From contig CAIMFY010000017.1 in NCBI GenBank assembly GCA_903840415.1, positions 1-64,000 on the forward strand: 64,000 bases of DNA, in the 5' to 3' direction. This DNA is from an uncultured Opitutia bacterium (lineage in GTDB: Bacteria > Verrucomicrobiota > Verrucomicrobiia > Opitutales > Opitutaceae). The translations under genes were made by a program, and so were the position numbers. Below, one piece after another: positions 1 to 64,000 of this stretch; positions within the stretch are counted from its first letter, which is position 1; every line of letters begins with the position of its first letter. A model generated the notes under the pieces. That model was not told where the DNA came from. It saw nothing but the letters and a program-made list of their open reading frames with translations, and did not search any database.

Positions 1-120
1 GCAAGAGCGCTCTCACACCGAAAGGAAGTCATGGCTCCAAGCCATCCAGTGACCGAAGGGCTACCTTCGATCCCTCGCCACCCAACGACCGGGCTCGTGC
101 TGGTCGCGCTGGCGGGGTGA
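1..120 (+). CDS. Possible 3' end of an unidentified gene
   Basis: The first frame stays open from the window edge to a TGA at 118-120 and encodes about 39 residues ending in a short hydrophobic stretch (LVLVALAG). I do not recognise the product, and such a short open run could be chance. Between here and the lyase gene at 408 I see no convincing gene; short overlapping frames on both strands there look random. That stretch probably carries the promoter of the downstream lyase. Confidence 0.2.
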   Translation, partial: ARALSHRKEVMAPSHPVTEGLPSIPRHPTTGLVLVALAG

Positions 121-407
121 TGCCGCGAACTGACGCGGCGAGCGTTGTGTCCGGTGCAACTCCGGAGATTAACGGCCGCACTCGCTGTTCGCGCGGCCTC
201 ATTGGCTCTTTATCTCAATCGGCCTTCACGGGCTCGTTGCGATAAGAGCCTATGGGTTTTCGAACGGTTGCAGCTTAGCCGAATCGCATTGGAATCAGTC
301 GGAGACCGACACCACCTTACGATTCCGTCACAGTGCAACGCTTTCATCCCGTTGCGGCTGACTCTCCTCACCTCAGCGTCACGACTTAGTCTTCCCCACC
401 TCAAATT

Positions 408-2618
408 ATGAAATTCCTGTTGTTGTTTGCATTGGTCGGCGTGCTGGCTACTACGGCAGCCAGGCTGGCCGCCGCCGACACCGCTTCGTTTCAGCAGCAA
501 TTGCAGTCGGACCTCCGCCGCGAAGTGGAACGTCTGCATATTTCCTATGCGGCCGAGCGGACCAGAAACCAAAAACCTTCCGACCTCTACACACCGTATC
601 TTTTGTCAGGCCTCATCAGCCTCCATGCAAAGACCGGCGAGGCCGCGCTCTTGGCATGGGCAAAGGACGATCTGATGTGGATTGTGCGCAGCGCGCTCGA
701 CTCCAACGGCCGCGCCACGCCCTTTTTCGGCTCGTCGTTCCGTTTTCTTCCGACGTTTTGCGACGCCTACCTTTACCTAAAATCCCATGGTTCACTTTCG
801 GCGACCGAGGCCGCGCAAGTCGCGGAGCAAATTGCCGCCAACGCCGATGCCCGGATCGATCGCGCGGATTTTGGAGCGCAGAATCGCGGGCTGATTTACG
901 GTGCCGAGTTCTTGTTTTGCGCCCACGCGGTGCCCGACGCGCCGAACGCCGCCCGGTGGCGGCAGAACGGCGAAGCTCTCATCTACGACAGCCTACACGG
1001 CTGGTCAGTCGAGGACGCGTCCATCTACGAACCGTTCTGGCTGAACTACGTCCTCACGCTCTCGGAAATGCGCGGCGACCTCGCGGAGCAGATGAAGCAC
1101 ATTACACTTCGCTATCACTTCGACCAATCCAAGGAACTGCTCATGCCGAACGGCCTAATGCCCGACTGGGGCGACGGCGACTGGACGCACAGTTGGATGT
1201 GGTATTTCGCCAACTGGACACTTGCCGGCAGCCATTATCGCGATGGCACGTTTCTTGAAGCGGCGCGCCGCCTCTACGACGCGAACCACGCTTATTATAA
1301 AGACCTCCCGGCCGAGGCTGTCGGCGCGCTTGGCATCGCGCTGCGTTGGCTCGATTCCACCGTACCACTCGCACCACTGGCGCTGGACAAGTCAGCTGAG
1401 GTCGTCGATGATCTCGTTTCGAAAAAAATCGTGTTTCACGGCGCGATGGGCAGCTACGCGATGTTCACCTATCGCGATGAGGGGCCGTTCGGCCGCTTTA
1501 CGCGCGACTATCAGAACGCGCAGCTTGCCGCCTACGAAGAGAAACCGCACCACGGCCATGCCGACGAAAATTCCTTCGCGATGCTGATGCAGGACGGCAC
1601 GGTGTTGCTGGCCGACGGTGGCTACCGTGCGGCCTACGCCCGCGGCTGGCGCGCCGACGTGTTTCACAACCGCATTGTCGCACGCACCGGGTTTCCTCCC
1701 GAAGGCGACGTCTTCGGCTACTTGATGGCCGACCCGACCTATCACGAAGTGCAGACGGAAAAAATTCATTTCGGCACCTTCGGCAGCCTCGACTACGCAC
1801 GCACGCGACTCGTGGACGACGAACGGGGCTACACCGGCGACCGGATCACGCTGTTCGCACCCGAAAATGGACTTACTATCGTCGTCGATTCGCTGCTCAT
1901 CGACCGCGCAGGCAGCAAGGTTTTCAGCAACACGTGGCACCCCGATCACATCCTCGCGAAAGGCGACAACTGGGTAGTATCGCATCCCGACCGGATTCCG
2001 ATCCGCAGCGAATATTGGCCGAATCCACACACACGCGACCTTGTAATCGAGTTTGTCAGCAACCGCGACAAGGTCGCGCAGACACGCGTAATCGACCGGC
2101 GTTTCAACCCGTCCGAAGCATTCCTCCAATATCTCAACAATTATTTTTTCAAGGGACAGCGCCTTACGTTCGTGACGGTGCTCCGTCCGATCGCCGCCGG
2201 TAGTTTCGTGCCTGCGCTGCTCAACGACGTTAAACTTCTCACCGATGAACATGACGACGGCCGCACGCTCGGCCTACGCTTCATGCTCGGCGGCGAGCCA
2301 GTCACCGTCGCGCTGAAACTCGACCAAACCATCGGTCTCACTAACCTCCGTGGCCGGCCTATGTTCGATGCCGCCACCGGCGCGGTTAGCTACGGCGCAC
2401 TCCGCACCGATGCCGATTTCGCGTTCGTGCGCGAGCGGCGCGACGGCACGCGTGAGTATGCCTTTCAATATGCCACCGCACTCACCTTCGCAGGCAAGAC
2501 GCTGTTTCAGCAACCTGTGTGGGACGCCATGTTCCAGGGGCCCGGGAATTTTGCCGTGCCCGATCGCCGGGATAAAATGCCACGCTGGCATGAAGTTATT
2601 CCGGCCACAGTGCGCTGA
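408..2618 (+). CDS. Secreted heparinase II/III-like polysaccharide lyase
   Basis: A 736-residue protein with a clean signal peptide (about residues 1-23, cleavage near AAA), so it acts in the periplasm or outside the cell. The N-terminal half is helix-rich with Trp/Tyr-rich stretches such as WGDGDWTHSWMWYF, as in alpha/alpha-toroid lyases. The C-terminal half contains HHGHADENSFAMLMQDG followed by LLADGGY, the signature of the heparinase II/III-like beta-sheet domain, whose His participates in uronic-acid polysaccharide cleavage. Members of this superfamily (PL12, PL15, PL17, PL21) cut heparin, alginate and related acidic glycans; which one applies here cannot be read from the sequence. It lies 54 bases upstream of another secreted protein on the same strand, probably an operon. 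Confidence 0.8.
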   Translation: MKFLLLFALVGVLATTAARLAAADTASFQQQLQSDLRREVERLHISYAAERTRNQKPSDLYTPYLLSGLISLHAKTGEAALLAWAKDDLMWIVRSALDSNGRATPFFGSSFRFLPTFCDAYLYLKSHGSLSATEAAQVAEQIAANADARIDRADFGAQNRGLIYGAEFLFCAHAVPDAPNAARWRQNGEALIYDSLHGWSVEDASIYEPFWLNYVLTLSEMRGDLAEQMKHITLRYHFDQSKELLMPNGLMPDWGDGDWTHSWMWYFANWTLAGSHYRDGTFLEAARRLYDANHAYYKDLPAEAVGALGIALRWLDSTVPLAPLALDKSAEVVDDLVSKKIVFHGAMGSYAMFTYRDEGPFGRFTRDYQNAQLAAYEEKPHHGHADENSFAMLMQDGTVLLADGGYRAAYARGWRADVFHNRIVARTGFPPEGDVFGYLMADPTYHEVQTEKIHFGTFGSLDYARTRLVDDERGYTGDRITLFAPENGLTIVVDSLLIDRAGSKVFSNTWHPDHILAKGDNWVVSHPDRIPIRSEYWPNPHTRDLVIEFVSNRDKVAQTRVIDRRFNPSEAFLQYLNNYFFKGQRLTFVTVLRPIAAGSFVPALLNDVKLLTDEHDDGRTLGLRFMLGGEPVTVALKLDQTIGLTNLRGRPMFDAATGAVSYGALRTDADFAFVRERRDGTREYAFQYATALTFAGKTLFQQPVWDAMFQGPGNFAVPDRRDKMPRWHEVIPATVR

Positions 2619-2672
2619 CTAAGTGCGGCTGGTTTTACTGCTACGCGACCCGGCCACTTCTGTCCCGCCCCC

Positions 2673-4529
2673 ATGAAAGCCTTTCAGCTGCCCCTCATTC
2701 TGGTGTTTGCACTTATCGGGTCATCCGTGGCGCCCGCGTCACCCACGTGGCAGGGAAATCCGCTCTTGGGCGCCAACGAACTTGAACTGCAGTGGCCGGA
2801 GATTGCTGACAACCATCGCGCGATTGGCATCCGGGGCACACTGCGTTTCGCCGTCGAGGCGGCGGGACTCAACTGGCATCCCGAACGGGTCGCGGTGGCG
2901 ATCGACCGCGCACGCGCGATGCAGGATCTCGATCCGACGAGCAAAACATTCGGCAATTTCCGCTGGCGCAGCGACCAGCCGAGTCCGATCGATCTCAACG
3001 CTGTCGAATTTGCCTCGCAGCTCATGGGCTTCCTGCACGCGCGCTATGAGGATCGGCTGACACCCGCGGCACGGCACACGCTTGAACAAACCATGAACGA
3101 TGCCATCGCCGGACTGCGCAGCCACGTGGTGAGAATCGAGTATACTAACATCTTTGTGATGAAGGCTTGGAGCCTTATTGCCATCGGCGAGGCGCTCGGC
3201 CGCGCCGACGTCGCCGGCGACGGTTACCAGCGTTTCGCCGACTGGCTGAAATTCACCGCCCACCACGGCCTCGGCGAATACGGTGCCGTCACTTACTACG
3301 GCATCGATCTCGACTCGCTCGCGATGCTCGCGCGGTGGGCCGACCGCGCCGACGGGCGCGCACAAGCGGTGACAGCGATGCGTTATCTCTGGACCGATGC
3401 CGCCGCAAACTGGTGGGCACCCGGTGACCGACTCGGCGGGACGAACGCGCGCAGCTACGATTACGTTTTCGGCCGCGGCTATTTCGAAGCGCACACGTGG
3501 ACTGCCGGCTGGTTACGCACGCGGCCCGAACTGGAGGGAGCGGGCTGGCTCGGCGGTCCGCATAACAACCTCTCAACGTTGCGCGAGGCAGTCACGTTCG
3601 TGCCGCCGGCCGAATGGACCGAAGGCATCCGCGCGCAGCTTCCGCGCATAGTCGTCGCGCAGTGGGGCGCAGAGCCCGAGCAACGCGCGGTCAATTGGAT
3701 CGGCCACCACGTCAGTCTGGCATCGTCGGGCGCATCGCACGGCAACGACGAGCGCACGCTTGTCGCAAATCTCGGCGACTCACCGACCGTGCCACAGCTC
3801 ACGCTGTACATGGATGGCCGCCGCGATCCGTTTGGGGCCAAGAAGACGGTGAACGGAAAATCGCTGCATCTCACTCCCATCATCGCCACGGTCCAACGCG
3901 GACCTGAGATTTTACAGCTGCTCTCCGATGAACCGCTCGCGCCCGGTTCCAAACACCATCCGGGTGAACTCTCGTGTTTTCTCACGCACCTCACATTGCC
4001 GGCTGTGGCGGAAGTCTGGTTCGGCGACAGCCGCGTGGAGCCCGGTCCGCCGGAAAGACCCACGCGCCTTCCGGTCGGAGAGACTGTGTTTGTCCGACTC
4101 GCCGACGCCGCGATCGCGGTGCGGCTTCTCGTTGCGACGTTCGGGGGCGCAAATGTGCCGGTGGAATTCGTCGCCGATGAACCGGACGGCCTCACGAGGC
4201 GGCTGACCGTCGTCCATACGAATACAGAACCAAGGGGACGCGGGACCGTTGTTGCATGGCTGCGAGTTCACGAAGGTTTGGACGATTCTGGTTTTGCGGC
4301 GTGGCGGAAAAGTTTTTCCGCCATGAGCGCGACCGTGCGCCAAGCGGGTGACGACGTAAGCGTCGACGTTGCTGGTGAGCATGGCGTCCTGCGCATTGAC
4401 GTCGACGTCGTCCACGGAGAGCGACGTATGCTCGCCGGCGGCGAGCCGGGCGCGTTATTGAGCGTGAACGGTCGCGATGTCGGCCGCGAAGTGATGGCGG
4501 AGGTATTGCGCTCCGATGCCCGCCGATGA
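2673..4529 (+). CDS. Secreted protein of unknown family, possible alpha/alpha-toroid glycan enzyme
   Basis: A 618-residue protein with a signal peptide (residues 1-22, ending APA). I do not recognise the family. The first 300 residues are helix-rich with repeated aromatic motifs (TNIFVMKAWSLIAIGEALG, YLWTDAAANWWAPGDR, SYDYVFGRGYFEAHTWTAG), which resembles the toroidal catalytic domains of lyases and six-hairpin glycosidases. The remainder is predicted beta-rich. It follows the heparinase-like lyase on the same strand with a short gap, so a partner role in breaking down the same glycan is inferred. The start is the ATG directly before the hydrophobic signal segment. Confidence 0.6.
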   Translation: MKAFQLPLILVFALIGSSVAPASPTWQGNPLLGANELELQWPEIADNHRAIGIRGTLRFAVEAAGLNWHPERVAVAIDRARAMQDLDPTSKTFGNFRWRSDQPSPIDLNAVEFASQLMGFLHARYEDRLTPAARHTLEQTMNDAIAGLRSHVVRIEYTNIFVMKAWSLIAIGEALGRADVAGDGYQRFADWLKFTAHHGLGEYGAVTYYGIDLDSLAMLARWADRADGRAQAVTAMRYLWTDAAANWWAPGDRLGGTNARSYDYVFGRGYFEAHTWTAGWLRTRPELEGAGWLGGPHNNLSTLREAVTFVPPAEWTEGIRAQLPRIVVAQWGAEPEQRAVNWIGHHVSLASSGASHGNDERTLVANLGDSPTVPQLTLYMDGRRDPFGAKKTVNGKSLHLTPIIATVQRGPEILQLLSDEPLAPGSKHHPGELSCFLTHLTLPAVAEVWFGDSRVEPGPPERPTRLPVGETVFVRLADAAIAVRLLVATFGGANVPVEFVADEPDGLTRRLTVVHTNTEPRGRGTVVAWLRVHEGLDDSGFAAWRKSFSAMSATVRQAGDDVSVDVAGEHGVLRIDVDVVHGERRMLAGGEPGALLSVNGRDVGREVMAEVLRSDARR

Positions 4530-4588
4530 TTTCCGCGGCGTTTATTGGAGCGGGTGGCGCGTTGCTCTCGTGTCCTTCGCAGGGAATT

Positions 4589-5791
4589 TTATCGGGAAAG
4601 CCGCAGCAGCAGTGATTCGTGCCTCTTCAGAGTGACTTGATGGAGATCATCAATGGTTCCAATGCTCTTTCCCGCCCAGACATCGTAGGCTTTCCACCCT
4701 GCAGCAGCCCCCGCTTCCTTGAGATGGAGCGATATGCCGCGGAGAAAAGAGTCTTGGCCGAAATTGACTACCGCCAACGCGACATCGCCATTGGCGAGTG
4801 GACGCGACCAAAGTTCGATCGGACCTTCGACAAAGATTCGATCGCCTTGGCGGCCCAGCGGATCTTGATCGATGGCGAGGACGTCGCGGTTGGTGAGGAT
4901 AGCAGTAACCTCCGGAGTAAGCTGCGTGAGATTGTTGCCGGCCAGCAACGGCGCCGCGAGAATCGCCCAGAGGGTCATATGGGAACGATTCTCGTCGAGG
5001 GTGAGGTCGCCGTTGCCCACTTCGAGCATATCCGGATCATTCCAGTGGCCCGGACCGGCGTATTTCGCAAGACCGGCTTGGCCGCGGGCGATTTGGGCAA
5101 CGCTCTTAAAGTTGGCGTTGATGTCATCACCGGTGCGCCAGAGGTGCGCGCCGACTTCCGGCGCCCATTGCCAGACAGAATCGTAGCCATACTCGCAGAG
5201 ACTGTAGACAATCGGACGGCCAGTCTTCAGGAGGGCTTGGTGCATCTTTTCATAGGCTTCGCGCATCATCTGAAGCTGCTTACGTTTGTCGTTGAGTGCG
5301 GACTGAGTCATCACCGTGCGGAAGGTGCAGAGGTCATATTTGAGGAAGTCGATACCCCAAGAGGCGTAAAGGTCGGCATCCTGTTGCTCGTGCCCAAAGC
5401 TGCCTTCAAATTTCGCGCAGGTTTGTGGTCCAGGAGAGCTGTAGATGCCAAGTTTTAGGCCTTTGCTATGAACATAGTCGGCGAGCGCCTTGATATCCGG
5501 GAACTTTTCGTTGGAGTGTAGCACTCCTTGCTCGTCGCGCTTCCCTTCCCAAGCATCGTCAATATTCACGAACCGGTAGCCCGCGTCGCGCATGCCAGAG
5601 GAAACGATTATGTCTGCAGCCTGCCGGATATCCGCGTCAGTCACCTTGCGCCCAAACCAGTTCCAAGAGTTCCAGCCCATGGGAGGAGTAGCGGCGAGAC
5701 CATCCGCTTGGGATTGCGCAAACGCAGGGGCCCCCACCCCAGCAGCGATCAGACCGGCGAGTAAAGGGAACGTACACCGATGAAATTTCAT
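4589..5791 (-). CDS. Alpha-galactosidase, glycoside hydrolase family 27
   Basis: A 400-residue secreted protein (signal peptide to about residue 25, AFAQS). It opens the (beta/alpha)8 barrel with TPPMGWNSWNWFG and continues with GYRFVNIDDAWEGKRDEQG, both hallmarks of GH27. The nucleophile is expected at Asp153 in FLKYDLC and the acid/base at Asp223 in WRTGDDI. GHWNDPDMLEVGN is also family-typical. It should release terminal alpha-linked galactose, or possibly alpha-N-acetylgalactosamine, in the periplasm or outside. It converges with the preceding secreted gene pair and runs with the large Tat protein gene upstream of it, which starts about 4.3 kb away on the same strand. Confidence 0.93.
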   Translation of the reverse strand: MKFHRCTFPLLAGLIAAGVGAPAFAQSQADGLAATPPMGWNSWNWFGRKVTDADIRQAADIIVSSGMRDAGYRFVNIDDAWEGKRDEQGVLHSNEKFPDIKALADYVHSKGLKLGIYSSPGPQTCAKFEGSFGHEQQDADLYASWGIDFLKYDLCTFRTVMTQSALNDKRKQLQMMREAYEKMHQALLKTGRPIVYSLCEYGYDSVWQWAPEVGAHLWRTGDDINANFKSVAQIARGQAGLAKYAGPGHWNDPDMLEVGNGDLTLDENRSHMTLWAILAAPLLAGNNLTQLTPEVTAILTNRDVLAIDQDPLGRQGDRIFVEGPIELWSRPLANGDVALAVVNFGQDSFLRGISLHLKEAGAAAGWKAYDVWAGKSIGTIDDLHQVTLKRHESLLLRLSR

Positions 5792-5993
5792 GCTTTAGTT
5801 CTGCCGGGTGAAATTGCTGCTCCAAGCCAATTCTTTCACTTGCGAGGCGCAGTGCTGCGCGACTTAGCAATTTGGACGAAAATCAAATCACGGCACGGAT
5901 TTATATTTTTCAAAGCTTTCGGAACGCTGACCAACTTGTGTCCGCTTGGAACAGTCGTTATTCGATTGGCCTCGGTTGCACACCGGTTCGCTT

Positions 5994-8900
5994 TCATGGA
6001 TAATACCTAGGTGGATCGCCCACAGCGGGCTGAGTATCCGCCCGGAAGCTTGTGATCCTGCGAAATTTCTCTCCGGGCCGAGGATCCCAGTTCCTCCATG
6101 AGGAGGAGTCGGTATTGGCCAGTCGCGACCGCGTGCTCTCGCCGTTGCCATTAACAGCAGTGACGTAATACTCGACGACTGCCGGGCCCGACATCGATCG
6201 GGTGGACGACGGAACGGGATCACACGGGCGGATACTAGCGCGGCGGTCCACAAACGTGCGCTCTTTTCCCCTGAAAAGCAGATAAAATTCCTTATCCGAG
6301 GCGGGCCGGGCATACAACCGATATTCGGTCACACCGAGAATTTCGCCCCAACTTAATCCCGCTTCCCCGTCGGCTAATCTCACACGAAGACCATCCGGCG
6401 GGAGCGGCGGAGCGCTCGTCACATACAGTGGATACTCCGACCCCGGCAGGCTCTCGTGACGTTCGTTCAGTGCAACGGCGCGGCCATGCACTTTCTGGCC
6501 ATCCATGAGGCCAACGATCGTGAAATGAGGTGTGTTCTTGGTTCCTAGCGCGCGCCACGTGACACCATTGTCGAGGCTGAGTTCGAGACGGTATTGAGTG
6601 GCGGCGGCGACGGGCTCAACGATCACCTCGCCTCCGCCGGCTCGGTTCTCAGTTCGCACGATCGCGGGAGCAGCCAGCGTCGGAACGGTATCCGTTAACT
6701 CCCAGCGATGCCCGCCTGGTTCTAAATTTACATCGAGCCATTCGGCTTCAACCGTTCCCCGCGCCGCAATACCGTCCACGTAGAGGATTGTTCCCTTAGG
6801 AAGACCTTTCGCTGCAAGCCGCAGCGACGTGGCGTTTGGCGCGTAGAAGTCTCCCGATGGCGGTCGATTCGGCTCGATGCGACCGCTGATACCTAAATCG
6901 CGGTCGCTGGTGGAAAACGAGAGACCGGGGACTCCAATGTGAGTGCCGTGGAAAAGCGCAAACTCGATCCGGGCTCCAGTTGAGCGTATCAGACCGGCCG
7001 TGCCTTCGAAGCTTAACCCACCTTCCGAAAACCGAGTAGACTCCGGCCGGCGAAACACCAGATCGGTGTAGCCCGGCAGGGTAACCCGGCATCCAAAGGC
7101 TGTGCCTTCAGCATGAATGTCCTTCCTGTGACTCACAACTGCCAGAGAATCCCCAAGTCCATCAAACCAGACGCCCGTGCTGGAAGCCGTGCTAAGATCG
7201 GTTCGCTGAGTCTCCCGGCTCCCGAATGCGCCCAGAAGTAATTGGATATTGGGCAACGAGTCCCCTTTCCGGACAAACCAAGTCAAACGATGGATCAACG
7301 CCTGGTCGGACACGCTGTCATAGACGACAAAATAATCTTTGCCCGCCAGAAGCACGCTGCGGCTGAGATATTCCGGCGAGGAGTAGGCCAAGGGTCCGGT
7401 GCGCGGAACGATCTCCGCGAACTGCCCGATTCCGAGATCGTAGAAGGGTCGCGAAAGGCCATTCATACCGATCGAGCGAAAGCGTCCGTCCTTGAAGACG
7501 CCGAAGGTCGTGCAAAAATCCGTATCCTGATCGTCCCGATCGCCAACGTCCTCGGGCGCGGTGTAGCTAAAGGATTTCCCACCGGCGTAAAAGTAGAGGA
7601 TGCCGCAGCCTCCCTCACCGGAGCGGCCCCAGCGGTAATTGGGCCCTTCGTCGATCTGTTGAAGGTGGACGGAAATCTCATCGTTGGTGTCGACTCCTGA
7701 CCTCAGCACGAGACCGTATCCGGTAAACTTGGCGCTGCGAAGATGGGGATTGGTGCCCCGGTTATCTGCTTGCCGGAAAGGGGCATCCCACGGGCTGACC
7801 GCATCGCTACGGGACTCTGCGTCAAGATCGGTCGGGCGGGCGGCCCACATGGCGTGCTCCGCGGCCATGGGAGCATAGCGTTGGAGACAGGTGCCTAAAT
7901 ACCAGAGCGAGCGCGGAGAAATCCTTTGCTCCGAGTGGGCACCTTGGGGCGGATTCACGCGCCGGGGTCCCTCTCCGGGGCCGACCACACCCCACTCGCG
8001 ACCCTGATCGACTTGGAGCAGGTTCTCGTAGGCCTGCTCCGATTCACCGTTGAATGGTGCGGAAAGGACGTTCGCCAGCCACTCAGCCATGTCTGCTAAC
8101 TGGGGCGACAGAAAGCGCTCGTTTCCGTCGTAGAGTTTGAGGAGGTAATCGGTCCGGAGAGAAGGACGCAGGAACGCCCAGACGTAAGTGCCGAGGTTTT
8201 CGGTCCACCGGCCGCCCCGTGCGCTCCAGGTGTCAACTGCCGGTCGAGTATTGAAACGAGTATTAATCTCAACGCACTTCTCCCACATATCTGCCCACGT
8301 AGATGCGAGCGGATGATCCGGGAACAGAAAAGCCATCGCCGGGGGAACGGCTTTCACGTCGGCGAGGAAATTGGGATGCCCCGAGAGCATCGATTCAATC
8401 GGCATGAACTCGTCCTCCGCATGGACGTAAGCCAGGAAGAGAAACAGGGCGGTGATCTGCTGGCGCTGCTTCTCGTCGAGCGAAGATGCGTTCACCGTGA
8501 AGCCTTCGACCCAACTACCAAGGATTTGGCGGCTGGGCACAGGACTGAAGTTGATAATGCTGCGGCCCGGAATGGGCCCATGACCCGCCATTTGGCGTGT
8601 GCCCGAGACCGGCAGGGTGCAAACGTAGGGCGACGTCATCACACGCTGAACGAATTCCTTGGGTGTTTTGTCCTTGCCGACATGCAGGACTGCCGCAGGC
8701 CGACGAAGGCGGTCGGGATAGTCCAGGACCCAGTCCTTCACCCGGTTTAGATTGAGGGAGCCGTAGCGATTTTGGAGAAATAGCGTGTGCGAGGTGAAGG
8801 TGAGCGGCACCTTGAAACGAGGAGAGTCGCTACCGGAGAAAATCTTGACCTCCAAGTCCCGCATCGCCTCCCGGTCCTTGGCGTGGTCGTAGCAGGAGAG

Positions 8901-10052
8901 ACAGGTCGAGCGCCGGCCCCGCGCGAGCGGCCACTCCCAGTAAAACCGGCCTTCTCGGTAAAAATAGCGGACCTGGAGGAGCGGGGACTCTATTTCATAA
9001 GCGTATTCGTGATCTTGCCACCCAGTCACATCGTCGATAAAGACTCCCAGCGCGTCGTCGGTGGCGCGGTTCCAGAAGTTCGCAAAGGTCCCGGTGTGAA
9101 AATTCCCGGGCGCCCGCTCGTAAACTCCAAGTGTGAAAGGGAGCTGGCCATCGAGGAGGGGCGCACGGTCAATCCGGAAGGGGGCATCAATGGTCTCCCA
9201 GGGATAATCGTCATAGCTGCGGACATCGTCAGTCAGCGGGAAAGGGTGATTCGGTGCCTGCCGATGAGTCGCCCCAAGTCCAGCCCAAGTCGATGTCAGG
9301 ATACCGTGGCAGCCCGACGGAAGGCCCTCCATGTTTTCCTCAAAGCGGACAAAATCCATCCCCGCTTCACACTTCACGGTGGCGACGTAGTGGGCACCCT
9401 TTACCGTCTCATATGTGATCTCGTAGCTGACGAAGAGAGGACCGGAGGCGGTTCGTTGAGTGGCGATCCGCACTACGGAATCGTCGCGAAAAGCGAGGGT
9501 CGTTTCCCCGAACCATGCGCCGCCCCGGGAGACCTGCATCAGTGGACCGGGCGCCACGCCATGGACCTCCTGACTCGCGGGAATGCGCACGCTCATCGCC
9601 CCAGAATCCAAGATGATCGTTTCGCCATCCCAGTGTTCGCTGACCTGCGCCGGCCACTGCGCCGGCGCAGCTGCGACGGCGAGGTTGAATTCCCGTTGGC
9701 CACCGCTCGGCAAGTCACAAAAAAAATTCAGCTTCGCCCAACACGGTCCGGTTTGGTCGCTCGTCACATCCGAAAACTGGATCGGGATGCGCTCGCCCGT
9801 GTCGACGCGCGTCAACACCAGTCGGCCCAAATCCAAGTTGGCGTCGACTTGCACCGGATAGCTGAGCAGCGTGCGCGGCCACCAATAGAACGGATGCTCC
9901 AGCAGATCACGCAGAACAATCCGAACCTGCCCAGTTCGGTCGAGTTTCAACGGCTTGAAAAGCGATGGCGCATCTGCCGCCGCCCGCAGCGAAGTAGCTG
10001 ATAGGGCGCCGGGAATTGCGACGAGACTGAGGAGGAAGTCGCGACGATTCAT
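5994..10052 (-). CDS. Very large Tat-exported protein of unknown family with C-terminal Fn3-like domain
   Basis: A 1352-residue protein starting MNRRDFLLSLVAIPGAL, a twin-arginine signal peptide, so it is probably exported folded. After the signal come beta-rich stretches (LVLTRVDTGERIPIQFSDV), then a long helix-rich middle (about residues 560-760) with Trp-rich segments, then more beta-sheet. The last 250 residues contain fibronectin type III-like patterns (TQYRLELSLDNGVTWRALG and TEYRLYARPASDKEFYLLF). The beta-toroid-beta layout recalls large polysaccharide lyases, but I see no motif that names the family. It lies between the GH27 and GH29 genes on the same strand, which supports a role in the same glycan pathway. 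A long antisense open frame over it is a composition shadow. Confidence 0.75.
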   Translation of the reverse strand: MNRRDFLLSLVAIPGALSATSLRAAADAPSLFKPLKLDRTGQVRIVLRDLLEHPFYWWPRTLLSYPVQVDANLDLGRLVLTRVDTGERIPIQFSDVTSDQTGPCWAKLNFFCDLPSGGQREFNLAVAAAPAQWPAQVSEHWDGETIILDSGAMSVRIPASQEVHGVAPGPLMQVSRGGAWFGETTLAFRDDSVVRIATQRTASGPLFVSYEITYETVKGAHYVATVKCEAGMDFVRFEENMEGLPSGCHGILTSTWAGLGATHRQAPNHPFPLTDDVRSYDDYPWETIDAPFRIDRAPLLDGQLPFTLGVYERAPGNFHTGTFANFWNRATDDALGVFIDDVTGWQDHEYAYEIESPLLQVRYFYREGRFYWEWPLARGRRSTCLSCYDHAKDREAMRDLEVKIFSGSDSPRFKVPLTFTSHTLFLQNRYGSLNLNRVKDWVLDYPDRLRRPAAVLHVGKDKTPKEFVQRVMTSPYVCTLPVSGTRQMAGHGPIPGRSIINFSPVPSRQILGSWVEGFTVNASSLDEKQRQQITALFLFLAYVHAEDEFMPIESMLSGHPNFLADVKAVPPAMAFLFPDHPLASTWADMWEKCVEINTRFNTRPAVDTWSARGGRWTENLGTYVWAFLRPSLRTDYLLKLYDGNERFLSPQLADMAEWLANVLSAPFNGESEQAYENLLQVDQGREWGVVGPGEGPRRVNPPQGAHSEQRISPRSLWYLGTCLQRYAPMAAEHAMWAARPTDLDAESRSDAVSPWDAPFRQADNRGTNPHLRSAKFTGYGLVLRSGVDTNDEISVHLQQIDEGPNYRWGRSGEGGCGILYFYAGGKSFSYTAPEDVGDRDDQDTDFCTTFGVFKDGRFRSIGMNGLSRPFYDLGIGQFAEIVPRTGPLAYSSPEYLSRSVLLAGKDYFVVYDSVSDQALIHRLTWFVRKGDSLPNIQLLLGAFGSRETQRTDLSTASSTGVWFDGLGDSLAVVSHRKDIHAEGTAFGCRVTLPGYTDLVFRRPESTRFSEGGLSFEGTAGLIRSTGARIEFALFHGTHIGVPGLSFSTSDRDLGISGRIEPNRPPSGDFYAPNATSLRLAAKGLPKGTILYVDGIAARGTVEAEWLDVNLEPGGHRWELTDTVPTLAAPAIVRTENRAGGGEVIVEPVAAATQYRLELSLDNGVTWRALGTKNTPHFTIVGLMDGQKVHGRAVALNERHESLPGSEYPLYVTSAPPLPPDGLRVRLADGEAGLSWGEILGVTEYRLYARPASDKEFYLLFRGKERTFVDRRASIRPCDPVPSSTRSMSGPAVVEYYVTAVNGNGESTRSRLANTDSSSWRNWDPRPGEKFRRITSFRADTQPAVGDPPRYYP

Positions 10053-10301
10053 TGGTTAATTTACAAGCTCGGTCAGGAAAACGTTATTGGAGAGACGGAA
10101 TCTTCCGCCAAAGTTGCAGGTCAGCGGTATGTTGTCAGACGGGAGATTATCATCGCCAGCTCTACCGCTCAGTGTTTCCGACATGATCGCTCGTGGTGAT
10201 TGAAATTTAAGACGCCATGGCGTGTTGAAGAGGAAACCGCGAGGCATGAATCGGTCCATGACATTCATCATAGCTGCTCAGTTGGCCGGGAAGGGTATAG
10301 C

Positions 10302-12116
10302 TTAGGCTAGAAAAACCTTCAGGGCGATTGCGAAGTCGCAAGGCTGCCGTGTTGGGAGCTGGACGCGCAGCGCGGTTGGGCCTTGCCAAAATCTGATCTT
10401 TTCCGGAGCACCCAATAATTCAACATTGGCGACCCTGACTGGCGACGGCGGGTTGGATGTCCCCAACGTCCGAACGAGGATTTCCTTCCCCGGCCAGCCG
10501 AGAACGATTGCATACACAACCGTGCCAGCCTTGTTGCGCGTAAAGCGAATGTCCTCGGCGCCAAGTTGGCTCACGCTTTGGCTTCCGGTCGGCTGGATTT
10601 TCCTCAAGGCCGGTCCTTCGCCCAGAACCATCCAAGGGCGTGTCGCGTAGATCGCCTCGCCGTTTACAGCAATCCATGCCGTGATTTTGTCGAGCACAGC
10701 GATTTCCTTGCTGTCGATGCTCCCATCCGGCCGACCGGGAATATTGAGGATGAAGGTGCCATTCCTGCTCACAGTATCGATGAGCCAGTGAATGACGTCG
10801 CCGGGATTCTGGTAACCGCCATAATCACCCGCAGTGACAAAGTGACGACGGTCGTAATGCCAGCTGCCGATGCACGTTTCCGATTGCCATGGATAGGGCG
10901 AAATATCGCTGGCAATGCCGCGCTCGATGTCAGCGACAAGCGCTTTGGCCAGTCGATTGGGCACCTGCTTTGTCGTCAGGACCCCCTCCATCTTTCCACC
11001 CCGGGTTTTCAGATTGTGGTTATAGAAATACGCGGCTGCGTTCATGCCACCCCAACCCAGTGGAAGCATGGAATTGTCGAGATAGAGCAGATCGGGATCG
11101 TATTGATCGATAAGATCGCGTGTGCGGTCGTAAAAATTCTTCACGTATGAGATGTCAGGCAGCGCCATCGGTGGGTGCTTAGGGGCGTAAAGTATCTGCG
11201 GATCGAATCCCTCCCACCATTGCCCTCTGCCATCTGCCGCGATCAATCTGCCATCGTAAGGGACGCCGGCCAGCGGACCTGTTGTGTCGGCGCCGTGTGC
11301 AGTTTGGCACCACCACCAATTGCGCGGCTGATGCACGGTAACGCCAAGGCGCAAACCCTGTTTGCGCACCGCTGCCGCCCAGTCGCCAACAACATCCCGA
11401 TGCGGGCCAATATTTATGGAATTCCAGGGATTGTGGGTGGAATTCCAAGCGTCAAAGTTATCGTGATGGTTGGCCAGCGCTAGAAAAAACCTGGCTCCTG
11501 CCATCTTGTAGCGCGCGATGAGGGCATCCGGATCCCAGTTGAGCAGCGTCCATTGAGCGCACAGGTCTTTATATCCAAATTTGGAGGGGTGACCGTAGTG
11601 CGCCAAGTGATGTGCGTATTGCTCTGAACCCTGCACATACATATTGCGCGCATACCAGTCGCCAGCCTCGGGCACGCATTGCGGGCTCCAGTGTGCCCAG
11701 ATCCCAAATTTCGCGTCTCGATACCACTCCGGAGCTTCGTATGCGAGCAGGGAATCCCAGGTGGCCTTATACGGCCCATCCCCGTTTAACCCGGGAATCG
11801 GAGATATCATCGGCACACCATTCCACGATCCGCCAGGAACGGGCAAGGCCGGAGGCATCTTGGGACCAGACTCCGAATTGGGGCTGACTTCCCAAGTCTT
11901 TAAGTCAAGTTTCCCCTCTAAAAACTGCCCATTCCGCAACTCATAAAACAAACGTTCCTCTGCCGGTGTTGCACAGAACTTGGCGTAGTCCTCGCCGTAA
12001 TGAATGAGATCGCGAGTTGCAGGTTCAGAAGCATTTTGGCTGTGTTGAGCCACCATAGGTAAGGACTTCGCGGCAGCCGCAGCCGCAACCAGCTTTAAAA
12101 AAGCTCTCCGTTGCAT
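10302..12116 (-). CDS. Alpha-L-fucosidase, glycoside hydrolase family 29, Tat-exported
   Basis: A 604-residue protein when started at 12116, where MQRRAFLKLVAAAAAAK gives a twin-arginine signal and AAGAG lies upstream; the frame stays open 28 codons further but without a sensible N-terminus. KFGIWAHWSPQCVPEAGDWY is the classic GH29 opening (usually KFGIFIHWG...EWY). FFLALANHHDNFDAWNS carries the conserved HHDNF/HHDGF motif, and YDPDLLYLDNSMLP places the expected nucleophile Asp. The C-terminus has a beta-sandwich (EILVRTLG). The enzyme should hydrolyse terminal alpha-L-fucose. It is transcribed towards the large Tat protein gene with a 249-base gap that holds no gene I can support. Confidence 0.93.
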   Translation of the reverse strand: MQRRAFLKLVAAAAAAKSLPMVAQHSQNASEPATRDLIHYGEDYAKFCATPAEERLFYELRNGQFLEGKLDLKTWEVSPNSESGPKMPPALPVPGGSWNGVPMISPIPGLNGDGPYKATWDSLLAYEAPEWYRDAKFGIWAHWSPQCVPEAGDWYARNMYVQGSEQYAHHLAHYGHPSKFGYKDLCAQWTLLNWDPDALIARYKMAGARFFLALANHHDNFDAWNSTHNPWNSINIGPHRDVVGDWAAAVRKQGLRLGVTVHQPRNWWWCQTAHGADTTGPLAGVPYDGRLIAADGRGQWWEGFDPQILYAPKHPPMALPDISYVKNFYDRTRDLIDQYDPDLLYLDNSMLPLGWGGMNAAAYFYNHNLKTRGGKMEGVLTTKQVPNRLAKALVADIERGIASDISPYPWQSETCIGSWHYDRRHFVTAGDYGGYQNPGDVIHWLIDTVSRNGTFILNIPGRPDGSIDSKEIAVLDKITAWIAVNGEAIYATRPWMVLGEGPALRKIQPTGSQSVSQLGAEDIRFTRNKAGTVVYAIVLGWPGKEILVRTLGTSNPPSPVRVANVELLGAPEKIRFWQGPTALRVQLPTRQPCDFAIALKVFLA

Positions 12117-12211
12117 AAATGAGTCTCTTAAGGATGACGTTGGTGCGCTCTGCCGATTATGAAGATGCCTGGCTCGGGTTGCTGAATGATATTCACCCAA
12201 TGTGCCGCAGA

Positions 12212-12705
12212 TTAGGAATGGGGCCTATAGTCGTGATATTGGTTACGGCGAACATCGCCGGCTTCGCCAACCCCCGCCGTATGGCAACCGCCCATGCCAT
12301 AATACACCTGCTTGGCAACCCTGATAATAGAGGAAACCGCGCGTCGATTGAAAATTCCAGCGAACACCTGCCGCGAATCCTCGTGCGCCGCGATTGGTCG
12401 AGCGGTTTCTGCGCGATGCACCGAGATGGCATTCATTTCGAGTAGTAAGTGCCATCTCAATCCGAACTAGACAAAACCGAGGGCCGTGTGAGCGAAGCGC
12501 GTTGCGGCGATGCGAACGCCACCGTCGCACCGGGTAACCAGACGTGCCGCTGGCATGACGATGTTGCGCAATCGATGGAAATTTCATATCGCTGACCACG
12601 CAGTCACATGCAGCGACCAAATCGCAGCGCGGTTTTTCGCCGGCGCAAATGTCATTGACGTGAACCTGCCCCATGCCACCGAAACCAATTTTACAGAGTC
12701 GAATT
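12212..12705 (-). pseudogene. Decayed, truncated Gfo/Idh/MocA-family oxidoreductase
   Basis: Pieces of one ancestral protein can be read in different frames of the minus strand. First comes KIGFGGMGQVHVNDICAGEK followed by DLVAACD, the N-terminal Rossmann fold of Gfo/Idh/MocA dehydrogenases. Then, in another frame, comes RFAHTALGFV, a stop, and a few codons later WHLLLEMNAISVHRAETA and DSRQVFAGIFNRR, corresponding to the substrate loop. Last is YYGMGGCHTAGVGEAGD, matching the usual YYDSGGWRATWAGEGGG motif. No start codon fits the first piece, there is at least one frameshift and internal stops, and the C-terminal half is absent. It sits immediately upstream of the fucosidase, so it was probably once a sugar dehydrogenase of the same glycan operon. 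Confidence 0.72.
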
Positions 12706-13021
12706 TTTCCACAAAGCGAGTAACGAGCAGGTGAAAGTGAAAGAAGGCAGCCACATTCATTTAGGGTTGGGCGACACAGCGAGCGGATTGTGATGAAAAT
12801 TTCTGGATGCGTTGCAGATGTGATGCTGAAGGGCGCCCGTCAGTTAGGGGATTTCTTGTTTGGACTTTCCGCAGGCTACTCTTGAGCATGCCAGTTACTC
12901 GGGCGGTAGCGTAACCCAATTCGCATCACTAAAGCCCTAGGTCGAGGTGGTCAGAATCGCACATTTGCCGCCGTCGGTCTGAGATTTTGGAGTTTCTTTG
13001 GCCTTCAATTTTTCTATTCAT

Positions 13022-13034
13022 TGTAACGCTTGCA
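13022..13034. promoter_or_regulatory. Possible LacI-family operator upstream of the TonB receptor
   Basis: TGTAACGCTTGCA is a near-palindrome with half-sites TGTAA and TTGCA around a CGC centre, similar to LacI/GalR operators of the TGnAAnCGnTTnCA type. It lies about 90 bases before the receptor start. The rest of the roughly 400-base gap (12706-13123) holds no gene I can support. A single imperfect match in a GC-rich genome is weak evidence. Confidence 0.28.
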
Positions 13035-13123
13035 GAAATGACTGCGTGATTTGATTTCCGTGTCCCACAGAGTGCATGCGACCCTTTGTTACTGAGTTAA
13101 ACCCGTTTACCCTCCCAAAAAAA

Positions 13124-16100
13124 ATGAACCCAAATCGGAATCTGTCGTTTATCCGCACATGCCCTTGGTTCGTCTTAGGCATATTCCCACTGCTCATCGT
13201 TGCTCTACGAGCCGACCCTGCCGCTACTGGCTCGGTTGTCGGCCGGGTGCAGAATGCCGAAACCGGCAGTTACCTTTACGGGGCGCAGATTCAAGCGGTC
13301 ACGGTTACTCCGGGCGGGGCGGCGGCACCGACTCTCCTCGCCTCCACAGCGACTGACCAATCGGGCTCGTTCCATCTGGACGGAATTCCTGCGGGCTCGG
13401 TGTCGCTGCATGTCCTCTACACCGGCCTCCTCTCTCAGGACGTAGCGGTGGTTGTCCAAGCCGGGAGTGCAACTGTCACTGACGTGAGCCTCAGATCCCG
13501 CAGCGAAGTGGTCCAAATGGACCCGTTTCACGTAAATGTGGAAAAAGCGATGGGCGCCACTGAGCTGGCCATTAACACTCAGCGCTATGCATCGAACTTG
13601 AAGAGCGTCGTCTCCGTCGATGATCTGGGCTTCATCGGAGACGGCAGTATCGCCAACGCCCTGAAATTCCTGCCCGGCGTGGATCTGGAACAAGACGGCT
13701 TCGGCTACGGCAATTCGGTGACGCTGTCGGGGGCTCCGAGCGCCAACGTGCCGATCGGCTTCGGCGGTTTCCAAATGACGACCTCGGCCGAAGTCCCCGG
13801 GCAAGGCATCAGCGCCCCGGGCCTGCAGAGCATCCCGCAGCGCGCGACGCAACTGATGCAGATGTCGCTCAACAATATTTCGCGCATCGAGGTCAACCAT
13901 ACCACGCTGGCGGACGATCCCGGCAGCGCGCTGGCCGGTTCGATCAATTTCGTGCCCAAGTCAGCTTTCGAGCACAACAAGCCCAGCTACTCCCTGACCG
14001 TGTTCGGCGCCGCAGATCAGAACAAGATTGGGAAGAGCCGCATGGACGGGCCGTTGTCATCGAAAATCAAGACGACATTTCCCGGGATGGTGCTTTCGGC
14101 TATCGTCCCGGTTAACAAGCGGTTTGGTTTTTCGGCAACCTTCAGCACTAACACTGTGCCAAAAGCCTACGTGGACCAAACGGAATCTTGGAACGCCAAC
14201 TATCTTTATAATCAGACCACTGGCGTCGGCACGTATCGAGTCATGCCGCTCAATCCCACCCACTACAGTTCAGATGGCCAGAATCTCAACAGTGTCCTGT
14301 CCACTTACCAACGCACGAGCGTGAATCTGACGGGTGATTACAAGCTCTCTGAGCAGGGCACGCTCCACGCCAGCTTCACGCAGGCCTACAACACGATGCA
14401 ATATGGCGCCCGCAACGTCGCGTGGGGTAACACCAACTGGACCAATCCCCTGCTCTCCACGCTCACGAACCAGGTGGCAATCGACCAAGTCTCTCTTCAG
14501 CCGCGGGTTCTGAACCAGTCCACGACGTGGGTAGTGAACGATGCGAACCGCCAGGAAACTCTCGCTTACGAAGGGCGCATCGGACCTTGGAAAATCGATC
14601 TTGGCGAAAGCTACGGCAACTCCCGTAAGCAGAATCGGGATATGGACGTCGGCACTGTCTTCTCGATTCTCTATAATATCAGACCGCTACAGCAACTGAA
14701 CTTTAACAACATCGGGGACTGGGGTCCGGCTAGCATCACAGCGATCGCTCCCAACGGAACGGTACTCGATCCATCGAATCTGGCGAGTTTCGTGGCGGCC
14801 GGTAATTTCGCCGGCCAATATTACGATCCGAACACCGGTGCCCTAACGAATGTCCCCAGCAACCTGCCGGCCATCCGCTACAAGCCCCTCTGGTCGTCGG
14901 ACCACCGCTTCGAAGGCAAGGGCTCGGCCAGCCGCGATTTCGCCGTGCCAGATTTTCCCACGACGGTAAAAGTTGGGTTCAACTACTCCAGTTACAGCCG
15001 CCGGGTAAATACGGATCCGAATCTGGGTGGTAACGGTCAGGGCTATATCTATCTGGGCAACCGGCCCGGAACTGATTTCATTCTTCAGGGCTACAGCACT
15101 CCTTTCATCGGCAATTACGGCGTGGGACAGTTCCTCGACCCTGGCGCTATCGCTCGCTATCAGCTCGCAAATCCCAGCCTCTTCGTGGAGTCCCGCCCTT
15201 GGAACGACTACAGTTCGGCGGTCACATCGAGTTTCTATCTCCGGGAGGCCATCCCCGCCGGCTACATCCGCGCCGACAGCAGCGCGCTCCACCACCGGTT
15301 GAAGATGTCCTACGGTGTGCGATTCGAACAGACGCGCGACTACGGCACCGGCCCATACTTCAATCCAGGCGGCAACTATGCCAAGAACGCCCAAGGGCAG
15401 GTGCTCAACACCCTCGGTGGGGTGTATCAGACCGGCAAGGGGCAGACGATCCAACTGCGTTACCCCGTCAACTCCCTCGCGCAAGCCCACGCCAATTATA
15501 TTATGAACGGCAGTCAATCGAGTGCCAAGTATAGCAACTACTTTCCAAGCATGGCGTTGAGCTACGATGTCACCCAAAATATCGTCGCACGCATCTCCGG
15601 TTCGCACACGCTCGGTCGCCCAGATCTGAACAACATTTTTCCCAGCCTCAATCTACCCGATCCGACGACCCTAGATCCGACCGCCACCACGATCATCAAT
15701 GCCAATAATCCGGCGCTGCGTCCATGGACATCCAACAATGTTGCCCTGTCATTGGAGTATTACGCCCCGGACGGCCGGTCAAATTTCACAGTGCGCAGCT
15801 ACCGACGGTTCGTCGACAACGCGTTCGGAACCAATACCCTGACCGTGGATCAAACCGCGACCTACCTGACAACCTATGGGATCAACTCTGCAGATTACCC
15901 CGGTTCGGTTCTTCGCACGCCGATTAACATGCCCGGTCGGATTGTCACTTCCGGTCTGGAACTCAGCGGCAGTTACCTGCTCGACAAGCTTCTGCCCGAC
16001 TGGGCGCGCGGTTTCCGGGTAGTTGCCACCGGCTCGCGGTCCACGCAGACGGGCGGCGGCGTGATGGCGGTGCAGTTTGCGGCACAAAATCTCTATATTG

Positions 16101-16450
16101 TTCCCTATACCGCCGGGTTGGGCGTGAGTCTCACCCGCAGTCGGTTTTCCGTCTCGCTCAACTCCAAGGCCACTTCCAAGACGCGCCTGCAATATTTGGA
16201 CTACACCACGAGTTCAACGCCCACCTATGAACCCAACGAGTTCTATTATCGGCGCGGCGCCATCCGCGTTGATATGGACGTAAGCTTCCATGCCACAAAA
16301 AACATGTCCGTTTTCATTAACGGCCGAGACATCACTGGCTACGAGCCGACCGAACTGAGATACAGCCCGAACACGCCGAGTATCGCGAAAAACTACCATC
16401 GTGCGATTTACCAGCCGGTGTGGACCGCTGGCGTAAAGGCAGAGTTCTAA
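13124..16450 (+). CDS. TonB-dependent outer-membrane receptor with carboxypeptidase-regulatory-like domain
   Basis: About 1108 residues from the ATG at 13124; the frame opens at 13076, but the signal peptide begins at MNPNRNLSF and ends near VALRA. An N-terminal CarboxypepD_reg/CNA-B-like domain (GSVVGRVQNAETGSYLYGA) follows. The plug domain has VVSVDDLGFIGDGSIANALK, FLPGVDLEQD, and IEVNHTTLADDPGSALAGSI. A 22-strand-type barrel then ends at a C-terminal Phe (WTAGVKAEF), as expected for outer-membrane insertion. These receptors import oligosaccharides or metal chelates using TonB energy. Its place next to GH29, GH27 and lyase genes suggests a glycan ligand. It is monocistronic: a strong hairpin terminator follows. 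Confidence 0.95.
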   Translation: MNPNRNLSFIRTCPWFVLGIFPLLIVALRADPAATGSVVGRVQNAETGSYLYGAQIQAVTVTPGGAAAPTLLASTATDQSGSFHLDGIPAGSVSLHVLYTGLLSQDVAVVVQAGSATVTDVSLRSRSEVVQMDPFHVNVEKAMGATELAINTQRYASNLKSVVSVDDLGFIGDGSIANALKFLPGVDLEQDGFGYGNSVTLSGAPSANVPIGFGGFQMTTSAEVPGQGISAPGLQSIPQRATQLMQMSLNNISRIEVNHTTLADDPGSALAGSINFVPKSAFEHNKPSYSLTVFGAADQNKIGKSRMDGPLSSKIKTTFPGMVLSAIVPVNKRFGFSATFSTNTVPKAYVDQTESWNANYLYNQTTGVGTYRVMPLNPTHYSSDGQNLNSVLSTYQRTSVNLTGDYKLSEQGTLHASFTQAYNTMQYGARNVAWGNTNWTNPLLSTLTNQVAIDQVSLQPRVLNQSTTWVVNDANRQETLAYEGRIGPWKIDLGESYGNSRKQNRDMDVGTVFSILYNIRPLQQLNFNNIGDWGPASITAIAPNGTVLDPSNLASFVAAGNFAGQYYDPNTGALTNVPSNLPAIRYKPLWSSDHRFEGKGSASRDFAVPDFPTTVKVGFNYSSYSRRVNTDPNLGGNGQGYIYLGNRPGTDFILQGYSTPFIGNYGVGQFLDPGAIARYQLANPSLFVESRPWNDYSSAVTSSFYLREAIPAGYIRADSSALHHRLKMSYGVRFEQTRDYGTGPYFNPGGNYAKNAQGQVLNTLGGVYQTGKGQTIQLRYPVNSLAQAHANYIMNGSQSSAKYSNYFPSMALSYDVTQNIVARISGSHTLGRPDLNNIFPSLNLPDPTTLDPTATTIINANNPALRPWTSNNVALSLEYYAPDGRSNFTVRSYRRFVDNAFGTNTLTVDQTATYLTTYGINSADYPGSVLRTPINMPGRIVTSGLELSGSYLLDKLLPDWARGFRVVATGSRSTQTGGGVMAVQFAAQNLYIVPYTAGLGVSLTRSRFSVSLNSKATSKTRLQYLDYTTSSTPTYEPNEFYYRRGAIRVDMDVSFHATKNMSVFINGRDITGYEPTELRYSPNTPSIAKNYHRAIYQPVWTAGVKAEF

Positions 16451-16481
16451 ACAAACTAAGACAAAATGCTTCTTAGGAATG

Positions 16482-16517
16482 GGCGGCTGCCGCAGATCGG
16501 CAGCCGCCTTTCTTTTT
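16482..16517 (+). terminator. Rho-independent terminator after the TonB receptor
   Basis: An 11-bp perfect stem, GGCGGCTGCCG (16482-16492) and CGGCAGCCGCC (16498-16508), closes a 5-base loop and is followed by TTTCTTTTT. It lies 32 bases after the receptor stop codon, between convergent genes. Confidence 0.95.
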
Positions 16518-16555
16518 GCCGCGAGGCCCAGTCCGTCGCATCGGACTTCGAAGGA

Positions 16556-18442
16556 TCATTTTCGTCCCGGCTCAGAGTGACCGTCCCGCATCCGGGCAGC
16601 GGTTTCTAGTTCTGCCGCCGCCTCGCTTCCGCGTCCGAGGACCTGGAGGACGTAGCCCATGGCTTCGTGGGCCCGATAGAATCCGGGGCTAAGCCGCAAG
16701 GTTGCTTCGAATTCGTTGATCGCTTCCTGAGTGCGACCGATCCGCGCGAAGACTAGGCCAAGATTGAAGTGTGCCTCCGTATAATTGGCCTTAAGGCGCA
16801 CGGCCTCAGAGAGGTGCCCGAGCGCCTCCGTGTCCCGTCCGGCGCGCGACAGCAAGATGCCCAGATTATTGTGCGCCTCGGCATAGTCCGGTTTTAAATG
16901 CAGCGCCTCCGCGTAATGGGCCATCGCCTCCGCCATCTGGTTAGAACCGGCCAGCGCTAGGGCGAGGTCATAGTGCACCTGCGGATAATTGGGCCGGAGC
17001 CGCAGGGCCTCCTCATACTGCGCAATCGCCTCCTCATTACGCTGGGCATCCCGCAGAATGTTGCCCAGGTTGGTGTGAGCCGAAGCATTGCCGGGGCGCT
17101 GGGTCACGGTGTCGCGGTAAAGCTTCAGTTCGCTCTGGTAAATTTCATTGCGGCCGATCGTCAGCACCGCGAGCGGCAACGCGACCAATGCCAGCGGCAG
17201 CCAGCCCATCGCTAAAAAATTCCGGCGACGAGCAATCGGAATCAGGCTGTAAGCCCAACCCACAACCAGGACGATGACAGCCGCCAACGGGAGATACATC
17301 CGATGCTCGGCCAGTGTTTGACGATTGCCCGGGACCAGCGAGGTCGGGGCCAGGATCGCAAAGAAGAACACGCCCAAGAACCCCGCCGCGCGGCGTTGCC
17401 ACAGCGCCACGCCGACCGCCAGCGCCAGCAACCCCACCAGCACGGCGAACGGAACGACCTCCGCCGCGCCGCTCGTCCATTGAACGCCGTAGTCGAAGAT
17501 CAACGTTCCGGGCCAGAACGAAAGCCAGAGATAATGCGCCACCGCTTGGAACTGGGTTTGCCAATACATCCAGGGTGTGATCGCGAGCCCAAACCCCGAC
17601 GTCCCACCCCGGGAGCCCGTCCTGAAGGCTAGCGCCAGCAGCACGCCAGTCGTGAGCGCCAGCAGCACGAAATAGCGCCAGCGCCGAAACAGCGCCGTCC
17701 GCCACCCGTCCGCGACAAAGATTCCATCATATAGAAACACCATCAGCGGGGCGGACACCATGACCTCCTTGGTCCCCATGCCGAAGAGGCAGGCCAGCCA
17801 AGAGAGCGCAAGCCATCGGAACGCCACCCCGCCGACCGCGGAGTCCATCGCCCGTATGAAGCAATACAACGTGAGAAGATAAAACAGGCCCATCAGCGAC
17901 TCGGCCCGCTGGATTACATAGGTGACGGATTCCGTCTGGAGCGGATGGACCGACCACAAGAGGGCGACCGCAAATCCGAGCGCCGTCGCTTCATTCGTTT
18001 CCCGCTTTACCGTGGTGCCGCCGTTACCGGTCGGCCGCATGAACGTTCGCCGCACGATCCCAAACAGTGTGAGCGCCGCCATGATGTGGATGATGACATT
18101 CAGCGCGTGGTAGCTCCAAGTGCTCGTGCCGCTGATCGCATAGTTTATTGCCAGCGATAAGTTCAGGATGGGGCGACCATCCACCGTGAGTCCCTCGCTG
18201 GGCGGAGAAAACACCGCACCTAGATCCGTCAGTTGGCGGATCGACGGATTGTGCAAGATCGCCGCCTGATCGTCGAAAACGAAGGGGACCGACCAACTGT
18301 TCGCGTAGACAGCAGTCGTCGCCAAAATGATAACCGTAGCCGCAATAGCTGAGCCCAGTTGATTTTCCTCTCGTGGCGGTGCGGGCGCCATTGCTGAAAC
18401 CCTAGTGTAGGGTGGCCGTCCGCGCGAATTGGATGAAGTCAT
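16556..18442 (-). CDS. Polytopic membrane protein with C-terminal TPR repeats (TMTC/DUF1736-like)
   Basis: 628 residues. After a short cytoplasmic N-terminus the first 390 residues hold about ten hydrophobic segments, including the loop VFDDQAAILHNPSIRQLTDL, which is typical of the TMTC-like family and related to GT-C glycosyltransferases. VHPLQTESVTYVIQRAESL is another conserved family loop. From about residue 430 there are five or six 34-residue TPRs (NASAHTNLGNILRDAQRNE, YAEAHNNLGILLSRAGRD). In eukaryotes TMTC proteins are O-mannosyltransferases; the bacterial function is not established. A larger paralogue lies directly upstream on the same strand, 34 bases away, probably in the same transcript. 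Confidence 0.85.
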   Translation of the reverse strand: MTSSNSRGRPPYTRVSAMAPAPPREENQLGSAIAATVIILATTAVYANSWSVPFVFDDQAAILHNPSIRQLTDLGAVFSPPSEGLTVDGRPILNLSLAINYAISGTSTWSYHALNVIIHIMAALTLFGIVRRTFMRPTGNGGTTVKRETNEATALGFAVALLWSVHPLQTESVTYVIQRAESLMGLFYLLTLYCFIRAMDSAVGGVAFRWLALSWLACLFGMGTKEVMVSAPLMVFLYDGIFVADGWRTALFRRWRYFVLLALTTGVLLALAFRTGSRGGTSGFGLAITPWMYWQTQFQAVAHYLWLSFWPGTLIFDYGVQWTSGAAEVVPFAVLVGLLALAVGVALWQRRAAGFLGVFFFAILAPTSLVPGNRQTLAEHRMYLPLAAVIVLVVGWAYSLIPIARRRNFLAMGWLPLALVALPLAVLTIGRNEIYQSELKLYRDTVTQRPGNASAHTNLGNILRDAQRNEEAIAQYEEALRLRPNYPQVHYDLALALAGSNQMAEAMAHYAEALHLKPDYAEAHNNLGILLSRAGRDTEALGHLSEAVRLKANYTEAHFNLGLVFARIGRTQEAINEFEATLRLSPGFYRAHEAMGYVLQVLGRGSEAAAELETAARMRDGHSEPGRK

Positions 18443-18476
18443 GGTGCTATTTGCGGTCGGGTTCGCGAGCCACTCA

Positions 18477-20720
18477 CTATGGATTCGGCGCCAGCAGCCG
18501 GTTCAGGTTGTCGCGGGCAGCTTGAAAGTCCGGCCGGATTGCGATCGCCAAGCGGAAGTGCCGCGCCGCGTCCTCGATCCGGCCCGCGTTGGCATAGGCG
18601 ATGGCCAGGTTGTTATGCGCCTCGGCGTAGTCGGGTTTGATCCGAACCGCAGCTTCATAATGGAACAGTGCGTCCGTGACGCGGCTGGAATCCTTGATCA
18701 GTTCATTCGCCAAATTGTTATGGGCCTCGGCGTAGTCGGGTCGCACCTGCAGCGCCGCCTCGTAGTGCGCAAGTGCCTCTGCTTGGCGCCCGGGCATTCC
18801 TGCCAGCAGATTCGCCAGGTTGTTCTGGGCTTCCGCCTGCGCTGGGTCCGACGCAAGCGCTGCCGCATAATGGTCGAGCGCCTCCTGCACGCGGCCGGGA
18901 TCGCGGGATAGTTCATAGGCATAATTGGCTCGGGCGCCAGCGTAGTGGAGATCGATCCGGAGCGCGGCCTCGTAGTGCGCGAGCGACTCGGCGTGTCGCC
19001 CGGGCTGTTGCGCGAGAGCAATCGCAAAATCATTATGCGTCTTGGCATAGTTCGGTTTCAGTTCCAGGGCCCGAAGGAAATGCCGCTCGGCTTCCTCCCA
19101 GCGGCCACGAATGAGCGCGAGTTCATTGGCCAGATTGATGTGCGCCAAAAGAAAATCGGGTCGAAGCCGAACAGCCGCCTCGAAGTGCGCCACCGCTTCG
19201 AGTTCATGACCGGCGAGCTTGGCCAATTCCCCGCCCAAGTTGTCTTCTGCCTCCGCATAGTTCGGGTTGGACTCAAGCGCCTGTCGAAAATGCAAAATGG
19301 CTGCGGATGAGTTCCCACGTCTCGCCAGCAGCATTCCAAGGTTATTGTGGGCGAGGACGCATTCAGGATTTCGATCCAGCGTGACTGTGTAAAGCGTCTC
19401 GACATCAGAATAGATTCGGCATTGCCGGTAGGTTTGAACTGCCAACCCTCCAAGAATCAGATACGCTGACAGCGTCGGTACAGTCCGGCGCCAGCGCTGC
19501 GATTGCGATTGTTCGTCCTTCCCCCAGCGGACCCAGCCGGCGGCGGCGAGCGCGAAGATGCTCAGGCTAGCGTGATATTGGAAATGGTCCGCCACGTAGG
19601 AGTAGGCAAACGGATAGAGATTAAAAAAACCAAGGACCGGAAACAGCGTGCCGGAAAAAAGCAGCAGGGTCGCGAGCAACCCCCGGTAGCGCGGGTGCCT
19701 GACAATCAGGATTGCCAACGCTGCCGCACCGGCGACCGGGAAAATTGTTTGCCACCAGATTGCCCCATCGATCGTCCAGCGCGGATAGATGAACGACAAG
19801 TTCGCCGGCCAAAGCAGCTTACCCAAATAAAAGCAAATCGCGCGCCCGGCAAGCAGCACGCGCATGGTAAACGTCAGGTCGTAGTTGGGACCGCTCGCTC
19901 CGATGACCGTGCGTTCAACCCAGGCCGTGAAAAGTCCGGCGATAGCACCGAGAGCCAGCCAAGGCAACAACAGCCGCCAATCCCTCTCCCACGTAAGATT
20001 GCCGCGCCTCCACCAGATGATAACCAACAGTGCGGCAGGCAGCGTCGCCGTCACGCTCTTGCTCAACAGCGCCAGTAAAAAAAAGAGCAACGCGAGGACA
20101 TAATAACCTGACTTCTGCTCCCGATCGAATTTCAGGTATGCGAGAGCTGACGCCAGATAAAACACCAAGGATAGAGTGTTCTTCTGCTCCGAAATCCAAG
20201 CCACCGATTCGACACAGACCGGATGGAGCGCGAACGCAGAGGCCGCGAGCCAAGCTCCTTTTATCCTCAACTGCCGCAACACCGCAAAAAAAAGCCAAGC
20301 TGCGTAGGCATGCAACGTCACGTTCAACGCGTGATACCCGAACACCGCGTCGCCCCACAGCCGATGCTCGACCCAAAACGCTGTATGCAGGATCGGATAA
20401 TACTGTTGAGTCGCCCCAAGCTCGAACCAAATGCGCCAGAGGCCGTGAAGCGAACGCAGAGCGGGCGCCGTGACGTGGGCAAGATCATCCCAAAGGATTC
20501 CACCATTCAGGGCGGGAAGATAGGCTAGCCAGGTCATCGCCAAGAGGAGACCGCCGAAGAAAAACTCTTTTCCGCCGACCGAGTTATCACCTGTTTCCAA
20601 ATCCGATTCGTATGGTTGAGTTGAAGTTTGGCAGTGCATCGGCGCGGGAGTCGTGCGATTCCACCGATAGAATCTCCGGTCGCCGTTCGTGTCAGTTCCA
20701 AACGATAGCATCCACTCCAT
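18477..20720 (-). CDS. Polytopic membrane protein with C-terminal TPR repeats, paralogue of its neighbour
   Basis: About 747 residues if started at 20720 (MEWMLSFGTD, with AAGAGG 14 bases upstream); an ATG at 20639 (MHCQTSTQ) is equally possible, and the open frame runs to 20930 but would overlap the divergent esterase. The membrane half contains PALNGGILWDDLAHVTAPAL, FGYHALNVTLHAYAAWL and FALHPVCVESVAWISEQKN, the conserved loops of TMTC/DUF1736-type proteins. The C-terminal half has about eight TPR units of mostly 35 rather than 34 residues (PDYAEAHNNLANELIKDSSR). The pair probably arose by duplication. Function is unknown; a role in envelope glycosylation is only inferred. Confidence 0.82.
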   Translation of the reverse strand: MEWMLSFGTDTNGDRRFYRWNRTTPAPMHCQTSTQPYESDLETGDNSVGGKEFFFGGLLLAMTWLAYLPALNGGILWDDLAHVTAPALRSLHGLWRIWFELGATQQYYPILHTAFWVEHRLWGDAVFGYHALNVTLHAYAAWLFFAVLRQLRIKGAWLAASAFALHPVCVESVAWISEQKNTLSLVFYLASALAYLKFDREQKSGYYVLALLFFLLALLSKSVTATLPAALLVIIWWRRGNLTWERDWRLLLPWLALGAIAGLFTAWVERTVIGASGPNYDLTFTMRVLLAGRAICFYLGKLLWPANLSFIYPRWTIDGAIWWQTIFPVAGAAALAILIVRHPRYRGLLATLLLFSGTLFPVLGFFNLYPFAYSYVADHFQYHASLSIFALAAAGWVRWGKDEQSQSQRWRRTVPTLSAYLILGGLAVQTYRQCRIYSDVETLYTVTLDRNPECVLAHNNLGMLLARRGNSSAAILHFRQALESNPNYAEAEDNLGGELAKLAGHELEAVAHFEAAVRLRPDFLLAHINLANELALIRGRWEEAERHFLRALELKPNYAKTHNDFAIALAQQPGRHAESLAHYEAALRIDLHYAGARANYAYELSRDPGRVQEALDHYAAALASDPAQAEAQNNLANLLAGMPGRQAEALAHYEAALQVRPDYAEAHNNLANELIKDSSRVTDALFHYEAAVRIKPDYAEAHNNLAIAYANAGRIEDAARHFRLAIAIRPDFQAARDNLNRLLAPNP

Positions 20721-20841
20721 CCAACGAAGTGAAACCTCTTCCTGATTCGGAAAGAGCGAGGACTCACGCCTAGCCAACGCTTCGCGGGAGGCGCGGGTAC
20801 TTGCTATTGCCACGAACCGAACCCTCCCAAGTCTCCAGCGC

Positions 20842-22554
20842 ATGAAGCGCTTTCTCTTTGTCTCGATGGGTTGTTTCGTCGCCTTTGCGGCCGCGGTGGG
20901 CGCCGCCGAGTTGACGGAGGCCAATCGCATTTCACCGCCCTGCTTCTCGGTTTCGCTTCCCGCGCGATTGGAGAGTGGAACGACCGCAGGCCGAGTTTTT
21001 CTTTTCGTCGCAGCAAATTCTCAGGTCGAACCGCGCTTCAATTCCGGTGCGAGCCTCTTCGGTCTCGATGCACACAAAGTGACCGCCGGTCAGCGCATTT
21101 CCTTTGAAGCGGCGACACCGGGTTACCCGGAGAAGTCACTCGGTGATCTCGTGCCCGGTGAATACTTTGTCCAAGCCGTCTTCAACGTTCTGACCGAATT
21201 TCATCGCGCCGACGGCCATGTGATTTGGGCGCACATGGATCAGTGGGAAGGGCAGAATTTCGCGCGTTCGCCGGGCAACCTGTTCAGTGAGCCGCAAAAA
21301 ATTGTTATCGGCACGGGCGGTCCGGCGGAGGTTATGATTCACCTCGAAAAGACGATCCCTGCGATCGAAGTCCCGGTCGACACCGTATGGATGAAACGCA
21401 TCAAATTCCAAAGTGCTCTGCTCAGCAAGTTTTGGGGCCGACCAATCTATCTCGGAGCCACCGTCCTGCTGCCCCAAGGCTACGACACGCACCCCGCGGT
21501 GCGCTATCCGGTAGTCTACATCCAAAACCATTTCAGCCTGTCGGCGCCATTTGGTTTCGACCCGACGCAAGCCGCCGCTGAAAAGGTGAGTTGGGGTCGC
21601 CTGCGCGCCGAGGCCCGCGAGAAAAACCTCCCGCTACCGGATTTGCCGCCGGGCGCGACGGCGACCGGCGCCTACTCGAATACCGAGATAGGCGCCGAGT
21701 TTTTCCAGTCGTGGAATTCCACGGCTTTCCCGCGGATGATCCTCGTGACGTTTCAGCATCCGACGCCCTATTTCGATGATTCCTACGGCGTAAATTCGCC
21801 CAATTGCGGACCCTACGGCGACGCGATTATGGAAGAACTCATCCCGGAACTGGAGAAGCGTTTTCGCACGATCAAGTCCGGCTACGCGCGTGTGCTCACA
21901 GGCAGCTCCACTGGTGGCTGGGGTTCGCTTGCGCTGCAGCTCTATCACCCGGATTTCTTCGGCGGCGCGTGGGCCTTCTCGCCAGATCCGGTGGATTTCC
22001 GTCTCTACTACGGTGGTGTCGATCTCTACCATGATGAAGACGCCTTCGCAGAGAAATCGACGCCCGGTCTTGAAGGTGGCGCACTCATGAATCGCCGCAG
22101 TAGCCAGCGCGCCGCGATTCTCGGCACACAGGAAGGCCGCTTCGAATGGTGGAAACACACACCGGTCGGTCCCGACGGTTACCCGCTGCCCGTTTGGGAT
22201 CTCAAGACAGGCAAAATCGACCGCACCGTAGTCGAGGCCATGCGCGCCAACAACTATGACCTCCGCGAATTTCTCTCCCGCCAGTGGCCGCAAATCGGAC
22301 CGAAGCTGGTTGGCAAGCTCCATGTCTGCGCCGCCGCCGTGGACAGCTTTTACTCCAATTTTGCGGTGCGACTGCTGGACGAATTCATGCAGGAAACAAA
22401 AAATCCGCACGACTCCGGATCGTTTCAATACGGTCCGCCGGCCTCCCGCCATGGCTGGCAGCCGATCACAAACGCCGAGTTGCTTCAGGAAATGGCCCGA
22501 CACATCTCGCAGCGAACTCCACCCGACGAAAGCCCGCCGTCTTGGCACTACTAA
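20842..22554 (+). CDS. Secreted esterase-like alpha/beta hydrolase
   Basis: 570 residues with a signal peptide (MKRFLFVSMGCFVAFAAAVG, cleavage near AAEL). Residues 30-190 form a beta-rich N-terminal domain. The C-terminal domain has VLLPQGYDTHPAVRYPVVYI, typical of esterase D/feruloyl-esterase-like hydrolases. The nucleophile elbow is GSSTGG, giving Ser356 in GxSxG, followed by WGSLALQLYHPDFFGGAWA. It may remove acyl groups from glycans, which would suit the glycan neighbourhood, but the substrate is not readable. Transcription diverges from the membrane-TPR gene pair; the 121-base gap should hold both promoters. Confidence 0.8.
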   Translation: MKRFLFVSMGCFVAFAAAVGAAELTEANRISPPCFSVSLPARLESGTTAGRVFLFVAANSQVEPRFNSGASLFGLDAHKVTAGQRISFEAATPGYPEKSLGDLVPGEYFVQAVFNVLTEFHRADGHVIWAHMDQWEGQNFARSPGNLFSEPQKIVIGTGGPAEVMIHLEKTIPAIEVPVDTVWMKRIKFQSALLSKFWGRPIYLGATVLLPQGYDTHPAVRYPVVYIQNHFSLSAPFGFDPTQAAAEKVSWGRLRAEAREKNLPLPDLPPGATATGAYSNTEIGAEFFQSWNSTAFPRMILVTFQHPTPYFDDSYGVNSPNCGPYGDAIMEELIPELEKRFRTIKSGYARVLTGSSTGGWGSLALQLYHPDFFGGAWAFSPDPVDFRLYYGGVDLYHDEDAFAEKSTPGLEGGALMNRRSSQRAAILGTQEGRFEWWKHTPVGPDGYPLPVWDLKTGKIDRTVVEAMRANNYDLREFLSRQWPQIGPKLVGKLHVCAAAVDSFYSNFAVRLLDEFMQETKNPHDSGSFQYGPPASRHGWQPITNAELLQEMARHISQRTPPDESPPSWHY

Positions 22555-22923
22555 AGTCAAAACACAATCGGTCTGACCTGCGAACTGGTTGGACGCCCAG
22601 TGTAGTTTGGCGTTTCGGCTCCGCCAGATCCCACTTTTCGGAGCTCGGCTGCCACGTTGGCGCGCCGGCCAGCCGACGCTCCTCACCGCGACTCGATCCT
22701 GTTCTTATGTCATGTTCCGCGTCCTTGTTTTTGGGTACCTAATTCGACAGATTCTTCTTCCGAGCCTCTATCCTGCCACAGCCGGTTCAAAGCAAGTGAT
22801 GCCGCACCAACCTCGCTGCGGCCCCCGCGGGCGCCGAATAGATGCAGGATGACTTATGCTGTCCGATAGAATGGCTACGCAGGTGATCAGTGCGGCAAAT
22901 TTGGGTGGACAGCTGGCCGGTTC
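22555..22923. other. Intergenic stretch without a supported gene
   Basis: About 370 bases between the esterase and the sensor kinase. Several short frames are open on both strands, but none has a recognisable protein pattern or ribosome site. No hairpin terminator with a T tract was found. It presumably contains the kinase promoter. Confidence 0.5.
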
Positions 22924-25900
22924 ATGAATATCAATATTCCACTCGGCAGCCGAATCGCGAGGCAACTCAGGCTCGTCCTGCCATCACCCGTCATGACCAC
23001 TCCGAAAACATCCGTCACTATGCTGCAGACGGACTTTCTGTGGCGGCAGATTTTGAGAACGCGTCGTCTCCTCTGGATTGGGCTGGGCGTGTTTCTCGCT
23101 CTGGCCGGGCGCATGGCAGCCCAGTCGGTCGCAAAGATTGATCGTGGTTTTCTGACCTCCGAGGCGCGAGCCTGGCTCGAAGGCCACGCCACCGAACTGT
23201 GCGTTGCACCGGAGGCAAATTATCCACCATTCAGCTTTGCAGAGGCGGGAGCATGGCGGGGGTTGTCGGCCGACGTGCTCCGTCTCGTGGAAGCGAAGCT
23301 CGGCGCGAAGTTGAACATCCTGCCACCGCAAAATTTGGATTCGATCCTCACCCGCGTCCAGCAGGGCGCGCCGGGGATCGTGACCTCGGTCCGGGAAACG
23401 CCGGAGCGGTCGCAGTTTCTCTCGTTCACCGAGCCCTACGTTAGCATCCCGACGGTCATCATCGTCAGGACGGATTCCACGCTCGGCGATTGGCCGAAGG
23501 CGTTCGCAGACAAAGCGGTGGCGGTCGGCAAGGGATACGGCGTGCAGAAATATCTGGAGCAGAATTTTTCCTATCTCAAACTCACCCTCGTGACGGACGA
23601 TCTCGAGGGATTGCGCCGGCTGTCGTTCGGCGAAGTCGACGCCGTGATCATGGATGTGGCCAGCGCCTCGTTTTTCATCGGGCGCGACAAGATCACCAAC
23701 CTGCGCGTCTTCGGCACCTTTAATTTTCGGTATGACTTGAGTTTCGCTGTGCGCAAAGAGTTGCCGGTCCTGCGCGAGATTTTGGACAAGGCTCTCCGCG
23801 CCATCCCAGAGGGCGACAAGCAAGCGGTTTTGAACCGTTGGTTCAGCATTGAAACCGAACCACTGGCGATGCTGCGGGCAAAATATCCGAACCTCGCGCC
23901 CACGGGCCTCGCCATTATCGCGTTCCTGATCGTGAGCGGGTCAGTTGCCTGGAACATCATCCTGCGGCGGAAGGTGACGCAAAGGACCCGCGCCCTAGAG
24001 GCCACAGCAGCCTACAGCCGCAGCCTGATCGAAGCCAACGTCGATCCGTTGGTCACCATCAGCCCCGAAGGGAAAATCACGGACGTCAACGAGGCCACCG
24101 TGGCGGTGACCGGTGTGCCCCGCGACCAACTTATCGGCGCGGATTTTTCGAGTTACTTCACCGACCCGGCGAAGGCGCGCGAAGGGTATCAGCGCGTATT
24201 TGCGGACGGTTTGGTGCGCGATTATCCGCTGAGTATCCGTCACGCTTCGGGCCGCGTCACCGACGTTCTCTACAACGCCCGCGTCTATCGTGACTCGCAA
24301 GGTCATGTGCTAGGCGTTTTTGCCGCCGCCCGCGACATCACCGAGCGGAAACGGATTGAGGATCGACTGCGAGCCAGCGAGGAATCCTACCGCAATCAGT
24401 TCGTCGTCAACGCGTCGATGATGCTGCTGATTGATCCCCTCAGCGGTGCCATCGTCGATGCCAACGCGGCCGCAGTAGGTTTTTACGGTTATCCTCGCGA
24501 GCGATTGCTCAGCATGAAGATCACCGAGATCAACACACTCCCGGTGGCTGATGTCCGAGGAGCCATGACGTCAATCCGGCGAAATAGTGGCGCTCGTTTC
24601 GAGTTCCAGCATCGACTGGCGGACGGCACCGTGCGGGCGGTGGAAGTGTCGTCGAGCCCGATTCAAACCGGCGAGCGCCTGCTGCTCCACTCCATCGTCT
24701 TCGACACAACCGAGCGCAAGCAGGCCGAGGTCGCGGTGGCCCAAGCCCGCGAGCATTATCAAAACTTGCTCGAAACGGCGAGCGACGGCATCCACATCCT
24801 CGATGCGGAAGGCCATCTGGTGGAGGCGAGCCCCTCCTTCTACCGCATGCTGGGCTATGCGCGGGACGAACGGCCACGGCTGCAAGTGGCGGACTGGGAT
24901 TTGCAGTGGTCGGCCACAGAGTTGAAGGAGCGCATCGCTGCCCTGCTCCGGCAATCGGCGGTTTTTGAAACCCGCCACCGGCGCCGGGACGGACGGATCA
25001 TCGAGGTGGAAGTCAACGGGCGCGGAATCGAGATCAACGGGCGCACTCATCTTTATGCTTCCGCGCGGGATGTTACCGAGCGCAAACGCACCGAAGAAAA
25101 AGTGCGGCAGCTGGCACGCGAGCAGCAAATTATCCTCGAGAATGCCAATATCGGCATCTCGCTCATCCGGGACAGAAAGCAGGTATGGATAAATGAGAAA
25201 GCGGTCGAAATATTCCGATATCCGAGAGAGGAACTGGACGGTCACAGCACGCGGAAACTCTATCCTTCGCAGGAAGCGTTTGAACAATTGGGCCAGGAAG
25301 CCCCCCTCGCTCTGGTCAAGGGCACGGGCTACGAAACCGTCCAATTGCTGGTGCGGGGCGATGGAGTCCCGATCTGGGTCCGATATATCGGCAAGGCAAT
25401 CGACCCCGCCGACATGTCCAAGGGCGTGCTTTGGCTGCTCGAAGACATCACCGAGCGCAAACGGACGCAGGAAGAGGTGATCGAGAATCAGCGGCGGCTC
25501 GCGCTGGCGATGGATCAGGCCCATCTCGCCGATTGGGAAATGGACGCGGCGACTCGCACGTTTACCTTCAACGATCGGTTTTATGCGCTCTTCGGCACCA
25601 CCGCTGAGCGCGAAGGCGGCTACACGATGCCGGCGGAAGTTTATGCCCGCGAATTTCTACCCGCGAACGATCAACACGTCGTTCCGGATGACATCGCGAA
25701 ATTGCTGGCCGGTGAGATTGACGATTTGCAGCAGGAGCACCGCATCCGGCGGCGCGACGGCGAACTCCGCGATATTCGCGTGCGGATCACGGTGGTCCGG
25801 GATGCCGGTGACCGTATCGTGGGCACCCGCGGCTCCAATCAGGATATCACCGAGAGCAAGCGGGCCCAAGAGGCCCTGCGCAGCGCTTCAATCTACGCCC

Positions 25901-26910
25901 GAAAACTGATCGAGGTGAACCTCGATCCTCTCGTCACGATCAGCCCCGCCGGCAAGATCACGGATGTGAATGAAGCTTCTGTGCAGGCCACTGGCATGCC
26001 GCGCGAACAGCTGATCGGCACCGATTTTTCAGACTACTTCACCGAGCCAGAAAAGGCCCGCGACGGCTACCAGAAGGTCTTCGCGGAGGGCATGGTGCGC
26101 GACTATCCGCTGGCCATCCGGCACGTCTCGGGCCGCGTCACCGACGTGCTCTACAACGCCACCATTTATCGGGATCGACAGGGGCTGGTGCTTGGCGTGT
26201 TTGCTTCCGCGCGCGATGTCACCGAAAGAATCGCCCAGCAGCGGGAAGTGGAGAAATTGCTCAAGCAAACCGAGCAGGACGCGCGAACGAAGACCGAATT
26301 GCTGCGCGAGGTGAACCATCGCGTGACCAACAATCTCTCCTCGATCCTCGGGCTCTTCGTGCGCGAACAGAAAGCGGTCGAGGCGGCCGATCGTCCACTG
26401 GTGCAACCGGTGCTCGACCGGCTGACGCAGCGTATCCGCGGATTGTTAACCGCCCACCGCCTGCTCTCGGAATCGTCTTGGGCGCCCGTGCGAGTGGACA
26501 AGCTGGCCGGAAAAATCATCGCCGCCGCCCTGTCCGCCGACCCGAACCGCCTCCCGGCTCAGACCGTGATCACGCCGAGCCCATGGGAGGTATCGCCCCG
26601 ACATGCGAGCAGCCTGGCCCTCGTCCTGAATGAACTGACGACGAACAGCATCAAGCACGGCCGCGTGAAGGAAAAGCCCCTGACGATCAGTCTCGAAGCT
26701 GGGTTCGAAAGTGGATTCGTCACCGTATGCTATCGCGACAACGGCCCCGGCTTTCCCGCCGAGGTCCTCGCCGGCACGCGTAGCAATATCGGCCAAGCGC
26801 TGATCCGCCAGCTCGTCACCGAGAGCCTGCAAGGCGACCTGGCGCTGACCAACGAAGCCGGTGCTACGGTGCGCATTCGCATCCGACCAGAGGAGCCGCA
26901 ACGCACCTGA
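22924..26910 (+). CDS. Hybrid-input sensor kinase: solute-binding domain, six PAS modules, HWE/HisKA_2 kinase
   Basis: 1328 residues. A likely N-terminal membrane anchor or signal (RRLLWIGLGVFLALAGRMAA, about residues 48-67) is followed by a periplasmic family-3 solute-binding domain (ELCVAPEANYPPFSF to about residue 310), then a second membrane segment (GLAIIAFLIVSGSVAWNII). The cytoplasmic part holds six PAS-like modules, several ending in ITERKR or DVTERK. The kinase core has LLREVNHRVTNNLSSILGLF with phospho-acceptor His1132, the HisKA_2/HWE type, then N-box LVLNELTTNSIKHG and DNGPGFP. Starts at 22993 or 23020 are also possible. It lies 28 bases upstream of a response regulator, its probable partner. 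The ligand may be an amino acid or similar small molecule. Confidence 0.92.
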   Translation: MNINIPLGSRIARQLRLVLPSPVMTTPKTSVTMLQTDFLWRQILRTRRLLWIGLGVFLALAGRMAAQSVAKIDRGFLTSEARAWLEGHATELCVAPEANYPPFSFAEAGAWRGLSADVLRLVEAKLGAKLNILPPQNLDSILTRVQQGAPGIVTSVRETPERSQFLSFTEPYVSIPTVIIVRTDSTLGDWPKAFADKAVAVGKGYGVQKYLEQNFSYLKLTLVTDDLEGLRRLSFGEVDAVIMDVASASFFIGRDKITNLRVFGTFNFRYDLSFAVRKELPVLREILDKALRAIPEGDKQAVLNRWFSIETEPLAMLRAKYPNLAPTGLAIIAFLIVSGSVAWNIILRRKVTQRTRALEATAAYSRSLIEANVDPLVTISPEGKITDVNEATVAVTGVPRDQLIGADFSSYFTDPAKAREGYQRVFADGLVRDYPLSIRHASGRVTDVLYNARVYRDSQGHVLGVFAAARDITERKRIEDRLRASEESYRNQFVVNASMMLLIDPLSGAIVDANAAAVGFYGYPRERLLSMKITEINTLPVADVRGAMTSIRRNSGARFEFQHRLADGTVRAVEVSSSPIQTGERLLLHSIVFDTTERKQAEVAVAQAREHYQNLLETASDGIHILDAEGHLVEASPSFYRMLGYARDERPRLQVADWDLQWSATELKERIAALLRQSAVFETRHRRRDGRIIEVEVNGRGIEINGRTHLYASARDVTERKRTEEKVRQLAREQQIILENANIGISLIRDRKQVWINEKAVEIFRYPREELDGHSTRKLYPSQEAFEQLGQEAPLALVKGTGYETVQLLVRGDGVPIWVRYIGKAIDPADMSKGVLWLLEDITERKRTQEEVIENQRRLALAMDQAHLADWEMDAATRTFTFNDRFYALFGTTAEREGGYTMPAEVYAREFLPANDQHVVPDDIAKLLAGEIDDLQQEHRIRRRDGELRDIRVRITVVRDAGDRIVGTRGSNQDITESKRAQEALRSASIYARKLIEVNLDPLVTISPAGKITDVNEASVQATGMPREQLIGTDFSDYFTEPEKARDGYQKVFAEGMVRDYPLAIRHVSGRVTDVLYNATIYRDRQGLVLGVFASARDVTERIAQQREVEKLLKQTEQDARTKTELLREVNHRVTNNLSSILGLFVREQKAVEAADRPLVQPVLDRLTQRIRGLLTAHRLLSESSWAPVRVDKLAGKIIAAALSADPNRLPAQTVITPSPWEVSPRHASSLALVLNELTTNSIKHGRVKEKPLTISLEAGFESGFVTVCYRDNGPGFPAEVLAGTRSNIGQALIRQLVTESLQGDLALTNEAGATVRIRIRPEEPQRT
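24013..24348 (+). repeat. First copy of an internally duplicated PAS module
   Basis: This 336-base segment encodes the first PAS module of the sensor kinase. It aligns without gaps with 25894-26229, sharing strings such as PLVTISP, GKITDVNEA and SGRVTDVLYNA. The two copies differ at scattered positions, mostly synonymous or conservative, so the duplication is not brand new. Confidence 0.85.
25894..26229 (+). repeat. Second copy of the duplicated PAS module
   Basis: This segment is the last PAS module, directly before the kinase core. It has the same length as the copy at 24013-24348 and is its closest relative among the six modules (DYPLAIRH versus DYPLSIRH; LGVFASARDVTER versus LGVFAAARDITER). 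Four unrelated PAS-like modules separate the copies. Confidence 0.85.
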
Positions 26911-26938
26911 AATTTTGTCCGATCGAAACAACACTCCC

Positions 26939-27559
26939 ATGAAGATCCCTGCACCGGTGAACGTCCTCGTGGCCGAAGACGAGTCGCTCGTTGCCGACCT
27001 GATCGAGCACGAACTGGAGACGATGGGCATGAAGGTGGTCGGCCGGGCGTCCAACGGCCATCAGGCGGTCGAGTTCACGCGTTCACTCCGTCCGGATGTT
27101 GTCCTGATGGACATCGCCATGCCCTTGATGGACGGCCTCGCCGCGGCCGCCGTCATCCAGACCGATTGCCCAACTCCAGTGGTGATCCTGTCGGCGCATG
27201 AGACGACCGAGGATGTGACCCGGGCCACCGCTGCCGGCGCGGGGGCGTTTCTCGTCAAGCCGCCGCAGGGGGACGAACTCGAGCGCGCCATCACCATCGC
27301 CCGGGCCCGCCACGCGGATCTGATGGAACTGCGCCGGACCAACCGCGAACTGACCCAGGCGCTCGCCGAGGTGAAAACGCTGTCGGGACTTCTGCCCATC
27401 TGCTGCGGCTGCAAGAAAATCCGTGACGACAAGAATTATTGGCAGGAGGTGGAGGTTTACGTCATGCAGCACTCCGACGCGAAGTTCACCCACGGCTACT
27501 GCCCGACGTGCATCCAAAAGTATTTCCCGGATTTGCATCTCGGCGGGGCGGAAGGTTGA
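26939..27559 (+). CDS. Response regulator with C-terminal Cys-pair domain
   Basis: 206 residues from the ATG at 26939; the frame is open from 26861 but would overlap the kinase. Receiver domain: acidic pair AEDE, phospho-acceptor Asp58 in VVLMDIAMPLMDG, conserved Thr/Ser region VILSAHE and Lys in FLVKPP. A short coiled linker follows, then a conserved C-terminal motif GLLPICCGCKKIRDD followed by HGYCPTCIQKYFPD. This CxxC...CxxC-type tail is found on many stand-alone receivers near PAS kinases and may bind metal, but its role is unknown to me. It has no DNA-binding domain. It lies 28 bases after the kinase and is very probably its target. Confidence 0.9.
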   Translation: MKIPAPVNVLVAEDESLVADLIEHELETMGMKVVGRASNGHQAVEFTRSLRPDVVLMDIAMPLMDGLAAAAVIQTDCPTPVVILSAHETTEDVTRATAAGAGAFLVKPPQGDELERAITIARARHADLMELRRTNRELTQALAEVKTLSGLLPICCGCKKIRDDKNYWQEVEVYVMQHSDAKFTHGYCPTCIQKYFPDLHLGGAEG

Positions 27560-27761
27560 GCGGACTGGGTTTTAAGTCCATCCTGGCGGCGCTTCGTCTT
27601 TCGCACCGCGGCGGTCCTCATTTCACCTCAGATTCGTCTCTGCGTCGACAACGCGCACCACGAGCATCACGAACCGCCCACACCACGTCACCAATCGCGA
27701 ACACGCCCACCGTGGGGATATTCTCGCTCGCGGAACTTTTACGCGCAAAGTCGAAAGCGTT

Positions 27762-27986
27762 ATGACAGACGATACCCAAATAATTCTCCAAGAACTCCGC
27801 GTCGTGCGAAAGCTCGTGATCAACCTCACCGCCGAAATCATTTCGATGAAAGCAGTCGTTGCCGTTGCCGGAAAACCCGCCGGGATGACAGTCGAACAGG
27901 TCATAAAAACCATGGATGACAACGTGCGCCAGTTGCGGAATCAGCTGTCGGAATTTGATATCGAGGACACGGACGTCGATCAGTGA
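27762..27986 (+). CDS. Small hypothetical coiled-coil-like protein
   Basis: 74 residues, ATG start, acidic C-terminus (EFDIEDTDVDQ). Two helical stretches with heptad-like hydrophobics (IILQELRVVRKLVINLTAEI and VEQVIKTMDDNVRQLRNQL) suggest a small coiled-coil or helical hairpin. No family is recognised. The 200 bases before it contain no other supported gene. Confidence 0.5.
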   Translation: MTDDTQIILQELRVVRKLVINLTAEIISMKAVVAVAGKPAGMTVEQVIKTMDDNVRQLRNQLSEFDIEDTDVDQ

Positions 27987-28134
27987 CTTGGTCTCAGAAG
28001 ATGCCGGCCGCACCACGGAAGATAAATCACCGCAACTGACCACTAGTGATCAAACTATTGGGTGCTGGGAATCTCGATCCGTGATTGTCCCGCTCGGAGA
28101 GTTTGGGTATTGAACTCAGCCAAACGATCCACCC

Positions 28135-29340
28135 ATGAAAATATTCATCGCCGACAAATACCCCGAAGCACATCTGGAGCGATTCAAGCAGCTCGGTTGC
28201 GCCGTCACCTACAATCCAACAGTCAAAGCCGAGGAACTGGCCAAGCTTATTCCCGGCCACAAGATCCTCGTCGTCCGCAGCAAACAGGTGACCGGCGAAA
28301 CGCTCAAGGCCGGCGACGAACTCGCACTCGTCCTGCGCGCCGGCGCTGGGGTCAACACGATCGATGTCAAGACGGCCAGTGCCCTCGGCATCTTCGTCAC
28401 CAACTGCCCCGGAAAAAATTCCATCGCCGTGGCGGAACTGGTTTTCGCCCTCCTGCTGAGCATCGATCGCCGCATCGCGGATAGCACCGCCGCACTGCGG
28501 GCGCACCAGTGGAACAAAAAGGAATTTTCCAAAGCCGATGGCATTTTCGGGAAGACGCTGGGCGTGATCGGTGTCGGCTCGATTGGCCGCGAAGTCATCA
28601 TCCGCGCCCAAGCGTTCGGGCTGAAGGTAATCGCTTGGTCGCGTTCACTCACGCCGGCTCAAGCCGAGCAACTGGGCGTCGGCCATTGCGCCGACGTGGA
28701 CGATCTTTTCCGCCGTGCCGACATCGTCACTCTGCACCTCGCGCTCAAGCCGGAGACGCGCCGACTCGTCACCGCCGCGCGCCTGGCGCTCATGCGGCCC
28801 AACGCCATCCTAATCAACACCGCCCGCGGCGAAGTGGTGGACCAAGCCGCGCTACAGGTCGCCTTGGCGACGAGGAAAATTCGCGCTGGGCTGGATGTGT
28901 TCGACCCGGAACCCGCCGAAGGCACCGCGGCGTTCACCGATCCCATTCTCGATTTACCGAACCTGTGCGGCACGCACCATATCGGCGCATCCACCGAACA
29001 GGCACAGGAGGCCATCGCCGAGGAGGCGTTTCGGATCGTGGAAATTTTCCTGAAAACCGGCGAGGCGATCAATTGTGTGAATCTCGCCAAGCGCACGCCC
29101 GCCAAGTGGCAGCTCGTCGTCCGACACTATGACCGGGTGGGCGTGCTGGCCTCGGTCCTCGATGTCATTCGCCGCGCAAACATCAACGTCGAGGAAGTCC
29201 GCAACATCGTGTTTGACGGCGCCGCCGCCGCCAGTTGCCGCATTCAACTCAATGCCGAACCCGGCGCCGAGGTGCTAAGTGCGATCACCAATGGAAACCC
29301 CGACATCATCGGCTTGGAAGCGATCAAACTCGGCAACTGA
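28135..29340 (+). CDS. serA: D-3-phosphoglycerate dehydrogenase
   Basis: 401 residues, the short SerA type (similar in length to the E. coli enzyme). It oxidises 3-phosphoglycerate to 3-phosphohydroxypyruvate, the first step of serine synthesis, in the cytoplasm. The NAD-binding motif GVIGVGSIGREV lies near residue 145. Catalytic Arg is expected in NTARGEVVD, Glu in DVFDPEPAEG and His in GTHHIGAST. A C-terminal ACT domain (about 327-401, HYDRVGVLASVLDVIRRANI) should give feedback control by serine. It stands alone on the plus strand. Confidence 0.93.
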   Translation: MKIFIADKYPEAHLERFKQLGCAVTYNPTVKAEELAKLIPGHKILVVRSKQVTGETLKAGDELALVLRAGAGVNTIDVKTASALGIFVTNCPGKNSIAVAELVFALLLSIDRRIADSTAALRAHQWNKKEFSKADGIFGKTLGVIGVGSIGREVIIRAQAFGLKVIAWSRSLTPAQAEQLGVGHCADVDDLFRRADIVTLHLALKPETRRLVTAARLALMRPNAILINTARGEVVDQAALQVALATRKIRAGLDVFDPEPAEGTAAFTDPILDLPNLCGTHHIGASTEQAQEAIAEEAFRIVEIFLKTGEAINCVNLAKRTPAKWQLVVRHYDRVGVLASVLDVIRRANINVEEVRNIVFDGAAAASCRIQLNAEPGAEVLSAITNGNPDIIGLEAIKLGN

Positions 29341-29425
29341 GTCGGCCCCCGCCGTGATCGTTGACCGCAGACCTTGCCCAAGGATGCCGAAGGTTTTACG
29401 AGAACATCTTGGGTTGCCTTGAGCC

Positions 29426-29737
29426 TTGCGGCGGGATACTTTTTCGGACGTGGACACCCCGCCACAAGATGATGTCACGGTCGAATACGACGTGGATCGG
29501 CTGCGCGAACAACTGGTGCTGTTAGCGGTCGAGTGCCCCTACACAAAATCAAACCCGGCTGGTTGCCCGTTGCACGAAGTGCGGAAAATGAAGCCCAGCT
29601 CGATCATTGACTGGCTGGATGGGTTGAATCGTGAAGAGAAAGATTTCGTGACGCTGTATCACCATTGCTGCCTCGTCACCAAGTGGGAGCGCGCTTGGTT
29701 CGACGAATCGCGCTTTCAGTCAGGCTCGTTTAAATAA
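29426..29737 (+). CDS. Small hypothetical protein
   Basis: Up to 103 residues if started at the TTG codon at 29426; a GTG at 29450 is an alternative. The sequence has an ordered, non-random look: ECPYTKSNPAGCPLHEVRKM, then IIDWLDGLNREEKDFVTLYH and HCCLVTKWE. Three Cys and His residues cluster in the centre and end. I do not recognise the family. It ends 143 bases before the dehydrogenase gene. Confidence 0.6.
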   Translation: MRRDTFSDVDTPPQDDVTVEYDVDRLREQLVLLAVECPYTKSNPAGCPLHEVRKMKPSSIIDWLDGLNREEKDFVTLYHHCCLVTKWERAWFDESRFQSGSFK

Positions 29738-29880
29738 GGTACAGTGCCACTACAGACCGACAGGGCCGTGCCGCGTTTGGTGATCGCGCTCGAATTAGTT
29801 TTCCGTGGTCGACGGAAGCGGCGAATAAAGGTTCGTCTCGGGGGACCAATCAGACAATTCACTTCGTTAACAGACACCCT

Positions 29881-30876
29881 ATGATTCGAGTTATTCATTA
29901 TGGACTCGGGCCGATTGGCCTCGGAGTGGCAAAGATGATTTCCAAACGCGCCGACATGCAGATCGTCGGCGCTATCGACATCGATCCGGACAAGATCGGA
30001 AAGGATTTGAGCGAACTGTTGGGCGACAGACAGATGCTGGGCGTCAAAGTCACCGGTGATGCGGAGTCGGTGCTCGACCGGAGCAGGGCTGACATCGTGG
30101 TGCTGACGACGGCGTCGTCGCTCAAGAAAATCAAGCGGCAGATCGTGCAGATTGTGCAGGCGGGGTTGCCCATCGTCTCGACGTGCGAGGAATTGTCTTA
30201 TCCGCCCGCCCACAACGCCGAACAGGTCGAGGAGCTGGATGCGTTGGCGAAGCAACACCGCGTCGCCATCTATGGCACCGGCGTGAACCCGGGTTTTACG
30301 ATGGACGCGCTGCCGTTGATGCTGACGGCGCCGTGTGCAGACGTCAGAAAGATTCATGTGATGAGGATGCAGGATGCGAGTGTGCGTCGGCTTCCCTTCC
30401 AGCAAAAGATCGGCGCAGGCCTCACCCGCGAGGAGTTTCAGAAACGCGTGGACCAAGGTGCGGTGCGCCATGTGGGCCTGCGCGAGTCCATCTCTATGAT
30501 TGCCGACTCGCTCGGCTGGACCTTGAGCGATTATCGCGAATCCATCGAGCCCGTGATTGCCGCGGCCGACGTCACGACGCCGTTCCTGACCGTCAAGGCC
30601 GGGTTGGTCGCGGGCTTGAATCAATCCGGGCGGGGCTTTGTTGAGGGCAAAGAGCAAATCACCCTGGAGCTGGTAGCGTATGTCGGCGCGCCCCAATCGC
30701 ACGACACGGTAACGATCGAAGGCCAGCCTAATATCACATCCACCATCGTCGGCGGTTTGCATGGCGACATCGCGACTGCGGCGGTCACCGTGAACTCGAT
30801 CCGACGCGTGATTGCTGCACCGGCTGGGTTGCTGACGCCCAACAATCTACCGCTACCACACTGGACAAAGGGATAG
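29881..30876 (+). CDS. DapB-like NAD(P)-dependent dehydrogenase
   Basis: 331 residues. N-terminal Rossmann fold with HYGLGPIGLGVAKM (GxGxxG) and an acidic residue at the end of strand 2 (VGAIDIDPDKIGKD), suggesting NAD preference. The middle has IYGTGVNPGFTMDALPLML, and the C-terminus VNSIRRVIAAPAGLLTPN. This pattern fits the dihydrodipicolinate-reductase-like group that includes 2,4-diaminopentanoate dehydrogenase, rather than true DapB (about 250 residues). The substrate is uncertain; an amino-acid or amine derivative is likely. The neighbours (serA, lpxD) do not decide it. Confidence 0.75.
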   Translation: MIRVIHYGLGPIGLGVAKMISKRADMQIVGAIDIDPDKIGKDLSELLGDRQMLGVKVTGDAESVLDRSRADIVVLTTASSLKKIKRQIVQIVQAGLPIVSTCEELSYPPAHNAEQVEELDALAKQHRVAIYGTGVNPGFTMDALPLMLTAPCADVRKIHVMRMQDASVRRLPFQQKIGAGLTREEFQKRVDQGAVRHVGLRESISMIADSLGWTLSDYRESIEPVIAAADVTTPFLTVKAGLVAGLNQSGRGFVEGKEQITLELVAYVGAPQSHDTVTIEGQPNITSTIVGGLHGDIATAAVTVNSIRRVIAAPAGLLTPNNLPLPHWTKG

Positions 30877-31082
30877 GGGATCAACAGATCCGATGAACCT
30901 CGACTGGAAGCGGCTGGAATCAGGGGTGGCAACGACTGCTGCGCATTTGCTCGGTCACTTCTTGGACTGTTGACCTTCCGTGCCGTTGTGCCTCCGGCTG
31001 GTCCAATGAGATAAATTGAATTTTTCCAAAAGAGATCGTTTCTCCGTTTCTGCTAGCGCCGAAAGCGCCTGCCCCACCTCAC

Positions 31083-32141
31083 ATGAAAATTACCGCCGCC
31101 GAAATTTTTTCCGCCTTCGCCCCACAAGGCCTCCTCACGGAAATGACTGGGCCAGACCAGGCGATCCACCGGATCGCACCCGTCGAGGATTGCGGGCCGG
31201 GAGATTTGGTCTTCGTGGATAAGCCCCAATTTGCCGCCATCGTGGCGCAGCGTCGACCAGCAGTGGTAGTCACGTCGTTCAAACTGAAGCCGCTCTTCGC
31301 CAACAGTGCCGACTTGACCTTGCTCCTCTCGCCCAACGTGAACCTCGGGCAGGCCCTGATCAAACAGCGGTATGCCGGGCGCCAATTTGACGCCGCCGGC
31401 TGGCCGCAAGTCCATCCCTCGGCAGTAGTCCACGAGACGGCGGTGCTAACTGCGACAACCGTTGTGGAGCCACGCGCCGTGGTCGGCCGAAATGTGCAAC
31501 TCGGCGAACGCACTCGGATCATGGCCGGTGCGGTGATCGAACACGACGCGCAGGTGGGCAGCGACACCGTGGTGCATCCCAATGCCGTGATCGGTTATGA
31601 CTGCGTGGTGGGCAGCGAGGCGGTTGTCGGCGCCGGCGCCGTGATCGGTTCCGAGGGGTATGGATTCGCCCAGGACAAGCAGGGAAAGAGCTACCCGATT
31701 CCGCAGACGGGCAACGTCGTCCTCGGTGACCGAGTGCGCGTGGGCGCAAATTGCTGCATTGACCGCGCCGCCTATCGCACGACCCGCATCGGCGCCGGCA
31801 CGAAATTGGACAACCTGTGCCACATCGCCCACAACGTTGAGATCGGCGAGGACTGCCTGCTCACGTCGATGTTTTGCGTCGCGGGGTCCGCGACCATCGG
31901 TAATCGGGTCATGTCGAGCGGCCAGTCAGGTGTTTCGGATCATGTGAAAATTTGCGACGATGTGGTCCTGCTCCACCGCGCTGGAGTCGTTGCCGACATT
32001 GAGCAACCTGGGGCTTATGCCGGGCTCCCGGTGCAGCCGTTCAAAGAATATATACGCAACACCGCGGTATTTCGGATGCTAGCCGACTTGCGCCAACGAC
32101 TGATGAGTTTGGAGAGCCGAAACACCTCCCAGATCAAATAG
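31083..32141 (+). CDS. lpxD: UDP-3-O-acylglucosamine N-acyltransferase
   Basis: 352 residues. It transfers a 3-hydroxyacyl chain from acyl carrier protein to UDP-3-O-acylglucosamine in lipid A synthesis. An N-terminal uridine-binding domain (about 1-100) is followed by a left-handed beta-helix of hexapeptide repeats ([20 protein letters not shown] and [18 protein letters not shown]). [14 protein letters not shown] holds the catalytic His250. A C-terminal helix ([17 protein letters not shown]) completes the family layout. It implies a true LPS-bearing outer membrane. It stands apart from other lipid A genes and converges on the cytochrome-porin pair. Confidence 0.95.
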
Positions 32142-32244
32142 CGACAACTCAAGCACAGAGTGGCGTCAGGCGTCGAGACTCGCGGATGCGAACATTTTTG
32201 CGCGACGAGATCCGAAAAACAATACTTCGCCTCGCAAATACAAA

Positions 32245-32274
32245 CAGGCCGCACATCTTTCGATGCGCGGCCTG
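32245..32274. terminator. Hairpin between convergent lpxD and porin genes
   Basis: CAGGCCGC (32245-32252) pairs with GCGGCCTG (32267-32274). ATC and GAT extend the stem around a TTTC loop after small mismatches. No long T tract follows on either side, so termination efficiency is uncertain, but its place between two converging genes fits a bidirectional terminator. Confidence 0.55.
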
Positions 32275-32303
32275 CGGGAGTAACTAAACGAACCACAAAA
32301 TGC

Positions 32304-34526
32304 TCAGAGCGCGTGTTCGAGCGTCAGATAGGCCACCGGGCCGTGATAGTTGGCAAAACCGCCCGTCGTATCGTTCCTACTGTTGAAGTAGCCGATTTTC
32401 CCGCTGGCGATCCATTTGTCGGAAAACTTGCGCTTGAGGCCGACCGTGACGGATGAATCCTGCACGTTGACGCCAAAGGGCATCGTAGTCGTCGCTAGGA
32501 ACGCATTGCCGTTGTTAGCGCGATAATAGTTCAATTGCACCTGTGCATCGGTGTCCTTGTCCACCACGAATCCTGCCAGCAGGCTGCCGGTCACGTAGTT
32601 ATTATTGGAGTTTTGGACGACCTTGTTCGTATCCCACGCGTTGGCCGTGGCGGTCGCAGGTGTCCATCCGGCGCGAGGGTAAACCGTGCTGATGACATTG
32701 TAGGTCGCGTTGGCATTCAACTGCACGTAACACGACTTGTCCGGGGTCCAGTCGATGGTCTCGCCGATCATGTAGTTCTTGCCATCGAGCGAATCGTTGG
32801 CCGGGAAGGTGGGCAGAAAGCCCGTGACCTGCATCGTGCTGCGCTGATCGATGAATCGCGTGGTGAAGCTGACGACCGCGTTGGGCTTGGCGATTGCAGT
32901 GAGTTTGTAACCCTTGCTCTGCGAATCGAGCAGGTAGTAATCGCCGACGCGGGTCCCAAAGCCGACGCTGCCGTCCTTGTGGCCTTTGTCGAAGGCCTCC
33001 GCCCGCAGCGACAGCTGTGGCGATACTTTCCAGTTAGCGCCGAGGGAATAGTCGCCGTGTTTCTCGGAGACGTTATTGTTGGCAATCGTGCCGTTAGCGG
33101 CCGTCAGCGTATTGAAGGCCGAGGAGTTGTTCTCGGTGCCGTCCAAGCTGCGTTTGCTGCCGGTGAAGTAGAGCGACAGATTTTTGATTCCGGTGTAGCG
33201 CAGTTCGGCGACCGGGGTTTGCGTCTGCTGGTCGATCTTCGAATAGGCCAGACGTGGTGTGGTCGCGAGGGTAACGGTCGGAGGAACCACGGTTGTGCCA
33301 ACAGTGGCCGCAACGACTGAGTAAGTGCTCGAGCCGCGCACATATTCATCCTGATCGCGGAAGCCAATCTTCACGGAGAGATCCTTGCTGGCTTTGTAGG
33401 TTAGGGAGGCATTGCCCACGTAGTTTTTGATGCGAGAGCCACCCGCCAAACCGGTGAAAGTGGCGGTGGAAACCGCCAGAGCACCACTTGAGGTTGGTGT
33501 CGCAGTGATCGTCGGGCGATTGCCTGTGAGGTCGCCGTGCAACAGTTCGTAAGTGCCACCGAGATGGAAGCTCAGCTTGTCAGTCAGCGCGGTGTCCGAA
33601 TTGAAGGTCGCACCCGTTGTCTGGGTCGCAATGCCATCGGACTGGGCGAACCATGCCTGATTATTCCAATTGGCGGCACCCACCGCCGCCTTCGCAGCGG
33701 GCTGAGCGGCCGTCGCGAGACCGGCAATCGACCAAGGGATGACTGCGCCAGGAAAATTCGTGAAGTAGCGCGTATCGAGATTTTTGGTCCGATCCCCGAG
33801 GAGCGTGAATTGCACCTCCGTCTTTCCGATTTTGTGCCGCAGTTCGAGTTCCAAGTTTTCATGCCGCTCCCCAAGTTGGAGATAGCTAGGCGTGCCCTTT
33901 CGCGTTTGCGTGATGGGATTGGGCGCGACGGTGAAGGGCAGACCGGTGAGGTCAGATGAACCCCAGATGGTTGAGTCCTTCCGGCCGGAGCGGAGTTCGT
34001 TCGTATAGCGAACTGTGACTTCTGGCATGTCTTTGAGAGCCAATTTGCCCTCAATCCAGAATTTGCTGCGATCGACGTGCAGGTCCTCCTGCGTCAGCGG
34101 CAGCCACTGGTTACTGAGCGGGAAAAAGCCGCCGGCACCGTCATAGAAAGTGCGGAAACGCTTATAACCCGCATCAATGGAACCGACCTCGCTCTTGGTG
34201 ACGTTGAGGTGAGCGAGATAGTCCTCGCTCCCGGCCAGCGCTTTGCCGTCAAAGACGACCGTGGTGGTTTTCGAGACATCCTTCGACAGATGGAGTTCTT
34301 CGATTCCCACGCCGCCGTCAGAGGGTTGCTTGGTGCGATTCTGAAATGCGGCCTTGTCGCCAGTGATGGCCCCAGCCTGTCCCGTAATCTTGATATAGCT
34401 TTCGTAAGTCGGAAATGCATCCGACTCTGCTTTGTCCGCAGCGCGGGCCGGAAGACCGGCGCAGAGGAGCAGGGACCCGGTAAGGAGTCCGGCACTGCGA
34501 ATGGTGGCAAAAATCTTTGTGTTCAT
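32304..34526 (-). CDS. MtrB/PioB-like outer-membrane beta-barrel protein
   Basis: About 740 residues from the ATG at 34526 (signal peptide MNTKIFATIRSAGLLTGSLL ending ARA); ATGs at 34535 or 34577 would add a few residues, the latter overlapping the upstream gene. The chain is a long run of amphipathic beta-strands (ELELRHKIGKTEVQFTLLGD, KDLSVKIGFRDQDEYVRGSS) ending in a barrel-like strand VAYLTLEHAL. It resembles the decaheme-associated porins that sheath a multiheme cytochrome across the outer membrane. It follows the octaheme lipoprotein gene by 16 bases, which matches the porin-cytochrome arrangement. It lacks the CxxC sometimes seen near the N-terminus of MtrB. Confidence 0.8.
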   Translation of the reverse strand: MNTKIFATIRSAGLLTGSLLLCAGLPARAADKAESDAFPTYESYIKITGQAGAITGDKAAFQNRTKQPSDGGVGIEELHLSKDVSKTTTVVFDGKALAGSEDYLAHLNVTKSEVGSIDAGYKRFRTFYDGAGGFFPLSNQWLPLTQEDLHVDRSKFWIEGKLALKDMPEVTVRYTNELRSGRKDSTIWGSSDLTGLPFTVAPNPITQTRKGTPSYLQLGERHENLELELRHKIGKTEVQFTLLGDRTKNLDTRYFTNFPGAVIPWSIAGLATAAQPAAKAAVGAANWNNQAWFAQSDGIATQTTGATFNSDTALTDKLSFHLGGTYELLHGDLTGNRPTITATPTSSGALAVSTATFTGLAGGSRIKNYVGNASLTYKASKDLSVKIGFRDQDEYVRGSSTYSVVAATVGTTVVPPTVTLATTPRLAYSKIDQQTQTPVAELRYTGIKNLSLYFTGSKRSLDGTENNSSAFNTLTAANGTIANNNVSEKHGDYSLGANWKVSPQLSLRAEAFDKGHKDGSVGFGTRVGDYYLLDSQSKGYKLTAIAKPNAVVSFTTRFIDQRSTMQVTGFLPTFPANDSLDGKNYMIGETIDWTPDKSCYVQLNANATYNVISTVYPRAGWTPATATANAWDTNKVVQNSNNNYVTGSLLAGFVVDKDTDAQVQLNYYRANNGNAFLATTTMPFGVNVQDSSVTVGLKRKFSDKWIASGKIGYFNSRNDTTGGFANYHGPVAYLTLEHAL

Positions 34527-34542
34527 GGCGTGCATGGTGCGG

Positions 34543-35334
34543 TCAATAGCGGAAGTGGTTGTTGGCGTTGGAACCATGCGGCGCCTCGTGGCAACTAGCG
34601 CTCCAGCATGTGCCCTGCATTAGACGCGCGTTGTGGTTCTGCGCACTAGGATTGATGGCGTTGGCGTTGATTACGCCGCCACCGGTGCTCTCAAGATGGC
34701 AGCGCAGGCAGAGATTCGCGTCGCGAGCGACGAGCATCTTCTGATTGATTGTGCCATGGGGATTGTGACAGGAGACACAGCCTTCACGCAACGCCGCGTG
34801 CTCGTAAACAAACGGACCTTTCTGCTGCGTATGGCACTTGGTGCATGTGGCATTCTGGCCCTCTAGATCGGTGCCGGTGCCGGCGACCGCATTGCCGCTG
34901 TGCAACTCATGGCAGTCAGCGCAACTCATCTTGCCGTGCATCACGTCATGGCTGTTCGGCAGGCTGAACTGGGCGCGTTTGTCGAGATGGCACTGGAAGC
35001 ATGTCTCGGGCGACTTACGCGGATTAATGATAGTAGCCTTGCTGCCGCCGACAGCAACGTGAAGGCTGCCGGGCCCGTGGCAGGCTTCGCAACCAGTGTC
35101 ACCGACTTTCGCATCGGCTAGCGCCAGCTTGGCATGGCTCGCAGTCGCGAAGTGATCGGTTTGGTCGGTGTGGCATTGCGCGCACTCCTTCGAACCAACG
35201 AATTTCGCGCCGGCGATTTGCGGCGGCGCGACCATCGTGCGATTGGCGGCTACACATCCGATCAGCACGATGCCCCACAGGGCCGTGCCTCCGAAAATGA
35301 GCGTGGATTTATTCCAGCGAGGACAGGTGATCAT
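34543..35334 (-). CDS. Octaheme c-type cytochrome lipoprotein
   Basis: 263 residues. The N-terminus ends in a lipobox-like VLIGCVAAN, so it is probably lipid-anchored in the periplasm or outer membrane. Seven CxxCH motifs are visible (CAQCH, CEACH, CFQCH, CADCH, CTKCH, CVSCH, CLRCH) plus one CX4CH, CWSASCH, giving eight potential c hemes. The order and spacing resemble the DmsE/MtrA-type periplasmic cytochromes, which are longer and decaheme. It is the first gene of a two-gene operon with the MtrB-like barrel and should carry electrons to or through it. Confidence 0.88.
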   Translation of the reverse strand: MITCPRWNKSTLIFGGTALWGIVLIGCVAANRTMVAPPQIAGAKFVGSKECAQCHTDQTDHFATASHAKLALADAKVGDTGCEACHGPGSLHVAVGGSKATIINPRKSPETCFQCHLDKRAQFSLPNSHDVMHGKMSCADCHELHSGNAVAGTGTDLEGQNATCTKCHTQQKGPFVYEHAALREGCVSCHNPHGTINQKMLVARDANLCLRCHLESTGGGVINANAINPSAQNHNARLMQGTCWSASCHEAPHGSNANNHFRY

Positions 35335-35667
35335 GGTGAAGATGCTTTGGCAGTTCTAGGAGCGGTGGTAGTAAGTTTTCTGACTTATTGCTATGTGAGT
35401 ATGCGCATAAATCGACTCGCGGTCTGCGCACCGGTTGCCGAGTTCTACGCAGCTGTTGGCGTATTTTATTTCTCCACACAGACAACTAATGCGTGACTGT
35501 AAATTTTCTATTGAGCAAAATGCGCGTGGTCGAAAAAACCAAGAAATGCGGTATGGCGGCCAAAATGCGGAGAGCGATCTCTGCGCGTTTGGGTGATAGT
35601 GAATTAAGACGGAGCTTCAACGCTCTGCCAACTGAATCCTCCAAAACTAATCGTCTCGTAACCTGCC
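35335..35667. other. Divergent intergenic region between two cytochrome operons
   Basis: About 330 bases separate the lipoprotein cytochrome (leftward) from the monoheme cytochrome (rightward). It is more AT-rich than the flanks (for example GTAAATTTTCTATTGAGCAA near 35500) and must hold promoters for both directions. I see no clear FNR or CRP consensus and no gene. Confidence 0.5.
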
Positions 35668-35997
35668 ATGAAATCATCCCATCGCCTCCTCGCTCTTGCT
35701 GCCGCCTTCGCCACGCTCACGGCGTTTGGCGCCGACGCCGCCACCAACTGGACCGATCAATGCGCCAAGTGCCATGGCGCTGACGGCAAAGGTGAAACGA
35801 AAATGGGCAAGAAGCTTGGTATCCTCGATCTCACGGACGCGAAAGTGCAGGCCAGCTTCACCGACGAAGCTGCATTCAAAGCCGTCAAAGAGGGTATCAA
35901 AGACAAGAACGACAAGGTCACGATGAAACCGATCGAGGGTCTGACCGACGACGAAATCAAGGCACTCATCCCCGTCGTCCGCGCTCTCAAGAAATAA
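35668..35997 (+). CDS. Small periplasmic monoheme cytochrome c (class I)
   Basis: 109 residues: signal peptide to about residue 24 (AFGADA), heme motif QCAKCHGADGKG, and a candidate Met axial ligand in KVTMKPIEGL. The length and C-terminal helix (DDEIKALIPVVRALKK) fit a soluble electron shuttle. It is the first gene of a rightward series that continues with the tetraheme protein, Fe-S protein and NrfD-like subunit. A close paralogue is encoded at 51916-52251, at the other end of the cytochrome block. Confidence 0.93.
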   Translation: MKSSHRLLALAAAFATLTAFGADAATNWTDQCAKCHGADGKGETKMGKKLGILDLTDAKVQASFTDEAAFKAVKEGIKDKNDKVTMKPIEGLTDDEIKALIPVVRALKK

Positions 35998-36022
35998 TTC
36001 CGCGCTGGCCGCACCTTGCGTC

Positions 36023-36694
36023 ATGGAAACTCTCCCGCCCTCAGCGCCCGCGAGCAAAATTGCCCGCACCAATATTTTTCTCGCGGGCCTCACGCTGGGG
36101 TTCCTCGCACTCGCGGCCCTCTTCACGAAAAATCTCTGGGGTCACCTGCCCACCAAGCAGACGATTCCGATCGTCGACAAGAAATTCCTTGAGACGACAC
36201 CGTGGCGCCAGACCTACGCCGATCTCGTCAAGGCGAAGGAAGATCTTTCCGACTACGACTGCTACGGCTGCCACGAGAAAAAGAAACCGCCGACCATCCG
36301 CTACGACGCGAATCAAAAAATCGTCGTGCCGAAGGAACATTCCGACGTAGTAATGGGCCACGGTTCGCATGATCGAAACAACCTCTGCTACAACTGCCAC
36401 AACGAACAGAATCTCGCTACGCTCCAAATTCGCGACGGAACCGAGGTGAAGTTCGACAACATCCCGCCACTGTGCGGAAGTTGTCATGGTCCGACTTATC
36501 GTGATTGGGAAGCCGGCGCACATGGCCGCACCAGCGGCTTCTGGGATCGCAGCAAAGGTGAGATCACACGCTTGAGCTGCGCGAACTGCCACAATCCCCA
36601 TTCACCGCGAATTCCCACGCGCGAACCAGCGCCAGGTCCGCACTCGCTGCGTGCCACGACGACAGTCCACGAATCCGCCGAATCTTCACACTGA
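36023..36694 (+). CDS. Membrane-anchored tetraheme cytochrome c
   Basis: 223 residues with an uncleaved-looking N-terminal anchor (NIFLAGLTLGFLALAALF, about 17-34) and a periplasmic domain holding four CxxCH motifs: CYGCH, CYNCH, CGSCH and CANCH. Extra His residues (GHGSHDRNN, GAHGRTSGFWD) probably serve as axial ligands. It is followed after one base by the Fe-S subunit gene, so it is likely the cytochrome subunit of a quinone-linked complex, comparable in layout to the NrfD-containing Cbc complexes of Geobacter or to DsrJ in DsrMKJOP. No molybdopterin catalytic subunit is encoded nearby. Confidence 0.88.
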   Translation: METLPPSAPASKIARTNIFLAGLTLGFLALAALFTKNLWGHLPTKQTIPIVDKKFLETTPWRQTYADLVKAKEDLSDYDCYGCHEKKKPPTIRYDANQKIVVPKEHSDVVMGHGSHDRNNLCYNCHNEQNLATLQIRDGTEVKFDNIPPLCGSCHGPTYRDWEAGAHGRTSGFWDRSKGEITRLSCANCHNPHSPRIPTREPAPGPHSLRATTTVHESAESSH

Positions 36695-36695
36695 C

Positions 36696-37640
36696 ATGCC
36701 CCTTCCCGATTCCACGACCGACAAGACTTCCGACGCCGCGATGTCGCGCCGCAGTTTTCTCCGCGGCAGCGCGGCCCTCGGCGGACTCACCGCCCTAGCC
36801 GCCAGCCTTTCGCCCCTGCGTGAACTGCACGACTTCACAAACACAGAACAGTTCCTCCAAAAATATTACAAGGAGCTGACTCCGGACGAGATGACCAAGG
36901 TGCTCAAACGCATCGAAGGTGAGGTCGAAAAACAATATGGCGTGCGCCCGCACGTCCGTGATCTCCGGCCGATGGATGGCGTCGAATATGTCTACTGCCT
37001 GAATCTCACCCGCTGCATTGGTTGCCGCAAGTGCGTCCACGCCTGCGTCAACGAAAACAACCAGTCGCGCAATCCCGAGATCCAATACATCCGCGTCTTG
37101 AAAATGCCGCACGGCTCGATGGATGTTGAGAAAGGCGACCATACTTACGACGCGAAACAGGTGCCAGAAAAGGGCTTCTTTTACATGCCGATTCAGTGTC
37201 AGCAGTGCCACAATCCGCCGTGCGTGAAAGTCTGCCCCGTCAACGCCACTTGGCAAGAGAAGGACGGCATCACGGTCATCGATTACGACTGGTGCATCGG
37301 CTGCCGCTACTGTGAGGCGGCGTGTCCTTATTGGGCGCGGCGCTTTAATTGGACGAAGCCCGAAATTCCGAAGGAACGCCTCAATTCCAATATGGCCTAT
37401 CTCGGCAATCGCCCGCGCAAGCAGGGCGTGATGGAAAAGTGCCACTTCTGCATCCAGCGCACCCGTGCTGGGAGATATCCCGCGTGCCTTGAGGTCTGTC
37501 CCGTCGGCGCACGGAAGTTCGGCAACATTCTCGATCCGGAGAGCGAAGTTTCCTACATTCTCCGCGAAAAACGTGTCTTCATCCAGCTGAAGGAAGAAAT
37601 GGGCACGTCACCCCGGTTCTTTTACTATTTCGACAAATGA
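36696..37640 (+). CDS. Tat-exported four-cluster Fe-S electron-transfer subunit
   Basis: 314 residues from the ATG at 36696. The twin-arginine signal SRRSFLRGSAALGGLTALAA places it in the periplasm. Four cysteine groups are visible: CIGCRKCVHAC, CQQCHNPPCVKVCP, CIGCRYCEAACP and CHFC...CLEVCP, as in the NrfC/TtrB/DsrO/HybA family, predicting four [4Fe-4S] clusters. Its stop overlaps the start of the NrfD-like gene (ATGA), a sign of a tightly coupled complex. It should pass electrons between the quinone-site membrane subunit and the tetraheme cytochrome. Confidence 0.93.
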   Translation: MPLPDSTTDKTSDAAMSRRSFLRGSAALGGLTALAASLSPLRELHDFTNTEQFLQKYYKELTPDEMTKVLKRIEGEVEKQYGVRPHVRDLRPMDGVEYVYCLNLTRCIGCRKCVHACVNENNQSRNPEIQYIRVLKMPHGSMDVEKGDHTYDAKQVPEKGFFYMPIQCQQCHNPPCVKVCPVNATWQEKDGITVIDYDWCIGCRYCEAACPYWARRFNWTKPEIPKERLNSNMAYLGNRPRKQGVMEKCHFCIQRTRAGRYPACLEVCPVGARKFGNILDPESEVSYILREKRVFIQLKEEMGTSPRFFYYFDK

Positions 37641-39346
37641 TCACCGCGACCCGCAACTATCTCGTGTTTATTCAGCGGTGCGCGCGCATCGCGTTCGTGG
37701 GCGACTGGCGCTATTATGCCTGGATGGGCTTGCTCACTGCAATCGCCCTGCTCGGGCTCAACGCTTACACCAAGCAGTTTGTCCACGGCCTCGTCGTCAC
37801 GGGCATGAGTGATGAAGTGTCGTGGGGTGTCTATATCGCCAATTTTACCTTCCTCGTCGGTGTAGCCGCAGCCGCGGTGATGATGGTCATCCCGGTCTAC
37901 ATCTACGACAACGAAGAATTGCACGACTTGGTCATCTTCGGCGAATTGCTCGCCGTCGCGGCAATCATCATGTGCTTGCTCTTTGTGACCGTCGATCTAG
38001 GCCGACCTGATCGGTTCTGGCATCTCATCCCCGGCATCGGGCAAATGAACTTCCCGAAATCAATGCTGAGTTGGGACGTGCTCGTGCTCAACGGCTACCT
38101 GCTGTTGAACGTTCACATCTGCGGCTACCTTCTGTATTGTCGCTACCAAAAAAGAAAGCCAGCAAAGTGGTTCTACATTCCATTTGTTTTTCTCGCGATT
38201 GTCTGGGCCATTTCCATTCACACCGTGACGGCATTCCTCTATGTCGGCCTCGGTGGCCGACCGTTTTGGAACGCCTCCATCGTCGGCCCGCGCTTCCTCG
38301 CTTCCGCATTCACTGCCGGCCCCGCGATCATTATTTTAGCGTTGCAGGTAATCCGTCGAGTGACCGCGTCGGGCTCCGCCTCAGAATTGAAAGGTGGCAT
38401 TGATGTCGGCGACAAACCTGGTCGGCCCGCCACCCTCGCCGATCTGGCCCAGCTTGAGCGCGAACTGCCAGAAATGGCGGCGGTCTCAGCCGGCGACCGA
38501 TTGCGCGCCTTGGTCGGTGCCTCGGTCATCGAGGTCGAACGGGGCGACGTGCTGCTCCGCCAGGGCACAATATCTCCCTTTGCGTATTTCGTCCTGCAAG
38601 GTCACGTGGTCGTTAAGCGTGATGAAAATGGCCGCGCCCGCATCACCCGGACTGCGCGGCCCGGCGACCAATTTGGCGAGGTTTCTGCGCTACACGGCAC
38701 GCCACGCGTGGCAACGGCCATCGCCGAGGAAAATTCCGTGATTTTGCGCCTGCCCGGAACGTCATTGCGGGTGCTGCTCGAAGCTCAGGAGATGCATCAA
38801 GTGGTGCATCAACGCATGACCGAACGACTCTTGATCACCGACCGCAGCCTGCTCGTCCTCCGCGGCATCGTGCAGGTTTCGATGATCATCAATGTCTTCC
38901 TGCTCGTGTGCGAAGTGTTCAAGGAATTTTACTCCGGCACAACGCATAGCGCTTCCGCCAAATATCTCTTTGTCGGCCTGCACGGTCACTACGCTCTCGT
39001 GCCGTGGATTTGGACCGCCATCGCCTTTAATCTCATCGCCATGGTGCTACTGGTTTTGCCTCTCAGCCGCGGCCTAAAATATTTAAACATCGCCTGCGTT
39101 CTCGCCATCGTCGGCATTTGGATCGAAAAGGGGATGGGCCTCGTCATTCCAGGATTTATCCCGACGCCGCTCGGTGCTATCGTCGACTACCTGCCCTCGA
39201 TCAACGAAACCCTTGTGTGCCTCGGCATCTGGGCCTTTGGCCTCCTGTGCTACACAATCTTTCTGCGCATGTCCGTGCCGATCCTACAGGGCCGGATGAC
39301 GAAAGCCAACGAAAGCAGGTATAAACTTCAGGGCGACGAAATCTGA
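37637..39346 (+). CDS. NrfD/PsrC-like membrane subunit with inserted cyclic-nucleotide-binding domain
   Basis: 569 residues. Membrane segments occupy about residues 27-240 and 405-546, and the NrfD signature VTVDLGRPDRFWHLI supports a menaquinone-reactive PsrC/NrfD subunit. Between the sixth and seventh segments sits an extra domain of about 120 residues (285-400, bases near 38489-38836). It has the cAMP/cGMP-binding fold pattern: GDVLLRQGTISPFAYFVLQG, then FGEVSALHGTPRVATA. Glu348 and Arg357 match the ribose- and phosphate-contacting residues of competent cyclic-nucleotide sites. Ordinary NrfD proteins are about 300-450 residues and lack this. The insert may let a second messenger gate quinone oxidation; that is inference. 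Confidence 0.9.
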   Translation: MITATRNYLVFIQRCARIAFVGDWRYYAWMGLLTAIALLGLNAYTKQFVHGLVVTGMSDEVSWGVYIANFTFLVGVAAAAVMMVIPVYIYDNEELHDLVIFGELLAVAAIIMCLLFVTVDLGRPDRFWHLIPGIGQMNFPKSMLSWDVLVLNGYLLLNVHICGYLLYCRYQKRKPAKWFYIPFVFLAIVWAISIHTVTAFLYVGLGGRPFWNASIVGPRFLASAFTAGPAIIILALQVIRRVTASGSASELKGGIDVGDKPGRPATLADLAQLERELPEMAAVSAGDRLRALVGASVIEVERGDVLLRQGTISPFAYFVLQGHVVVKRDENGRARITRTARPGDQFGEVSALHGTPRVATAIAEENSVILRLPGTSLRVLLEAQEMHQVVHQRMTERLLITDRSLLVLRGIVQVSMIINVFLLVCEVFKEFYSGTTHSASAKYLFVGLHGHYALVPWIWTAIAFNLIAMVLLVLPLSRGLKYLNIACVLAIVGIWIEKGMGLVIPGFIPTPLGAIVDYLPSINETLVCLGIWAFGLLCYTIFLRMSVPILQGRMTKANESRYKLQGDEI

Positions 39347-39397
39347 AACGGCACCTGCCACCCTTGCTCCGCGCAAGGTTGCTCCTCGTTTCCTTCC

Positions 39398-39907
39398 ATG
39401 ACCAAGATTCTCACCGCTGAAGACGCCCGGCAATCGCTCACCGCGCATGTCGAGGCGAAGGGCATCGAGGTATTCGCTATATACGGCCCGCAATTTGGCT
39501 GGAACGAATTGCAACGCCTGCTCACCGACCGCGTCTTCGTGCGTTATCCGTGCGACATTGTCTTTGACGCGGAGCAACTACTCCCCGGCGAATTCGCGCA
39601 TCCCGTGCAAAAAGGAGAGCGCCCCGAGGCGGGCTTCACGATGGCCGTGCATCCAGTCTTCATGGTGCAACGCGATTTGGTTCCAGCGCTCGTGCTTTAC
39701 CAACTTGTCGCAGTCAACTACGGCGAATTTGCTTCCGCCGATGAAGCGGAGACCTTTGGTGCCGCTGCACTCGGTTTAACCCGTGACGAATATTACGCCC
39801 TGCTCTGTGATGCCGCCGATCAACTCGGCACTGGACTCGAGATGGCTGAACCAGAAATGAGCACACCGTCAAGCGGTTGCGGCGGCGGTAGCTGTGGCTG
39901 CGGTTGA
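39398..39907 (+). CDS. Hypothetical protein with Cys-Gly-rich C-terminal tail
   Basis: 169 residues, no signal peptide or membrane segment. The body is mixed alpha/beta (EVFAIYGPQFGWNELQRLL, GFTMAVHPVFMVQRDLVPAL). The last twelve residues are Cys- and Gly-rich, SSGCGGGSCGCG, with three cysteines that could bind a metal or be a maturation handle. I do not recognise the family. It follows the NrfD-like subunit by 51 bases on the same strand and may assist assembly of that complex. Confidence 0.65.
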   Translation: MTKILTAEDARQSLTAHVEAKGIEVFAIYGPQFGWNELQRLLTDRVFVRYPCDIVFDAEQLLPGEFAHPVQKGERPEAGFTMAVHPVFMVQRDLVPALVLYQLVAVNYGEFASADEAETFGAAALGLTRDEYYALLCDAADQLGTGLEMAEPEMSTPSSGCGGGSCGCG

Positions 39908-39928
39908 TTGATGGCGAAGCCCAGCGAC

Positions 39929-41602
39929 TCAAGTAGCCGGCGGCAATGAAACATGCGCGTCGGACCGCTGACGTTTACGCAGGCGTGTGAAAACGAGCGA
40001 CACGATTAGGAGCACCGTGCCGAGCACGAGAAACGACAGCACTCGATAGACCGGCTCAAAGTGGCTCGTGCCGACGACCACCAGGTAGCAGGTCGTGAGT
40101 AACAGCGTAGCGTGGCCCATCCACCGGTATTTCTGGTTTTGAACGAGGAGATTCAGACCATAATAGCCAAGGGCGAGTCCAACCCATGCAAGTCCGACAT
40201 ATTTAGCCGAGAATAGATGGTAGAGCGCGTAGGGAAACACGAGAAACGCGCCAATGAGATAGGAATTGCGCATCAGACCAGTCTTCAACTCAAGGCGATC
40301 CTGCTGCCAGTTCAGGATGCGGGCGCTCACCAAGGCGACGATGCCGAAGCCTAGGCTGATACCGGATTCGTTCTCCACATCGATCACATAGCCGACCACG
40401 ATCGCGACATAGATGAGGAAGTTGGCAACGACGATAAAACGGGAACGGAACCAAATCGCCGTCGCCACGACGACCACACTTTGGACCGACAGCCAGACAA
40501 ACACCGCGGAACCCGCCGTCAGTTTGAAGATCGCCACTGTGAGCGCCGCGTAACCGGTCATGGCGTAAAGAAAGGTCGCCGCCCGACTTTGCCGCCGCAC
40601 CCAAAATGCTGTCGCCAGACCAAGAAACCCGACGAACGCAGTAAACTGGTAGGGCGCGGCCATGGACGGAAAAGCCATGAGCGTGTGGGCGAAAAACAGC
40701 CCGTAACCCAGTCCGCAGGTCAACAATGCCGCGATACCGGCCCAAGCGCCTTCCGGTTCCTCTAGCGGTCGCAGCCAAGCCCCCGCTGCGAGCACGACGA
40801 TACAGCCGAGCAAAAACAGCGGACCGAAGGGCACTCCGACAAAGTGCATGGCACCGCCGCGCAAAGGATTACCGAGTGCCCAGAGCAGATAAGTCACCGC
40901 GATGATCGGGATTGCCGCCATCGTGAGCCCCGGCCAGTTGTGGCGATGCGCGGCCCAAACCGTCGCAGCGACGACCAGAAGCAGAAGCGTCAGGGCAAAC
41001 CATGCCATTCCACCACCGACGACGACGGTGACACACCCAGTAAGACACGCGAGACTCGCGAGCACCGAAGATTTTTGCTGCAGCGCAATCACGAAGTTCG
41101 CAGCCACCACCAGCGCTAGCGTTGCGCCCGCCACCAGAGATGTTAACGGAAATACGCAGCGTGTTTCCGGCAAAAACAACCGAAGCGCCGAAAGAAACAG
41201 CAACGCCATCGCAGCCCCACGCAACCGCGCACCCGCCACACCGAGCGCTGCTCGCCAGACCCGCGCCACGGCAAAAAGCAATGCTGACAGCGCTCCACCG
41301 GCGAGCGCTGGGACTCCCACCGGCAGGCCAGCAAACGGCAGCAAAAGCAGGAACGCCGCACCGATCGTCAAAACCACGATACCGGCGAGCGCAAACCAGC
41401 TCTGCCCTACCTCGAATTCGAGTTCGTCCTCAGTCTGCGTCATCGCGAGCGGCGGGACCGAGGCAGACGGTGGCGTCGAAAGCACGGGGGCTTCGGTTGA
41501 CACCCCAAGATAAGACTCGATCCGCGCCAACCTCGCCTCAAGTTGTGCGAGACGCTCGGCATCGTTCGGTTCCGATGAGCGCTGATTCGAATCGGGGGGC
41601 AT
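39929..41602 (-). CDS. Polytopic membrane protein, DUF2339-like
   Basis: 557 residues. An N-terminal coiled stretch (AERLAQLEARLARIESYLG) precedes about 13 or more hydrophobic segments packed with little loop between them, as in the predicted-membrane-protein family DUF2339. GQSWFALAGIVVLTIGAAFL marks the first segment. Function is unknown. It converges with the NrfD operon (21-base gap) and lies upstream of no obvious partner. Confidence 0.7.
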   Translation of the reverse strand: MPPDSNQRSSEPNDAERLAQLEARLARIESYLGVSTEAPVLSTPPSASVPPLAMTQTEDELEFEVGQSWFALAGIVVLTIGAAFLLLLPFAGLPVGVPALAGGALSALLFAVARVWRAALGVAGARLRGAAMALLFLSALRLFLPETRCVFPLTSLVAGATLALVVAANFVIALQQKSSVLASLACLTGCVTVVVGGGMAWFALTLLLLVVAATVWAAHRHNWPGLTMAAIPIIAVTYLLWALGNPLRGGAMHFVGVPFGPLFLLGCIVVLAAGAWLRPLEEPEGAWAGIAALLTCGLGYGLFFAHTLMAFPSMAAPYQFTAFVGFLGLATAFWVRRQSRAATFLYAMTGYAALTVAIFKLTAGSAVFVWLSVQSVVVVATAIWFRSRFIVVANFLIYVAIVVGYVIDVENESGISLGFGIVALVSARILNWQQDRLELKTGLMRNSYLIGAFLVFPYALYHLFSAKYVGLAWVGLALGYYGLNLLVQNQKYRWMGHATLLLTTCYLVVVGTSHFEPVYRVLSFLVLGTVLLIVSLVFTRLRKRQRSDAHVSLPPAT

Positions 41603-41750
41603 GGCGTGGGGGACTCGGGTGCTGGGTCAGCCACCGCCAGCGGTTAGCCGGGGCTGCACGCCAAGCATCGCGCCGATTGTATTTTTCAGCTACCGTGAGA
41701 TTGCCCGATACTCCGCATATTTTGCCACGAAACGGAGTTGATGTGCGTTT

Positions 41751-43064
41751 TTAGCCACTCGCGACGCCGACCGAAGTCACCGTCGCGAGAGGTAGAGCCG
41801 CGTTCTCAGCCTGCACATGAGCGCGCATCGCATCGCGGTAATCATTCACCGATTCGAAAAACTCCGACATCATCAGCATCAAAAAATACATCCCACGCTC
41901 TGTGAGCCGCCATCCTCGGGCGTCGGTCGTGACCGCGCCCACCGCCGTCAATGCGGCCAACTCTGGCCACACGGTGCGAAAGAAGATTGGACCATAGTGC
42001 GCCTTGGTGGCGCTCCGATCTAGTCCGAGTCCAAACATGCGGACCAAGAGTCCGTAACGCATCTGATCGCTCGGACTCAGCCGGTGACGAGTCACGATCC
42101 CGGTTTGCCCACGCGCAATTCGCCGGGAATACGTCGGGAGTGAAAACGTGGTCGCGTAGAGCGTGCCATCGAGATAACTGAATGCCCCGCTGCCCACGCC
42201 GACGTAGTGCTCCGCGGCTACGATATATTCGTCACTACCCCTGCCGCCCCGCGTAAAACACCAAGCCGAGGTCGGCGCGAATTTCGGCTGTAGCCGGCGC
42301 AAAATCGTTCGATAAAATTCCCGCAACCGGCTCGGTTCGGGCGCGCCCATCGTCTCTGCCATCCGCCGCATCACAGTCGGCGACACCATCAGCGGATAAC
42401 ACGACACTTGGTCCACTCCGATCGAATCCACGAGTTCGAGATCGCGCTCGAGCGAAGCGAGCGACTGGCGCGGTTGGTTGAAAATGAGATCGACATTAAG
42501 CGTCGGGAAGATTCCCGCGGCCGCCTTAAGTTGTTCGGTGATTTCGGCGGCACTGCCGTATTTATCATAGCGCTCCATCGCACGGAGTAGATTGTCGTCG
42601 AAACTCTGCACACCGACAGACAGCCGCGTGACACCAGCGGCACGCAGCTCGGCAAGAAACGCCGGTCGCAATTCGCGCGGATTAGTTTCCACCGAAATGT
42701 CAGAAACCTTGAACAACTCGCGCACGAGACCGATGGTCACGAGCAGTTCGTCTGGCTCGATCGTCGGCGTGCCACCGCCAAAATAAACGCCCGAAAACTT
42801 AAAGCCCGCCCCGTGGTAGCGCCGGATCTCATCGCGCAACGCTACAAAATAGCGCGAGGCGGCGGCGTGACAGTGTTGCACGCGGTGAAAGGAACAAAAC
42901 GGACACAATACTTCACAAAAGGGAATATGGACGTAGAGGTGGCAACTGCCGGAACGAGGCACCGCAGGCACATCACCGACAGCATCTTCCATCCGTAAAA
43001 ACCCGCGGGTGCGAAAACGGAAGGCCTGAATCAAAAGTGAATCGACGAACGTGAAATCGAACAT
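41751..43064 (-). CDS. HemN/HemW-like radical SAM enzyme
   Basis: 437 residues from the ATG at 43064 (MFDFTFVD); the frame is open to 43133. The radical SAM motif is CEVLCPFCSF (CxxxCxxC) preceded by HLYVHIPF. GVYFGGGTPTIEPDELL, SVETNPRELRP and SVGVQSFDDNLLRAM are standard for coproporphyrinogen-dehydrogenase-like proteins. A C-terminal HemN-type domain is present. The cysteine pattern ends in Phe, like HemW-type heme chaperones, rather than in Cys as in classical HemN. It may insert or process heme for the many cytochromes around it; alternatively it is another oxidoreductase of the family. Confidence 0.8.
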   Translation of the reverse strand: MFDFTFVDSLLIQAFRFRTRGFLRMEDAVGDVPAVPRSGSCHLYVHIPFCEVLCPFCSFHRVQHCHAAASRYFVALRDEIRRYHGAGFKFSGVYFGGGTPTIEPDELLVTIGLVRELFKVSDISVETNPRELRPAFLAELRAAGVTRLSVGVQSFDDNLLRAMERYDKYGSAAEITEQLKAAAGIFPTLNVDLIFNQPRQSLASLERDLELVDSIGVDQVSCYPLMVSPTVMRRMAETMGAPEPSRLREFYRTILRRLQPKFAPTSAWCFTRGGRGSDEYIVAAEHYVGVGSGAFSYLDGTLYATTFSLPTYSRRIARGQTGIVTRHRLSPSDQMRYGLLVRMFGLGLDRSATKAHYGPIFFRTVWPELAALTAVGAVTTDARGWRLTERGMYFLMLMMSEFFESVNDYRDAMRAHVQAENAALPLATVTSVGVASG

Positions 43065-43246
43065 ACGGCGCCGCTTTGGCCGGCCGGCCGAGTATAGCTC
43101 GCCAGTGTTTCGAAGGCTACTGACGGATTGCACGACGCTCCGCGTTTCTTGCAGAGAGCGAGCGGCAAGATGTGCCCACGATTCGTCAAGCGATGCGATG
43201 CTGGATCGTGACCATGCGTTAAGATGAACCCATCAACACCACGCCC

Positions 43247-45505
43247 ATGCCAACACGAAGGTTGGTTCTCCTCGTGCAACGCCGTTTTCCCCTCGACCGA
43301 CTCATACGGAGTCAGTGCCGCTGGCATATAGCGCTGACCTTGGCGGCCGGTTTCGCCTTGGCCGGCTCGGCTGGCGCCCAGCCCGCGAAACCCTCGGCAC
43401 CAGTGCTCAACTCCACCGCCGCGTGCCTCGAATGCCATGGCGATGCCACACTCGCGACCAAAAAGGATGGCAAGAAAGTGTCGCTTTTCGTCGATCCAAA
43501 AATCGGCGCCAAGTCCGCGCACCGTTCACTTGAGTGCATCGACTGCCACGAGAAATTCGACGGCGACAGCTTGCCGCACCGCACGCCGCTGGTCGCGGTT
43601 GATTGTGTTTCGTGTCACGAAGACACCGCGAAAAAGCACGCGTTTCACCCGCGTCTCGCACAAAAACCGATACCGGTCGGCCAAGACACCGCCTGCACCG
43701 CATGCCACGGCCAACACGACATCGCGCCCGTGAAGAGCACCGCGTTTGCGTTCAACGACGGCCCGCAGGCTGACTCCTGTGGCAAATGTCACGCGACGGC
43801 CCGCGACCATTTCGCGGCCTCCGCCCATGGTCGTGCGTTTGCGGCGAAGCAGGCCAACGCTCCTGACTGCCTTTCTTGCCATCGTGTCGCCGTCGTCGCC
43901 ATCGCTCCCGCCCAGCTCACCCTGGAGCAGAAGCTCACCCAGACAAAACAGTGCGAGGCCTGCCACGTCGGCCAAGAGAACGTCGCCGGCCATGCGTTGC
44001 GCGGAGCAAAGTTCGTCGGATCTTTCGATCAAAGCGTGCACGGCGCCGCTCTGCTTGGGGGTAAAATTGGCGCGGCCAATTGCATCGATTGCCACGGTGC
44101 ACACGAGATGAACCGCGCGATGGCCGCCAGCGCAAAGGTCAACAAACTCCACGTCGCTGATACCTGCGCGAAGTGCCACGAAAAAATCGCCACGGAATTC
44201 GGGGCCAGCGTGCATGCCGCCGCGTTGCGCAAGGGCAACATGGATTCCGCCGTGTGCACCGACTGCCACGGCGAGCATGACATCCGGAAACACACCGACC
44301 CGTCCTCGCCGGTGAGCGCAAAAAATGTGGCGCAGGAAGTCTGCGCCAATTGCCACGCCTCGCTTCGGCTCACCCAAAAATACGGGCTACCCTCGAAATC
44401 ATTTCAGACATTTACCGACAGCTACCACGGACTCGCCGTCCGCGGTGGCGCGGTCGAAGTCGTCAATTGCGCGAGCTGCCACAGCTCCCATGCGATCAAG
44501 TCCCAGAAAGATCCTACGTCGACGATCCATGTCTCAAATCTTGTGCAGACCTGCGGTCAGTGTCATCCGGGGGCCAACACCCGCTTCGCCGTCGGCAAGG
44601 TCCACGTCAGCCCCGAGGCCGCGCAGGGCGCCGATGGCAACAGCCCTATCCTTTATCTCATCTCCAGCCTCTATGTGATCCTGATCGTCGCCGTCGTCGG
44701 CGGCATGGCCGCTCATAACGCACTCGATTTCCTGAAGAAAATCCGCCGCAAACTCGCGATTCAAAAGGGCCTCGTTGAGGAACCGCACGTCGCGCATCGA
44801 CTCTATCTGCGCATGACGGTGCATGAACGTTGTCAACACGCCGTGCTCATGCTCAGCTTCACGCTGCTCGTGGTCACTGGCTTCGCGCTGCGTTATCCCG
44901 AAGCCTGGTGGGTGGTCGGACTGCGCAACCTCAGTGTGCGCGCCTTCGAGTGGCGCGGCTGGATGCACCGTATCGCGGGGGTCGTGATGCTCGCGTCAGG
45001 CCTGTGGCACTTCTGCTACCTCGCCTTCACCCAGTCCGGTCGCGCGCTCTTTCGCGACCTCCTCCCCCGCTGGCGCGATGTCACCGATCCGTTGGCGGTG
45101 GTGAAATATAATCTCGGCCTCGCGCCGACGAAGCCTGCATTCGATCGATTCTGTTACATTGAAAAAGCCGAATATTGGGCCATGATGTGGGGCACGATCC
45201 TCATGGGCCTCACCGGTGCCATCCTCTGGTTTGAAAATACCTCCATCGGACTTTTTACCAAGCTGGGGTTCGACATTTCGCGCACTGTCCACTTCTACGA
45301 GGCGATTCTGGCGACCCTCGCGATCATCGTCTGGCACTTTTACTTCGTGATATTCAATCCCGACGTTTATCCGATGAGCCTCGCCTGGCTCACGGGCCGG
45401 ATGTCGGAGGGTGAAATGCTGGAGGAACACCCCCTCCAACTCGCGCAACTAAAGGCCAAAGCGGACCAACCCACGCCTCCCTCCGAGCCGCTTCCGCCAA
45501 AATAA
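43247..45505 (+). CDS. CbcL-like fusion: 13 c-type heme motifs plus cytochrome b membrane domain
   Basis: 752 residues with an N-terminal signal or anchor (HIALTLAAGFALAGSAGAQ). Thirteen CxxCH motifs span about residues 60-460 (CLECH, CIDCH, CVSCH, CTACH, CGKCH, CLSCH, CEACH, CIDCH, CAKCH, CTDCH, CANCH, CASCH, CGQCH). The C-terminal 270 residues hold about five membrane segments with histidines placed for two b hemes (HERCQHAVLML, MHRIAGVVMLASGLWHF, VHFYEAILATLAIIVWHF), as in FdnI/HydC-type cytochromes b. Geobacter CbcL has the same c-plus-b design with fewer c hemes and oxidises menaquinol for metal reduction. This protein likely does the same, feeding periplasmic cytochromes. Confidence 0.92.
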   Translation: MPTRRLVLLVQRRFPLDRLIRSQCRWHIALTLAAGFALAGSAGAQPAKPSAPVLNSTAACLECHGDATLATKKDGKKVSLFVDPKIGAKSAHRSLECIDCHEKFDGDSLPHRTPLVAVDCVSCHEDTAKKHAFHPRLAQKPIPVGQDTACTACHGQHDIAPVKSTAFAFNDGPQADSCGKCHATARDHFAASAHGRAFAAKQANAPDCLSCHRVAVVAIAPAQLTLEQKLTQTKQCEACHVGQENVAGHALRGAKFVGSFDQSVHGAALLGGKIGAANCIDCHGAHEMNRAMAASAKVNKLHVADTCAKCHEKIATEFGASVHAAALRKGNMDSAVCTDCHGEHDIRKHTDPSSPVSAKNVAQEVCANCHASLRLTQKYGLPSKSFQTFTDSYHGLAVRGGAVEVVNCASCHSSHAIKSQKDPTSTIHVSNLVQTCGQCHPGANTRFAVGKVHVSPEAAQGADGNSPILYLISSLYVILIVAVVGGMAAHNALDFLKKIRRKLAIQKGLVEEPHVAHRLYLRMTVHERCQHAVLMLSFTLLVVTGFALRYPEAWWVVGLRNLSVRAFEWRGWMHRIAGVVMLASGLWHFCYLAFTQSGRALFRDLLPRWRDVTDPLAVVKYNLGLAPTKPAFDRFCYIEKAEYWAMMWGTILMGLTGAILWFENTSIGLFTKLGFDISRTVHFYEAILATLAIIVWHFYFVIFNPDVYPMSLAWLTGRMSEGEMLEEHPLQLAQLKAKADQPTPPSEPLPPK

Positions 45506-45552
45506 TTTCCCGTCCCGCACGGTCATTAAACCCCAAAAACACACTGTCCCCA

Positions 45553-45840
45553 ATGTCCTCGATTAAACTCCACCTCGAACAAGCTGAATTCGATGCCGTC
45601 GAACGCTTCGCGTTGTCCCTCAACGTCAAGCCCGAGGTCGTGCTTTACTGCGCCCTCAACCGCCTGATGCTCGACAGCGGTAACCCTGCCCTCCGCGCCG
45701 AGATCGTCGACACGTGGGACTGGCACCGCACCAACCTCCCGCTCTGGAGCGACTCCGCCGGCGGTCCCCACGGTTACGAAGGCAAGCCCGACGCAGATCC
45801 AGCGCCGAGCCGCTACCTCTCCGAGCATCGGCAGCCATAA
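45553..45840 (+). CDS. Small hypothetical protein downstream of the CbcL-like gene
   Basis: 95 residues, ATG start 47 bases after the cytochrome gene. The first half is helical (LEQAEFDAVERFALSLNVKP, VVLYCALNRLML) and the second half is Trp/Pro-rich (TWDWHRTNLPLWSD). No signal peptide or membrane span, so it is probably cytoplasmic. The helical N-terminus could be a small DNA- or protein-binding module, but I recognise no family. Confidence 0.6.
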   Translation: MSSIKLHLEQAEFDAVERFALSLNVKPEVVLYCALNRLMLDSGNPALRAEIVDTWDWHRTNLPLWSDSAGGPHGYEGKPDADPAPSRYLSEHRQP

Positions 45841-45870
45841 CTGCCGTCAGTTGCGGCCTCGTCTCCGCAC

Positions 45871-46308
45871 TCAGGCCAGACTTTGATCGAGGAGCGTTAG
45901 AATCGCGGCACGGGAGCCAATGTCTGACGTTGCCGCCTTGATCGCCACCAGGCTCCACAAAGAGAGCAGCGCGAATAACGTGTCCGCGACCGCGAACCAA
46001 ATCCACATTGCCGGAATGCCACCGTGACACCAGTGCCAGCCCACCGTGCCGACGTAGCAAATTTTTAGAAGGACGCCGTAAAGAATCAGGTTCCTGTTCT
46101 CCAGCGGGCGCAGCGAAAACTGGCTAAACATGTAGCCGAAGATCACCAAGATTCCCGCGGCAAAATGCATATAGCCCCAGTGATTCGGCGGCGTGATTGC
46201 GGCCAGTTGGAAAATCCGCGGAGCGGCCACGACGAACGCGAGGCCCAGCAGCCCTTCGTAAAGAGCCGCCACGGCATACAAGAAACGGACTGTGAGGAGT
46301 GATTTCAT
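45871..46308 (-). CDS. Small four-helix membrane protein
   Basis: 145 residues with four hydrophobic segments (FLYAVAALYEGLLGLAFVVA, MHFAAGILVIFGYMF, LILYGVLLKICYVGTVGWHW, MWIWFAVADTLFALLSLWSL). No family is recognised. Its start codon overlaps the end of the decayed radical SAM gene (ATGA), so the three genes once formed a translationally coupled operon. This is the only intact member. Confidence 0.65.
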   Translation of the reverse strand: MKSLLTVRFLYAVAALYEGLLGLAFVVAAPRIFQLAAITPPNHWGYMHFAAGILVIFGYMFSQFSLRPLENRNLILYGVLLKICYVGTVGWHWCHGGIPAMWIWFAVADTLFALLSLWSLVAIKAATSDIGSRAAILTLLDQSLA

Positions 46309-47627
46309 GTTGGGGTAATCTTTTGTTTGCGCTGATCGAAAAATGCCTTGCGACGACCGCGCGTGGCCTCGTCGCTGTAGAGCCGTTCACCGAGCCAGTA
46401 GATACCCTCACGCAATTCCTGTGGCGTCATGCCGGATGGGCGGTAGTTCACGTCGAACAAGGTGCAGAGCTGCCATGCACCGGTTTGGAGGATTCGACCT
46501 TCGCACTCCAGCCGTGCAAACAGCGGCGTGCCTGGAAACGGCGTGAGAAGCGTGATCGGCACGTCGAACGGGTGCGCCGTTTCAGCGAAATCGACAATCT
46601 CGCGAAACACTGTCGTCGTCTGGCCATCGAGTCCGAGGATGAAACAGGCATTCACCGTGATACCATGCGCCTGGATGGTGCGGATAGCCTCAACGTAGCC
46701 GGATGGCCCACCGGGCCTTGCGATTCGCCCGCTGCTCGAGGCCGGCGAGCGGGCCGGCCGATGGCTCTCCAATCCGATCAAGACTTGGCGACAGCCGGCT
46801 CGCGCCATCAGCGTGAGCAACTCCAGATCGTCGGCGACGCTAAAGATCGGTTTCGGTGAACCATTTCAACTCGAGCGGAATCAGCGCCCGGCACTACTCC
46901 CGGCCTCAGGTCTTGTCGACAAACGCGTTGTCATCGGCGAATTCGATGAACGCCTGCGGGTGCAAGCGCTGGATCGACTTGATGTCACGCACCACCTGAT
47001 CGACGGGGCGACGGCATTAAGGTGCCTTCAAAATCACGGTCGAAGCGCAAAACTCGCACCGCCACGGACAGCCACGAGTGGTCTGCGCGGTGTAGCGGTT
47101 ATAGGGCCGATCGCTGAGCAAATCGTAATGCGGCACGGGCAACTGCGCGATGTCGACCGGCGCGAAATCAGTCGCGCGAAAGATCGCAGGCGTCGCCCCG
47201 TGTTCCGCGGCTGCGACCACGGCGGGCCAGACATTTTCGCCTTCCCCGACGACCACATAATCGGCGTGCCGCAATGCTTCCTCGGGTAAGACTGATACGT
47301 ACAAACCGCCAAGCGCGACCTTCACCCCAGCAGCGCGCAGCCGATCGGCGATGCTGAAAGCCTCGAAAATTTGCGCCGTGAATGTGCTGATCGCCACGAG
47401 ATCACACGCAAAAAACTTCGCGCGGTTCGGCTCCATCGGATTCTGCCTCGAAATACTGGCACTCGTGCCCGTCAGGCGTGCAAGCGGCGAGATAGGGCAG
47501 CCCAAGGCTCGGGCAGCGAAGCGATGATCCGACTACGTTCGACGAAGCCCGGCAGCGTCAGCCCTAGTTCAAGCAATTTTTTGTCGTGCGCCCGCACGCC
47601 GCTCATCGCGAGGAAGTCGATTTTCAT
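46305..47627 (-). pseudogene. Decayed B12-binding radical SAM protein
   Basis: The ancestral protein can be followed from MKIDFLAMSGVRAHDKKLL (start 47627) through CDLVAISTFTAQIFEAF and VVVGEGENVWP (cobalamin-binding domain) to TTRGCPWRCEFCAS (radical SAM CxxxCxxC), then VDQVVRDIKSIQRLHPQAFI with EFADDNAFVD, and on to CRQVLIGLES and ACFILGLDGQT. The reading is broken by frameshifts near 47505-47515, at an A6 run near 47408-47416 and near 46842. In-frame stops occur at 47017-47019 (TAA), 46906-46908 (TGA where Trp is expected), 46894-46896 (TAG) and 46840-46842 (TAG). Intact relatives (BchE/HpnR-like class) are about 450-500 residues. Neighbouring genes are intact, so this is real decay rather than poor sequence. 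Confidence 0.9.
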
Positions 47628-48005
47628 GGCACTCCAGCGTATAAGATTAGCCCAACCGCTCCTGCCAACAGGACGACCGGGATAAAAAAGAAATGGCGAA
47701 AGGGCTGGCGCCACGCGGTCAGAAAACAAACCAGCGGCATCGGCCACCGCGCCGGCCAAGAGCAATAGACCCGGCAACGCTGTCCGCCCGCCAGGACCAA
47801 CCGACACAGGCGAGAGGCCGGAGAGCACGTTGAGCGAACCGAGCGCAGCTAGCGCGATGTGCCCGAGGCGCAACAGCCGCCGCCGAAACGAACCGTAGCC
47901 GCCAAGGAATTCCTCGCGATGAAACCCGAGACCGATCACCGCCCCACTCGCAAAGGCCGCGAGGATCAGTCACCAACCAGCGGTGAAATTAAGCGAATGA
48001 GGCAC
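47624..48005 (-). pseudogene. Decayed small membrane protein upstream of the radical SAM pseudogene
   Basis: Starting from a GTG at 48005 the frame gives VPHSLNFTAGW, then a TGA at 47970-47972 where Trp would fit, then a good membrane segment LILAAFASGAVIGLGFHREE and GHIALAALGSLNVLSGLSP. A one-base insertion near 47741 shifts the frame; in the restored frame PLVCFLTAWRQPFRHFFFIP and VVLLAGAVGLILYAGVP run to a TGA that overlaps the next start (ATGA). Total length is 126 codons plus one base, which fits a single net insertion. The family is not recognised. Confidence 0.8.
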
Positions 48006-48072
48006 AGCATGCCGTTCGTTTGGATTCCGGTTTTCCTACGAGAAGTTTCAGGTTCTGGCGCAGTGCCGCGGG

Positions 48073-50226
48073 CTAGTGCCCGAGGCGCGAGGTCATGGCA
48101 TAGACAATCAAAACCAGCAGCACAAGTCCGGTGCCGAAGAAGAAAAAGCCCATGGCCTTGGCCATTTGTTTACGACCCTCCCACTCATCCTTCACCCGAT
48201 AATCCTCGAGCCGGCCGTCAGCCACGAGACGATCATACCAGCGTTTCCGCTCGTGGAGCATCTCGGTCTTCGAGACCCGACCGGAGAAGATGACGGTGTC
48301 CATCGGAAATTTCTCGATCCGGAAATGCGTGTTGAAAAAATGGAACGTAAAGATGAAGCCCGCGGCGAGCAGCGCTTCGTCGGAGTGGATGACGAGTGCG
48401 ATGTTTATCGCCCAACCGGGCAGGAAATGCGTGAAAAAGATCGGGAACCACATGATCAGGCCAGAGACTCCGATCATGAAGACACCCCAGAACACCGCGA
48501 AGTAGTCGAAGCGCTCCCAGTAGGTCCATCGGTCAAATTGCGGCCGCGGGCCTTTGCCAAAAAACCATTTCTGATGGTCAACGAAATCGCGCCAATCCTG
48601 AAACGACGGCACCATTGAGTCCGGACCGAAAATGGCGCGCCAGATTCGGAGCAGTTCGATGCGCCCGGTGGCAGGATTGCGGATCGACGAGCGCCGCTGC
48701 CAGAAAGAGGTGAAGAGCGAGCCGATGTGCAGCACGAAGTAACCAAAGGTGATCACAGCGCCGAAGTGGTGCAGTGCGCGCGCGACGGTAGCTCCGCCCA
48801 TGAGGTTGAAGATCGTTTTTGCCCAGTCGGTGTAATAGAACTTGAGCGGCATGCCGGTGATTACGAGGAGCAGGAAACTCGTCACAACCATCAGGTGCAG
48901 AAAACGCTCGAACGGGGAGAAACGCGTGAATTGGACGTCGTCGGTCTCCGATTTCACGATCGCCTCGCGGAACGTCTTTGAGTCGGTCAGATAAAGATAG
49001 ATTGAGCGGAAAAGCCAGAAGACGGTGTGCAGACCAAAGAAGCCAAAGGTGCCGATCAGCAGCGCCGTCATGAAAAGGAACACTTTGTTGAGGACCGGGT
49101 AGTTGACCTTGTCGAGTGGGTTGGCGTGAGGCTGGAACTTCGTGAATTGCACGTTGGCCCCGGCGTGGCATTGCGCGCACGTGCCGACGATTTTATCCTT
49201 CGAAAGACGCGAGCGCGGATCGCTGACGGGAAACACGTCGTGGTGTCCATGGCAGTCATAGCAAGCGGCGACATCAGAGGCGACGTTAGGTTGGCCGAGA
49301 GCCATGGCTTTCCCGTGGTAAGTCTCGTTGTAGTGTTCAAGCCGATCCTGGTGGCACTTGCCGCAGCTTTGGTCGCTCGTAGCTTTGAAGTGCGCGGTCG
49401 CGGGTTTCTCGATGTCGTGCGCGCTGTGGCAGTCGGTGCAAACCGGACCTCGCTTGTCGCCCTTAACCAGCAGTTGGCCGTGAACGCTCGTGTTGTAGAT
49501 TTCCTCGATACCGACGTGACACTTGCCGCAAGACTGCGCGATGTTGGCGTGGTTTGAGTGCGAATCCTTGTCGATGCTGCGCTTAATGTCGTGCACGCCG
49601 TGGCAGTCGTTGCACGAGGGCGCGACGATGAGACCCATCTTTACCAGCGCTTTGCCGTGGATACTATCGAGGTAGTGGCCAGCGGCCTCGGATTTGCCCA
49701 TCCGGTATTCTTTGGTGAGTTTCGCGTCGTCGTGGCAGGTGCCGCAGGTTTTGGGGAGGTTAAGCTTAAAGACGGGCGAGTCGGCTTGCTTGACCGGCAC
49801 GATGTCATGCGAGCCATGGCAACTAATGCACGTGGCGGCATCGGACGCCCCAAGCTTGTGACTCATGCCATGAATGCTGGCGGCAAACTGCGCCGCAGGT
49901 TTGTCGTGACACGAGGCGCATTGCGCCGGCGCGAGTTTCGATGCATGCGGCGTCTCCGCGATCGTGGCGTGGCAATCGACGCAGTTAAGCTTAGCGTGAA
50001 CTGATTTCGCGAAGACTTCCGGCCGCACGCCGATCCAAACTGGAGCTTCGCCTTTCTTGCGCGGTTTGAATTCCGCTTCGTGGCAATCCATGCACTCCGT
50101 GTTTGCGATCGCGGTTTTTTTCGGCACCGCCGCAGCTGGTTCAGCAGCGTGCGAGATACTCAAAGGGATAAACAGAAAAGACAGCACCCAGAGTGCTGCC
50201 AGCCAACGGGGGCGCGAAAAATTCAT
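48073..50226 (-). CDS. CbcL-like fusion: 11 c-type heme motifs plus cytochrome b membrane domain
   Basis: 717 residues with a signal peptide (to about residue 27, SHAAE). Eleven CxxCH motifs lie in residues 40-370 (CMDCH, CVDCH, CASCH, CISCH, CGTCH, CNDCH, CGKCH, CTDCH, CGKCH, CYDCH, CAQCH). The C-terminal half has about five membrane segments with paired histidines (RFLHLMVVTSFLLLVITG, RALHHFGAVITFGYFVLH, INIALVIHSDEALLAAGFIF, TFHFFNTHFRIEKFP). It shares layout but not close sequence with the 13-heme protein at 43247, so two non-redundant menaquinol dehydrogenases of this type seem present. It lies downstream of the ImcH-like gene but behind a terminator, so it is probably transcribed separately. 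Confidence 0.92.
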   Translation of the reverse strand: MNFSRPRWLAALWVLSFLFIPLSISHAAEPAAAVPKKTAIANTECMDCHEAEFKPRKKGEAPVWIGVRPEVFAKSVHAKLNCVDCHATIAETPHASKLAPAQCASCHDKPAAQFAASIHGMSHKLGASDAATCISCHGSHDIVPVKQADSPVFKLNLPKTCGTCHDDAKLTKEYRMGKSEAAGHYLDSIHGKALVKMGLIVAPSCNDCHGVHDIKRSIDKDSHSNHANIAQSCGKCHVGIEEIYNTSVHGQLLVKGDKRGPVCTDCHSAHDIEKPATAHFKATSDQSCGKCHQDRLEHYNETYHGKAMALGQPNVASDVAACYDCHGHHDVFPVSDPRSRLSKDKIVGTCAQCHAGANVQFTKFQPHANPLDKVNYPVLNKVFLFMTALLIGTFGFFGLHTVFWLFRSIYLYLTDSKTFREAIVKSETDDVQFTRFSPFERFLHLMVVTSFLLLVITGMPLKFYYTDWAKTIFNLMGGATVARALHHFGAVITFGYFVLHIGSLFTSFWQRRSSIRNPATGRIELLRIWRAIFGPDSMVPSFQDWRDFVDHQKWFFGKGPRPQFDRWTYWERFDYFAVFWGVFMIGVSGLIMWFPIFFTHFLPGWAINIALVIHSDEALLAAGFIFTFHFFNTHFRIEKFPMDTVIFSGRVSKTEMLHERKRWYDRLVADGRLEDYRVKDEWEGRKQMAKAMGFFFFGTGLVLLVLIVYAMTSRLGH

Positions 50227-50267
50227 AGCGTGGGCACACTATGCGGCATCTTGCCTCCCGCGGCTAC

Positions 50268-50280
50268 GCACGCGTTGTGC
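50268..50280. promoter_or_regulatory. Small inverted repeat upstream of the 11-heme CbcL-like gene
   Basis: GCACGCGTTGTGC has half-sites GCAC and GTGC with a 5-base spacer. It lies 42 bases before the start codon, between that start and the upstream gene's terminator, where the promoter must be. A repeat with the same half-sites and spacing lies at 52329-52341. Four-base half-sites are common by chance, so this is only suggestive. Confidence 0.2.
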
Positions 50281-50299
50281 GCCCCGGCGCATTTGTTGC

Positions 50300-50329
50300 A
50301 AAAAAAGGCGCAGCCGAAAAAGCTGCGCC
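50300..50329 (-). terminator. Rho-independent terminator after the ImcH-like gene
   Basis: On the minus strand GGCGCAGC pairs with GCTGCGCC around a 7-base loop (TTTTTCG) and is followed by a run of seven T. It lies 22 bases past the stop codon of the heptaheme gene. Confidence 0.93.
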
Positions 50330-50351
50330 CAAATCAGCCTGAGATGGACCT

Positions 50352-51854
50352 CTATTTCTGAATGCCGCCGTTGTGGCAGTCCGCACATGTCAGATCGGGA
50401 TCGAGTTCACCGCCGGGATGCTTGAACGTGAGGCCCTTCGCGCTCAGCGATTCGAGCTCCGAACCTTTGCCCTGTGTGAGAATCGTATGGCACGACGTGC
50501 AATCACTCGAGCGCACCGCCAAGCCGGCCGTGGTCTTGTGCTTGTCGTCGTGGCAGCGGAAACAGCCAGGCCAATCCTTGTGGCCGATATTGTTCGGGTA
50601 AATGCGCCAGTCCGCTTTGCGGTCGGGGAAAATTGTCTGACTGAAAACACGTTGAATCTCCGCGATGGCGCCGGGCAGCTCGGCCGCAAGGGCCGCGTCG
50701 GTGTATTTCGCCTTCACGAAATCGGCGATTTTCTGCGGTGCCTCAGCCGCGGTCGTGATTTCCTTTTGTGTCATCGCCTGGACCGCGACGCGCTTGATGT
50801 TCGCCAGTTTGGTGCTGAGTGTGCCGGCCGAGAGCGATTTTTCGATGGCCTCGTTGGCTGTCGGAAATGTGTGCGCAGGCCGGTTGTGGCAATCCATGCA
50901 ATCCATCACGCGGATCTGATCGGCGGACGGTTCGCCCTTAAATGCCGCCGTGCGAAAAACCTTGGAGGTGCCGTCCTTCGTGTTCGTCACGCGCATCCAC
51001 GGGATGTCCTGTCGCTTCTCGTCGGCCGCGAAATATTCCACCCGATCGTTCGGACTCACATGCCAGTGAATGCCGCCGATAGGGCTGCCGGGCACACTCT
51101 TGTTCACATGGAGGAGCAACCGCGCCTCAAAGGCGGTGTTCTTCTTGTCGGAGAGAAAATGCTCGAAGTTGATCTCGACGTTGCCGGCGAATTTTTGCGG
51201 CCAATGGCACTTTTCACAGGTATCCTGAGCAGGCCGGAGATTCTTGATCGGCGTTTCGATCGGTCGTTTATAGTTGTCGAGCGTAAACGCGATCAGTTGG
51301 TGCGTGCCGTTGAGCTTCGCTTTAACAAAATATTGGGCACCCGACCCGACATGGCAGCCAACGCAATCGACGCGAGCGTGCGCCCCGCGTTGGTAGGTCA
51401 CGAACTCCGGATTCATCGCCGCGTGACAGACTTGTCCGCAAAACTGGACCGACTCTGAATAATGGTAGGTCTTGTAGCTCCCAAATGCCGACAGCATGAT
51501 GAAAACCGCGGCCCCAATCCCGAATACTACGAGCCAGCGGCGGTGCCGATCGTCGGAAAAATCCAAACGCCATTTGTCCGGCACCTGCGCGTGCTTGACC
51601 ATCCAGCGCCGCTGCGCGATCGCTCCGCCAAAGACCGCCGCAAGGCCCATAATCAAAAAGGCGGGCGCAACAATATATGTCAGAATTCCGAGGTAGGGAT
51701 TCTTTTCACCCTGCGTAAAGTCCACCCACACGAGCAGCGCAAACGAGAACAGTGCGGCTACAGCCAGCACTGCGCCAATCGCACTGATCCAATTATTAAA
51801 ATGGGAATGCCGTTTCGGCGCTCCCGGGAATGGCGGTATGACAGGATCAGGCAT
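50352..51854 (-). CDS. ImcH-like inner-membrane NapC/NirT heptaheme cytochrome
   Basis: 500 residues. Three N-terminal membrane segments (about 22-45, 55-80, 107-127) precede a NapC/NirT-type domain. Six CxxCH motifs (CVGCH, CEKCH, CMDCH, CFRCH, CTSCH, CADCH) are joined by an atypical first site CGQVCHAAM (CX3CH) at residues 139-144, placed where NrfH-type proteins have CxxCHxM for the quinol-side heme. Length, three membrane helices and seven heme sites match Geobacter ImcH, an inner-membrane quinol oxidase needed for high-potential extracellular acceptors. It probably forms an operon with the upstream monoheme cytochrome 61 bases away. Confidence 0.88.
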   Translation of the reverse strand: MPDPVIPPFPGAPKRHSHFNNWISAIGAVLAVAALFSFALLVWVDFTQGEKNPYLGILTYIVAPAFLIMGLAAVFGGAIAQRRWMVKHAQVPDKWRLDFSDDRHRRWLVVFGIGAAVFIMLSAFGSYKTYHYSESVQFCGQVCHAAMNPEFVTYQRGAHARVDCVGCHVGSGAQYFVKAKLNGTHQLIAFTLDNYKRPIETPIKNLRPAQDTCEKCHWPQKFAGNVEINFEHFLSDKKNTAFEARLLLHVNKSVPGSPIGGIHWHVSPNDRVEYFAADEKRQDIPWMRVTNTKDGTSKVFRTAAFKGEPSADQIRVMDCMDCHNRPAHTFPTANEAIEKSLSAGTLSTKLANIKRVAVQAMTQKEITTAAEAPQKIADFVKAKYTDAALAAELPGAIAEIQRVFSQTIFPDRKADWRIYPNNIGHKDWPGCFRCHDDKHKTTAGLAVRSSDCTSCHTILTQGKGSELESLSAKGLTFKHPGGELDPDLTCADCHNGGIQK

Positions 51855-51915
51855 GACAGATTAGTTTCCGGACATCGCCGCCCGGGGAAAATGAGAACGC
51901 GAGCCGAGCTATCGC

Positions 51916-52251
51916 TCAGCCCTTGAACTTGCGGACGTAGGCAACCAAATCCTTAATCTCGTCAGCCGAAAGCTCACCTTTGAAAGCTTTCATCTTCTCC
52001 TTGCCCTCGGCAAAGACACCGTCGGAAATGGCCTTGGTCATGTCGGCGTCCTTCAACTCGGCCTGCACCTTCACGTCGGTGTAGTCCTTCAAATTGAGCT
52101 TCTTGCCGACTTTGGTTTGGCCCTTGCCGTCGGCGCCATGGCACTTCGTGCAGTTATTTTCCCAGTTTTCGGCAGCGGGTGCCGCATGGCTGAGCGCGGC
52201 GCCAAGCGTAAGAGCGGCACCGAGGGTGAGGATTCGAGTGGCAGTTTTCAT
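51916..52251 (-). CDS. Small periplasmic monoheme cytochrome c, paralogue of the one at 35668
   Basis: 111 residues from the ATG at 52251 (the frame is open to 52332, but the signal peptide MKTATRILTLGAALTLG starts here). Heme site NCTKCHGADGKGQTK; likely Met ligand in GKEKMKAFKGEL. The NW...NCTKCHGADGKG stretch, GKKL and the KVQA block are shared with the cytochrome at 35668. It is probably the periplasmic electron carrier serving the ImcH-like protein, the next gene downstream. Confidence 0.93.
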   Translation of the reverse strand: MKTATRILTLGAALTLGAALSHAAPAAENWENNCTKCHGADGKGQTKVGKKLNLKDYTDVKVQAELKDADMTKAISDGVFAEGKEKMKAFKGELSADEIKDLVAYVRKFKG

Positions 52252-52328
52252 GAGGGTAAAATGATGACTAAAACTCAACATATCGGAAATCGAGCTTGGG
52301 GTGCTCCGCATCGCTTGCCAAGCAACAT

Positions 52329-52341
52329 GCACAATTTGTGC
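52329..52341. promoter_or_regulatory. Perfect 13-base inverted repeat between divergent cytochrome c and hemN genes
   Basis: GCACAATTTGTGC has 6-base arms around one T and lies 78 bases before the cytochrome start and 148 bases before hemN, in an AT-rich stretch. It could be the operator of a regulator that controls both genes. The sequence is not a textbook FNR (TTGATnnnnATCAA) or CRP site. Perfect 6-base arms do occur by chance, so confidence is low. Confidence 0.35.
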
Positions 52342-52488
52342 TTATCGCAAAAAATGCCCAGAACACTCACTTTACCTCGACGACAAGGGGCAGCCGCGTC
52401 AAACTCGCTTACAATAATTGCGACATGGCCGCCAATCCATGCGCAGCTTCCGGACCTACCGGATGGCATTATTTGCGCACCCACTCTC

Positions 52489-53892
52489 ATGATCCTTCCC
52501 ACAGAAGCCCACGCGACAAGCGCGACTCCGCTCGATCTCGACCTGATCCGCAAATATTCGATCCCCGGACCACGCTACACTTCGTATCCTACCGCGAATC
52601 AGTTCACGACTGAACTCGCCCCGCTCGCCCTTGAGCAAGCGATCTCGGACGATAATCGACCTGGAGCCGGCCCAGTTTCCCTCTATTTTCACCTGCCTTT
52701 CTGCGAAACGCGCTGCTGGTTTTGCGGTTGCAACACCGTCATCACCAAACGCAGCAGTGCCGCCGGCGAATATCTGGACGATCTCGAACGTGAGATGCGT
52801 CTCACCGCCCCTCGCCTGAACCGCAGTCGTTTCGTCACGCAGATCCACCTTGGCGGCGGCACGCCGACCTTTTTTCCTCCCGATGAACTCCGCCGCCTCG
52901 GGGCGCTCGTGCGCGAACACTTCACGCTCGCGCCCGAAGTCGAGTTTAGTGTCGAGGTTGATCCGCGGCGACTGACCGAAGACCATGTGCGCGCACTTCG
53001 CGACATCGGCGTCAATCGCGCCTCGCTCGGCGTGCAGGATACCAATCCTAGCGTCCAACTCGCGATCCACCGGGTGCAACCGCAGAGTCTGAATGTGCAA
53101 GCGTTCGCCTGGCTCCGTGCGCACGGCTTTGCCTCGATCAACGTCGATCTGATTTATGGGTTGCCGTTGCAGACTCCGGAAACCTTTAAGCGGACGATCG
53201 ACGATGTGCTCACGCTCGGTCCGGATCGTCTGTCAGTCTTCAGCTACGCTCACGTCCCCTGGATCAAGCCCGCGCAAAAAATCTTCGAAGACCGCGAACA
53301 ACTGCCGGGACCCGAAGAGAAGCTGGCGATGTTTGTCGTCGCCCACGAAAAACTCACCGCCGCCGGCTTTATTGATATCGGTCTCGATCACTTTGCGCGT
53401 CCAGACGATTCACTCGCCCTTGCCCAGCGCGCCGGCACGCTGCACCGGAATTTCCAAGGCTATAGCACCCAGTCCGACGCCTCGCTCTACAGCTTCGGCA
53501 TCTCGTCGATTTCCTCGACCCCAGACAGCTACCGCCAGAATCACAAGACGCTCCCAGAGTGGCGCGCGGCGCTCGACGCCAACCAATTGCCCATCGAACG
53601 AGGCCTTCGCCTCACGGCTGAAGATCAACGTCGCCGCACGATCATCATGCGCCTCATGTGTGATCGACGGCTCGATTTCGCGGCGCTCAGCAAAATGATC
53701 GGCATCGATTTTGCGACGAGCTACGCCACCGAACTCGCTAGCCTCGACGATCTCCGCGCGGACGGGATCGTCACACTCTCGCCCGGGAAGCTTGAAGTTA
53801 CCACGATCGGTGCACCGCTTCTGCGCGTCGTCGCGATGCGGTTCGACGCCCATTTCATCGCCGCCGCCCGCCGCCACGCCCAAGCGATCTGA
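52489..53892 (+). CDS. hemN: Oxygen-independent coproporphyrinogen III dehydrogenase
   Basis: 467 residues from the ATG at 52489; the frame is open to 52117, but the extra part has no family pattern and would cross the divergent promoter. IRKYSIPGPRYTSYPTANQF is the classic HemN N-terminus. The Fe-S/SAM motif CETRCWFCGC has the HemN-specific CxxxCxxCxC form. LGGGTPTFFPPDEL, EVDPRRLTEDH and NVDLIYGLPLQTPETF complete the barrel. It decarboxylates coproporphyrinogen III anaerobically in heme synthesis. Its position divergent from a cytochrome c gene suits a high demand for heme in this locus. Confidence 0.95.
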   Translation: MILPTEAHATSATPLDLDLIRKYSIPGPRYTSYPTANQFTTELAPLALEQAISDDNRPGAGPVSLYFHLPFCETRCWFCGCNTVITKRSSAAGEYLDDLEREMRLTAPRLNRSRFVTQIHLGGGTPTFFPPDELRRLGALVREHFTLAPEVEFSVEVDPRRLTEDHVRALRDIGVNRASLGVQDTNPSVQLAIHRVQPQSLNVQAFAWLRAHGFASINVDLIYGLPLQTPETFKRTIDDVLTLGPDRLSVFSYAHVPWIKPAQKIFEDREQLPGPEEKLAMFVVAHEKLTAAGFIDIGLDHFARPDDSLALAQRAGTLHRNFQGYSTQSDASLYSFGISSISSTPDSYRQNHKTLPEWRAALDANQLPIERGLRLTAEDQRRRTIIMRLMCDRRLDFAALSKMIGIDFATSYATELASLDDLRADGIVTLSPGKLEVTTIGAPLLRVVAMRFDAHFIAAARRHAQAI

Positions 53893-54219
53893 GACGCCAG
53901 GAACTCTGTCGGCCTCCATCACGCATTTTTCATCTGTGGGTCATGAAGTAGGTCCCGTGGATTTTGGATCAAGAGAATCCAATCAGTCTGATGGCGCGTA
54001 TCACCGGGCCACACGTTCTTACCTCGATCCCGGCACCTGGCTGGCGACAGTCCTTGAATCAGCCACGGGAACCATATCCGCACTCTCGGAGTTGACACTT
54101 CTATGTCTAATACCTGACGCGATACTGGCAATAAATGCGCAGCACTTCACATGGGGTGCGCAGATTCCGATTTTGCGCCGATCCGGCCCGCGGCTTACCT
54201 TCGAATTCACTCACCACCC
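53893..54219. other. Intergenic stretch without a supported gene
   Basis: About 330 bases between hemN and the CoA-transferase. Short open frames exist on both strands but show no family pattern. No hairpin with a T tract was found. Confidence 0.5.
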
Positions 54220-55515
54220 ATGAATATTGACTGGAAATCCCGCGCGTCTATTGCGACCGATGTCATGTCGGTCGTGCGGAGTGGCGCCAAACTTTTTATC
54301 CACGGAGCCTGCGCTACGCCCGCTCCGCTCCTCGCCGCACTTTGCGAACGCCGCGATCTCGCGGATGTGCGCCTCTACCACTTGCATACGGCGGGGCCCG
54401 CGCCATTTGCTGAACGGGGCCGCGAAAACGAATTTCGCTCGGTCTCGCTGTTCACCGGCGCTCCGCTGCGTCAGGCGATCGCCGAAGACCGCGCAGATTT
54501 TGTCCCGATCTTTCTGTCCGACATTCCCGGCCTCTTCCTGTCCGGTGCCGTGAAACTCGATGTCGCGGTGCTCCAGCTCTCTCCGCCCGACTCCCACGGA
54601 TTTTGCTCCTTGGGCACATCGTGCGATGCGGCCAAGGCTGCGGCCGAAACCGCGCAGTTCGTAGTTGCTGAGATCAATGAGCAAATGCCCCGGACCCACG
54701 GCAACAACGTCATCCCCTTCGATCGACTGCATGCGTTTGTCGCGACCAATCGTCCGCTGGTCGAGCATCACCTCGCGCCCGAAACGGCCGTCGAGGCCCG
54801 CATCGGTGAACTCGTTGCCGGACTGGTTGAGGACGGTTCCACGCTGCAAATGGGCATCGGTGGCATCCCCGATGCCGTGCTCGCCAGACTGCACAACAAA
54901 AAGGACCTCGGCATCCACACCGAAATGTTTTCCGACCGCATCGTCGACCTCGTCGAGTCGGGCGCAGTCACGAACCGCCTCAAGGTCGTCGGTGCTGGCC
55001 GCATCGTCACCAGTTTTATCAATGGCACCAAACGCCTGTTTGACTTCGTGCACGACAACCCACTCGTCGCGTTTTATCCCTGCGACTGGACCAACGACAC
55101 CTCGGTCATTCGGAAAAATCCCAAGGTCGTCGCGATCAATTCCGCCATTCAGATCGATCTCACTGGTCAGGTATGCGCCGACTCAATCGGACACCGGGTG
55201 TTTTCCGGCATCGGCGGACAGATGGATTTCATCCGCGGCGCCGCCCTCTCTCGCGGCGGCAAACCGATCATTGCCCTGCCCTCGACCGCGGCCGGCGGAA
55301 AAATCTCGCGGCTCGTCGTCGCGCTGAACGTTGGCGCCGGTGTGGTGACGACGCGCGGCCACGTGCACTGGGTCGTGACCGAATTCGGTTGTGTCAACCT
55401 CCACGGCAAATCGTTGCGCGAACGCGGCGAGGCGCTGATTTCGATCGCGCATCCAGATTTCCGAGGCCAACTCACCCGGGAACTCGCGGCGGCGCGACAC
55501 TTTCCGGCCATCTGA
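54220..55515 (+). CDS. Acetyl-CoA hydrolase/transferase family CoA-transferase
   Basis: 431 residues from the ATG at 54220; an upstream ATG at 54151 has no conserved sequence before MNIDWKSR. Family features: HGACATPAPLLAAL near the N-terminus, VQLSPPDSHGFCSLG-like loop (VAVLQLSPPDSHGFCSLGTS), LQMGIGGIPDAVL and GIHTEMFSDR, where Glu235 is the expected covalent CoA-ester residue. FSGIGGQMDFIRGAALSRGG is also standard. The class includes 4-hydroxybutyrate, propionate and acetate:succinate CoA-transferases; the actual substrate cannot be told. An AraC-type regulator follows after 56 bases. Confidence 0.9.
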   Translation: MNIDWKSRASIATDVMSVVRSGAKLFIHGACATPAPLLAALCERRDLADVRLYHLHTAGPAPFAERGRENEFRSVSLFTGAPLRQAIAEDRADFVPIFLSDIPGLFLSGAVKLDVAVLQLSPPDSHGFCSLGTSCDAAKAAAETAQFVVAEINEQMPRTHGNNVIPFDRLHAFVATNRPLVEHHLAPETAVEARIGELVAGLVEDGSTLQMGIGGIPDAVLARLHNKKDLGIHTEMFSDRIVDLVESGAVTNRLKVVGAGRIVTSFINGTKRLFDFVHDNPLVAFYPCDWTNDTSVIRKNPKVVAINSAIQIDLTGQVCADSIGHRVFSGIGGQMDFIRGAALSRGGKPIIALPSTAAGGKISRLVVALNVGAGVVTTRGHVHWVVTEFGCVNLHGKSLRERGEALISIAHPDFRGQLTRELAAARHFPAI

Positions 55516-55571
55516 TCGTCTTGCAGCTTAACTATTGCGCACGCGTCGCACCCCAAACATCCTGACCCAGC

Positions 55572-56483
55572 ATGCAGCCTGATTCTGTCTCCGCCCAACG
55601 CAGCCGCACCCTCGTGGCCCAGCTGAAACGTGCGCAGATTTATCGCGACTACGAACAAGCGTTTCGCGAAACGACCGGCATGCCGATTACGTTACGTGCG
55701 CTGGAGGCGTTCGATTTGCCGCACCATGGTGATCCGAAAGAAAATCCGTTTTGCGCGCTGATGGCCCAGTCTAATCACTCGTGCGCCGCCTGCCTCCAAC
55801 TGCAGCGCCGGGTGGAGGAAGAGGCGCGGTTAGAGCCAAAGACGCTAAAATGTTTTGCTGGTCTGTGCGATTCCGCGGTGCCGGTGCGGGTCGGCGACAA
55901 CCTGATTGCGTTTCTCCAGACTGGACAGGTCCTGCTGCATACGCCTTCGAAGGCGGAATTTGCGAAGACAACGCGTCAAATTTTGAAATTCGGCACTGAG
56001 GTCGACCTGAAGCGCTTGGAGGAAGCATATTTTCAGTCGCGGGTCGTGAACAAAAAGCAACACGAGTCCATCCTGCGCCTGCTGACGATTTTCGCGCAGC
56101 ATCTCTCGACGCTGAGCAACCAGTTGCTCGTGCAGGAATCAACAGCCGAATCACCGCAGGTGGCTAAGGCGCGTATGTTTATCGCCGACCATCAGGCCGA
56201 GGAACTGTCTCTCGCGCAGGTCGCCTCAGCGGTAAACATGAGCGCGTTCTATTTCTGCAAAACCTTCAAGAAGGCGACGGGCATGACGTTTACCGACTAC
56301 CTCGCGCGCGTGCGCGTCGAAAAGGTGAAAAATTTATTGCTCAATCCCCACAAGCGCGTGAGCGAGGCAGCTTACGAGGCAGGGTTTCAGTCGCTATCGC
56401 AATTTAACCGTGTGTTTCGCCGCATCGCAGGTGAATCCCCCACGGTGCACAGGGAACGGCTCCACGGCGCGGCGGCAGTCTGA
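55572..56483 (+). CDS. PocR-domain AraC-family transcriptional regulator
   Basis: 303 residues. The N-terminal PocR ligand-binding domain (about 20-180) has the typical Cys-rich segment NPFCALMAQSNHSCAACLQL followed by CFAGLCDSAVPV. The C-terminal 100 residues form the AraC double helix-turn-helix (LSLAQVASAVNMSAFYFCKT and VSEAAYEAGFQSLSQFNRVF). PocR domains sense small molecules such as 1,2-propanediol and may hold a metal through the cysteines. Its position directly after the CoA-transferase suggests control of that gene or of the oxidase cluster beyond. Confidence 0.93.
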   Translation: MQPDSVSAQRSRTLVAQLKRAQIYRDYEQAFRETTGMPITLRALEAFDLPHHGDPKENPFCALMAQSNHSCAACLQLQRRVEEEARLEPKTLKCFAGLCDSAVPVRVGDNLIAFLQTGQVLLHTPSKAEFAKTTRQILKFGTEVDLKRLEEAYFQSRVVNKKQHESILRLLTIFAQHLSTLSNQLLVQESTAESPQVAKARMFIADHQAEELSLAQVASAVNMSAFYFCKTFKKATGMTFTDYLARVRVEKVKNLLLNPHKRVSEAAYEAGFQSLSQFNRVFRRIAGESPTVHRERLHGAAAV

Positions 56484-56493
56484 CCGCATTCGA

Positions 56494-56967
56494 CTAACGC
56501 TGGGGTTGCGGTGTTTGCTCGGCGTGCGCCAGAGCATCACTGCGATACTGACACAGCGAGCAAAACGACTCGATCTCGCGCCGTGCACTCGCGCGCATGA
56601 CGCCATATAATTCCTGCACCGCGGCATCGCGCGCAGCGGGATCGAGCGGCGGACCCTCGGCCTGCGCCAACACGAGCGCCTCCAACAAAGCCTGCTCGCC
56701 TGCGACGAAATAGGCGAGATATGGATTACGCCCACACACGCACTTTGCGCGCACCGCGGAAAAATCAGCCGCATGCACCACCTTACGGCGTGAAGACGGG
56801 TGCAGCAGCGATGTAAAGATCTCCGCTAACGTTGGGTCAATGAGGTGCACCAGAGCGTCGGGATTCGCGAGGGGCGAATTCACTCGCTCCGTCCGCAATA
56901 AATCTTCCCAGCGCGAGCGGACTTCTCCACGTCGCGCTTCGAGAGCGTGCACCCAAAGTTCTTGCAT
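56494..56967 (-). CDS. Hypothetical protein with paired cysteines
   Basis: 157 residues, mainly helical (LEARRGEVRSRWEDLLRTER, EQALLEALVLAQAEGP). CVCGRNPYLAYFVAGEQA and a C-terminal CSLC could form a small metal or disulfide site. No family is recognised. It converges with the AraC-type gene (10-base gap) and diverges from the oxidase cluster. The gap to 57195 includes an AT-rich spot with TTGCAATAGCAA at 57081-57092, a possible but unproven regulator site. Confidence 0.65.
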   Translation of the reverse strand: MQELWVHALEARRGEVRSRWEDLLRTERVNSPLANPDALVHLIDPTLAEIFTSLLHPSSRRKVVHAADFSAVRAKCVCGRNPYLAYFVAGEQALLEALVLAQAEGPPLDPAARDAAVQELYGVMRASARREIESFCSLCQYRSDALAHAEQTPQPQR

Positions 56968-57194
56968 GGGTGCGACAGTGCCAGATCGGTGTTGTCACGT
57001 CTGCGCGGCGGTTGGCCAAGCGTGCGCATTGCTTGCCGCACAACCACCGGAAATGCGCATCCATTGCCCGTGGGATTTTTTTGCAATAGCAATATATGCA
57101 CAGAGCCAGCCAACGTCCGCGGAGCCATGTCGGTTCTTGCAGAGCTATGGTGAATTCGTCACATCCAACCACAACTGATTTACTCACCGTTCCC

Positions 57195-57443
57195 ATGGCC
57201 GTCGTTCCCCTCACCCTCACCATCAGCCTCTGTCTGGTCTTCACTTTTATAATTTTCTTTCTCCGCGAACATGCGCGCGGTCGCCTCAGTAGCGCGGAAC
57301 GCGATTCGTTGCTTCCCCTTGCCGACGAAGCCCCCCGCCTGGCGCATGCACCCGCGTCACCGGACGTCGCCGGACACGGTGATTGTGGCTGCCGTGATGG
57401 TAGCCGCACTCCCTGTCGCGACTGCCTCCGACGTGGTGATTGA
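57195..57443 (+). CDS. CcoS-like small membrane protein with Cys-rich tail
   Basis: 82 residues from the ATG at 57195. One membrane helix (PLTLTISLCLVFTFIIFFLR) is followed by SSAERDSLLPLADE, comparable to the short acidic tail of CcoS assembly proteins. The C-terminus is extended and Cys-rich (GDCGCRDGSRTPCRDC), which CcoS usually lacks. It ends 38 bases before ccoNO, so a role in oxidase assembly, possibly copper handling, is inferred. It may alternatively be an unrelated single-span protein. Confidence 0.6.
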   Translation: MAVVPLTLTISLCLVFTFIIFFLREHARGRLSSAERDSLLPLADEAPRLAHAPASPDVAGHGDCGCRDGSRTPCRDCLRRGD

Positions 57444-57481
57444 TTCGCGTGCGCGTCCCTTTCAACCTGCTCTCACCTCCC

Positions 57482-59800
57482 ATGTCCGACCGAAAAATCA
57501 CCATTGAGTTCAACGATAAGATCGTCCGCCAATTCCTGCTCGCCTCCGTGATTTGGGGTGCGATCGGCATGCTGGTCGGCGTCCTGATCGCAGCCCAACT
57601 CAACTTCTGGCAACTCAACTTCGCCACCCCGTGGCTCACTTGGTCGCGACTGCGCCCGCTTCACACCAACGCCGTTATCTTCGCGCTCGTCGGCAACATG
57701 ATGTTTGCCGGCATCTACTACTCAACGCAGCGTCTCGTGAAAGCGCGGCTCGCCAGCGATTTTCTCTCCCAACTGCATTTCTGGGGTTGGCAAGCGATCA
57801 TCGTATCCGCCGTCTGCACGCTGCCCTTCGGCCTCACGCGCGGCAAGGAATATGCCGAACTTATCTGGCCGATCAACATTGCCGTCGTGGTGATCTGGGT
57901 GGTCTTTGCAGTGAACTTTTTCTGGACACTTGGTAAGCGCCGCGAACCCAGCCTCTACGTCGCGATTTGGTTCTACATCTCCACGATCATCACGATCGCG
58001 ATGCTCTACATCGTGAATCACCTCTCGATTCCGACGAGTTGGTCACATAGCTATCCCGTGTTCGGCGGTGTGCAAGATGCCCTCGTGCAGTGGTGGTATG
58101 GCCACAACGCCGTGGCCTTCTTCCTCACCACTCCAATCCTCGGCATCATGTATTACTTCGTGCCGAAGGCCGCCGAACGGCCGGTGTATTCCTACCGTCT
58201 CTCGGTCGTCCACTTTTGGTCGCTGGTCTTCCTCTATATTTGGGCCGGGCCGCATCACCTTCTCAACACTGCGCTTCCCGGTTGGTTGCAAACTCTCGGG
58301 ATGACGTTTTCGCTCATGCTCTGGGCGCCCTCGTGGGGTGGCATGCTCAACGGCCTCCTCACGCTCCGCGGCGCCTGGCACAAACTTCGCACCGATCCGG
58401 TGCTGAAATTCTTCGCCGCCGGCGTGACCTTCTACGGCATGGCGACGTTCGAGGGTCCGCTCCTGGCGATCAAGTCCGTCAACGCCCTCGGCCACTATAC
58501 TGACTGGGTCATCGGGCACGTCCACGCTGGCACGCTCGGCTGGAACGGTTTCATGGCTGCTGGTATGACCTACTGGTTGCTACCCCGTCTCTGGAACAAA
58601 CCGCTCTACTCCACCTCCCTCGCCAATCTGCACTTCTGGATCGGCGGCGTCGGCATCCTCCTCTACGTGGCAGCAATGTGGACCAGCGGTATCACGCAAG
58701 GCCTGATGCTCAACGCCACCACTGAAAACGGCACCATTCTCGCCTACCCCAACTTCCTCGAAACGCTAAACACGATCCGCCCGCTGATGCTCATGCGATT
58801 GATTGGGGGCGGTCTCTATCTCACCGGCTGGCTGATGCTCGCCTACAACTTCTGGCAAACCGTCCGTGGGGCGGCGCCCGTCAATGGCACCATCGAAGTA
58901 TTCGATGATGAACCCGCGCACGAGGAAGCCGCCGCCATGGGCCTTTTTGGATCATTTATCAATCCGCCCGTGCTCTTCTCGATTTTTGGCACCGGCTTCG
59001 CTTTCGTTTGGATGTTCGGCGCCGATCTACTGAGCATCGCTGGCCTTGTTGGCTTGATGGTTTGCGGTGTGCTTGCCTACGCGCATTTCGAATCGCGCGG
59101 GAAAAAATGGGGCGATTGGTATGACCGCCTCCTGGGAAATTCGCTGCCGTTCACGATTCTCACTTTCCTCGCCGTGGTCGCCGGTGGCCTGATTCAAATC
59201 ATTCCGACCGTCGTCGCGCACAACGCCGCCAGCACCGAGGACCGGAAGCAGACGCCCTACACGCCCCTCGAGCTTCAGGGACGCGACATCTATGTCCGCG
59301 ACGGTTGCTACCTTTGCCATTCTCAAATGATCCGCACGCTGGTGCCGGATGTCCTCCGCTACGGTGACTACTCTCGCCTCGGCGAATCGATCTACGACCA
59401 CCCGTATCAATGGGGCTCGAAGCGCAACGGACCCGACCTCGCCCGCGTTGGCGGCAAGTATCCAAATGTTTGGCACCTGCGCCACATGGAAGATCCGCGC
59501 TCGATCTCCGTCGGCTCCAACATGCCGACTTTCCCCTGGTTGCTCGCCAACACGCTTGATAACTCGACTCTGGTGAAAAAGATCTCAGTCCAGCGCATGC
59601 TCGGAGTGCCCTATCCGAATTGGACACCCGAACAGATCACGACGCGCGTCGAGGCGCAGGCGAAAACCATCGCCGCAGATCTCAAGACGGCGGGTGCCTA
59701 TATTGCTCCCGACAAGGAAATCATCGCGCTCATCGCCTACCTTCAGCAACTCGGCCACGCCGTCGTCGTCCCCATCACCAAGACAGCATCAAACCCTTAA
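57482..59800 (+). CDS. ccoNO: Fused CcoN-CcoO, catalytic and cytochrome subunits of cbb3 oxidase
   Basis: 772 residues from the ATG at 57482 (MSDRKITIEF). Residues 1-470 are CcoN with about twelve membrane segments: low-spin heme ligand in RLRPLHTN (His61), WYGHNAV (His208) and GPHH (His258/259) around the copper-heme centre, and IGHVHAGTLGWNGF. After a linker and one membrane segment, residues 590-760 are CcoO: GRDIYVRDGCYLCHSQMI with the single c heme, then PDLARVGGKYPNVWHLRHM. In most proteobacteria these are separate genes; fusions are known in Bacteroidetes. The enzyme reduces oxygen at high affinity in the inner membrane. Confidence 0.96.
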   Translation: MSDRKITIEFNDKIVRQFLLASVIWGAIGMLVGVLIAAQLNFWQLNFATPWLTWSRLRPLHTNAVIFALVGNMMFAGIYYSTQRLVKARLASDFLSQLHFWGWQAIIVSAVCTLPFGLTRGKEYAELIWPINIAVVVIWVVFAVNFFWTLGKRREPSLYVAIWFYISTIITIAMLYIVNHLSIPTSWSHSYPVFGGVQDALVQWWYGHNAVAFFLTTPILGIMYYFVPKAAERPVYSYRLSVVHFWSLVFLYIWAGPHHLLNTALPGWLQTLGMTFSLMLWAPSWGGMLNGLLTLRGAWHKLRTDPVLKFFAAGVTFYGMATFEGPLLAIKSVNALGHYTDWVIGHVHAGTLGWNGFMAAGMTYWLLPRLWNKPLYSTSLANLHFWIGGVGILLYVAAMWTSGITQGLMLNATTENGTILAYPNFLETLNTIRPLMLMRLIGGGLYLTGWLMLAYNFWQTVRGAAPVNGTIEVFDDEPAHEEAAAMGLFGSFINPPVLFSIFGTGFAFVWMFGADLLSIAGLVGLMVCGVLAYAHFESRGKKWGDWYDRLLGNSLPFTILTFLAVVAGGLIQIIPTVVAHNAASTEDRKQTPYTPLELQGRDIYVRDGCYLCHSQMIRTLVPDVLRYGDYSRLGESIYDHPYQWGSKRNGPDLARVGGKYPNVWHLRHMEDPRSISVGSNMPTFPWLLANTLDNSTLVKKISVQRMLGVPYPNWTPEQITTRVEAQAKTIAADLKTAGAYIAPDKEIIALIAYLQQLGHAVVVPITKTASNP

Positions 59801-59884
59801 CGTGTCTTCGCGAATTCGTCGCAGCCGGATGAGGCAATCCACTTAAAGGACCTCGTCACTGCGCCTCGCACGACACCGAAAAAA

Positions 59885-60073
59885 ATGTTCAAACGCCTCC
59901 TCCTCGACGATTCCGCCGCGCTCTTCACTGTCATCGCCTTCCTCACGGCTACCTCAATCTATTTCACCATTGGCTGGCGTGCCCTTCGTATGAAGCGCCC
60001 GCAGCTCGAACGTTTCGAAAACCTACCCTTCGCCACCGAGACTCCTCCCGCTCGCCATGACACCGACGCCTAA
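59885..60073 (+). CDS. ccoQ: CcoQ/FixQ-like small oxidase subunit
   Basis: 62 residues with one membrane helix (AALFTVIAFLTATSIYFTIG) and a short charged tail ending HDTDA. Size, single helix and position between ccoNO and ccoP fit the small fourth subunit of cbb3 oxidase. It overlaps the ccoP start by 17 bases. Confidence 0.75.
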   Translation: MFKRLLLDDSAALFTVIAFLTATSIYFTIGWRALRMKRPQLERFENLPFATETPPARHDTDA

Positions 60074-60653
60074 CTCGACGACAGAAGACCCGATCCGTCC
60101 GCATACCTTCGACGGCATTCAGGAATACGACAAGCGCCTACCAAACTGGTGGCTGATGACGCTTTATGTGAGCATCGTCTTCTGGGTCGGCTATTGGTCC
60201 TACTACGAATGGTTTCGGGTCGGCCTGAGTGGCCCGCAACGCGTCGAGCAGGCTCTCGCACAGATTGAGGCGATGAAACTGGCCTCTGCCCCCGCGCTCG
60301 ACGACGCCAGTCTCTGGAAAATGAGCCGCAATCCTGTCTTCGTCGAAGCCGGCAAAGCGACAGTAAACGCCAACTGCGTCGCGTGCCACCTCGCGAGCCT
60401 GCGTGGCAAAGGTGAAAATCCGACCGCCATCGGCCCCGATCTCACCGACACGAAGTGGATTCACGGCGGTAATCCGATGGATCTCTACCGCACGGTTACT
60501 CAGGGCGTCCTCGTCAAGGGCATGCCCACGTGGGGGCCTGTGCTCGGACCGAAAAAAATCGCCGAGGCTGTCGCCTACGTTCTTAGCAAGCACACTGAAG
60601 GCGAACCCATCGAGGTCGATCCCTCCGCGGCTCCGCCACCGCCGGCAAAATAA
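60057..60653 (+). CDS. ccoP: CcoP-type subunit with a single c heme
   Basis: 198 residues. The N-terminus has the CcoP pattern HTFDGIQEYDKRLPNWWLMT, followed by one membrane helix (LYVSIVFWVGYWSYYEWF). Only one heme site is present, NCVACHLASLRG, with GPDLTDTKWIHGGNP and KGMPTWGPVLG (Met ligand) after it. Standard CcoP is diheme and about 280-300 residues, so one cytochrome domain is missing. The Pro-rich C-terminus is an intact natural end. Electrons would pass to CcoO through one fewer heme. Confidence 0.93.
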   Translation: MTPTPNSTTEDPIRPHTFDGIQEYDKRLPNWWLMTLYVSIVFWVGYWSYYEWFRVGLSGPQRVEQALAQIEAMKLASAPALDDASLWKMSRNPVFVEAGKATVNANCVACHLASLRGKGENPTAIGPDLTDTKWIHGGNPMDLYRTVTQGVLVKGMPTWGPVLGPKKIAEAVAYVLSKHTEGEPIEVDPSAAPPPPAK

Positions 60654-60734
60654 TCCCTCACCACCACTCCGCGCCTGCCTCAGCGCGGACGGCTTTCACT
60701 TCGCGCGGTGCGCAATCGGCCTGAAAGCAACGCC

Positions 60735-61022
60735 ATGACGATCACCGCATTTGGGGTTCCCTCTTGGCTGGCATCAGCCGCGATTGGTTTCTGGTTCACA
60801 TCGATAGGTGTGCCCAAAGTTTTCCGACTAACCCGCGGCATCGTCGACGACCGTGAAAAGACGCTCTCTTACGACACCGTCGGGCACTTGTCCGATTTGG
60901 GTGGGCCGAAGTGGGAGTGGCGGATCTTGCGTATCGGCGTGCCGTTTCTCTTTCTTGGGATTGGACCGTGGATTCTCGCCACATTCGCGCGGCAAATCTA
61001 CGCTACGTCCCATTCCAATTAG
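60735..61022 (+). CDS. Small two-helix membrane protein in the cbb3 cluster
   Basis: 95 residues from the ATG at 60735. Two hydrophobic segments (VPSWLASAAIGFWFTSIGVP and RIGVPFLFLGIGPWILATFA) flank a polar loop. No family is recognised. It lies between ccoP and ccoG on the same strand with short gaps, suggesting an oxidase-related role. Confidence 0.6.
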   Translation: MTITAFGVPSWLASAAIGFWFTSIGVPKVFRLTRGIVDDREKTLSYDTVGHLSDLGGPKWEWRILRIGVPFLFLGIGPWILATFARQIYATSHSN

Positions 61023-61049
61023 TCCGTCAGAAGTTTCTAGGTATCTCTT

Positions 61050-62498
61050 ATGTCTGCGCCCATAGTCCAACTTCCCAACCGCGATTCCGTCACCACCATC
61101 CGGAAGGATGGTTCGCGGCCGTTTCTGTTTCCCGCCGACACTCACGGCCGCTACACCACCGCGCGGCGCATCACCGCCTACGCGCTGATCGTGTTTTATC
61201 TCTCGCTGCCCTGGATCAAGATCAACGGCTATCCCGCTGTCTTCCTCAACCTCACGGAGCGGCGCTTTCACCTCTTCGGTCTTACATTCGCGGCGCAGGA
61301 TATGTGGTTGTTGTTTTTCGTCATTACCGGTCTGGGATTTTCCCTTTTTTTTATCACGGCGATGTTGGGTCGAGTCTGGTGTGGCTGGGCCTGTCCGCAG
61401 ACCGTTTTTCTCGAACACGTTTTTCGGCGCCTAGAAGTCTGGATTGAAGGTGATGCCGTCACTCGCCGCGCGCTGGATGCCGCACCGTGGACGCCGCATA
61501 AAATCGGCAAGCGTGCGGTCAAGCACGCGGCTTATATTCTGGTCGCGGCCGTGCTTACCCATGGGTTTCTCGCGTATTTCGTTTCGGTCCCGGCCGTGTG
61601 GTCGATGGTGCGAGCGGCTCCGTCGGAGAACTGGAGCATTTTTGTGTTCATGATGGCCTACACCGGGCTCACGTATTTTATCTTCTGCTGGTTTCGCGAG
61701 CAGGTCTGCATCGTTATTTGCCCCTACGGTCGCATCCAATCCGCGCTCACGGACGATAACACTGTGACCATCGGCTATGATGCGCGGCGCGGCGAACCCC
61801 GCGCCAAAGCCGGCACGGAAGGGGCCGGGGATTGCGTCGCTTGCAACCGCTGTGTGCAAGTTTGCCCGACCGCCATCGACATCCGTCAGGGCCTCCAACT
61901 TGAGTGTGTAGGTTGCACCGCCTGCATCGACGCCTGCGATGATGTGATGACACGGCTCAACCGACCCCGCGGGCTCATTCGCTATGCTTCGCAAAACGCC
62001 CTCCAGGGAAAGCCCACCCGCTGGTTGCGCCCGCGCACGATACTCTATGCCCTGCTTCTGCTGATCGGAGCCAGCGTCGCTTCGTGGGCGATCTCAACGA
62101 TCAAGCCAGCGAACTTCGGCGTGACGCGCATGATCGGCGCGCCTTACATCATCGACCACGATTTTGTGCGGAACCAGTTTCTCGTTCGCCTTGTAAACAA
62201 GCGCAATGTGCCCGCACGTTTTGTGCTCGCCGTGCAGCAGGCGCCCGATCATCTGCGGCAGGCCGGCTTCGATGGCGCGATCGAGGTGCCGGCCCTCGGC
62301 GAAGTCGCGGCGCCGCTGATCCTGCAACAGGCCCGCCGCGCATACGTCGGACCGTTTGCCTTTGTGGTGCGCATCCAAGATGAGAGCGGCACTTTTCACC
62401 TCGAACGGAAAGTCGAGTTTCTCGGACCCGAGGCGCGCCTCCTCCGCGATGACGAAGCCGAAGAAGATGCCGCGCATGAGCACCGAAAAGAAAAGTAA
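61050..62498 (+). CDS. ccoG: Cytochrome c oxidase accessory protein CcoG (FixG/RdxA)
   Basis: 482 residues. Several membrane segments with the conserved RVWCGWACPQTVFLEHVFR and CWFREQVCIVICPYGRIQSA. Two ferredoxin-like motifs (CVACNRCVQVCPTAIDIRQG and CVGCTACIDACDDVM) bind Fe-S clusters. A C-terminal immunoglobulin-like domain (from about 370) completes the family. CcoG is known as a cupric reductase that helps insert copper into cbb3 oxidase. Confidence 0.96.
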   Translation: MSAPIVQLPNRDSVTTIRKDGSRPFLFPADTHGRYTTARRITAYALIVFYLSLPWIKINGYPAVFLNLTERRFHLFGLTFAAQDMWLLFFVITGLGFSLFFITAMLGRVWCGWACPQTVFLEHVFRRLEVWIEGDAVTRRALDAAPWTPHKIGKRAVKHAAYILVAAVLTHGFLAYFVSVPAVWSMVRAAPSENWSIFVFMMAYTGLTYFIFCWFREQVCIVICPYGRIQSALTDDNTVTIGYDARRGEPRAKAGTEGAGDCVACNRCVQVCPTAIDIRQGLQLECVGCTACIDACDDVMTRLNRPRGLIRYASQNALQGKPTRWLRPRTILYALLLLIGASVASWAISTIKPANFGVTRMIGAPYIIDHDFVRNQFLVRLVNKRNVPARFVLAVQQAPDHLRQAGFDGAIEVPALGEVAAPLILQQARRAYVGPFAFVVRIQDESGTFHLERKVEFLGPEARLLRDDEAEEDAAHEHRKEK

Positions 62499-62613
62499 GC
62501 TCTGGCTGTTTTTTGTCGCTGCATTCGCACTGCAACTGGCGGCTTGGACGACGTGGTTTATCATCGCGTCGCGGCACCCGGTCCAGGAAGTGCCGCTGGC
62601 CACGGCCCGTTGA
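62476..62613 (+). CDS. Very short single-span membrane protein
   Basis: 45 residues (MSTEKKSKLWLFFVAAFAL followed by QLAAWTTWFIIASRHPVQEV), overlapping the end of ccoG by 23 bases. One membrane helix with a basic N-terminus and the four-base spacing to the next gene suggest a real coupled gene. It occupies the position where ccoH is often found but is far too short to be a full CcoH. Confidence 0.6.
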   Translation: MSTEKKSKLWLFFVAAFALQLAAWTTWFIIASRHPVQEVPLATAR

Positions 62614-62617
62614 ACGC

Positions 62618-63313
62618 ATGGAGTTCGCCGCCATCAACTCCCCGTCCGCCGCCTTCGTCGCTGGACTCATCACGAGCCTGCACTGCGCCGGCATGTGCGG
62701 CCCGCTCGCGTGTTCGCTCATGCCAGTCCGCGGCGATCGGGCCGACGCCCAGACGGTGAGCACCGTCTATCATCTTGCCCGGCTCAGCAGCTACGCGACG
62801 CTCGGCGCGCTCGCCGGCGGGCTCGGCGCGACTCCGCTCACCTGGATCTCACAGTCCGCCCTGCGCTGGCTGCCGTGGGTGCTGGTGCTTTTTTTCGTCG
62901 CCCTCGCCCTCCGCTGGGATCGCTTCCTGCCGAAACTTCTTGCCGTCACACGCGTGACATGGCGACTGCAAGCGTGGCTGAGCAGGCGATCGCGTCTCGA
63001 AACCGCCGCCGCCATGGGGTTCGCCACGCCGCTGTTGCCATGTGGACCGCTCTATTTTTTGGTAGCGCTCGCGCTGCTCTCGGGCTCGGCGTTGCTCGGC
63101 GTGGAGTTCATGCTCGCATTCGGCCTCGGCACGGTGCCGTTGCTCTGGCTGGCACAGACTCAGTTTCACTGGGTGCGCCAAAAAATTTCCCCGTTGTGGC
63201 TAAATCGCGCGCGCCTCGCGCTCGCGCTCACTACCGCGTTGGCGCTGAGCTGGCGGCTGCGCAGCACGCTTGGGTTCGCAGGACCTGATCCGGTCTCGTT
63301 GATTTGCCACTGA
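62618..63313 (+). CDS. SafE/TauE-type membrane protein of cbb3 clusters
   Basis: 231 residues from the ATG at 62618. FVAGLITSLHCAGMCGPLAC is the diagnostic start of the SafE-like (DsbD_2-type) family found beside ccoGHIS. Six membrane segments follow, including MGFATPLLPCGPLYFLVALA with a second conserved Cys-Gly-Pro. The cysteines may carry copper or redox equivalents during oxidase assembly. It sits between the 45-residue gene and the copper ATPase, each spaced by a few bases. Confidence 0.85.
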   Translation: MEFAAINSPSAAFVAGLITSLHCAGMCGPLACSLMPVRGDRADAQTVSTVYHLARLSSYATLGALAGGLGATPLTWISQSALRWLPWVLVLFFVALALRWDRFLPKLLAVTRVTWRLQAWLSRRSRLETAAAMGFATPLLPCGPLYFLVALALLSGSALLGVEFMLAFGLGTVPLLWLAQTQFHWVRQKISPLWLNRARLALALTTALALSWRLRSTLGFAGPDPVSLICH

Positions 63314-63314
63314 G

Positions 63315-64000
63315 ATGAGCTCGCGAACCAGTCCAAACGCGGCGGAACAGATTCCTAGTCCGCGCAAAAGTGAATGCGCGGCCACGGCGTGCCGCCACTG
63401 CGGAGCCCCGCTGCTCGATGCGCAGATGAAATCCTCAGGCTTCTGTTGCGCAGGTTGCGCCTACGTTTACCGCCTCGTGCACGAGCATGGACTCGCGAGT
63501 TATTATCGTTTGAAAGACGAAGTCACTGCACCGGCGGACGCCGCCGTTTTCCAGCCGCGTGACTACGGATGGCTTGAAACTGCCCAGCAAGACGCCGAAT
63601 CCATCGTGCCCGCGTCAGACCAGACGCGCCAAAATATCCCTGAACTCACCCTCGATGTTCAAGGCATCTCCTGCGTCGGCTGTGTGTGGTTGATCGAGCG
63701 GGTGTTCCAGCAACAGCCCGGCGCGCGCGACATCGTGGTCAACGCCCAATACGGCACCATGCGCCTACGCTGGACGCGGGGTGAATTCTCCACGGCCGGA
63801 TTCGCGCGCAAATTGCAAACCTTCGGTTACCTCGCCGGACCCACCGGCATCGCGGCGCCGGAACCCGAGAGCCGCGGCCTCGTGAAACGCATCGGTCTGT
63901 GTGCCGCCTTTGCGATGAACGTGATGCTCTTTGCATTCCCAGCTTATTTTGGCATGGAGCGCACCTACGAGTATGCGCGACTTTTCGGCCTGCTCACACT
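63315..64000 (+). CDS. ccoI: Copper-transporting P-type ATPase, N-terminal part (cut by window end)
   Basis: 228 codons are present and the frame is still open at the edge. The N-terminus has the metal-binding segment CRHCGAPLL and SGFCCAGCAYVYRLVHEHG typical of ATPases of the CcoI/FixI type. A heavy-metal-associated domain follows (LDVQGISCVGCVWLIERVFQ), then the first membrane segment (IGLCAAFAMNVMLFAFPAYF). CcoI exports copper for cbb3 oxidase maturation, which fits its place one base after the SafE-type gene. Catalytic DKTGT lies outside the window. Confidence 0.9.
   Translation, partial: MSSRTSPNAAEQIPSPRKSECAATACRHCGAPLLDAQMKSSGFCCAGCAYVYRLVHEHGLASYYRLKDEVTAPADAAVFQPRDYGWLETAQQDAESIVPASDQTRQNIPELTLDVQGISCVGCVWLIERVFQQQPGARDIVVNAQYGTMRLRWTRGEFSTAGFARKLQTFGYLAGPTGIAAPEPESRGLVKRIGLCAAFAMNVMLFAFPAYFGMERTYEYARLFGLLT

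Follow-up and report, generated by a model that had tools for sequence, protein, structure and literature searches.

The window (the whole 64,000-nucleotide stretch of DNA that was analysed) contains a gene at 37637..39346 on the forward strand which encodes a 569-aa DsrP-type NrfD protein with a cyclic-nucleotide-binding domain (CNBD) insert, as indicated by translation of the open reading frame and by Pfam and NCBIfam matches. The limits of this open reading frame are exactly those of the original prediction, and its ATG start shares an ATGA overlap with the TGA that ends the preceding Fe-S gene. A domain search returned significant matches for both parts of the predicted NrfD-type protein with a CNBD: NrfD (PF03916) at residues 54-246 (E = 6.4e-38) and cNMP_binding (PF00027) at residues 299-382 (E = 2.4e-19; 69.5 bits, cut-off 27.5). 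The protein also scored 410 bits against the NCBIfam DsrP model (NF045798; cut-off 350), which places it within the DsrP equivalog, and all 89 members of the homologue set A2 matched this model at E <= 1e-20.

The overlapping upstream gene (36651..37640, +) encodes a DsrO/QrcC-like Fe-S protein assigned from Pfam Fer4 families, with a Tat-like signal; its TAT_signal score (21.7 bits, cut-off 22.7) and NCBIfam DsrO score (165.6 bits, cut-off 200) both lie below the cut-offs. It is preceded by a multihaem cytochrome c with four CXXCH motifs (36023..36694, +), probably membrane-anchored by its N-terminal hydrophobic stretch, and by a monohaem cytochrome c (35668..35997, +; Pfam Cytochrom_C, one CXXCH motif). 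Downstream lies a conserved open reading frame of 169 aa (39398..39907, +) with no Pfam or NCBIfam match. A cytochrome with seven CXXCH motifs is divergently encoded at 34543..35334 (-), and is described as GSU2203/DmsE-like from NCBIfam scores (171 and 147 bits) that fall below their cut-offs (325 and 192). The 757-aa protein adjoining it (32304..34577, -) matches no family, and is proposed to be an outer-membrane porin on the basis of this neighbour and of PMC5615132, so that the two genes may form a porin-cytochrome pair. That paper describes porin-multihaem clusters in freshwater Verrucomicrobia, the same phylum, which likewise combine a porin-like gene with a multihaem cytochrome; the words NrfD, quinol and cyclic do not occur in its main text.

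Membrane body and topology

The protein is divided by an insert of 155 aa (residues 244-398; 38366..38830, +), delimited by alignments and by a same-genus DNA comparison (480 bp versus 9 bp at the insert site), which is missing in insert-free orthologues. Membrane body part 1 comprises residues 1-243 (37637..38365, +) with helices 1-6 (TMH A and 1-5 in NrfD numbering), as placed by the structural model and an ActC alignment, and part 2 comprises residues 399-569 (38831..39346, +) with modelled helices 7-10. The sequence match, ten helices, two four-helix bundles and ActC-like fold are those of the NrfD superfamily (PF03916). The best fold match of the modelled membrane body was ActC of alternative complex III (6btm_C; Z 33.3, 3.2 A over 366 residues). 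The operon differs from that of ActC, and ActC is not known to carry a CNBD.

In an alignment with ActC 6f0k_C, read by eye, S142 corresponds to S164, D147 to D169 and D120 to H139; Y66 was assigned to the likely quinone site by spacing alone. Y66, D120, S142 and D147 were identical in 87/87 aligned rows, as was the E497-K498 pair in part 2, which occupies the proposed gate position on our reading of PMC8076601. By these alignments, the Ser and Asp of the NrfD superfamily quinone site appear to be retained. In ten helices and in likely quinone-site and gate residues, the protein resembles DsrP of DsrMKJOP and other NrfD subunits, and as in DsrP systems its gene accompanies those of a DsrO-like Fe-S protein and a multihaem cytochrome.

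As predicted, the CNBD falls between the sixth and seventh membrane segments, with model helices 216-242 and 402-432 flanking the insert. An insert-free orthologue modelled as a control has the same two helices with the same ends, and since these match, the graft appears to leave the bundle alone. The two helices are connected by a 6-residue join in the control, and exactly 2 residues occupy the insert point in 47 of 110 related proteins, which bears out the claim that a short loop is usual in NrfD proteins. Loops on the proposed cytoplasmic side have a mean K+R of approximately 21 (CNBD excluded), versus 7 outside; loop 87-98, supposedly cytoplasmic, is acidic rather than basic. The termini of ActC are cytoplasmic according to PMC8076601. 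Taken together, the topology indicators support a cytoplasmic rather than a periplasmic placement, and they put the insert across the membrane from the quinone site. The architecture, an NrfD body with a CNBD between helices 6 and 7, is confirmed.

The CNBD and its conservation

The CNBD comprises residues 263-395 (38423..38821, +), as defined by AlphaFold2 block means and by its fold match to the MloK1 CNBD. The location originally proposed is correct, but not the extent of about 120 aa from 38489, since the folded domain is about 133 aa. Block means were 85-98 over residues 261-390, and the least confident part of the domain was 391-400 (pLDDT 71). By fold, the cGMP-bound MloK1 CNBD (Z 16.7, 2.2 A over 126 residues) and cAMP-bound Rv0998 (Z 16.6) tie as the nearest domain, and the matches also include DNR and a cAMP-independent trypanosome PKA; by sequence, the best matches were PKG, PKA and Epac domains. 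The phosphate-binding cassette, FGEVSALHGTPRVAT (residues 346-360; 38672..38716, +), was located by conservation and aligns with the PKG and Epac cassettes. The predicted FGE and Arg pattern is present, and E348 and R357 are kept in 49/49 inserted proteins, so that sequence, fold and both cassette residues conform to PF00027; in the model the CNBD fold is kept together with the cassette residues, consistent with the pocket that had been expected.

G310, G322, G343, F346, G347 and S350 are, like E348 and R357, identical in all 49 inserted proteins, 12 of which alone cover 11 genera. The residue following the cassette Arg, which we take to be the position selecting between cAMP and cGMP, varies among the 49 (M 16, T 12, V 9, A 5, L 3, Q 2, others 2), and the ligand therefore cannot be named. 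The best matches are mononucleotide sites of the PKA, PKG, Epac and MloK1 type, which makes a cyclic dinucleotide an unlikely ligand. The mean majority fraction was 0.69 over CNBD residues 263-345 and 0.34 in the linker preceding the domain; this poor conservation makes coupling via the linker side doubtful. The modelled CNBD C-helix lies six residues from helix 7, and M394, R397 and L398 are identical in 49/49 inserted proteins, a pattern suggestive of a mechanical joint.

Compared with the membrane body the insert evolves faster, and its dN/dS was 0.10-0.33 in 10/10 pairs of chosen near neighbours (dS is near saturation and the ratios are rough). As regards a possible foreign origin of the insert, its GC content is 62.8%, versus approximately 55% in the flanking gene parts, but its third-position GC is lower (67.1 versus approximately 73.5). 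No terminal repeats or mobile-element marks were seen by eye at the insert ends in the junctions inspected.

Distribution of inserted and insert-free forms

The architecture recurs among the relatives surveyed. At the insert point, 61 of 110 related proteins carry 152-163 residues and 47 carry the 2-residue turn, the other two being contig-end fragments; nine of the 61 share their flanks exactly with another row, in most cases because the same genome was encountered twice. An 87-row tree, with 49 inserted and 38 insert-free proteins, was drawn after dropping 23 of the 110: nine truncated proteins (L015, L031, L078, L079, L080, L084, L087, L099, L109), five from the insert-free branch furthest removed (L025, L027-L030) and nine flank duplicates, all of the inserted form. 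On this tree, in which the bootstrap is unsettled and six long end branches are flagged, the insert label is clustered (0/500 shuffles as low) and 10 changes are needed, at least 6 of them forced by starred branches. A 30-row tree, hand-picked from the 87 to over-represent insert-bearing and insert-free neighbours, gave 9 changes (128/500 shuffles as low), with 2 forced by starred branches, and a first 28-row tree needed 4, with at least 3 forced. The insert switches between presence and absence repeatedly, within genera and between DNA of 87% identity. Vertical descent of the inserted proteins from one origin, as a single clade, was rejected on the 30 hand-picked rows (AU p 1.16e-8).

The insert-free proteins have a Tyr in 37/38 cases (His in the other) where the inserted ones carry Leu, and mostly Arg or His where the inserted ones carry Met or Leu. 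The two forms differ at these positions, which makes simple repeated deletion an unlikely history. Recombinational allele exchange or repeated gain accounts for the pattern better, and neither is claimed since segment-wise identities gave no clean breakpoint. The genome scan used two search peptides and retained the 80 best among 567 relatives, in which inserted proteins with 65% identity outranked insert-free ones with 90%; similarly close inserted proteins of other phyla would therefore probably be visible if carrying a search peptide, and distant ones could be missed. A phylum sample contained the gene in 18/387 genomes (E <= 1e-40), with the insert in 5 of those 18, and plasmid records gave four matches, none covering over 80% of the query.

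Neighbouring genes were counted in a separate set of 80 loci (49 inserted and 31 insert-free, with fragments and duplicates kept), in which any similar sequence within the fetched flanks was scored and adjacency was not required. A sequence similar to the four-CXXCH cytochrome was found in 47/49 inserted and 29/31 insert-free loci, and one similar to the 169-aa open reading frame in 44/49 and 25/31. None of ten window neighbours was an insert-specific partner; nine accompany both forms with roughly comparable frequency, and the LpxD-like neighbour accompanies neither. Class III cyclase domains were found in 20/20 genomes searched (28 have the nrfD gene), including seven cyclase-like domains in the source genome. 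Seven searched genomes with the insert-free form only also have them, so that cyclase presence is not discriminating. Neither dsrA nor a DsrC family match was found in the 98%-complete source genome; the control genomes also had no dsrA match over the cut-off and thus provide no positive control. The CNBD-bearing protein differs from DsrP in this respect as well as in its 155-residue insert, and the findings do not place it in a DsrMKJOP sulfate-reduction system acting with DsrAB and DsrC.

Proposed control of quinol oxidation

The reading we favour, at a probability of roughly 0.6, is cyclic-nucleotide control of a DsrJOP/ActC-like quinol:cytochrome c oxidoreductase, probably serving extracellular electron transfer; in the scheme that follows we infer cyclic-nucleotide binding, the ligand, the sign and path of coupling, and the extracellular electron transfer. 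The NrfD-CNBD protein would be the membrane quinone subunit of such a complex in Verrucomicrobiota (Opitutae and relatives). The complex would oxidise quinol at the periplasmic face and pass electrons to the Fe-S protein and then to the multihaem cytochromes, and in this window probably onward to the porin-cytochrome conduit for extracellular electron transfer. The turn that links helices 6 and 7 (TMH5 and TMH6 in the NrfD core) on the cytoplasmic side appears to have received a grafted cyclic-mononucleotide sensor, whose cassette around E348 and R357 would bind cAMP (or cGMP) from class III cyclases. Ligand binding would move the CNBD C-helix, this motion would shift the second four-helix bundle (the proposed periplasmic half-channel, with the K498 gate position), and the shift would turn coupled quinol oxidation up or down. 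The second messenger would then act on the enzyme itself rather than on transcription, the level at which cAMP control of bacterial anaerobic and extracellular respiration, through CRP, has been described. Several observations count against direct control. The insert is dispensable over evolutionary time, having been gained, lost or swapped repeatedly while the operon partners do not differ between the forms, and it changes faster than the membrane body. The variable selector position, the cyclases in genomes with the insert-free form only, the poorly conserved linker and the acidic loop 87-98 weigh on the same side, the proposed joint (residues 391-400) is modelled with the lowest confidence in the domain, and the sensor and the quinone site lie on opposite sides of the membrane.

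The domain could instead bind a cyclic nucleotide and serve assembly, clustering or the recruitment of a cytoplasmic partner rather than catalysis. A role of this kind would fit the compactness of the module, its position on a cytoplasmic turn and its poorly conserved linker, as well as the unaltered membrane bundle in the models and the 47 of 110 related proteins that manage without the insert, but the joint-like C-helix, six residues from helix 7 and with M394, R397 and L398 invariant in 49/49, argues against it, and we consider it unlikely. CNBD-fold sensors of other ligands exist, some FNR/CRP-family domains sensing haem or 2-oxoglutarate, and the fold matches here include DNR and the cAMP-independent trypanosome PKA; the domain might instead sense another small molecule (haem, 2-oxoglutarate, nucleosides) or be a ligand-free structural part. 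This is rather improbable given that the cassette Glu, Arg and glycines are invariant in 49/49 and that the best matches are PKG, PKA and Epac by sequence, and MloK1 with cGMP and Rv0998 with cAMP by fold. The patchy distribution might also suggest an insert that is carried along passively, with no selective effect, or an artefact of assembly. This is very improbable, as an insert of 152-163 residues stands at the same alignment place in 61/110 proteins, with purifying selection in 10/10 pairs (dN/dS 0.10-0.33) and an invariant pocket; an artefact of assembly or chance is ruled out by this constancy of position and length and by purifying selection, and its assembly version is refuted already by many independent records.

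For the fuller form of the favoured reading, a respiratory, probably proton-coupled quinol oxidoreductase under direct allosteric control by cAMP or cGMP via a grafted CNBD that is traded as a plug-in, we see an even chance; under it, matched forms that have or lack the switch have arisen repeatedly, and these bacteria would therefore trade a cyclic-nucleotide throttle on (extracellular) respiration. If direct control holds, a second messenger could adjust electron flow immediately, through the sensor inside the quinone subunit. The CNBD is an on/off option in otherwise near-identical Verrucomicrobiota proteins, which suggests that a second messenger may tune this respiration directly; neither this option nor the likely link to extracellular electron transfer figured in the original prediction. 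Because nature provides near-isogenic proteins that either have or lack a switchable domain on the TMH5-TMH6 turn, the coupling question can be tested directly.

In MloK1, SthK, HCN/CNG channels and the SLC9C1 exchanger, a cytoplasmic CNBD likewise linked to membrane helices gates ion flow or exchange and is placed C-terminal to the membrane part, whereas in the present protein the domain lies between membrane helices of a quinone oxidoreductase subunit. PMC6052114 describes SLC9C1 as a gated exchanger, and PMC8076601, a review of the NrfD family, proposes NrfD-like subunits as ion-translocating modules common to many respiratory complexes; its passages on these subunits mention no regulatory domain, and the words fused, fusion and regulat- are absent from its text. 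No published account of an NrfD/DsrP protein with a CNBD was found in the open-licence literature searched. The one paper retrieved, on the R. equi group 3b hydrogenase locus (PMC13332983), also describes a CNBD within a redox gene cluster, differing in that the CNBD is a separate polypeptide and the cluster that of a hydrogenase. The window also encodes, at 43247..45505 (+), a 13-CXXCH cytochrome c fused to cytochrome b561 (Pfam and CXXCH count), a CbcL-like second quinone module.

A cyclic-nucleotide-binding domain within an NrfD/DsrP subunit

The open reading frame at 37637-39346 (+ strand) encodes a 569-aa protein with two Pfam domains, NrfD spanning residues 54-246 (E 6.4e-38) and cNMP_binding spanning residues 299-382 (E 2.4e-19; 69.5 bits against a cut-off of 27.5); NCBIfam identified the protein as DsrP (410 bits against a cut-off of 350), with the match split into two stretches. 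Its ATG overlaps the stop codon of the upstream Fe-S gene. These Pfam matches bear out the original prediction of an NrfD protein with an inserted cyclic-nucleotide-binding domain (CNBD), the boundaries of which were slightly off: the insert comprises residues 244-398 (bases 38366-38830, + strand) and the folded domain about residues 263-395. The CNBD-bearing subunit is real and well conserved, and is a variation on the NrfD/DsrP subunit, being neither a new fold nor a new system; no description of a CNBD inside such a subunit was found in the literature accessible to our search.

An AlphaFold2 model of the protein, built without ligand using 89 window and locus sequences, contained ten membrane helices and had a mean pLDDT of 85.2 and a pTM of 0.85, with block means of 85-98 over residues 261-390 and 71 over 391-400. 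In VIA-align, four ActC chains matched the membrane body (Z 30.9-33.3), while the CNBD matched MloK1 with cGMP (Z 16.7), Rv0998 with cAMP (Z 16.6) and, at Z about 15, domains of PKA, PKG, HCN and SthK. A control model of an insert-free orthologue (mean pLDDT 78.7) matched the same ActC chain at Z 33.3, and its helices 216-242 and 249-279 have the same ends as in the focal protein once the latter is shifted by 153. The membrane body also resembled cytochrome bd oxidase subunits (roughly 310 residues at 7-9% identity, Z about 18-22), which ranked below the ActC chains; this likeness was near-equal in the control model.

The insert evolves faster than the membrane body (end-branch medians of 0.26 and 0.10; dN of 0.08-0.35 and 0.013-0.09, respectively, in ten chosen pairs). 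The nucleotide pocket is under selection, with G310, G322, G343, F346, G347, E348, S350 and R357 invariant in 49/49 proteins carrying the insert. The cassette segment aligns with the PKG and Epac domain cassettes, and its best sequence matches include PKA regulatory subunits. Fold and residues, rather than a docked ligand because the model was made without one, suggest that the pocket is intact. The residue following the cassette Arg, which we take to be the cAMP/cGMP selector, differs among the 49 proteins, so the ligand cannot be named; as 37/49 have a residue other than Thr at this position, cAMP would be our guess from sequence.

Distribution and history of the insert

The gene was present in 28 of the 115 nearest-relative genomes searched (own genome counted), 13 of which carry the insert (one split over two contigs) and 15 only the insert-free form. 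A scan of named genomes, from which the best 80 of 567 relatives were taken as loci, gave 49 loci with and 31 without the insert; the record titles of these 80 were mostly Verrucomicrobia lineages (Opitutae, Limisphaerales, Akkermansiaceae, Pedosphaera and others), with three merely "bacterium" and two Klebsiella and Proteobacteria. The latter two are metagenome bins (L068 and L069, contigs titled Klebsiella pneumoniae and Proteobacteria) whose proteins are nested among Verrucomicrobiota in the tree, and the labels are probably wrong.

The insert is a discrete evolutionary unit. Among 110 related proteins, the site measured 152-163 residues in 61 (nine being flank duplicates of another row) and exactly 2 residues in 47, and the two exceptions (85 and 0 residues) were contig-end fragments. 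Both forms occur within each of the genera g16, g17, g37 and g38. In two genomes of one genus, G248 (with insert) and G070 (insert-free), the shared operon aligns with 87% DNA identity immediately flanking a site of 480 bp and 9 bp, respectively, and identity between the G070 and window proteins is 93% for residues 1-243 and 86% for 399-568. Such natural matched pairs make the proposed gating testable. Relative to G070, G248 also has about 5.9 kb of extra DNA between nrfD and a 169-aa ORF (L113, 4479-10394), including one more cytochrome c.

On a tree of 87 proteins built from the membrane body minus the insert, insert presence takes 10 changes, at least 6 of them forced by well-supported branches (bootstrap not fully settled). 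A single group of insert-bearing proteins was rejected (AU p 1.16e-8; 15 hand-picked rows of each form). Plain deletion poorly explains the insert-free proteins branching among those with the insert, because the junction residue is Tyr in 37/38 insert-free proteins and Leu in 49/49 with the insert. Allele exchange or repeated gain is more likely, although segment-wise identities showed no clean recombination breakpoint.

Topology and proposed gating

Loops on the membrane face that bears the N-terminus and the insert carry about 21 Lys and Arg residues (CNBD excluded) and those opposite carry 7, although loop 87-98 on the former face is acidic. In the review PMC8076601, both termini of ActC and ActF are cytoplasmic and the quinone site of ActC faces the periplasm. 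The N-terminus of the Fe-S partner is Tat-like (SRRSFLRG), scoring slightly under the cut-off of the Pfam Tat model. From loop charges, ActC topology and the Tat-like partner, the sensor is therefore most likely cytoplasmic, across from the quinone site, on the turn between the NrfD core helices TMH5 and TMH6. The same review assigns a periplasmic half-channel to TMH5-8, and to TMH8 a gate residue that is Arg, or Lys in DsrP1. K498 in IWIEKGMG, invariant in 87/87 proteins, is by our reading the likely equivalent.

Beyond the domain, its position, conservation and predicted fold, we infer a possible gating of the NrfD subunit, in which cAMP or cGMP would bind the cassette, the C-helix (residues 384-395) would close, and its movement would be handed on to helix 7 and through it to the second bundle, affecting coupled proton/electron transfer rather than quinone docking. 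This movement could reach helix 7 because the C-helix lies six residues from it and its end (M394, R397, L398) is invariant in 49/49; the joint is modelled with moderate confidence. In MloK1 and HCN channels an empty CNBD is a brake, and by analogy the empty domain would act likewise here.

Operon and genome surroundings

A cytochrome c, a 4-CXXCH cytochrome, the Fe-S protein, NrfD and the 169-aa ORF co-occur again in both forms; at loci with and without the insert, some cut by contig ends, the 4-CXXCH cytochrome was found in 47/49 and 29/31, the Fe-S protein in 47/49 and 30/31, and the 169-aa ORF in 44/49 and 25/31. This ORF (39398-39907, + strand), directly 3′ of nrfD, has no Pfam or NCBIfam match, ends in CGGGSCGCG and is possibly a metal-binding accessory protein. 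Adjoining the operon in the window is a 757-aa protein with a 7-CXXCH cytochrome; it has no Pfam or NCBIfam family match, is taken for a candidate porin paired with that cytochrome, and has relatives in the fetched flanks of 20/49 loci with and 13/31 without the insert. Humic-bog Verrucomicrobia have been described as carrying porin-multihaem cytochrome clusters with a proposed role in extracellular electron transfer (PMC5615132), in an account whose main text lacks the words NrfD and cyclic.

The genome encodes seven class III cyclase domains, six CNBD places including the focal insert, and one further NrfD protein. The complex is probably not for sulfite reduction, because the genome has no dsrA (searched without a positive control) and no DsrC family match. 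Close to the operon is a second quinone module, a 752-aa fusion of CbcL type (43247-45505, + strand) joining a 13-CXXCH cytochrome c to cytochrome b561 at its C-terminus; CbcL/MtrH/MtoC, quinone modules that serve extracellular electron transfer, are described with this arrangement. A HemN-like radical SAM protein (41751-43133, - strand; NCBIfam PRK08629, 413 bits against a cut-off of 355) lies beside the cytochrome genes.
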